This document shows positions 1-27,357 of a stretch of 27,357 bases of DNA, piece by piece (the first letter of the stretch is position 1; each line of letters begins with the position of its first letter). This DNA is from a virus, in IMG/VR virus record IMGVR_UViG_3300042261_000784, positions 1 to 27,357 of that record; one strand, given 5' to 3'. The position numbers and the translations under genes were made by a program. Below the pieces are notes generated by a model, which saw nothing but the letters and a program-made list of their open reading frames with translations, had not been told where the DNA came from and did not search any database.

Positions 1-15
1 CCCAAATGTCAAGCC
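1..15 (-). promoter_or_regulatory. Partial promoter at the left edge (-35 only)
   Basis: On the minus strand this reads GGCTTGACATTTGGG, with a perfect -35 hexamer TTGACA at 12..7. It matches the start of the two complete promoter cassettes at 286-346 and 15480-15540, which have GGCTTGACTTTGGG or TTGACTTTGGG at the same place. The -10 would lie outside the window. It sits directly after the stop codon of the 89-residue gene, so it would drive the next minus-strand gene to the left. Confidence 0.55.
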
Positions 16-18
16 TTA

Positions 19-288
19 TTACGCAAACTCGTAAAACTCAACACTGGGGTCTAAGTACTTGAGTTCCTTACAGATTTTTGTCAATGACGCATACCGCGCA
101 TTCACAACACTACGGGGCAACTCGCCATCGCAGGTCAGATTCTCGGGACTCAATTCGCTGTCCAGTTTGTCGGCGATAGTCTGACGATCCTGCGCGACAT
201 TCAGATCCAGGGGGCGTTGACCCCACATCTTGCGCCAGTCATTCAGACCGTCTACAAACTCGTTCAGATTTCGTGCGTTCTTGAACAT
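19..288 (-). CDS. Small hypothetical protein, 89 aa
   Basis: Unrecognised soluble protein with no signal peptide or membrane segment. The composition is mixed charged, with several aromatic residues near the N-terminus (around DWRKMWGQRP, residues 17-26). The ATG at 288 is supported by the Shine-Dalgarno GGAG about 8 nt upstream, and a strong sigma-70 promoter lies just ahead at 318-346. The codons are richer in G and C than in the neighbouring 2OG-oxygenase gene. Placement behind a repeated host-type promoter suggests an early gene of host takeover, but this is inferred from position only. Confidence 0.7.
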   Translation of the reverse strand: MFKNARNLNEFVDGLNDWRKMWGQRPLDLNVAQDRQTIADKLDSELSPENLTCDGELPRSVVNARYASLTKICKELKYLDPSVEFYEFA

Positions 289-346
289 ATCAATCTCCGT
301 TCGTTCAGTATGTAGATATTATGCGCCCAAACGTACCCAAAGTCAA
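286..346 (-). repeat. Promoter/leader cassette, copy 1
   Basis: This 61-bp block covers the start codon, ribosome binding site, untranslated leader, -10 and -35. It matches 15480-15540 at 54 of 61 positions by my alignment. The most conserved part is the spacer between -35 and -10 (GGGTACGTTTGGGCG on the minus strand). Spacer conservation beyond what sigma-70 needs suggests recent duplication or an additional bound factor. Confidence 0.85.
318..346 (-). promoter_or_regulatory. Sigma-70-type promoter of the 89-aa gene
   Basis: The minus strand shows TTGACT (346..341), a 17-bp spacer, then CATAAT (323..318). The predicted transcript starts about 30 nt before the ATG at 288. Near-consensus hexamers and exact spacing indicate recognition by host RNA polymerase, as expected of an early phage promoter. 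Confidence 0.8.
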
Positions 347-363
347 CAACTATAATTCCATAT

Positions 364-401
364 AAATCAATAACTTACACATCCTCGTAAGTTATTGATT
401 T
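364..401 (-). terminator. Long perfect hairpin after the 2OG-oxygenase gene
   Basis: Arms 364-378 and 387-401 are perfectly complementary over 15 bp, with the 8-nt loop ACATCCTC on the plus strand. The hairpin begins 3 nt past the oxygenase stop codon (404), where a terminator would be expected for the minus operon. The stem is AT-rich and its minus-strand 3' flank (TATATGG) is not a clean U tract. It may therefore be a weak terminator or an RNA-stabilising hairpin. One arm plus two loop bases (385-401) recurs at 15556-15572. Confidence 0.6.
385..401. repeat. 17-nt motif, copy 1
   Basis: The plus-strand sequence TCGTAAGTTATTGATTT is identical to 15556-15572. Both copies lie between the end of a minus-strand gene and the promoter cassette of the next one. 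Here it forms one arm of a hairpin. Confidence 0.75.
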
Positions 402-403
402 TA

Positions 404-1045
404 TTAGAAATTATGCTGTGCTAGTTTTTCAGCCTTGACACCAGTCAATCCTTTCCAAAAAGTATTGAAGGAAACTGAACGTCTTGGCTTACTGTCTGCA
501 CTCGTCTTTTCAACAAAGTGGTGGCTATTACCTAAAAACAATACCAAATGGTTTTGTAAATTGTTATGCTCTTCTGGCTTTATACCTAATTCAGGTAAAA
601 TGCTTTTTAGAGCAATATAGGATTTGATTCGTGGAATAAAGTATGGAATCTCTGGTTGGCTTGCTTCAAGATGTAAATTCAAATTATCAGGATTGTTATC
701 TAAAAAGATAACTCCCGCTATTACACAAAATGGATGCGCATGGTCGTGATGTTCTTGACCCGGGTCTGTAATATTACCCCAACTAGTAGTAATGTTTACA
801 TCACTAATAAAAGATTCAAGACCCATGTATTGTGTTAGATAATTTTTACACTCGCTTTCAAGGTAGTGTTTAGTGTTGACAAAATAATCTTTATCAAAAA
901 AATCCATTTCAAGACTTATTCTGTTTTGAATATTTGGCCTAAATGAAAGTGATTTGAAAGCATTGTTCAATAATACAGTATCAAGTTCATTTGAAATGTC
1001 CTTGACTACTACAAACCTTTGTGAAAAATTTAGTACACTATTCAT
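404..1045 (-). CDS. 2OG-Fe(II) oxygenase family protein, 213 aa
   Basis: A double-stranded beta-helix dioxygenase of the putative 2OG-Fe(II) oxygenase group common in large phages. The core motif is [19 protein letters not shown] (residues 88-106), which supplies the His-rich iron site before a hydrophobic strand. The distal part has [10 protein letters not shown] (171-180), with the second iron His, and R188/R189 followed by VSFNTF, which would bind 2-oxoglutarate. The family oxidises proteins, nucleotides or small molecules using Fe(II) and 2-oxoglutarate; the substrate here is unknown. The gene overlaps clpP by 8 nt (ATGAATAG), so translation is probably coupled. A second oxygenase lies at 11021-11626. 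Confidence 0.8.
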
Positions 1046-1634
1046 TGTTGCGTTTCTCTATTACTTTATCTACTAGACCATACTCTAAAGCCTGTTGTGC
1101 GTTCATAAAAAAGTCACGCTCCATATCTTTAGCAAGTTCGTCAAACGTTTTACCAACACTGTTATGCTTGACATAAATGTTTGTAAGATTCTTTTTCATT
1201 TCAAGAATTTCACGCACTTGAATTTCCATGTCAGTAGCCTGACCACGTGCGCCACCACTGGGCTGGTGAATCATATGTCGTGCGTTAGGAAGAATGAGTC
1301 GCTTACCCTTTGCCCCCGCCTGTGCAAGTAAACTACCCATGCTGCATGCCTGTCCCATTACAATAGTGCTTACATCAGGCTGAATAAACTGCATAGCATC
1401 ATAGATTGCCATGCCAGCAGTCACGCTACCGCCTGGACTATTGATATACAAACTAATATCTTTATCTGGGTTTTCACTTTCAAGATATAGCAATTGGGCA
1501 ACAATAAGATTTGCCATTTGGTCATGAACCTCACCTTCAAGTAAGATTACACGGTCGCGCAACAAACGACTATAGATATCATAACTACGTTCGCCGCGTG
1601 ATGTTTGTTCCAAAACAATAGGTACAAGGCTCAT
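1038..1634 (-). CDS. clpP: ClpP, ATP-dependent Clp protease proteolytic subunit
   Basis: Serine peptidase of family S14, 198 aa, close to the bacterial length. The catalytic triad is visible: Ser98 in GQACSMGS, His123 in MIHQPSGG and Asp174 in MERDFF. The oligomerisation and substrate-channel motif SPGGSVTAG is at 66-74. It forms a barrel-shaped tetradecamer that degrades proteins fed by ClpX or ClpA. The start ATG follows GGAGATGAT, and a consensus promoter (TTGATT, 17 bp, TATAAT) sits 25-53 nt upstream. The phage also encodes ClpX (5967-7160) and ClpS (4802-5116). The N-terminus is short, so little propeptide seems to be removed. Confidence 0.97.
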
Positions 1635-1658
1635 ATCATCTCCTATAAAATAAAATCA

Positions 1659-1687
1659 ATTATAACTATTGTAATTAGACAAATCAA
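1659..1687 (-). promoter_or_regulatory. clpP promoter
   Basis: The minus strand has TTGATT (1687..1682), a 17-bp spacer and a perfect TATAAT (1664..1659). It lies in the short gap between the 514-aa gene and clpP, giving clpP and the 2OG oxygenase their own transcription start. Confidence 0.75.
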
Positions 1688-1696
1688 CCGATATGG

Positions 1697-3241
1697 TTAT
1701 TTTCTTTTCTTTCTGCCTATGCCTTGTTTTGATTTTGGCTTCATACTAATTGGCTTACTATGACCTTTAGTAATTATGTCTGCCACTTTAGATAATGGAA
1801 CTTCGCTTGATGCTTGAGCATCAGACTTATCAGATAAACCCAACTCATTAGGCTCATCTAATTTTGTTTTGCCTTCTGTGGGACTTAATTTGAAACTGAA
1901 TCCCCCTTTTGTTGGATCAGTTGCACCTGCTTTACTTTCCAAACTAATTTTACCATCAAGTTTTGCAGGCCATTGAGTGGCAAAACTGACAACTCTTGTT
2001 TTAGGAGTAAAGTCTGTATATTGTTGTAAAAAGTTATTGTCTAATATAGTTAGAACTACACTTGGAAATTCTGGCAGTGCGTTGCCCTCATTTATTGCTT
2101 TCATTACAGCAAGTTTTACAGCATATACTAATTTGCCACCATCGCTACTTTGTTTTTTGAAATCAAATTCATCCCATAATTTTCTATATCTTGGAAGTTC
2201 GCCTCTGCCCTTTGTTTTAAAAGCCTTCATGCTTTGTAAAACATCATTTACTATTTCTGGTTCCCAAGGTAATACCTTATTAAATTTTTTCGGCAAACTA
2301 TCTGGGGCGTACTCATGTAATAAGTTCATGGCTTCAAAAATTTGACTTATACTTCTAGGACTAGGAAATCCTTGTTTTGAAGGTTTATTACTATCACAAA
2401 GTTCAATAAAATCAATTACAGCCCTATATTTTTTATTTTTTCTAAGTTCGTCGGGAATTTTGAGACCGCTTAGGCTTGGTGCTGCGCCACCACCTTGACC
2501 TTTACTACTAATATTTACAGTATGTTCTGTTTGTGCATTTTTGATTGTAGCAAAACTATCAGCAATATTGATATTAGGCTTGCTAGGAAAGTTGATTACT
2601 AAAGAACTAATATCTCCTCCCAACCATTCTTCAAATCCTTTTCTTCGCGGAAATCTTGATGTACCAGATATCAATGCTAATATTCCTAAATATTCACCTG
2701 CATAGTCTACTATACTTTTTCTAATTGTTTCAGGAACATCTTTAGGTATAATAGGATTGCTGCCTTCCATAATTGTTTTAGCCATCTCTACTACAATTCT
2801 TCCATATTCCGTTGAATTCAATGTAGGATTACTAATAATAATTTGCCCTAAATTTTCTGCAGGAATTTCTTTATCGCCTAGACCTATTTGGCTTGGTTTT
2901 AGTAGTGCGCTTTCTTTTCCTGTTTCTTCGCCTTCTTGCCCTGTGCTTGCTTGCCCGCCTAAGTCTGAAGTTTTTAGTAATTGACTTAGAGGTATCTCTG
3001 AACCATCTTTTAGTTTTAGTTTTATTTGACCTTTGAATAAACCTGCCTTATTCATATCTATAAAACGTTTTGCTTCACTAGGATGAGCAACTACAGGTTC
3101 TTTATCTGTAGTATAAAAAGGCATTCCTGTTTTTATCATGGAAATAAATTTATCAAATCTAGCACTATATTTTGTAATAGTACCCGGATTTAGAGTTCTA
3201 TCTTCAGACAAGTACAACAGTTTATCTAATAAATTACGCAT
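1697..3241 (-). CDS. Unknown 514-aa protein with a capsid-targeting-like N-terminus
   Basis: I do not recognise a catalytic family. The N-terminus MRNLLDKLLYLSEDRTLNPG is a short amphipathic helix ending in Leu-Ser-Glu followed by Asp, like the capsid-targeting peptides of T4 internal proteins that gp21 protease cuts after (I/L)xE. Residues about 95-115 form a Gly/Gln/Glu-rich linker. A Gly-rich segment SSKGQGGGAAPSLSG lies near residue 250, and the end is very basic (KPKSKQGIGRKKRK). A virion or ejected DNA-binding protein would fit; this is inference. No Shine-Dalgarno precedes the ATG. Instead a TAAATAC motif ends 5 nt before it. Confidence 0.85.
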   Translation of the reverse strand: MRNLLDKLLYLSEDRTLNPGTITKYSARFDKFISMIKTGMPFYTTDKEPVVAHPSEAKRFIDMNKAGLFKGQIKLKLKDGSEIPLSQLLKTSDLGGQASTGQEGEETGKESALLKPSQIGLGDKEIPAENLGQIIISNPTLNSTEYGRIVVEMAKTIMEGSNPIIPKDVPETIRKSIVDYAGEYLGILALISGTSRFPRRKGFEEWLGGDISSLVINFPSKPNINIADSFATIKNAQTEHTVNISSKGQGGGAAPSLSGLKIPDELRKNKKYRAVIDFIELCDSNKPSKQGFPSPRSISQIFEAMNLLHEYAPDSLPKKFNKVLPWEPEIVNDVLQSMKAFKTKGRGELPRYRKLWDEFDFKKQSSDGGKLVYAVKLAVMKAINEGNALPEFPSVVLTILDNNFLQQYTDFTPKTRVVSFATQWPAKLDGKISLESKAGATDPTKGGFSFKLSPTEGKTKLDEPNELGLSDKSDAQASSEVPLSKVADIITKGHSKPISMKPKSKQGIGRKKRK

Positions 3242-3245
3242 AATA

Positions 3246-3254
3246 TGTATTTAG
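3246..3254 (-). promoter_or_regulatory. T4-late-like motif before the 514-aa gene
   Basis: The minus strand reads CTAAATACATATT then ATG. The TAAATAC core matches the T4 late-promoter consensus TATAAATAC in its right half. The distance to the start codon is so short that transcription would begin at or near the ATG. Short AT-rich motifs are common in this base composition, so confidence is modest. Confidence 0.4.
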
Positions 3255-3255
3255 T

Positions 3256-3744
3256 TCAAACTTGGGTAACATCTTGATGAGTAAACCAATGCTTATCTTT
3301 CAATACAGTAGACTTTAGTGCTATGTTATATTTTGACAATTTTTTACGCCAGATATAAAATGTAGGACCATGACTCATATGCCTATGATGTCCCCTTTTT
3401 ACAAGAATATTGCTATAAACATCCCACTGATATTGATGCACCATTTCATGTGCAAGTGTGCTTATAAACCATTGACGGCAATAATAGCGATCCGCTAGAT
3501 ATATGGTACAATGACTTTTTGTTTTACGTATAGGACCTTCACGCCCATAACACATTCCTATACAATCTTTTAGTCTACGTATTTCAAAAAGGGGTGTAGG
3601 CAGTCTATTATAGAAAATTTCACGATTTATAAGCCTAAAAATAGCCTTTACTTCCTTCATTTTGGGTCTATAGGGCTTACTACGCTGTTCACTCTTGCTT
3701 GGAAGAGGTTCATCCATAAGCTTTTTAAGGTCATGAAAGCGCAT
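3256..3744 (-). CDS. SprT-like zinc metallopeptidase, 162 aa
   Basis: Member of the SprT/Spartan-like gluzincins. The zinc motif HEMVHQYQ (His99, Glu100, His103) and the downstream third-ligand motif SHGPTF (His125) are both present, as in SprT family proteins. Spartan relatives cleave DNA-protein crosslinks; SprT-like genes are also known in phages, usually without a proven role. The open frame runs on to 3855, but that part overlaps the plus-strand gene at 3816 and reads as a random hydrophobic stretch. I therefore place the start at the ATG at 3744, just before MRFHDLKKL. That ATG has no ribosome binding site but follows TGTAAATAG by 5 nt. Confidence 0.88.
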   Translation of the reverse strand: MRFHDLKKLMDEPLPSKSEQRSKPYRPKMKEVKAIFRLINREIFYNRLPTPLFEIRRLKDCIGMCYGREGPIRKTKSHCTIYLADRYYCRQWFISTLAHEMVHQYQWDVYSNILVKRGHHRHMSHGPTFYIWRKKLSKYNIALKSTVLKDKHWFTHQDVTQV

Positions 3745-3787
3745 AATTCTATTTACAACATTAAAAATACTACTATTATATTTCGGT

Positions 3788-3796
3788 AGTAAATAC
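3788..3796 (+). promoter_or_regulatory. T4-late-like motif before the EF-hand/dockerin gene
   Basis: The plus strand reads AGTAAATACATTTTTAGGAG. The TAAATAC core is at 3790-3796 and the ribosome binding site AGGAGA at 3803-3808, with the ATG at 3816. The arrangement fits a late promoter with a leader of roughly 15 nt. Confidence 0.45.
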
Positions 3797-3815
3797 ATTT
3801 TTAGGAGAAACATAT

Positions 3816-4106
3816 ATGTTATGGTTATTATTAGCATTAGTCGCAGTTGGAGCATTCATTTGGTGGGTAAACCGTGATACTAACGGCGACGTAAACAATG
3901 ACGGCAATGTTGATTCAGCAGATGCAAAGGCTGCTGTTGACAAGGCTGTAGCAGTAGCAAAAGCCGCTGCCGATCTAAACAAAGACGGTAAGGTAACTGT
4001 TGCTGACGCAGTAGAAGCAGGCAAGAAGGTCAAGGCTGGAGCCAAGAAGGCTGCAGGTAAGGCCAAGGCTGCTGCTAAGAAGCCTAAACTAAAGGTTGCC
4101 AAGTAA
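3816..4106 (+). CDS. Membrane-anchored EF-hand/dockerin protein with histone-H1-like tail, 96 aa
   Basis: Three parts are visible. Residues 1-18 are a hydrophobic anchor (MLWLLLALVAVGAFIWWV). Residues about 25-64 hold two dockerin-type calcium loops, DVNNDGNVDSAD and DLNKDGKVTVAD, each with D1-x-N3-x-D5-G6 and D12 in place. Residues about 68-96 are Lys/Ala-rich with AAKK- and AGK-type repeats, like the tail of histone H1 or bacterial H1-like proteins. The start is set by AGGAGA 7 nt upstream. It is followed after 9 nt by the metallophosphoesterase-like gene on the same strand. A calcium-binding membrane protein with a basic tail could tether DNA or another polyanion to the inner membrane; this is inference. 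Confidence 0.85.
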   Translation: MLWLLLALVAVGAFIWWVNRDTNGDVNNDGNVDSADAKAAVDKAVAVAKAAADLNKDGKVTVADAVEAGKKVKAGAKKAAGKAKAAAKKPKLKVAK

Positions 4107-4118
4107 TTAATTACTGTG

Positions 4119-4805
4119 ATGGAAATAGGGTTCGACATACTAAGTGACCTACGTCTGGACCCAAATGAAACATTCAATTGGGAAAATAAGGCTACCAGTC
4201 TTTATTGTGTACTAGCCGGCAATGTCACACATAACATGCGTACATTGTGGCAGACTCTAGGCCATCTCAGTAAATTTTATCAAGGAATATTTTATATTCC
4301 TGGACCTTTAGAATATGTCAGTGGTGATGACGTTGAAAAACGTACTGCTGATATACAACAAATTGCTAGCAGAGTTCCTAATGTAGCGGTATTGCATCAA
4401 CATGTTGTAATCGTCGACGGTATCGCTATATTAGGCTGCAATGGTTGGGAAGATGAAAATCCTAACTTTCAACATTTACTTACTAGTTTGCGTTTAGATG
4501 ATATTGCCTATCTAAACAAAAGTATTGACAAACTACAAAGACATATTGATGTCAAAAAAATATTAGTTGTCAGTAGCGGAGTACCAAAGAAAGAATTATA
4601 TTTTGGATTAGTTCCGCCTATTGCTAAAGACAGAATAGATTTAGATTTTGCATTAGGTAATGATACTGAACACAAAGTATCACATTGGGCATTTGGTACA
4701 ACCGAAAAAATAGTTGACACTAAAATTAATAATGTCAACTATATTAATAACCCTTACTTTCGTAAGTTGCCCTATTGGGCAAAAAGAATTAGTATTACAG
4801 TTTAG
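4119..4805 (+). CDS. Metallophosphoesterase-fold protein with degraded active site
   Basis: The motif spacing follows calcineurin-like phosphoesterases, but nearly every metal ligand is changed (numbering from the ATG at 4119). The D-x-H block reads LSDLRLD (10-12 is DLR); the GD block reads LAGNV (N35); the GNHE block reads IPGPLEYV (62-65). The histidine block reads VVSSGVP (about 151-157), and the GHTH block reads FGTTE (193-196). The following IDTKINNVNYINNPY resembles the family's last strand and Asn-Pro turn. I infer a catalytically dead homologue kept as a binding or scaffold protein. GTG at 4116 is an alternative start. Its last 4 nt overlap the end of clpS on the other strand. Confidence 0.75.
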   Translation: MEIGFDILSDLRLDPNETFNWENKATSLYCVLAGNVTHNMRTLWQTLGHLSKFYQGIFYIPGPLEYVSGDDVEKRTADIQQIASRVPNVAVLHQHVVIVDGIAILGCNGWEDENPNFQHLLTSLRLDDIAYLNKSIDKLQRHIDVKKILVVSSGVPKKELYFGLVPPIAKDRIDLDFALGNDTEHKVSHWAFGTTEKIVDTKINNVNYINNPYFRKLPYWAKRISITV

Positions 4806-5116
4806 CGGCGTTCTGCTTCGACTTTTACTTGTAGTGGGAAACCCTTACTACGTGCTTCAAGTGTAACTTCAATGCCTTTCTGTTCTGCAATTTCATAAGG
4901 AAGAACTGCCACCACAGCACTACCCATATCATGAATGTCTTTTGTGATAGTACTTGCAGTATCGGGATTATAATTGAAATATTCAATTAATGTGCTTACC
5001 ACAAAATCCATTGTTGTTACATCATCATTGATGTAAATAATTTTGAAAAGGGGTGGTTCTTGTAGAGTAAGATTAGGTTTGATTTTACCCTTAGTTTCTG
5101 GATTTGGACTTGGCAT
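4802..5116 (-). CDS. clpS: ClpS, adaptor for N-degron substrates
   Basis: A 104-aa protein with the ClpS core. The N-degron pocket is present as IYINDDVTTMDFV (Asn30, Asp31, Asp32, Met36) and His62 in IHDMG. In bacteria ClpS binds proteins with N-terminal Leu, Phe, Tyr or Trp and hands them to ClpA-ClpP. The start ATG at 5116 is preceded by GAGGAAA; the longer reading to 5164 runs through a GC-rich hairpin and is unlikely. No ClpA is encoded in this window, so it may work with host ClpA or act on the phage ClpX. The stop codon overlaps the convergent plus-strand gene by 4 nt. Confidence 0.93.
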   Translation of the reverse strand: MPSPNPETKGKIKPNLTLQEPPLFKIIYINDDVTTMDFVVSTLIEYFNYNPDTASTITKDIHDMGSAVVAVLPYEIAEQKGIEVTLEARSKGFPLQVKVEAERR

Positions 5117-5134
5117 ATATTTCCTCTTTTTAGA

Positions 5135-5164
5135 GTGTTCGCGGCCACAACCGACCGCGAACAC
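5135..5164 (-). promoter_or_regulatory. GC-rich hairpin in the clpS leader
   Basis: GTGTTCGCGG (5135-5144) and CCGCGAACAC (5155-5164) pair perfectly over 10 bp around a 10-nt loop. It lies between hsp20 and clpS and ends 18 nt before the clpS ATG. It stands out in this AT-rich DNA. No U tract follows on either strand, so it is more likely an RNA processing, stability or translation-control element than a terminator. Confidence 0.6.
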
Positions 5165-5182
5165 ATTACACTTACTATAATA

Positions 5183-5638
5183 TTATTTATTGAAAGTAAT
5201 AGCAATCTTCTTGGGCTTCAATTCTTCTGGAATTTTACGCTCAAGTTTGATTGACAATATACCATTACTTACATCTGCACCAGTGACTTCCACGTGGTCA
5301 GCAAGAGTAAATGAACGATTGAAACTACGTGAACTAATACCACGATGTAGATATTCTACATTTTTTTCTAGTTCATCAAGGCTTTCAATCTTTTCACCTA
5401 CAATAGTAAGTTGGTTCTTATCGACAGTAACCGCAATATCACCATCACGGAACCCAGCAACGGCCAATTCAATGACAAAGGTATTGTCATCGTGTTTGAT
5501 TACGTTGTATGGGGGATAGTTTTGATTAGTCTGTTGTGCGCTAACTCGGGTAAGTTCATCAAAGATGTTATCAAAACCGACTGCGAATTTATGTATTGAC
5601 GGAATGTCAAAGGAACGTAGAGTTAATGTGTTTGTCAT
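5183..5638 (-). CDS. Small heat-shock protein, Hsp20/IbpA type
   Basis: A 151-aa alpha-crystallin chaperone. It has the YPPYNV motif (about 42-47) that opens the IbpA-type domain, then VIELAVAGF, a conserved HRGISSRSFNRSFTLADH block (about 93-110) and NGILSIKLERKIPEE. It ends with the C-terminal I-x-I anchor KKIAITFNK. Family members hold unfolding proteins for later refolding or degradation; Hsp20 genes are frequent in T4-like phages of aquatic bacteria. AAAAGGAG sets the start. The 5' leader carries a hairpin (5673-5700) and a GATAAATAC motif. Confidence 0.95.
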   Translation of the reverse strand: MTNTLTLRSFDIPSIHKFAVGFDNIFDELTRVSAQQTNQNYPPYNVIKHDDNTFVIELAVAGFRDGDIAVTVDKNQLTIVGEKIESLDELEKNVEYLHRGISSRSFNRSFTLADHVEVTGADVSNGILSIKLERKIPEELKPKKIAITFNK

Positions 5639-5672
5639 ATCATTTCTCCTTTTATAAGCAAGTTTATGACTA

Positions 5673-5700
5673 ATACAGACCCGACCATCGGCATCTGTAT
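5673..5700 (-). promoter_or_regulatory. Hairpin in the hsp20 leader
   Basis: Outer arms ATACAGA (5673-5679) and TCTGTAT (5694-5700) pair over 7 bp. Inner arms CCGA (5681-5684) and TCGG (5688-5691) pair over 4 bp around a CCA loop. The structure lies between the putative promoter at 5704-5712 and the hsp20 ribosome binding site, so it would be at the 5' end of that transcript. Many hsp20 genes use RNA thermometers; here the ribosome binding site is outside the stem, so I do not call one. Confidence 0.5.
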
Positions 5701-5703
5701 CTT

Positions 5704-5712
5704 GTATTTATC
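5704..5712 (-). promoter_or_regulatory. T4-late-like motif upstream of hsp20
   Basis: The minus strand has GATAAATAC, matching 7 of 8 bases of the T4 late consensus TATAAATA plus the following C. It lies 66 nt before the hsp20 start. Confidence 0.5.
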
Positions 5713-5748
5713 TTAGCAGATTTCGTAAAAAATTATAGTATATTAGGG

Positions 5749-5970
5749 TTAGAAGTTTGTTTTAGGTAGATTCTGTTGAGCCAGATATTTTTTCCAACGT
5801 TTTTTGGCCATAGCCTTTTGAACCTTTTTCTTTACGCTGGGTTTAGTATAAGTTTGACGACCCTGTAATTCCATCAATAGGCCGCTCTCAGACACTTTCT
5901 TTTTGAATTTTCTTAGTGCCTTTTCTACATTTCCATCTTTTACTATTACTTTCCTACCTGATAAGTTCAT
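5749..5970 (-). CDS. rpsU: Ribosomal protein bS21
   Basis: A 73-aa homologue of the small-subunit protein S21. It begins with VIVKDGNVEKALRKFKKKV, typical of S21, followed by SGLLMEL and a highly basic helix (KKKVQKAMAKKRWKKYL). bS21 sits near the anti-Shine-Dalgarno on the 30S subunit and helps initiation. Phage S21 genes are documented in aquatic phages and may replace the host protein to favour phage mRNAs. The ATG overlaps the clpX stop as ATGA, so it is translated with clpX. Confidence 0.93.
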   Translation of the reverse strand: MNLSGRKVIVKDGNVEKALRKFKKKVSESGLLMELQGRQTYTKPSVKKKVQKAMAKKRWKKYLAQQNLPKTNF

Positions 5971-7160
5971 ACTAACGCTTTAGGATTCGTTATGAGATCC
6001 TGTGTAATATTTATCTTATCCAGTTTGTTTTTATTGTAGGTAGAAATATGGAACATATGGGGCATTAGTGCCTTTTCAATCTCAGTCTGTAACCCTCTAG
6101 CCCCGGTCTTTAGTTTTGTACAATTTTCAGCAATTTGGCTAATCGCTTCGTCTGTAAACGTAAGTTCAATACCGTCTAAACTAAACAGGTACTTATATTG
6201 GTCAATAAAGTTATTTTTCACCTTTGTAAGGACTTCAATGAGTTGTTCTTTAGTTAGATCCTCTACACTAATTGTTGTTGCAAAACGACCAACAAATTCA
6301 GGAATAAGACCAAACTTGGTCAAATCATCTGGTGTTACAAGGTCTAACTTTATATCTTCATTGGCGCTTTTTACTTCGGCGCTAAATCCAATAGTTGTAC
6401 CTTTTAGTCTAGTACGGATTAGGTCGCTAAGGCCAACAAATGCGCCTCCAGCGATAAAAAGTATGTTTTTTGTATCTACAGTCTGCATGTTACCATCAGG
6501 ATGCTTTCTGCCCCCATTTACAGGCAATCTACAAATTGTACCTTCTATCAGTTTCAATAACGCTTGCTGTACACCTTCGCCGCTAACGTCACGGGTGATG
6601 CTAGTGCTTTCGCTTTTACGTGCGATCTTGTCGATTTCGTCAACAAACACGATGCCCTTTTCAGCAAGTTTGATATCACCCTTAGCTGCCTGTAATAGCA
6701 TACTAATCATGCTTTCTACGTCATCACCCACATAGCCTGCTTCAGTCAAACTAGTAGCATCTGCCACTACAAAGGGTACACCAAGGAATTTCGCTACAGT
6801 CTTGGCAAGTAGTGTTTTACCTGATCCTGTAGGACCCATAAGCAATACGTTGCCCTTTTGTATCTCAAGATCCTTAGGCGGAGTCATAATTCGCTTATAG
6901 TGGTTAGCGATAGCAACGCTTAGAACCATTTTAGCGTCATGCTGACCAATAACGTGCTGGTCTAAATGCTCTTTGATTTCAATAGCACTAGCCTGTCTAA
7001 AACTGTTTTCTTCTTCGGTTTTAGTATCAGTTACAATAAGGTCTGAACATAATTTTGTACATCCATCACAAATTGCGACTTCACCGGATACAACTAATTT
7101 TTTTACTTGGTCTTTGTGATTACCACAAAAACTACAATGGTTTATTACATTTTCTGACAT
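5967..7160 (-). CDS. clpX: ClpX, AAA+ unfoldase
   Basis: A 397-aa protein with all ClpX parts. The N-terminal zinc domain has Cys9, Cys12, Cys31 and Cys34. Walker A is GPTGSGKT (109-116), Walker B is VFVDE (171-175), and the pore loop is GYVG (142-145). The RKH loop is GGRKHPDG (216-223), the IGF loop for ClpP docking is at 257-259, and sensor 2 is GARGL (353-357, Arg355). It unfolds proteins with ATP and feeds ClpP; an intact IGF loop argues that it works with ClpP and not alone. It is slightly shorter than E. coli ClpX. No Shine-Dalgarno is evident before the ATG. Confidence 0.97.
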   Translation of the reverse strand: MSENVINHCSFCGNHKDQVKKLVVSGEVAICDGCTKLCSDLIVTDTKTEEENSFRQASAIEIKEHLDQHVIGQHDAKMVLSVAIANHYKRIMTPPKDLEIQKGNVLLMGPTGSGKTLLAKTVAKFLGVPFVVADATSLTEAGYVGDDVESMISMLLQAAKGDIKLAEKGIVFVDEIDKIARKSESTSITRDVSGEGVQQALLKLIEGTICRLPVNGGRKHPDGNMQTVDTKNILFIAGGAFVGLSDLIRTRLKGTTIGFSAEVKSANEDIKLDLVTPDDLTKFGLIPEFVGRFATTISVEDLTKEQLIEVLTKVKNNFIDQYKYLFSLDGIELTFTDEAISQIAENCTKLKTGARGLQTEIEKALMPHMFHISTYNKNKLDKINITQDLITNPKALV

Positions 7161-7190
7161 GATATCGTACTTATTATTTTTTAGTTTGAG

Positions 7191-8135
7191 TTAAAGTTTA
7201 CAGTCACGTTCGGCAACAACATCTACATAAATGTCGTAGATAACATCAGCAGGAAAAGTCATACGAATTTTTACCTCGCCTCGATTTCTATCATTGCCAA
7301 AAATTGAAATATTATTAGGTACACCTATGCTATAAAATATACCGCCTGCCTTATATTCAGGACTATAACAAAAATCTAGAATGTGCTGACCTGAATAATC
7401 TCTAGCCACAATGTTCAAACGTAATTCATTGTCACCGCTCATTCTGTTTTTGATTTGATTTATTCTATAAGTATCATTCAAATTATGATACGTTGTATAA
7501 CCAAAAACAGATTTGGGATTATCGGCTAGTATTTTTACTGTGCCGACGCCTTGTTTGGCCTGTATTACAGACATAGTTTCCCTAACTGCGTTTACATAAT
7601 TTTTATTCCAACGTAAATCATATGGTACAACAAGATAAAAATTTCTAGTTTCATCATCAATAATATAAGGTTGTTTAGTAGTGTTTAGTTCAAAGGCTTG
7701 ATAAGGATAATCTCTAAAGACTTCATCAATCAATTCGTCACCTAAATTTTTCTCGTCCTTATAAGTATCCATGTTAGCGCGTACCTGATTACCTTCAAAT
7801 ACATGCCTATTATTATTAGGTTTAGCAATACGTCTGCTAATATCTAATCCTTCAACACTAACTTGTACTAACAACTTACCTTCTAATTCTTGTAGTATAT
7901 TATATTTTTTTACACGACAAGAACTATAGGCTAATACCTTACTATGTGTAGTATTACCATTGAAGAATTCTCTAGAACTCAATACATTTGAGCCACAAAT
8001 ATTTTCAATAGCAGTTTTGAAAGCATCTAACTTTGCTGATTCGCGGTTAGGCCCATAACCATATACAGTTATAGTTTGTGCGCTAACCGCAAAACTAGCA
8101 AGTGTAGCGATAAAATATATCGCTATCTTTTTCAT
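7191..8135 (-). CDS. Exported FlgT/LPP20-like protein, 314 aa
   Basis: Residues 1-19 are a signal peptide with a probable cut after AVSA. The mature N-terminus has the pattern of FlgT/LPP20-like domains: a GYG turn followed by a helix with Ala spaced through SAKLDAFKTAIENICGSNV, then a strand around residues 70-95. Cys47 and Cys73 could form a disulfide in the periplasm. The rest (from about 115) is unrecognised. The ATG shares one base with the stop of the upstream lipoprotein gene, so the two are made together. A phage-made envelope pair could block superinfection or alter the outer membrane; this is inference. Confidence 0.7.
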   Translation of the reverse strand: MKKIAIYFIATLASFAVSAQTITVYGYGPNRESAKLDAFKTAIENICGSNVLSSREFFNGNTTHSKVLAYSSCRVKKYNILQELEGKLLVQVSVEGLDISRRIAKPNNNRHVFEGNQVRANMDTYKDEKNLGDELIDEVFRDYPYQAFELNTTKQPYIIDDETRNFYLVVPYDLRWNKNYVNAVRETMSVIQAKQGVGTVKILADNPKSVFGYTTYHNLNDTYRINQIKNRMSGDNELRLNIVARDYSGQHILDFCYSPEYKAGGIFYSIGVPNNISIFGNDRNRGEVKIRMTFPADVIYDIYVDVVAERDCKL

Positions 8136-8728
8136 TACAGAGCCCTGGCTTGCTTCATCAAGTCAGTACTCTTGCGGCTCCAGCCCATAGTACAACTGAC
8201 TTCTTGTGCACCAATAACATTCTGTGAAACTGGTTGCCAACCTTCCATAAAGCCTGTAGCAGTTTGACGCACGGTATTAGTCACAACAGTTTTAGTATCG
8301 TTCAAGTTTTCACGATCACTTGATTCTGTAGCGCCAATATCGCGGTTACTGTTTTGACTTTCTTTACTACCACTAATCTCAGTGCTAGTACCAGTACGCT
8401 GAACAGTACGCGAACTATCTACACGCTGTCCCATCCAGTGACGCACATTAGCAAGAGCATAACCGCAGGCAGCATCCATAGCATTCTTACGATTTACAGT
8501 AGTGCCTCCATTGCTAGGAGCAGTACTAGTAGATTCGATAGCAAGAATAGTACACTTGCGACCAAATAACTTACTAACACTACTACATCCCTTGCTCGTT
8601 ACCTTGACGCCCTCAGCAACAAAATCGGTACTGAGTTCTTCTTCACGTACAGTATCGACCTTGGGAGGATTGCTTGAACAAGCGCCCAACGCCAACAGTA
8701 CACCAACCATAACCAACTTCGACTTCAT
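8135..8728 (-). CDS. Phage-encoded lipoprotein, 197 aa
   Basis: The N-terminus MKSKLVMVGVLLALGACSSN is a lipoprotein signal with lipobox LGAC, so Cys17 should be lipidated; Ser at +2 predicts outer-membrane sorting. Further Cys residues occur at about 48, 58, 87 and 178. The middle (about 105-155) is Ser/Thr/Asn-rich and low in hydrophobicity, and the end has the block GWQPVSQNVIGAQEVSCTMGW. I recognise no enzyme. The ribosome binding site GGAG precedes the ATG, and a strong promoter lies at 8763-8791. It heads the run of exported protein, ClpX, bS21, Hsp20 and ClpS. Confidence 0.8.
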   Translation of the reverse strand: MKSKLVMVGVLLALGACSSNPPKVDTVREEELSTDFVAEGVKVTSKGCSSVSKLFGRKCTILAIESTSTAPSNGGTTVNRKNAMDAACGYALANVRHWMGQRVDSSRTVQRTGTSTEISGSKESQNSNRDIGATESSDRENLNDTKTVVTNTVRQTATGFMEGWQPVSQNVIGAQEVSCTMGWSRKSTDLMKQARAL

Positions 8729-8762
8729 AACACGTTACTCCATAGTTGTAGAACGTATTATA

Positions 8763-8791
8763 AGTATAGTACAGTCACTTATTTAGGTCAA
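8763..8791 (-). promoter_or_regulatory. Promoter of the lipoprotein-clpX operon, embedded in a stop codon
   Basis: The minus strand reads TTGACC (8791..8786), a 17-bp spacer, then TATACT (8768..8763). The TGA inside the -35 is the stop codon of the upstream frame, which ends Asn-Ser-stop (AGT TGA). The predicted start is about 28 nt before the lipoprotein ATG. Confidence 0.75.
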
Positions 8792-9273
8792 CTGTTTTGG
8801 TTACCGTTTAGATAGGCTTTGATTTGTTCCTGCTCGTTTTCACTAAGCAAATCTACATCATAAATGCCTTTATCAATTTGGGTAATTAGATATTTGATGT
8901 ACTCAATATCATATAGATATGTATCCGTTTTTTCCTTAGATACCTCTATCCATTTTTGCCCATGAAATTTAAATACACGATTGGGCATTACATCAACACG
9001 CACAAATATATCGCCCTTTGTGGCTATTTTCGGAAAACTAGTTCCAAAATTTGTTTGACTTTGATAACCCTTATCAGCATTTAGTGAAAATAAGTCTGGG
9101 CGTAATTCTTTTAGTGCTTCTTCACGAAATAACTTTTCTTCAAATTCTACATAACCCTCTGATTTTCTATGTACAGGGGTCACTCCTTCTGTGATGATTT
9201 CTTTAGTTTCTGTTTTGCTTTCTGTAGAAATTGTAGGATCGGGCTGTTTGACCAATCGGTCAGACTCTTCCAA
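8788..9273 (-). CDS. C-terminal domain reached by -1 frameshift from the membrane protein
   Basis: The first usable start is a TTG at 9273, but the frame is open back to the A9 run at 9403-9411 without a stop. The bridging peptide is strongly basic (KKKVTRKNKKYKPKK and onward). The domain itself has a compact core TSFPKIATKGDIFVRVDVMP, then NRVFKFHGQKWIEVSKEK, and an acidic helical end (EYIKYLITQ, LLSENEQEQIKAYL). I believe it is the natural C-terminus of the 9180-10403 membrane protein: a -1 shift on A-AAA-AAG would give one protein of 538 aa. An indel in the assembly is the alternative. Confidence 0.7.
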   Translation of the reverse strand: MEESDRLVKQPDPTISTESKTETKEIITEGVTPVHRKSEGYVEFEEKLFREEALKELRPDLFSLNADKGYQSQTNFGTSFPKIATKGDIFVRVDVMPNRVFKFHGQKWIEVSKEKTDTYLYDIEYIKYLITQIDKGIYDVDLLSENEQEQIKAYLNGNQNS

Positions 9274-10403
9274 CTTAGTTTTGTTTTTACGTTTTGGCTC
9301 AACTGATTGAAATTGAACTTTTTTGTAAACAGTTGGTTTACGTTTAGTCTTTCTATTAGGTTGAATTTTTTTAGGTTTATATTTTTTATTTTTTCGAGTA
9401 ACTTTTTTTTTACAGGTTTTACCTGCTCAGTTTCAACTATGCCGCCATCGGCTGTGATTTCAAAACTTGCTGCCGTAGGCTCTTCTAATGGAGGCATACG
9501 TCCTGTTTCTTTCTCACTATCGTCTAATGGTAAGTACCCTTTACTGCCAGTTGAGACAAATTCTTCTTCCTTGTTTTCAAACTCCCACTTATAACTGCTA
9601 ATAGCAGCAATAACAAGCATCAATGCTAGTGGGTCAAATACGAATATCAATAAGATAATTACCCAGCGTACTGCACGTTCTAATGTTGCTGTATCCGGGT
9701 TATCACCATATATAAGGGCAGCAATGTATTTGATTGGGCCTACTTCTGCTTCAATTTTACGAAACTTAGCAGCAATAGGAGCCTTCTCATTGTTTATCTT
9801 TTGAATTTCTAAATTACTTGCTTCTATACGTTTTTGTGCTGCACTTATTTCAGCATTTAGTGTATTACGCTCTCTACGTTGTTGTGCGCGTATTTGTACC
9901 GCTCTTTCAACGCCTGCTTCGCTATTTTGATCACCACGGTCTAAACGTGCGGTCAATTGCGCATCCATTTGACTTAGAGTTCTACGTGCAGCCTCTATAT
10001 TTTCACGCTCACTTTTTATTAGTTCTTTTTGTATAGTTATTTTTTCATCAAATAACTGTATTTGTGCAGCAACATCGCCTGTTGGAATCCCCTGATCCAT
10101 ATGCGCTTTGCTGAGAAATCCAAATATACCCATGCTTGTAACAAGTGCAAGGACTATGACGGCACCAGTCAAATATGTTTTCATTGCCCACTTACACTTA
10201 TCCCAATATCTATGAAGCCAAACTGTTGTAACAACTTTGGCTATCTCAAGGCTCGCGCCCATGATAATAATGGGTATAACTGCTGCTGCGAAAATAGCAG
10301 TCAAGCCTACAACACTATACCATGCCGCGATACCACTAAGGGTAAGCGCCGTAATTAATGCCAATGTGCTGAGGCTAAATGTTTTCTTAAATAATTGTGG
10401 CAT
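9180..10403 (-). CDS. Inner-membrane protein with long coiled coil, 407 aa in frame 0
   Basis: Hydrophobic segments are at about residues 13-28, 32-58, 78-98 and 246-268. Between the third and fourth is a charged helical region (about 109-222) with the heptad-like pattern of a coiled coil. A soluble Glu-rich tail follows (about 272-330). At V331-K334 the frame meets a slippery A9 run; beyond it the frame-0 tail (about 73 aa) is Lys/Asn/Leu-rich and looks like out-of-frame coding. The start has no Shine-Dalgarno, but CATAAATA lies 5 nt upstream. Function unknown; a membrane sensor or a holin-regulating or superinfection-control role is possible but not shown. Confidence 0.8.
   Translation of the reverse strand: MPQLFKKTFSLSTLALITALTLSGIAAWYSVVGLTAIFAAAVIPIIIMGASLEIAKVVTTVWLHRYWDKCKWAMKTYLTGAVIVLALVTSMGIFGFLSKAHMDQGIPTGDVAAQIQLFDEKITIQKELIKSERENIEAARRTLSQMDAQLTARLDRGDQNSEAGVERAVQIRAQQRRERNTLNAEISAAQKRIEASNLEIQKINNEKAPIAAKFRKIEAEVGPIKYIAALIYGDNPDTATLERAVRWVIILLIFVFDPLALMLVIAAISSYKWEFENKEEEFVSTGSKGYLPLDDSEKETGRMPPLEEPTAASFEITADGGIVETEQVKPVKKKLLEKIKNINLKKFNLIERLNVNQLFTKKFNFNQLSQNVKTKLSWKSLTDWSNSPILQFLQKAKQKLKKSSQKE
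9402..9408 (-). other. Probable -1 frameshift site, A-AAA-AAG
   Basis: In frame 0 the minus strand reads GTA AAA AAA AAG TTA, which contains the heptamer A-AAA-AAG used by E. coli dnaX. Slipping by -1 gives AAA AAA GTT ACT, which enters exactly the frame of the downstream domain. Just upstream, CAGGT and ACCTG form a small inverted repeat around AAA. I see no strong downstream stem. A homopolymer assembly error would produce the same picture. Confidence 0.6.
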
Positions 10404-10408
10404 TATAA

Positions 10409-10416
10409 TATTTATG
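10409..10416 (-). promoter_or_regulatory. T4-late-like motif before the membrane-protein gene
   Basis: The minus strand has CATAAATA (7 of 8 to TATAAATA) followed by TTATA and the ATG at 10403. As with the 514-aa gene, the motif is too close to leave a normal leader. Confidence 0.4.
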
Positions 10417-10442
10417 AAAAATTACACCATTATAAGTGTATA

Positions 10443-10661
10443 TTATTGTCTAGGTTCAGGAGGTTCACCTTCGCCAAACAAATAGCCATAAGTTGCGATA
10501 AACTCTTCTAAACGCATGACTAGTTTACGTGGAATACCTGGACCTTGCTGGATATGGTATGTAACGAGGTAGTCTTCCTCACCTCGCCACTTGATTTGTA
10601 TAATTTCTAACCAGTCGCCGTCAGCAAACGTAAATTTTTTACCAACTAAATCTTGTCTCAA
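10443..10661 (-). CDS. Small hypothetical protein, 72 aa
   Basis: A strand-rich small protein with a possible SH3-like barrel pattern: GKKFTFADGDWLEIIQI, then YLVTYHI, then a helix RLEEFIATYGYLF and a Pro/Glu-rich end. No known family is assigned. It overlaps the preceding gene by 4 nt (ATGA), so it is probably co-translated with the acidic 100-aa protein. Confidence 0.7.
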   Translation of the reverse strand: MRQDLVGKKFTFADGDWLEIIQIKWRGEEDYLVTYHIQQGPGIPRKLVMRLEEFIATYGYLFGEGEPPEPRQ

Positions 10662-10960
10662 TTATTAGATTCCTCTTCTACAATTTCATAACTAACGTCA
10701 TAACCGCCCTTGCGGTCACTAAACCAGTCATCATAACGGTCATAGTTATAATTTTCAGCAAATTCTACAAATGCATCATTTTCTTCATCAGTAGGATATT
10801 CACCAAACGGTTCTGCATCCCAGTCGGTAGTATTATTGAAATGACTACAAATTTCCTTGAAACGTTCAACACTGCCAAATGTTCTAATAATATCCTCATC
10901 AGGAATATCGTAAGTAAAATGGCTGTGTACTGTATGGTACTCAATACGTTTGAATTGCAT
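10658..10960 (-). CDS. Small acidic hypothetical protein, 100 aa
   Basis: Very acidic, with many Asp/Glu and aromatic residues (for example ENYNYDRYDDWFSDR). Such proteins may mimic DNA or bind basic partners, but nothing specific supports a function. The start follows AAAGGAGC at good spacing. A perfect -10 (TATAAT, 10984..10979) lies upstream without a clear -35. Confidence 0.7.
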   Translation of the reverse strand: MQFKRIEYHTVHSHFTYDIPDEDIIRTFGSVERFKEICSHFNNTTDWDAEPFGEYPTDEENDAFVEFAENYNYDRYDDWFSDRKGGYDVSYEIVEEESNN

Positions 10961-11020
10961 AAATTGCTCCTTTATTACATTATACTACAAAATAAAATTT
11001 TTTTTATTAAAAAGGACAAA

Positions 11021-11626
11021 TTATTTTGAATTATTTACCGGGTTTAATAACTTATCTCTTATAACATTTATTGCTACAATTATTCTTTCATCAGTAGAAT
11101 TTATTTTTGGAACACTATGACTACAGTTTCCATTCATAACTACGAGCATACCTTTTTTGGGTTGAATTTTTACATCTCCCTGAGGTGAAGGAATAATCAA
11201 AGGAGCAGAATTAGTAGATACATGAGCATAATATACTGTCGCTAAATCTACCCAACCATGATCGTGTGTATCGGCATAATCATTTTCATTATAAAAGGCA
11301 AACCAATAATGATCTAAACAAAAAGTATATCTATTGTTTTTCCAAATTTTTTCGATTTTATTATGGACAACTTTGAAAAGTTTATCAAATGCCTCAATTT
11401 TGTTTTTGTTGACATACAAGTAATCACTTCTCCAGGCATAAATTGAGGTTTTAGACTTTTCTATAAAATTATCATTTTTATTTGCTCGACAAACTTGAGA
11501 TATAATGTCTGGATCAACTTCGTCATTTAGGTCAAAAGTATATACCGGAAAAGATAAGGGTTGAATTACGTGATATTTTGGCGTAACTTCTAATTTATTT
11601 TTTAACTTATTATAAAATTTTGTCAT
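11021..11626 (-). CDS. 2OG-Fe(II) oxygenase family protein, 201 aa
   Basis: The active-site block is DTHDHGWVDLATVYYAH (119-135), with His121 and His123, followed by the strand typical of this phage oxygenase group. The distal His170 lies in NGNCSHSVPK and Arg181 in DERIIVAINVI, the 2-oxoglutarate-binding position. Length and layout match the small dioxygenases found in many large phages. It differs clearly from the oxygenase at 404-1045 and is not a recent duplicate. It overlaps the ligase gene by 4 nt at its start and is probably translated with it. Substrate unknown. Confidence 0.8.
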   Translation of the reverse strand: MTKFYNKLKNKLEVTPKYHVIQPLSFPVYTFDLNDEVDPDIISQVCRANKNDNFIEKSKTSIYAWRSDYLYVNKNKIEAFDKLFKVVHNKIEKIWKNNRYTFCLDHYWFAFYNENDYADTHDHGWVDLATVYYAHVSTNSAPLIIPSPQGDVKIQPKKGMLVVMNGNCSHSVPKINSTDERIIVAINVIRDKLLNPVNNSK

Positions 11627-12951
11627 TTATCATCTCTAAACCTTACAAATCTAGGAAATCGCAAACTATAAGTTCCATCTTGGTTTTGTGTAATAGCATC
11701 TGCTAGAACTTCGACAGTACGGCCAAGAACGCTGCTACTATTAGCCCAGTAGTCATCGCGGTCACTATCAGAATACCCACTACCCACATTAACAGATATC
11801 GTTTTTCCATCATCAATACCTTCACAAACAAGTGCGCCTAATCGCCCAAGATTACGACCAGTACCCTCTTCAATATTTACTACAGTAAGATCAACAGTAA
11901 TAGTAGGCTTCCACTTGAGCCAGCTTGTGTTACGCTTACATTCATATGGACTGTTGATATCCTTGATCATGATGCCTTCAAAGCCAGCAACTACCATATC
12001 GTTACTATAACGCTTGAACACACTACGACCCTCATCGCTATCAAGGTCAACATCAACGTGTGGTAGCAACTCTACATTCTTCATAGTGTCAAATACAGGT
12101 CGCAACTTTTCAAGAATCGCTACACGCTTGTGTAGTTGTGCGTTCCAGAAACCTCGACCCCAATCATCACTAGGAATGATATCAAAGACATTGAACACGC
12201 TATCAAGTGCGTCAACATCTTCCTTGCGCCTTGCCTGTCGCATGAGTTCTTGGAACGTGCGACCAGTCACTTCACCATCAAGCCAGAAGCCGTACTTGAG
12301 TGTACGATCACCATTGGCAGCGACAAGCTTGTGAAAGTTCTTTTCAACTTGTCGTTGAATATGACCAAAGTTCTCAAACACTTTACCATTACGGCTATAG
12401 CAAGTGCTACTGGCACTGCCCTTGACATGTAGCAATACACGCACGCCATCAAGTTTAGGCTCAAGTCTTTTGAGACCACTCATCTCAGGTCTTCCTTCAC
12501 AGTTGGTCGCTAACTGACAACCAAAGATAGGAATCTGATACTTGCTACCCTTGACAACTTTGTTGAAAGTCTTGTCGCTAATACCGCAACGCAAATCTTT
12601 ACGAATAACATTACGACAAAAGTTATTCCACTCATCGCTATCAAATCGTTCAGCCATAGCCTGTACACGATCACGGGCTTCATTGCCTGTGATACCGCGA
12701 TTACACAACTCACCTAATAGATCGTCAAACTCTTGCCAAGGATTCTCACGACCTGTTGCCTCATCAATCTCGGGGACTTGCTTTAGTCCAAAAGTGATAT
12801 AAGGATTATAGGCAATGTGTACAAAATGTAGGAACCACTCACTACTATCGTTGCCGAGTGTAGCCATTTCATAAGCCTGCTTGATGACATCCTCCTTGTG
12901 TAGTCGGCTGTCACTCTCGTTCAACTTATGAATCCAATATGCCATGCTCAT
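11623..12951 (-). CDS. ATP-dependent DNA ligase
   Basis: A 442-aa ligase of the T4 gp30-like type. The adenylated lysine is in PKLDGVR (Lys166). Further nucleotidyltransferase motifs are YSRNGK (about 191-196), FWLDGEV, GFEGIMIK and WLKWKP; an OB-fold follows (VDLTVVNIEEG to the end). It seals nicks during replication, repair and recombination using ATP. The open frame extends to 12969, but the ATG at 12951 overlaps the upstream stop as ATGA and has GGAG about 8 nt before it, so I choose that start. It pairs functionally with RNase H (20016-21026) in Okazaki fragment processing. Confidence 0.95.
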   Translation of the reverse strand: MSMAYWIHKLNESDSRLHKEDVIKQAYEMATLGNDSSEWFLHFVHIAYNPYITFGLKQVPEIDEATGRENPWQEFDDLLGELCNRGITGNEARDRVQAMAERFDSDEWNNFCRNVIRKDLRCGISDKTFNKVVKGSKYQIPIFGCQLATNCEGRPEMSGLKRLEPKLDGVRVLLHVKGSASSTCYSRNGKVFENFGHIQRQVEKNFHKLVAANGDRTLKYGFWLDGEVTGRTFQELMRQARRKEDVDALDSVFNVFDIIPSDDWGRGFWNAQLHKRVAILEKLRPVFDTMKNVELLPHVDVDLDSDEGRSVFKRYSNDMVVAGFEGIMIKDINSPYECKRNTSWLKWKPTITVDLTVVNIEEGTGRNLGRLGALVCEGIDDGKTISVNVGSGYSDSDRDDYWANSSSVLGRTVEVLADAITQNQDGTYSLRFPRFVRFRDDK

Positions 12952-13343
12952 CGTCGCAACTCCATCCACATTAGTACCCGATCAATAGTATCGCATACTT
13001 CTGGGTATTTGTCACGTATGTCATTATTCTTATACCACACGTACCCATCTTTTACCTTACGATTTTTATAATGTTCAATGCGATTTGGTACAAAACTAAC
13101 TTGATATTTGTATCCTTTGTCTGGGCTACCATTGACCAATATTACAGTATCAATAACTTTGTGGCGGGTATTATGATCCCATTCATAGCGACAATAGGTA
13201 CAGTAAGCAGCCCAGATACGTCCGTCTGAGCGAATACAAAAATATTGAAATCCGCTAGGTACATCGTAGACAAAGCCACTATATCTACGCTTATGAAGAT
13301 TGGCAAGTTCAACTTGGTTTACTATTTTGCTTATATCAACCAT
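12948..13343 (-). CDS. Hypothetical protein, 131 aa
   Basis: Basic and aromatic-rich with no membrane segment. It contains CTYC (two Cys about residues 48-51) near ICIRSDGRIW-like strands, and a C-terminal helix DTIDRVLMWMEL. Not recognised. AAGGTG lies before the ATG, and it overlaps the ligase start by 4 nt. Confidence 0.7.
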   Translation of the reverse strand: MVDISKIVNQVELANLHKRRYSGFVYDVPSGFQYFCIRSDGRIWAAYCTYCRYEWDHNTRHKVIDTVILVNGSPDKGYKYQVSFVPNRIEHYKNRKVKDGYVWYKNNDIRDKYPEVCDTIDRVLMWMELRR

Positions 13344-13344
13344 G

Positions 13345-13662
13345 TTACACCTTCAACAATGCCCAAACTAAATGCTTCTCAACTTGTTCTCTTACTTTAG
13401 CAAATTGTTTGGTTTTATACAAGTCCGATTTGTCCATATAGTCAAGTTCCATCACAGCCCTATATCTATATTCACTACGATCCAAATACTCTATAATTTT
13501 ACAACGCAACTTGCCATTGCGTCTACCATACAATACCAATGCTTTTTGGTCAAACAAAAGATCGGGATATATTTCCTTATCACAGGGCACTTCAACAATA
13601 GCATACACATTGTCGCTATTGCCACGCTGTTGATGACCAAGAAAATAAATAGGATTCTTCAT
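13345..13662 (-). CDS. Hypothetical protein, 105 aa
   Basis: A beta-rich N-terminal half (YAIVEVPCD, ALVLYGRRNGKLRCKIIEYL) and a helical basic C-terminal half (KTKQFAKVREQVEKHLVWALL). Not recognised. Its ATG shares one base with the stop of the upstream gene (TAATG), and it sits 1 nt before the next gene, so it belongs to the ligase operon. Confidence 0.7.
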   Translation of the reverse strand: MKNPIYFLGHQQRGNSDNVYAIVEVPCDKEIYPDLLFDQKALVLYGRRNGKLRCKIIEYLDRSEYRYRAVMELDYMDKSDLYKTKQFAKVREQVEKHLVWALLKV

Positions 13663-14330
13663 TAGATAATCTTCACACGATTCAACTGAGTTTGATTATT
13701 ATCTTGACGCTTGACAGTGCCAGCAATGTTCAACACACTGCCTACATTCACTTCCTGCTTGTAACTAAAAAACACAGCCTGGTCACTTGATGTAATACCA
13801 GTCACAAAGTATGTAAACCATTTTTGGCTATACACACACTTCAACACTTCAACCTGTGTTTTGATACGCTCACCTACAGTACCGATATAGCCGCCTTGGC
13901 TAAACTTGACACGGCGATCACGCTGATCACGCTGTAGATTTGCCTGATATGAATTTGGCATGCTTGCCAATACAGCAACATCATAGCCCTCTGTGACAGT
14001 TTCCTTCTGTAACAAGGTCAGCATGTTACGTTCAAAGTCACTCATGTATTCGCCAGTGAGTAACTTGAAAGTTTTACCGTTCCAATATGACCGTACCTGT
14101 TCAGCCATATCACGATCAACATCCATGATATGTTCAGGCTGCTCAATGTAAGTTTCTACCAATTGACGATTGGTGGTGTACTTTACTACCTCACCTTTAT
14201 CATTGACGAAAACATTTTCCTCAAGATCGTACTTGATATACTTATTACCATTGACACGCTGTGCCGCACAGGCTGCGCTCAACACTAACATGGTGTCATA
14301 TTGTTTGCGAACTTTTGCCACACGGGGCAT
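13662..14330 (-). CDS. Hypothetical protein with possible OB-fold C-terminus, 222 aa
   Basis: Residues about 95-115 are helical (DFERNMLTLLQKE). The C-terminal 75 residues read as a five-strand barrel: GYIGTVGERIKTQVEVLKC, QKWFTYFVTGITS, QAVFFSYK, VGSVLNIAGTVKR, QTQLNRVKII. This resembles the nucleic-acid-binding OB fold in strand order. A replication or repair accessory role would fit its place upstream of the ligase. No catalytic motif is seen. GGAG precedes the ATG. The OB assignment rests on pattern only. Confidence 0.7.
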   Translation of the reverse strand: MPRVAKVRKQYDTMLVLSAACAAQRVNGNKYIKYDLEENVFVNDKGEVVKYTTNRQLVETYIEQPEHIMDVDRDMAEQVRSYWNGKTFKLLTGEYMSDFERNMLTLLQKETVTEGYDVAVLASMPNSYQANLQRDQRDRRVKFSQGGYIGTVGERIKTQVEVLKCVYSQKWFTYFVTGITSSDQAVFFSYKQEVNVGSVLNIAGTVKRQDNNQTQLNRVKII

Positions 14331-14349
14331 AACTTACTCCGTTAGAGAG

Positions 14350-14562
14350 TTAGGGGTTTTGTGGATCAACTGTAAATTCAAGGCGTGCCATACGTCCAAC
14401 ATATAGCCCACGCTTTTCAACCCAGTCCATTTCTAATACTTGATTAGTAGGGAAACGAACCCAAAGTTTCTTACTATTGAAGTCAACGATAGGGCAGTTT
14501 ACGCCCATACCGTTTTCTGACCTAACAGTAATCTTTTCGCCTTTACGCAGGGAATATGACAT
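14350..14562 (-). CDS. Small hypothetical protein, 70 aa
   Basis: Strand-rich: KGEKITVRSENG, CPIVDFNSKKLWVRF, VLEMDWVEKRGLYVGRMARLEFTVD. This suggests a small barrel. I start at the ATG at 14562; the longer reading to 14604 lies inside the upstream small membrane gene. It overlaps that gene by 20 nt. Confidence 0.65.
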   Translation of the reverse strand: MSYSLRKGEKITVRSENGMGVNCPIVDFNSKKLWVRFPTNQVLEMDWVEKRGLYVGRMARLEFTVDPQNP

Positions 14563-14662
14563 TGTAAAATACCCAAGCAGTGGCGACAATAAAAATGATA
14601 GCAATGGCTACCACACGGGCAGTAGCCAAAGTATCTTCAGTAGGTTCTTTAGGCAGATTCAT
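14543..14662 (-). CDS. Tiny single-pass membrane protein, 39 aa
   Basis: A short charged N-terminus (MNLPKEPTEDTLATAR) and one hydrophobic segment (about 17-37, VVAIAIIFIVATAWVFYNVIF). It overlaps the preceding 58-aa gene by 14 nt and the next by 20 nt, so it is part of a coupled chain. The longer open frame to 14800 is not used, because that DNA codes for the 58-aa protein. A role in membrane modification or lysis control is possible but not shown. Confidence 0.6.
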   Translation of the reverse strand: MNLPKEPTEDTLATARVVAIAIIFIVATAWVFYNVIFPA

Positions 14663-14825
14663 TTTCTTTCTGTTTAGCCTTAGCCAGTAAGGCAGCAATA
14701 CTATTTTCAAGTTCGCTAGCGTAGGAGTAAAGATCCTGACTAGCAATATCTTCACCTTCCATACTAATAACATAGCCAATCGTGGCGAGTGTATCAGCAA
14801 CTTGAGTCAACGATTTATTAGCCAT
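14649..14825 (-). CDS. Small helical hypothetical protein, 58 aa
   Basis: Translates as MANKSLTQVADTLATIGYVI, then an acidic stretch with SMEGEDIASQD, then an Ala/Leu-rich helix ending KAKQKENESA. It is probably all-helical. The ATG at 14825 overlaps the stop of the upstream gene by 8 nt (ATGGCTAA), like other joints in this operon. Function unknown. Confidence 0.65.
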   Translation of the reverse strand: MANKSLTQVADTLATIGYVISMEGEDIASQDLYSYASELENSIAALLAKAKQKENESA

Positions 14826-15192
14826 AGACCTTCTCCTTGAGTGATTTCCAATAACGATTTTGTGTTACAGTCCAACTATCATTCTCAAACAAATAAAAGT
14901 ATTCGCACCAACTGTTCTTGTAGTATGACACCATATCAGCCTTAGTGTCAAACAGTTTGGGCTCGTTACCTTCAATGCCTTCAATACCAGCATAGTATTT
15001 GGTCTCCCTAATAAGACCACCCAGTGTACTCATATTGCCACCGTCAATCAACTGATTGACCTTGAAGATGTCCTTATACTTGGTAAGTAGTGTTTCACCA
15101 ACACCTTTATTGATATAACCATCAAAGTGGCAATAGACAGCCTTAACCTTGCCGTCCCAAGTCACAACACCAATAGCACTACGTGTGGACAT
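14818..15192 (-). CDS. Conserved phage-type hypothetical protein, 124 aa
   Basis: Begins MSTRSAIGVVTWDGKVKAVY, followed by CHFDGYINKGVGETLL. I associate this opening with a widespread phage and prophage family of unknown function, whose members share the STRS...GkvkavYcHfDGY pattern. The C-terminal half is aromatic-rich (EYFYLFENDSW). Its ATG shares one base with the stop of the upstream gene (TAATG). Confidence 0.75.
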   Translation of the reverse strand: MSTRSAIGVVTWDGKVKAVYCHFDGYINKGVGETLLTKYKDIFKVNQLIDGGNMSTLGGLIRETKYYAGIEGIEGNEPKLFDTKADMVSYYKNSWCEYFYLFENDSWTVTQNRYWKSLKEKVYG

Positions 15193-15482
15193 TACTTGTT
15201 ATCCATATAGTAGGTGCTGATGATCCACTTCGCACGATTGATAGCCTGACGGGCATCTTCAGCCCGCATACTGTCAACCTCACCATACTCAGTAGAAATC
15301 ATTTCCTGCGCATCGCTAAGTATGCTCATCGCCATCATACCAGCACCACTGAAACGAAAGGTCAGACTTTGCTCAACCGCTTCACGCATTTGTGTTTCGG
15401 TGCAACCATAGCAACGAACTTGACGAACCTCTTGCTCGGTCATTTCACGCTCAAGACCCGTAGTAGGATTGTAAACTCGCAT
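15192..15482 (-). CDS. First gene of the ligase operon, hypothetical, 96 aa
   Basis: Starts MRVYNPTTGLEREMTEQEVR. Two Cys are in VRCYGCTE (about 24-29), followed by helices. The Cys pair could bind metal but has no partner pair. The start ATG at 15482 has GGAG 8 nt upstream and lies within the duplicated promoter cassette. The longer frame to 15524 would run into the -10 region. As first gene behind a strong promoter it is probably among the earliest proteins expressed from this operon. Confidence 0.75.
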   Translation of the reverse strand: MRVYNPTTGLEREMTEQEVRQVRCYGCTETQMREAVEQSLTFRFSGAGMMAMSILSDAQEMISTEYGEVDSMRAEDARQAINRAKWIISTYYMDNK

Positions 15483-15540
15483 ATCAATCTCCGTCAATTC
15501 AGTATGTTTATATAATACGCCCAAACGTACCCAAAGTCAA
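15480..15540 (-). repeat. Promoter/leader cassette, copy 2
   Basis: Matches 286-346 at 54 of 61 positions, from start codon through -35. Differences cluster in the leader just after the ribosome binding site and in the -10 region. Confidence 0.85.
15512..15540 (-). promoter_or_regulatory. Strong sigma-70-type promoter of the ligase operon
   Basis: TTGACT (15540..15535), a 17-bp spacer identical to that of copy 1, then TATTAT (15517..15512). It should drive the unbroken minus-strand run from 15482 down to at least the 72-aa gene ending at 10443. Confidence 0.8.
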
Positions 15541-15555
15541 GCCTTTTATGAGGTA

Positions 15556-15572
15556 TCGTAAGTTATTGATTT
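15556..15572. repeat. 17-nt motif, copy 2
   Basis: Identical to 385-401 (TCGTAAGTTATTGATTT). Here the complementary arm is missing, so no hairpin forms. It overlaps the last bases and stop codon of the FG-GAP lipoprotein gene. Confidence 0.75.
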
Positions 15573-17058
15573 ATAAGGGGTCTTTTGCTCGGAAAACTTG
15601 AAAATCGTCGTAGTTTCCGGCGTAATCCTTCTTATATCCTAGGCCAGGGGTATAGATAATTTCTGCTTTATTGTCATTGTCCATATCGGTTATCAAACTA
15701 TGATGACCGTTATAGATTGTGCTAACACTAGGAATCTTGTTAGCAGGAACCTCTGTGAACGTTGAATTTTTATTTAGCCAAATAATTGACTTTTCTTGAT
15801 TATGGCCCCAGCGATATAATACTACGTCTTTTTGATTGTCATTATTGACATCCATGCAACTTAAGCCATAGGTTGTCTTGAATTCGGTATTGAATGCTGT
15901 AGTATCTACTTTTGTAATTTTATTACCAGATACTCTAAAGGCTAAAACTTTTGTGTAATAATTTTCCCAAGACACATTACCATTCTTACCTGGGGTAGTC
16001 CATTCAAGTCGTTGACCAGTATACTTTTCAGACAGTTTGATACCTTGAAAATCAACAAAGTATAAAATTTCTCCGTTGCCAATTGGTATAGAGCAACTAG
16101 TAGGTAGTGCAGGCATTAGCCAGTCTACACCTTCAACATTTATCAAAGTTTGTACCTGATCACCTGTAACGGTGTTATCGTAAACTTTCACACTTTGAAG
16201 TGTAGAAATTTGATAATAGTCCTTACGTGTAAAAGTATCGTTTACAAGACTACCGACTTCTAATCCAATAGTTTTGTTATCGTAAACTTGTGTCAGTAAA
16301 TTATTATCAAAAAATGCTGTAGTTGTATCAATCTTATAATTCTTAGAAAAAAGATTTACTTTATTCCATCTTTGATTTTCATAACTCCAAATCCATTCAC
16401 CACTAATAAACTTATCGATATTATTTTCTCTAATGGTTAGAGCGGAACCTAAAGTACCAATAATAGGCAACTCTTCAAACTTATATGAACCATCTGGCTG
16501 ACTCAGCATCACAACAGGATAACTATTCCAATTGTTACCCCCATTACTATACATTACAAAATATCTGCCATCTTCTAATGTAGGAGAAAGTGCAATATCC
16601 TTTTTGCCGTCATTATTGAAGTCGCCGACAGCACTATCATTATGCTCGGCTAATACACCATGTAAACTAATGCTGTTTCTACCAAACAATTCTTGATTGC
16701 CAAACCTAAATGTTCCATCAGCATTTTGTAATAGGCTGACAATAAGATTGGTAGATGGATTACTGTTAGTTACTGCTGTAGTGTTTTCACACCAAAGCAT
16801 AAGCACTAGATCCTTGCGATTGTCGCCATTCATATCAATGCTAGGCATCATGTAAACATTTCCTGTACGATTACATGGCAGACTTGAGTAATATGTTGCT
16901 AGACTAGGAATAGCATTTTTTACTTCTTGATAAAAAACGGGTTCGTATACCGCTACAGAAGTGGGCGTTGAACTTATAGAACTATTTTGCGGCGTTGAAC
17001 CGCCACCTCCGCCGCAGGCTGTAAGACTGAGCGCGGATAAAATACACAACTTTTTCAT
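15571..17058 (-). CDS. FG-GAP/VCBS-repeat lipoprotein, 495 aa
   Basis: The signal MKKLCILSALSLTACGGGGG ends in lipobox LTAC; Cys15 would be lipidated and is followed by five Gly and a Ser/Thr/Pro linker. At least four calcium-loop repeats follow: DMNGDNRKDLVL (about 76-87), DFNNDGKKDIAL (about 145-156), DVNNDNQKDVVL (about 412-423) and DMDNDNKAEIIY (about 465-476). These are typical of FG-GAP/VCBS propeller proteins on cell surfaces. Poly-Gly lipoproteins of this kind are common in Burkholderiales, so it may have been taken from a host. Likely exposed on the cell, perhaps blocking phage adsorption; that role is inference. It has its own promoter at 17091-17119. Confidence 0.85.
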   Translation of the reverse strand: MKKLCILSALSLTACGGGGGSTPQNSSISSTPTSVAVYEPVFYQEVKNAIPSLATYYSSLPCNRTGNVYMMPSIDMNGDNRKDLVLMLWCENTTAVTNSNPSTNLIVSLLQNADGTFRFGNQELFGRNSISLHGVLAEHNDSAVGDFNNDGKKDIALSPTLEDGRYFVMYSNGGNNWNSYPVVMLSQPDGSYKFEELPIIGTLGSALTIRENNIDKFISGEWIWSYENQRWNKVNLFSKNYKIDTTTAFFDNNLLTQVYDNKTIGLEVGSLVNDTFTRKDYYQISTLQSVKVYDNTVTGDQVQTLINVEGVDWLMPALPTSCSIPIGNGEILYFVDFQGIKLSEKYTGQRLEWTTPGKNGNVSWENYYTKVLAFRVSGNKITKVDTTAFNTEFKTTYGLSCMDVNNDNQKDVVLYRWGHNQEKSIIWLNKNSTFTEVPANKIPSVSTIYNGHHSLITDMDNDNKAEIIYTPGLGYKKDYAGNYDDFQVFRAKDPL

Positions 17059-17090
17059 CTGTAAATCCTATAGTCACAACAGATATACAG

Positions 17091-17119
17091 ATTTTAATAC
17101 ATAATCAACCCAATGTCAA
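17091..17119 (-). promoter_or_regulatory. Promoter of the FG-GAP lipoprotein gene, embedded in a stop codon
   Basis: TTGACA (17119..17114), a 17-bp spacer, TAAAAT (17096..17091). The stop codon of the upstream 55-aa gene (AGT TGA) supplies the TGA of the -35. The start codon is about 33 nt after the -10. Confidence 0.8.
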
Positions 17120-17283
17120 CTGCCTCTACCCGTTTTTCGGGTAACAGCAGGACCGCCAAATCCCTTGCTATTAACTTTGCCGCCCTTATCTTCTTTTGGG
17201 TTGAACTGCCCTTTGTTGTTAGCCTGCATGGCCTTTTTCCTTGCAAGAATTTCAGCAATTGGATTTTTCTTATCTATACTCAT
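17116..17283 (-). CDS. Small basic Gly-rich protein, 55 aa
   Basis: Translates as MSIDKKNPIAEILARKKAMQ, then ANNKGQFNPKEDKGGKVNSK, then GFGGPAVTRKTGRGS. An N-terminal helix is followed by a disordered, basic, Gly-rich tail; it could bind nucleic acid. The start overlaps the methyltransferase stop as ATGA, which supports it as a real gene. Function unknown. Confidence 0.7.
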   Translation of the reverse strand: MSIDKKNPIAEILARKKAMQANNKGQFNPKEDKGGKVNSKGFGGPAVTRKTGRGS

Positions 17284-18077
17284 ATAAACAATTCTCCTTG
17301 TTTTATTGGTCTTTCTATCTCGTTGTTATTGAAAGGCATATTTTTAGCAAATATGCTAGTGCACCAAGCCTTATGATTATTGAATCCTGGTCCCCAAAAA
17401 TCTATACGTTTGTACCCTGCATCAGACAAATATTTTTGTAATAAGTTATATTGCCAACGATCACTATTATCTAGTATAATAATTCCATTTTCATTGATAC
17501 GTTCAACAGCCATAATACCTGTTAGTAATCTAGCCATGCCATCAAGTACTATTACATCAAAGTGTCCTTTAGGATAATGATATATTGTACTGGCATAACC
17601 TGCAAATTCTCTATTCAACATACCATGCGTCAAGTCATGTTCGTTATTATCGCTGTGAATTTCAGGGAAATATTTGTCAAATATTTCATAGGTTTCCTGA
17701 GCAAATGGATGTATTTGTGCACCTTGGTTTACTAGGTGAATAGTAGCAGAAGGCGCATGTTCTTTGATATAATCATGCCACTCTATATTATGTTCAACAC
17801 TTACTGTTTGTTCAGCACGTTCACTGAAAAAGATAGTGCTATAACCACTACCATATTCAAATACTCTATTCTGCTTACTAATAATATTTTTTAGAAAAGC
17901 AATGGCAGGATATGTCATCCAAGGTGTTATACCTTCTTCATCTTTAGGATGGTCATGAAACCAACCATTAGGTTGCAAATAAAGATAGGCATGAGTAATT
18001 AGATGACTATAAAGATCGTTTGGTAGATGTAACTTTTTTTCTGACTCTACTTCTGTGAGTGTAATGGGTTTTTTCAT
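17280..18077 (-). CDS. Class I SAM-dependent methyltransferase, 265 aa
   Basis: Rossmann-type motif I is FEYGSGYST (73-81); the acidic residue after strand 2 is in VSVEHN (92-97, Glu95). Motifs IV and V are VIVLDGMARL and IIILDNSDRW (about 175-207). This layout matches Methyltransf_24/FkbM-neighbour methyltransferases that often act in glycan or surface modification. The N-terminal about 60 residues are an extra helical part with WFHDHPKDEEG. It overlaps its neighbours by 4 nt on both sides. The acceptor cannot be told from sequence; the nearby sulfotransferase and SGNH genes suggest a glycan or a virion protein. Confidence 0.8.
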   Translation of the reverse strand: MKKPITLTEVESEKKLHLPNDLYSHLITHAYLYLQPNGWFHDHPKDEEGITPWMTYPAIAFLKNIISKQNRVFEYGSGYSTIFFSERAEQTVSVEHNIEWHDYIKEHAPSATIHLVNQGAQIHPFAQETYEIFDKYFPEIHSDNNEHDLTHGMLNREFAGYASTIYHYPKGHFDVIVLDGMARLLTGIMAVERINENGIIILDNSDRWQYNLLQKYLSDAGYKRIDFWGPGFNNHKAWCTSIFAKNMPFNNNEIERPIKQGELFI

Positions 18078-18451
18078 TTTTTGATTGAATTGAGATATTC
18101 GTTTAGACTGCCATATAATGTTATAAGCATAGCAATTTTGCTGTCGTAGATACGTATATATGCTGATTTATAAAACCGTGTTCTAAAACCTACCCAGAAA
18201 GGAGTTCTAAGTTTTTTTCCAATATTCATTACATCATAATTGTATCTTTCGGTTTTAGTATCAATATGAAATTCAAAAAACTCAAGGTCTAAACTGTCAA
18301 AGGCATTTTTGCCCTCTTCAGTTAGTCTTAAATTTTTAGTGCTACGACCTGTAACCCAATAACGTTTGTATAATTTACTTACGTCAGTATTAGGCTCAAG
18401 TGTATGTTTTAGATGATTATAAAGTGTTTCGGTATATTGTGCTTTATTCAT
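18074..18451 (-). CDS. Hypothetical protein, 125 aa
   Basis: The first half is helical with YWVTGRSTKNLRLTEEGKNAF (about 31-51), which resembles the recognition part of a winged helix. The second half has aromatic strands (FFEFHI, PFWVGFRTRFY). No family assigned. It overlaps the methyltransferase by 4 nt and the upstream gene by 8 nt (ATGAATAA). Confidence 0.7.
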   Translation of the reverse strand: MNKAQYTETLYNHLKHTLEPNTDVSKLYKRYWVTGRSTKNLRLTEEGKNAFDSLDLEFFEFHIDTKTERYNYDVMNIGKKLRTPFWVGFRTRFYKSAYIRIYDSKIAMLITLYGSLNEYLNSIKK

Positions 18452-18737
18452 CTGGATAGACCTGTCGTCCTTGGTTCATGAAAACCACGCTAAACTTATC
18501 TGTTTTGAATAGACTGTTTAGTTTACGACAGAGGTTTCTAGCATGACCTGGGTTACTGAAACTGGTCTTTTTATATTTAGGTGCAGCCTCGTTTGCTAGA
18601 TAATGACTGCTTTTTAGATTGATAGGTTGATTGTCATAAAACACGGCCCAAATACCACTTGCTTCTACGATCTGATCGCATTTGTAAGTAGTTTTGTCAA
18701 CATGTTCTAGTATGACCTTTGGCTGTGTTCTACTCAT
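18444..18737 (-). CDS. Hypothetical protein, 97 aa
   Basis: Mixed alpha/beta small protein: SGIWAVFYDNQPINLK, then a basic loop KYKKTSFSNPGHARNLCRKL and a final strand FSVVFMNQGRQVY. The pattern of a strand, a variable loop and a helix ARNLCRKLN suggests a nucleic-acid or protein interaction domain, but I cannot name it. The start overlaps the upstream stop as ATGA. Confidence 0.7.
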   Translation of the reverse strand: MSRTQPKVILEHVDKTTYKCDQIVEASGIWAVFYDNQPINLKSSHYLANEAAPKYKKTSFSNPGHARNLCRKLNSLFKTDKFSVVFMNQGRQVYPDE

Positions 18738-18937
18738 TTAAACTTACCGCCTGTTATCTCAACTTTTATGATTTCTTGCTCACCATTCTTTTTACTATTC
18801 AGTTCATGTAAGTCTGATAACAATTTTGATATTTCATCACGTAATCCACGAGCTTCTATGACCGGGATTACAATATCTTTTGTCTGCTTACTCTCTGCTA
18901 AACTGACCTTGTCTAAAAAACGCTTGACATGAATCAT
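18734..18937 (-). CDS. Small helical hypothetical protein, 67 aa
   Basis: Largely helical with a coiled-coil-like core (ARGLRDEISKLLSDLHELN) and a final strand IIKVEITGGKFK. Immediately follows the 151-aa gene (TGA ATG). Function unknown. Confidence 0.65.
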   Translation of the reverse strand: MIHVKRFLDKVSLAESKQTKDIVIPVIEARGLRDEISKLLSDLHELNSKKNGEQEIIKVEITGGKFK

Positions 18938-19393
18938 TCAAGTATTTAGTAGACTATTTGCTTCGTTTTCAGTTTTAAACGGACCCTCATAAGCATAACG
19001 CTGTATAAAGATGTATTTAGGGCAGAAAATTACTTGTTTTTGTCCGTTTTGGTCAATAATGAACCATCCTGCAGCATGATAGCACTTGCTTTTAGTAGTT
19101 TTGGTAAACAAGTGTAACTTACGCTTGATATCGAAAATGTTGTTATAAGTCTTGCTTGTAGTAGGATATTCTGGATAAGGAATCTCAGCCTTAGTTTTAT
19201 TACTCTTCAATGGTTGAAAAGTAATTTTAGTTTCTTTTTTGATATCTTTTGTATTGTTGAATTGTAATGTGTTACCATTGAGTATAACTTCATATCCTGC
19301 ACTATTAGCAAGCACATTACCGACTTTCTTCTCACCGTCAGTAACGACCCAATATTGGTCTTTGATAATAGGTTTAGCGATAAGTTCGTTCAT
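18938..19393 (-). CDS. Hypothetical protein, 151 aa
   Basis: N-terminal strands (QYWVVTDGEKKVGNVLAN) and a C-terminal half with CYHAAGWFIIDQNGQ, VIFCPKYIFIQRYAYEGPF and EANSLL. I recognise no enzyme. The start overlaps the sulfotransferase-like gene by 20 nt; GGAG precedes the ATG. Confidence 0.7.
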   Translation of the reverse strand: MNELIAKPIIKDQYWVVTDGEKKVGNVLANSAGYEVILNGNTLQFNNTKDIKKETKITFQPLKSNKTKAEIPYPEYPTTSKTYNNIFDIKRKLHLFTKTTKSKCYHAAGWFIIDQNGQKQVIFCPKYIFIQRYAYEGPFKTENEANSLLNT

Positions 19394-20006
19394 TTGTGTT
19401 CTCCATAATATATTGAAATACTTCTAAATCTTTTTTGTAGTAATGATGTAACCTGTGTAAATTGGTATTCATGTGTTTTTTTATTGTATTGTAAATATAA
19501 ACTTTGTCACTATTTTCAATAGTTTTATTTTGCCAAAAGTTATAATCCTCTAACTCTATGTTTAGTGTTTTGCTTGTAAAACTTGATAGATTTTTTGTGT
19601 AATTTTCATTGACTATAAAAAATATACAATCGTCCGTATTGATGTTATTTAGGTAATCAGTTTGTGGTAATGTATGATTATCCAATATTACAATATCTAA
19701 TAGTATATCAACTACTGTTTTGTTTAGTGTAATATTTGGAAATTTATGCCTATAAATATATTGGGTGACTCCTGATAACCATCTTTCTATAGGATCACGA
19801 TATGCTACAATAATTTTTTTATCTATTGTGTCAAAATGATTATAAACTGGGGTCCAACCTGCTTTTTCAAAATACTTACATGTAAAACTGTTTGCGTTTT
19901 TCAATATAGGTAAATAAACATATTCGGAACATGGGCTAAGGTAGACATAAGGAACATTAGTCCTTTCAGATAAAAATAATATATCCCTAGTATTTTCCTT
20001 AGAAAT
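19374..20006 (-). CDS. Sulfotransferase-like protein with unusual or lost start codon
   Basis: The 3'-phosphate-binding motif of PAPS-dependent sulfotransferases is clear: VAYRDPIERWLSGV. The 5'-phosphosulfate loop reads YLPILKNANSF and lies partly before the first usable TTG (19904), so the frame must be read from further upstream. It stays open to the stop of the RNase H gene and encodes ISKENTRDILFLSERTN and VYLSPCSEYVYL, which look like real protein. No ATG, GTG or TTG is found in that part; ATT at 20006 is preceded by GGGGTGA. Either ATT is used or a start was lost by indel. Target unknown; probably surface glycan or tyrosine sulfation. Confidence 0.6.
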   Translation of the reverse strand: MSKENTRDILFLSERTNVPYVYLSPCSEYVYLPILKNANSFTCKYFEKAGWTPVYNHFDTIDKKIIVAYRDPIERWLSGVTQYIYRHKFPNITLNKTVVDILLDIVILDNHTLPQTDYLNNINTDDCIFFIVNENYTKNLSSFTSKTLNIELEDYNFWQNKTIENSDKVYIYNTIKKHMNTNLHRLHHYYKKDLEVFQYIMENTNERTYR

Positions 20007-20015
20007 TAGTATACA

Positions 20016-21026
20016 TCACCCCAATACTTCAAGTAACTCTCCTTTGTATGGATTATTCAACCACTTAGCATAAGTCTCAGCCTGTTCGCTGACCTTATTG
20101 AGTTCGTACTTGCCACAAAACTTCATAAAGTGTACACCAACTTGCGGAGTAGTTTTGATACGTACACCCTTAGTGATAGCAACATCCACAAGATTTTTAA
20201 TCTCGTCAGGCTGTGCGGTCAAATCAATAAGCAACTTGTTACGCTCGTACAAGTCCTTAACACGATACTCAACACCATCGGGGTCTGCCCAACGCTGTAG
20301 CATCATGTTATTCCAACTAAAGCCCTGCTTTGTTCGGTCAGCATACGCCTCAATGAGTCCAACCTTGTTCTTGCTGCCCTTAGTGCGTACACCAGGATAG
20401 GCACTGAACACATTGTCACCACTATCGCCGCGCATAATCTTCTCAAAGAGATGGAACTGCGGGTCGCCAAGTAACTTAGGTTCTTTAGTTTTCTTGTCCT
20501 TGACAGGCTTACCCTTGTCATCAAAGTAACCTTCTAGCGTGATCAATTGGTTGGCTACACCATTGTACTGTTTGACATTATGTGCAATCAACTGAACATA
20601 GTCGGTATCGCTGCTGATGATATAATGTTCGTCGTTGGGATGCAAATGAATAAATCGTGCGATCAAGTCATCTGCTTCTGCTCGTTCATGGCGCAATACA
20701 GAGGTGTTCGTTTTCTCACGCAAGAAGGTTGTAAACATATCGTATGTTTCCCAGAACATACGATTTTCTTCTGCCTCACTTTCAGTCAATGCTTGTTCAG
20801 CAACTTTACGATGTGCCTTGTATTGGGGATATACATCCTTACGCCAACTACGACCCTCAAGACAGAACACAACGTGGTCAATGCCATACTTGCGTACAAC
20901 TTGATTGACACTTGATAGAGTGAGATGTAATGCCATGCCGATCTTCTCCCACGTATCGCTGTTACGACTTGCGATATGTCGGGCACGAAAGAACGTGTTG
21001 GCAGTATCAATGAGAGCGTATTTCAC
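20016..21026 (-). CDS. rnh: T4-type RNase H, 5'-3' flap exonuclease
   Basis: FEN1-like nuclease, about 336 aa. Metal-binding acids are seen at Asp7 (ALIDTANTFF), the block AEADDLIARF (Glu117, Asp119, Asp120), SSDTDY (Asp140, Asp142) and RGDSGDNV (Asp201, Asp204). The arch region has CLEGRSWRKDVYPQYKAHR, typical of phage homologues. It removes RNA primers and flaps on the lagging strand before DNA ligase (11623-12951) seals them. I start at the GTG at 21026, with AGGTG at good distance; GTG at 21032 gives two more residues. A promoter with a 30-bp palindrome lies just upstream. Confidence 0.9.
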   Translation of the reverse strand: MKYALIDTANTFFRARHIASRNSDTWEKIGMALHLTLSSVNQVVRKYGIDHVVFCLEGRSWRKDVYPQYKAHRKVAEQALTESEAEENRMFWETYDMFTTFLREKTNTSVLRHERAEADDLIARFIHLHPNDEHYIISSDTDYVQLIAHNVKQYNGVANQLITLEGYFDDKGKPVKDKKTKEPKLLGDPQFHLFEKIMRGDSGDNVFSAYPGVRTKGSKNKVGLIEAYADRTKQGFSWNNMMLQRWADPDGVEYRVKDLYERNKLLIDLTAQPDEIKNLVDVAITKGVRIKTTPQVGVHFMKFCGKYELNKVSEQAETYAKWLNNPYKGELLEVLG

Positions 21027-21040
21027 AAGCACACCTATTT

Positions 21041-21070
21041 ACTAGAATAATATACGTATATTATACTAGT
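21041..21070. promoter_or_regulatory. 30-bp imperfect palindrome over the rnh promoter
   Basis: The plus-strand halves ACTAGAATAATATAC and GTATATTATACTAGT are self-complementary at 14 of 15 pairs. It covers the -10 of the rnh promoter and the start of its leader. It could be an operator for a dimeric repressor or an AT-rich hairpin in the leader RNA. Confidence 0.6.
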
Positions 21071-21086
21071 TTATAGCAGGTGTCAA
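21058..21086 (-). promoter_or_regulatory. rnh promoter, embedded in a stop codon
   Basis: TTGACA (21086..21081) with TAATAT at 17-bp spacing (21063..21058), or TATAAT at 15 bp (21065..21060). The stop codon of the upstream gene (GTT AGT TGA) supplies the TGA of the -35. Confidence 0.7.
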
Positions 21087-21496
21087 CTAACTTCAGTACG
21101 ACCGTTACCCAAATCACGTTGACGTACAACACGAATGTCATCACGGCGTTTTTCTGGGTCAGCCATTTCTTGCTCGTAAACTTCTAGTGCGATATTACGG
21201 CATACAGTTTGGAACCAACGATCTACTATATCGTTGTCTGTATCATCTGGTCTAATTTTATAACCTTGCTTTATAAGGTTGGTCAGAAACTTATCATTCC
21301 AATCTAATTCAAAAGCACCGTTGTTGATATTGTTTGGGTCAATATCAACCTTGAGAATAGCAACATATGGTTCACCATTTTGTGTAGCTAATTCTTTGGC
21401 AGTTAGTTCCTTTTCCTTCTTCTGTGCCTTTTTGGATTTGGCTTCAGTTTTAGGAACTTCTGGCTTTTTGAAAAGATTCTTTAGTTTATCAAACAT
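21083..21496 (-). CDS. Conserved phage-type hypothetical protein, 137 aa
   Basis: A Lys/Glu-rich N-terminal tail (about 1-40, FDKLKNLFKKPEVPK onward) precedes a folded part with NGEPYVAILKVDIDP, GAFELDWNDKFLTNL, and DDTDNDIVDRWFQTVCRNIA. The end is QEMADPEKRRDDIR and GNGRTEVS. I associate this pattern with small proteins of T4-like aquatic phages, function unknown. The ATG at 21496 overlaps the uvdE stop by 8 nt (ATGTTTGA). Confidence 0.75.
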   Translation of the reverse strand: MFDKLKNLFKKPEVPKTEAKSKKAQKKEKELTAKELATQNGEPYVAILKVDIDPNNINNGAFELDWNDKFLTNLIKQGYKIRPDDTDNDIVDRWFQTVCRNIALEVYEQEMADPEKRRDDIRVVRQRDLGNGRTEVS

Positions 21497-22517
21497 AGTT
21501 CTTATATGTATCAAAAAGTCTCACGCTTGCGAGATTTTTTGCTTTGCTCTCGCACATGATATCAGCCCAACTCCAGTGTTCATGTGCCCAACGATTCATA
21601 GCATCATTGTAAAAGTAGTCACTGTGTGCGCGTAGTTTCTGTTTATTGTAACCACTTTCTATCAATCGCTGTAAATCATGTCGTTCGGTTGTATTGCGCT
21701 CAATTGTGCCATCTTCGCGTGATGTGCTAAAATGAATAACAGGGCGCACACCACGCCAACTGTCAATAACACGCTTGATACGATCATCATTGGGTTGTAT
21801 GTATTCACCTGTCTTGATCCAATGATGATGAATGTCTAGTACTAGACCCAGATGTCCAGCCAATTCGAGGCTTGATTCGATCCCCCAGCTGATTTCGTCG
21901 TTTTCGATTGTGATGCTGTTTCGCGCTTCGGGGGTAAGTCTGCCGAGAATGTCGATGATACCGGCTGGACCTTTGCGACCACTGATGTGGACATTGATTT
22001 TGATGTCCTGAAATTGTTTACCGTACCCCATCCAACGGGCCATATCCACATGATATTCAAACTCCTCTATACTCTTATTTACTACCTCAGGGCGATCACT
22101 TGCTAGAACAACAAACTGATCGGGATGAAACGACAACCGAACATCATTGGCGCGGGCAGTCTCGCCGATAGGAGCCATCCAACGTTCCAAACTGTCCTGT
22201 ACTTCACGCGATTTCCAAAAGTACTTGTACTCGTCCATAGTATAGAAACTGAACATATCGCTAGTCAATCGTAGCATACGCAGTCCAGGCTCAAGTGCTG
22301 CGACCTTCTTGACTAGATTATGTGTATTGGTAATGTTGCGTTTAGCAACTTCCATTAGTTTTTCTTCAACGATGCGTGGGCTACTTTGTCGCTTTGCCCA
22401 TGCGTGGGTAGTACCACCAGTGTTGAACCCGTCAGCACTAGCGATCTCACCTTTCTTATTGATTTCTGCCCATTTACATGCGAAACCAATGCGTTTGATA
22501 TTACTGTTGAATGACAT
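21489..22517 (-). CDS. uvsE: UV-damage endonuclease, UvdE/UVDE family
   Basis: A 342-aa TIM-barrel nuclease. Recognised motifs are RIGFACKW at the start, RMLRLTSDMF (about 79-88), FHPDQFVVL (about 128-136), KINVHISG, ITIENDE, and VLDIHHHW with the metal-binding histidines, then HFSTSRE and AHSDYF. The family nicks DNA 5' of UV photoproducts and other lesions without needing UvrABC. It protects phage genomes exposed to light, in line with a surface-water setting. The ATG lies only 9 nt after a strong -10, so the mRNA is probably leaderless; no Shine-Dalgarno is present. Confidence 0.93.
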   Translation of the reverse strand: MSFNSNIKRIGFACKWAEINKKGEIASADGFNTGGTTHAWAKRQSSPRIVEEKLMEVAKRNITNTHNLVKKVAALEPGLRMLRLTSDMFSFYTMDEYKYFWKSREVQDSLERWMAPIGETARANDVRLSFHPDQFVVLASDRPEVVNKSIEEFEYHVDMARWMGYGKQFQDIKINVHISGRKGPAGIIDILGRLTPEARNSITIENDEISWGIESSLELAGHLGLVLDIHHHWIKTGEYIQPNDDRIKRVIDSWRGVRPVIHFSTSREDGTIERNTTERHDLQRLIESGYNKQKLRAHSDYFYNDAMNRWAHEHWSWADIMCESKAKNLASVRLFDTYKNYV

Positions 22518-22522
22518 ATACG

Positions 22523-22530
22523 CTAAATAC
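22523..22530 (+). promoter_or_regulatory. T4-late-like motif before the GP88 fusion gene
   Basis: The plus strand reads GCTAAATACTACTATAA, which follows the extended T4 late pattern TATAAATAC then CTATT-like sequence. It overlaps the -10 of the opposite uvdE promoter. Confidence 0.5.
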
Positions 22531-22555
22531 TACTATAACTAATTGGGAATGTCAA
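22527..22555 (-). promoter_or_regulatory. uvdE promoter
   Basis: TTGACA (22555..22550), a 17-bp spacer, TAGTAT (22532..22527). The uvdE ATG (22517..22515) begins 10 nt after the -10, giving a leader of only a few nucleotides or none. Confidence 0.75.
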
Positions 22556-22559
22556 CATC

Positions 22560-24338
22560 ATGGATATCCGTAAAATTTTAGATATAGTTACTGAAGCAGA
22601 AAAGCCACTAGCAAAGGGCATGAAGGTGTTGAGCCTAGCCCAATTCTTACAACAAAGCGGTGTTGAACCAGCAAAAGGTGAAGAGGAAACGGTCAACGAA
22701 TTGAGTCCTAAAACCAAAAAGAGTTATAGTGCTGCTGCCAAACTTGATAAGAAATATAATGATAACAATATAGACAAGGCCAAGAGAATGAGCCAAGAGC
22801 AGCCACATAAAAAGGCTGAATGGGAAGATGAAATAGAGTTTCTAAAATCGGTCAACGCCAAGCGTGATCGCGGCTTGAAGAGAGCAGGTGTGGCGGAAGG
22901 CTCCGAGGATTCGTTCAAGGCATCACACAACGATGCTGTTGAACAAGCAAAATCAGAACACGGTGATCCAGCCAAACACGAATATAAGTTTGATAATATG
23001 AGTGGTCGTCATGGTGCCCACAATTCATACTTACATTATCCAGACAAAAAGGTCACCGTCAACACTCAAATGTATAAATCCGGACCAGCACATAATGTAT
23101 TTGTATCACGCGGTAAGCAAGGTGTGGCGGAAGGCGCGCCTGAACTGTTGAAGAAAGAAATGCCATTAGTTCGTCATATTGATAAAATATTAGCAGGACA
23201 TGGTTATAAGAAAGGTACACCAGAATACGATGAACATTTCAAACAGGCAATGTCTTACCTTCGCAAGTTTGGAAATATAGATCTAATCAATAAACAAATA
23301 GATGAAGCAGAAAAACTAGGTGGTGTGTCAGCAAGATCATTACCAAAAGATGAATTGGCAAGTTATCTTGACAGAATTATTGGCAAGAGTAAAGAAAAGA
23401 CAGACAAATATAAACTTCCATACATCCATAGTAGCAATATTCCTATCGTCAATGACGATGGTCAGAAATATGATCTACAAAAGTTAGCAGCAGCATTCAG
23501 CGAACGCCCAACTAAAATTCTAAAGCAAAATGAAAAGATGCAGCATAGTGATGGTACTAGCAGCCAATTCTATAATGTTGGACTACCAGCACTAAAAGGA
23601 TTGGCAATAGATGAAGATACTGGCGAGTTCGTAGTTATTGACACATGCCCAGGTGCTGGAGCATGTAAACTAGTATGCTATGCCATGAAAGGCGGATATG
23701 TACAATGGAAGGCAAGCAGCCTTGGTCAAACAAAACTATTGAACTTCTTATACAATGATCCAGATGGATTCATGGGTATGCTAGAAAGTGAGATTGCTGG
23801 TTATGAAGCAAAGAACAAGAAAAAGAATATCAAGACAATCATACGCTGGCATGATGCCGGTGACTTCTTTAGCCCACAATATCTAGCAAAAGCATTTGAT
23901 CTAGCAAAGAAATTCCCAGATGTTGATTTCTATGCTTACACTAAACTAGCAGGTGTGGCACAGGGTGAAAAACCAGACAACTTCAAAATCAATTTCAGTG
24001 CTGGCGCACAACCAAGTCAAGAAAAGAAGATTGACTTTCAAAAGACAAAGAATAGTCGTATAGTTCCTAAAGAATTATTCAGTGACGCACTTGAGAAAGA
24101 TGCTAGTGGTAAGTGGCAGTACACAAGCCCACAAGCAGAAAAGGCTGTCAAAGATCGTATGGCTATCAAGTATAGCCTAGATCCAAAATCAGTTATCACT
24201 TATGATGAGATGATGAAGATTCCAGTTGATAAAAGCCCAGATGCTAAAGGCAAGTGGAATGTTATCGTCAAGCCAGGTGACGGCGATGATGCTGCAAACC
24301 GTAATGATGTATTGAGCAGTTTACTATTGATACATTGA
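22560..24338 (+). CDS. Modular protein: capsid-targeting-like peptide, GVAEG-joined modules, GP88-like domain
   Basis: A 592-aa mosaic. Residues 1-15 (MDIRKILDIVTEAEK) form an amphipathic helix ending in VTE then A, like T4 capsid-targeting peptides. Residues about 47-109 are a charged helical module (NELSPKTKKSYSAAAKL to AKRDRGLKRA). GVAEG (110-114) follows, then a small module (DSFKASHNDAVEQ to HNVFVSRGKQ), a second GVAEG (188-192) and a helical module. From about 265 lies a domain like mycobacteriophage gp88 (GP88 family) with CPGAGACKLVCYA (Cys363, Cys369, Cys373) and RWHDAGDFF (429-437). The Cys set could bind zinc or an iron-sulfur cluster. The next plus-strand gene begins 1 nt after. 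Confidence 0.8.
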   Translation: MDIRKILDIVTEAEKPLAKGMKVLSLAQFLQQSGVEPAKGEEETVNELSPKTKKSYSAAAKLDKKYNDNNIDKAKRMSQEQPHKKAEWEDEIEFLKSVNAKRDRGLKRAGVAEGSEDSFKASHNDAVEQAKSEHGDPAKHEYKFDNMSGRHGAHNSYLHYPDKKVTVNTQMYKSGPAHNVFVSRGKQGVAEGAPELLKKEMPLVRHIDKILAGHGYKKGTPEYDEHFKQAMSYLRKFGNIDLINKQIDEAEKLGGVSARSLPKDELASYLDRIIGKSKEKTDKYKLPYIHSSNIPIVNDDGQKYDLQKLAAAFSERPTKILKQNEKMQHSDGTSSQFYNVGLPALKGLAIDEDTGEFVVIDTCPGAGACKLVCYAMKGGYVQWKASSLGQTKLLNFLYNDPDGFMGMLESEIAGYEAKNKKKNIKTIIRWHDAGDFFSPQYLAKAFDLAKKFPDVDFYAYTKLAGVAQGEKPDNFKINFSAGAQPSQEKKIDFQKTKNSRIVPKELFSDALEKDASGKWQYTSPQAEKAVKDRMAIKYSLDPKSVITYDEMMKIPVDKSPDAKGKWNVIVKPGDGDDAANRNDVLSSLLLIH

Positions 24339-24339
24339 T

Positions 24340-25017
24340 ATGATTTTATTTTCAAACGGTTGTAGTTGGACGCAGGGTGGCGGTTTAGAGCCCTTTTATA
24401 ATACTGATGAAGAAAGACTAAAATTAGTTTGGCCACATCATTTAGGTAATCTGTTACAAGCATCAAAAGTTATAAACATAGCGGAAGGATGTGGCAGTAA
24501 TCAAAGAACACTAAGAACTACTTTTGATTATTTTCTAAAAGAATACAATAATGAACCAATGATAGCAGTAATACAAATTACTGATCCTGCTAGATATGAA
24601 TATTATATTACTGATAGTTTAGATGACGCTAGTAACTTACCTAAAAACTGGGCTAAAGTGACACCATCATCAATTATGTCTGATATAGATATAGACGAAA
24701 ATGATGCTACTAGCCGCAGAGATAAAAGATTAGAAACATATACACTTTTAGAAGGTTGGTATAAGTTAGTTACAGATTGTTCAGCACTAGCAAAGTTATT
24801 TGAAAAATATAATATAGAATACTATTTCTTTGCAGGTGCAACTATTGTTTATCAAAGTGTTATGCCTGTAGAATATGTCAATTATCTAAAGGATATAAAC
24901 TTTATTGGTATGGACAAAATTTGGACTAATGAAGCAATAAGTCAGGAAGATCCGCACCCTAGTATATTAGGTCACAAACAAATAGCAGAAAACATTTATA
25001 AGTCAATTAGACCTTGA
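24340..25017 (+). CDS. SGNH/GDSL-hydrolase-like protein, 225 aa
   Basis: Block I reads FSNGCSWTQGG with Ser9 as probable nucleophile; the Gly and Asn blocks fit EGCGSNQRT (49-57). The C-terminal Asp/His pair is in EDPHPSILGH (203-212), matching DxxH of this superfamily. SGNH enzymes remove or transfer acyl groups on glycans, lipids or peptidoglycan. It starts 1 nt after the GP88 fusion gene and so is probably co-transcribed with it. Its last 11 nt overlap the epimerase gene on the other strand. It is distinct from the two SGNH-like genes at 25809-27357. Confidence 0.8.
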   Translation: MILFSNGCSWTQGGGLEPFYNTDEERLKLVWPHHLGNLLQASKVINIAEGCGSNQRTLRTTFDYFLKEYNNEPMIAVIQITDPARYEYYITDSLDDASNLPKNWAKVTPSSIMSDIDIDENDATSRRDKRLETYTLLEGWYKLVTDCSALAKLFEKYNIEYYFFAGATIVYQSVMPVEYVNYLKDINFIGMDKIWTNEAISQEDPHPSILGHKQIAENIYKSIRP

Positions 25018-25837
25018 GTAAATCTTCAAATTTATATAACTCTTTCATGTAACTGCCAGGATTACGTAATACGCTAACGGCAGGATCACCTTTCTTTCTT
25101 GGGGCTATTTTTATAGTAAAATCTACATTATTTACTTTTTTGAAAGTTTCAACCATTTGCTTTACGCTTCTACCATATCCATGCCCTAAATTCTCTAATC
25201 CATTTGCTGGTGTTTCAATAGCCATCATCAAGGCATTACATATTTCATAAACATGTACATAGTCACGCATACAAGTCCCATCTAATGTATCGTAGTCATC
25301 ACCAAAGATAGTAAATTCACCTGTATCTATTGCTTTGATTAGTGCAGACATAAGACCATCTGGATTAGTTGGCTTTATGCCATCCATGCCAATTACATTA
25401 TAGAATCTAAACATAGTGTAGTCTTGCGGCTTATGTTTGGTACAATATTCCACTACGCAATCTTCACTTGCTCGTTTGCTGATGCTATATGGATTAGCGC
25501 ATAAACTTGCCTGCCCGGTACTAGCATATATAAAATTCTTTGTGGGAATCTTGTTCAATACATTCATAGTACCATTTACGTTAGTAATGTAATACAATAT
25601 AGGCATTGTTTCACTCAAACCAACATTGACCAATGCTGCTAAATGGATTACAGCGTCATAAAGATCAGTTTGATCTGGTATAGTAAACAATCTATTGATA
25701 TCTACTTTATAAAACTTGTCTACTGGTACAATTGGATCACTAATGTCTAATCCATGGATCTCATATTTGCCTTGTAGCATCTTACAGAGATGACTACCAA
25801 TATATCCACTACAACCTGTTATCATTATGCGCTTCAA
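25007..25837 (-). CDS. NAD-dependent epimerase/dehydratase, GalE-like
   Basis: An extended short-chain dehydrogenase of 276 aa. The NAD-binding motif is TGCSGYIG (7-14), with Asp31 after strand 2 likely to bind the ribose. Catalytic Ser106/Thr107 are in IYASTG, and Tyr117/Lys121 in YSISK. The GalE-like block GTCMRDYVHV is near 190. It would interconvert nucleotide sugars, for example UDP-hexoses. It is about 60 residues shorter than usual GalE, mostly in the C-terminal sugar-binding part, so its substrate may differ. The start TTG at 25837 has GGAG 7 nt upstream; ATG at 25825 is less likely. It overlaps the upstream SGNH gene by 29 nt. Confidence 0.85.
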   Translation of the reverse strand: MKRIMITGCSGYIGSHLCKMLQGKYEIHGLDISDPIVPVDKFYKVDINRLFTIPDQTDLYDAVIHLAALVNVGLSETMPILYYITNVNGTMNVLNKIPTKNFIYASTGQASLCANPYSISKRASEDCVVEYCTKHKPQDYTMFRFYNVIGMDGIKPTNPDGLMSALIKAIDTGEFTIFGDDYDTLDGTCMRDYVHVYEICNALMMAIETPANGLENLGHGYGRSVKQMVETFKKVNNVDFTIKIAPRKKGDPAVSVLRNPGSYMKELYKFEDLLKV

Positions 25838-26576
25838 TTTGCTTCTCCAAAATTTTTGTAAATAATATATCGTTACTTATATCGTCAGTATCCCACTCAA
25901 ATTCTTTAGATAAATTATATTCAATGTTGTATTGTCTTGAATCAAACAAGTTTGTAATTATGTTTGCTAATCTTTTATTATTCAAATTACCCATATGGCA
26001 TTGTCTAGGATCGCCATCGTTTAAATGATATTTTTTTAAAAACTCTTCATATGAGTATCTTTTATTTTTATATGTAATATGTTCATAATATGAAACAGTG
26101 TTAAGATCAACAAGTAAAGGAAATTCACTTTTAAATTTAGATGAATTTTCAAAACAAACAATATTGATTAGAAAAATATTATTTTTTCTGCAATAATCAT
26201 TTACATTTTGAAATATACTTTTACTTATAAATCTGGTAAAATCATCAGGAAAAAGGTCCAAATAATATTTGTTGAGTAGTCGTAAGTCATTTGTAAATGA
26301 CGGATTTTGTACATTATGAATATTCCAATTACTGCCTTCTAAATTGACTGGCAAACAAGGCCATCTATTTTCACTTGTATGACAAAAAACGATATGAGTA
26401 AATTGATGCTTCTCTATAGCATCTATAAATTGTTGATAAGTCCAGTAATGCGAAACTCCGCATCGTGCTTTGATAGCACAAAAATCTGATTTTTTGGCCA
26501 ATAAATTAGGCCATGCGCTAAGACTTGTATCTTCATTTACGTCCGCGTAACTATCACCGAAAATTCCTAATCTCAT
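25809..26576 (-). CDS. SGNH-hydrolase-like protein, paralogue A, 255 aa
   Basis: Block I is GIFGDSYAD (4-12) with Ser9 as likely nucleophile. Family-like features shared with the next gene are HIVFCHTSENRWP, then NLEGSNWNIHN, and a C-terminal DPRQCHMGNLNNKRLAN, which carries the Asp/His pair. The following acidic tail FEWDTDDISND ends in a helix. Together with the epimerase it suggests sugar modification, perhaps acetyl removal or transfer. No ribosome binding site is obvious before the ATG. The DNA is very AT-rich here. Confidence 0.75.
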   Translation of the reverse strand: MRLGIFGDSYADVNEDTSLSAWPNLLAKKSDFCAIKARCGVSHYWTYQQFIDAIEKHQFTHIVFCHTSENRWPCLPVNLEGSNWNIHNVQNPSFTNDLRLLNKYYLDLFPDDFTRFISKSIFQNVNDYCRKNNIFLINIVCFENSSKFKSEFPLLVDLNTVSYYEHITYKNKRYSYEEFLKKYHLNDGDPRQCHMGNLNNKRLANIITNLFDSRQYNIEYNLSKEFEWDTDDISNDILFTKILEKQIEAHNDNRL

Positions 26577-26588
26577 AAATTTTATTTT

Positions 26589-27357
26589 TTATCTGTTACT
26601 AATAATTTTTTCATATATCAAATCCATTTCTTCATCTCTATAATCCCAATCTAATTTTGTACAATCAACTATAGTATTATATTCTTTTTTACTAATCATG
26701 TCGTATAAAATATTAGCAAACCTTCTATTATTTTTACAATTGAAGTGGCATTGTCTATGATCAAAATGTATAGCATTGTTGATCATAACAGTTGGGATAA
26801 ATTCTTTATTTCTAAAATCAAAAAACTTTCTATATCGTCCTGTCCAACCATAGTTTACTTTTGGATAGTGATTATGATATCTAGTTTCTTCATGGTGGCT
26901 GATATAATCTAAATTATGAATTATTGGAAATTTAGTTTTAGGTAATTCATAATCATTAGGAAAAGGAAAAATGTTGATAAGATATATGTTTTCTTCTTCG
27001 CATTTTTGTATAACATCTTTTAGTATGTTTAGTCCTATAAATTGTAGTAGATTTGAAGGAAAAATATCTTTTCTAAACTTGTTTATAATGTCCATATCAG
27101 GATCAGGTGCATGTCCGATATTCCATGCTTTACCTTCTATTCCTGGTTTTGTTGCTGGCCATCTTTCACAATTAGTATGGCTAAAAACAATGACATCATG
27201 TTTTTTATAGTTTTGTAAAAACTGTTCATAACTATACCAATGCGATGAACCTCCCATAGCATAGTTACCAAACTGACCTTCAACATTTGGCCTGTCGACA
27301 ATTTCTCTATTATATAATTTTGCCAAGACTCTAGGCCAGCCCATGCATGTTTCACTA
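26589..27357 (-). CDS. SGNH-hydrolase-like protein, paralogue B, cut by the window edge
   Basis: The frame runs off the right edge; the residues before the internal Met at 27344 read SETC, so the block I (GDS) motif lies outside the window. Shared features with paralogue A are VIVFSHTNCERWP, then GIEGKAWNIGH, and DHRQCHFNCKNNRRFAN, where DHRQCH replaces DPRQCH. The tail KLDWDYRDEEMDL matches the acidic tail of A. The two are diverged tandem copies 12 nt apart. It contains an extra middle stretch rich in His/Tyr (HHEETRYHNHYPK). Confidence 0.75.
   Translation of the reverse strand, partial: SETCMGWPRVLAKLYNREIVDRPNVEGQFGNYAMGGSSHWYSYEQFLQNYKKHDVIVFSHTNCERWPATKPGIEGKAWNIGHAPDPDMDIINKFRKDIFPSNLLQFIGLNILKDVIQKCEEENIYLINIFPFPNDYELPKTKFPIIHNLDYISHHEETRYHNHYPKVNYGWTGRYRKFFDFRNKEFIPTVMINNAIHFDHRQCHFNCKNNRRFANILYDMISKKEYNTIVDCTKLDWDYRDEEMDLIYEKIISNR

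Follow-up and report, generated by a model that had tools for sequence, protein, structure and literature searches.

What do two GVAEG pentapeptides, written in the same 15 nucleotides, do between the unrelated small modules of one viral protein, and why is their DNA so uniform? The question is raised by a 592-aa open reading frame (ORF) of the IMG/VR record IMGVR_UViG_3300042261_000784, whose positions 1 to 27,357, the whole stretch of 27,357 nucleotides analysed here, are called the window. The initial annotation read this ORF as a possible polyprotein cut by the phage prohead protease, with a capsid-targeting-like leader and a joint that spreads as a short mobile linker. Its parts are the following, all on the + strand, with a slash for a predicted cut:

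22560 to 24338, + strand: putative polyprotein ORF of 592 aa, made of a leader, three modules and a GP88 domain
22560 to 22595, + strand: capsid-targeting-like leader MDIRKILDIVTE, aa 1-12, predicted cut after E12
22692 to 22700, + strand: VNE, aa 45-47, a weak candidate from sequence only for an extra hydrophobic-x-E site ahead of module A
22701 to 22886, + strand: module A, aa 48-109, predicted to be mostly helical; the relatives L244/L245 are without it
22887 to 22901, + strand: joint 1, GVAE/G, aa 110-114, encoded by exactly GGTGTGGCGGAAGGC
22902 to 23120, + strand: cassette B, aa 115-187, swapped in L243, missing in L242 and present in L156
23116 to 23135, + strand: joint 2 as the full 20-nt core AGCAAGGTGTGGCGGAAGGC, from the conserved-core comparison
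23121 to 23135, + strand: GVAEG of joint 2, aa 188-192, encoded by exactly GGTGTGGCGGAAGGC
23136 to 23297, + strand: cassette C, aa 193-246, recurring in L043, L208 and L019/L107
23298 to 23306, + strand: IDE/, aa 247-249, the second hydrophobic-x-E site ahead of GP88, with a counterpart in 58/60 distinct GP88 homologues
23307 to 24335, + strand: GP88 part, predicted mature C-terminal product, aa 250-592 (Pfam, model)

GP88 (PF17338; E 5e-32, aa 324-501) is the sole Pfam domain found in the ORF and, in an AlphaFold2 model built from 33 sequences (mean pLDDT 66), the GP88 part is the best-folded region, while each joint falls within a loop of low confidence (aa 108-122 and 170-198) that separates structured modules. 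A fold search with the 592-aa model returned nothing significant, the best match being the radical-SAM protein NifB (E 0.076). The GP88 region (window 23529-24335) carries a conserved Cys cluster, CPGAGxCK..C, and a UvdE UV-endonuclease gene (21489-22517, - strand) is divergent to the polyprotein gene. As the initial annotation stated, one and the same 15-mer encodes both pentapeptides and an N-terminal VTE/A is present (aa 10-13); its layout of 15-nt joints is amended in that the conserved DNA measures ~20 nt and the third module ends at IDE/A (aa 247-250, 23298-23309).

The window holds only these two matches to GGTGTGGCGGAAGGC even at up to 3 mismatches, against 0.17 on average in the shuffled window. 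Scans of IMG/VR for the exact 15-mer and for KQGVAEG in any codons each gave at least 120 stretches, and ~190 loci provide at least 499 distinct joint copies (up to 3 mismatches), none of them off frame, numbers that count sequences and not separate events, as IMG/VR contigs are not independent. The shuffles and the 499 listed copies rule out a chance origin of the joints. Moreover, 156 of 168 exact 15-mers (in the loci fetched, among the matches listed) read GVAEG in the longest open frame, and the remaining ones, outside the GVAEG frame, resemble chance matches in unrelated genes. The joint-bearing proteins are mostly long mosaics of up to ~six modules, in which the modules between joints are unrelated to each other and have a median length of 75 aa, so that GVAEG and its code do recur at module borders in related phages, where they had been predicted.

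The uniformity of the joint extends to its codons. Specifically, the codon-blind KQGVAEG joints use GGT in 130/140, GTG in 119/140, GCG in 124/140 and GAA in 129/140 cases (among the matches listed), against background shares within the amino acid of 0.44, 0.24, 0.12 and 0.80; the GCG codon, suspected from the start to be atypical, is indeed so, accounting for 11.6% of the Ala codons of joint-bearing ORFs. The GCG and GTG counts rule out the joint as a codon-level accident of the protein motif. The conserved DNA of ~20 nt, A(G)CAAGGTGTGGCGGAAGGC, falls near background at the following base, and the codon ahead of GGT is CAA, GAA or AAA in 447/499 copies (among the matches listed), which indicates that its bases are kept although the residue varies among Q, E and K. 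Across 257 Gb of genomes from bacteria and archaea, the exact 20-mer is matched 3 times, and a blastn search with a 30-nt joint query against INPHARED gave chance-level partial matches only, so that a cultured source of the joint was not found there. Two other causes of the conservation were considered and set aside: a G-quadruplex or other DNA structure behind GTG and GCG, considered since GGTGTGGCGGAAGG has the form GG-N3-GG-N1-GG-N2-GG, is unsupported because substitutions are more frequent at the GTG and GCG wobble sites than at positions 2 and 11, and an internal ribosome-binding site is ruled out by the lack of a fixed downstream start and by conservation that stops at +14.

Such a joint could primarily act at the DNA level, for instance as the sequence recognised by a free-standing homing endonuclease or a recombinase that would mobilise cassettes, with the protein motif being secondary. 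The bases kept ahead of GGT would agree with this explanation, as would the relation of joints to their modules: joints differ by 6.7% per base where modules are 0.6% diverged and by 11% where modules are 23% diverged (50% at third positions), hence joint identity is independent of module age, and joints of different contigs are as alike as those of the same contig, which also means that genome-specific homogenisation of joints is not seen. However, the synonymous sites of the joint do decay, mainly by transitions, in a manner that points to selection on the protein pattern, chance appears to account for the copies that are not in the GVAEG frame, and no enzyme has been identified for such a site; we consider a primary DNA function quite improbable.

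Cassette exchange, on the other hand, is clear from the sequences, in which homology blocks begin and end at joints. In blastn comparisons among joint ORFs, left block ends fall at -6 to 0 of the joint in 210/915 cases and right block ends at +12 to +18 in 226/735, while random positions receive ~1.5% of block ends per bin. Among near-identical GP88 proteins, the swap and the absence of cassettes are base-precise: L243 has a different cassette between the same two joints, L242 is missing the cassette and retains a single GVDEG. The relatives L244/L245, devoid of module A, read EDVAEG at the joint. Moreover, cassette B recurs at 80% aa identity in an unrelated protein of L156, flanked on both sides by an exact GVAEG joint, and cassette C has a joint on each side in L043, L208 and L019/L107, where no GP88 domain was detected. 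The notion of a spreading short linker is to be modified: the unit seen to move is the joint-bounded cassette. Exchange between like joints would favour the common joint form, and a dedicated enzyme is possible, the analysis having identified none that acts on the joint. In a fuller version of the latter idea, which we regard as rather unlikely, a shared standard 20-nt joint would be both protease site and exchange seam and would be kept uniform by a dedicated process, such as the cutting of joints by a free-standing endonuclease, which would promote the insertion of cassettes, resulting in an integrase-free, in-frame cassette system for injected proteins across many phage lineages.

The same clear exchange, together with the low-confidence modelled loops around both joints, would also suit a flexible, uncut spacer of a multidomain protein, uniform because cassettes recombine through it. 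A spacer, however, has no need for Glu over Asp nor for a hydrophobic Val kept while Gly and Ala drift, and this is how the diverged copies behave. Among the matches listed, the P1 Glu is retained in 492/499 copies, and its wobble position shows 32 changes of GAA to GAG and none of A to C or T, that is, none to Asp (P = 4e-6 when transversions make up a share of 0.32 as they do at other wobble sites, a value that assumes independence of the copies, which is only partly true). In the same matches, P3 is Val in 467/499 joints, its codon having 31 first-base changes, which give Met or Leu, but a single second-base change, and P4, P2 and P1' vary (Asp, Ser, Ala, Glu and others). The pattern that decaying joints retain in their sequences is hydrophobic-x-Glu. 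In T4, gp21 cleaves after L/I-X-E, and a leader (CTS) with Asp at position 10 allows targeting and blocks processing (PMC9026906), with which the Glu-not-Asp constraint of the joints fits. Of the T4 rule to which VAE-G was proposed to conform, the joints keep the Glu and a hydrophobic P3, but Val is outside the T4 L/I-x-E.

The spacer explanation is further weakened by the leaders that bear the same motif. Specifically, [LIVMF]xE[AGSNTDQ] lies within aa 5-22 in 74/123 joint ORFs against 251/1326 neighbouring ORFs (p = 2e-21), and Asp or Lys versions of the motif have no enrichment in the same test, in line with the capsid-targeting-like leader recognised at the outset; a clear leader is present in 60% of joint ORFs only and start choice is uncertain. 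Examples are MRAQEFITE/G, MKIIELLSE/S and MRATEFIIE/G. In GP88 homologues, 57/60 distinct N-termini have a hydrophobic-x-E at aa 5-15 (P3 Ile in 34, Val in 14 and Leu in 9), a figure biased by start codons picked partly by the leader motif, and the second hydrophobic-x-E site ahead of GP88 has Val at P3 in 23/58 cases. Module-free relatives consist of a leader, ~35 aa, a second hydrophobic-x-E (VDE/A, LDE/A, MAE/A) and GP88, compared with which the window ORF carries three modules, placed after the leader region and ahead of the second site. Still other relatives have inserts bounded by hydrophobic-x-E sites without GVAEG DNA, namely a different insert of ~119 aa in L267/L269 and three more in L313-L315, each of them so flanked, which implies that the rule still applies at the protein level when the joint DNA is missing and speaks against a mere spacer. 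Such a spacer is therefore unlikely, if worth keeping in view.

The protease that would read these sites is to be sought in relatives, as the window contig, a 27-kb fragment, has no recognised head genes and, in the genes examined, carries no gp21 or gp23. Among 45 long contigs with joint loci, gp23 and gp21 each occur in 11, always together; 7 GP88 contigs have both. The propeptide border expected for gp23 reads L-x-E followed by N, S, A or T in 18/18 proteins, with Leu at P3 throughout, and most of them also carry upstream L-x-E sites (e.g. LLE/G). The prohead protease and the capsid sites called for by the initial annotation are thus found in relatives, on 18 contigs with gp21 and an L-x-E gp23, but not on the window contig. 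The remaining contigs without gp21 and gp23 may be fragments or carriers of other head genes. G048, a relative that carries gp21, gp23 and a GP88 homologue, shares with the window an RNase H of 75% identity and a ligase of 57% identity. In G052/G063 (L331, L332, L345), gp23 matches are split over unusually long open frames of 612-615 aa, and in G052 the gp20 and gp21 matches are split likewise, in frames of 1365 and 595 aa, which suggests inserted domains or inteins.

The window itself encodes ClpP, ClpS, Hsp20 and ClpX (1038-1634, 4802-5164, 5183-5638 and 5967-7160, all - strand), a near-complete Clp protease set with an N-end-rule adaptor in one stretch of a phage contig. Long ORFs also overlap on opposite strands at 3776-4177 (-) and 3816-4106 (+), the latter with a resemblance, by eye, to dockerin/EF-hand-like repeats and a Lys/Ala-rich tail. 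The window ClpP was considered as a head protease, its PHROG matches being ClpP-like maturation proteases; an ordinary Clp set is more likely because ClpX and ClpS accompany it. The polyprotein could in principle be cut by this Clp set or by a host protease instead of gp21. Clp proteases, however, are processive and have no known specificity for hydrophobic-x-Glu, and relatives have gp21 with a matching gp23 border, which makes processing by another protease highly improbable.

Cultured phages provide a link to virions. Stretches homologous to the joint-bearing polyprotein L047 occur in 367 records of cultured phages, which are nearly all T4-like cyanophages, and five S-CREM2 proteins with homologues among joint-family proteins (gp111, gp137, gp154, gp156 and gp160) were detected by mass spectrometry in the virion of this T4-like cyanophage, in a proteome with modest peptide counts, several of them low, and in which regulatory-type proteins were perhaps not separated from virions during purification (PMC10665884). 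The N-termini of gp154 (MKNFSSFLTE/A) and gp136 (MQTFSMFFSE/D) carry leader-like sites, and the homologous modules in S-CREM2 are linked by sequences other than the GVAEG joint. The virion-detected multi-module protein gp160 (L324 17842-18735) holds a copy of a gp23 segment that sits just past the expected cut site, reading GATGFTGAAAPEGPVAGYDP where gp23 has ADGFTGAAAPGGPNAGFDP.

A packaged, gp21-cut polyprotein of interchangeable cassettes is probably the right reading of these sequences and the best one available; the initial interpretation as a whole is partly supported. We infer that the 592-aa ORF would be a precursor of internal head proteins, whose 12-residue leader would direct the entire chain to the core of the prohead. 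The prohead protease gp21 (S77), cutting after hydrophobic-x-Glu, would take off the leader and then cleave GVAE/G, GVAE/G and IDE/A; the products A, B and C and the GP88 protein would stay in the head and be ejected with the DNA. The joint would double as a seam for module exchange, where like joints may allow cassettes to be inserted, deleted or swapped in frame, by template switching or homologous recombination, and each exchanged cassette would always keep a cut site on both sides.

The internal proteins of T4 (IPI, IPII, IPIII) and Alt are CTS-targeted and cut by gp21 (Peptidase S77), and the proteins described here resemble them in the short leader ending in hydrophobic-x-E, the predicted hydrophobic-x-E cut rule, the presence of gp21 and gp23 (in relatives) and the fast-changing cargo. 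They differ in that T4 has one cargo per gene, whereas here a chain has up to ~six modules, internal sites and a near-invariant joint. The multi-module basic/Cys-rich proteins of Kyanoviridae, such as S-CREM2 gp137 and gp160, share homologous modules, with 45-84% aa identity among the matches listed, and the GVAEG joint was not seen in the cyanophage multi-module sequences examined. Polyvalent proteins (Iyer et al. 2017, PMC5512222) likewise combine several unrelated domains per chain, are mosaic and are predicted to be injected with DNA; in the available text of that study, auto-processing by built-in peptidase domains is proposed, no shared DNA-level joint is described and domains come from a described set of 131. 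Pfam recognises few joint-protein modules (weak GNAT, DUF5872, DUF7230). Head proteins of phiKZ and SPN3US undergo A/S-x-E cuts, at multiple sites after Glu, by a gp21-related protease, and in the available text on them (PMC5694885) the cuts remove propeptides and cassette arrays are not described. Integron cassettes, which depend on an integrase and attC hairpins, are an analogy only, the joint here being ~20 nt and in frame. In the literature, the text string GVAEG appears in one unrelated paper only, and searches that paired capsid targeting with either polyproteins or the shuffling of domains gave no description of such a system. The jointed polyprotein is a new variation on T4 internal-protein biology for which no published description was found.

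Many uncultivated T4-like phages share and swap these modules, which points to a mix-and-match protein loading of the head. If this is true, new head cargo could be added without building a new leader, cut points would be predicted to the residue, and one short sequence would flag many small unnamed proteins in metagenomes that are probably delivered early in infection. By the example of T4 IPI (anti-restriction) and Alt, the cargo may include anti-defence and takeover proteins, and the contents of T4-like heads would become searchable by sequence.
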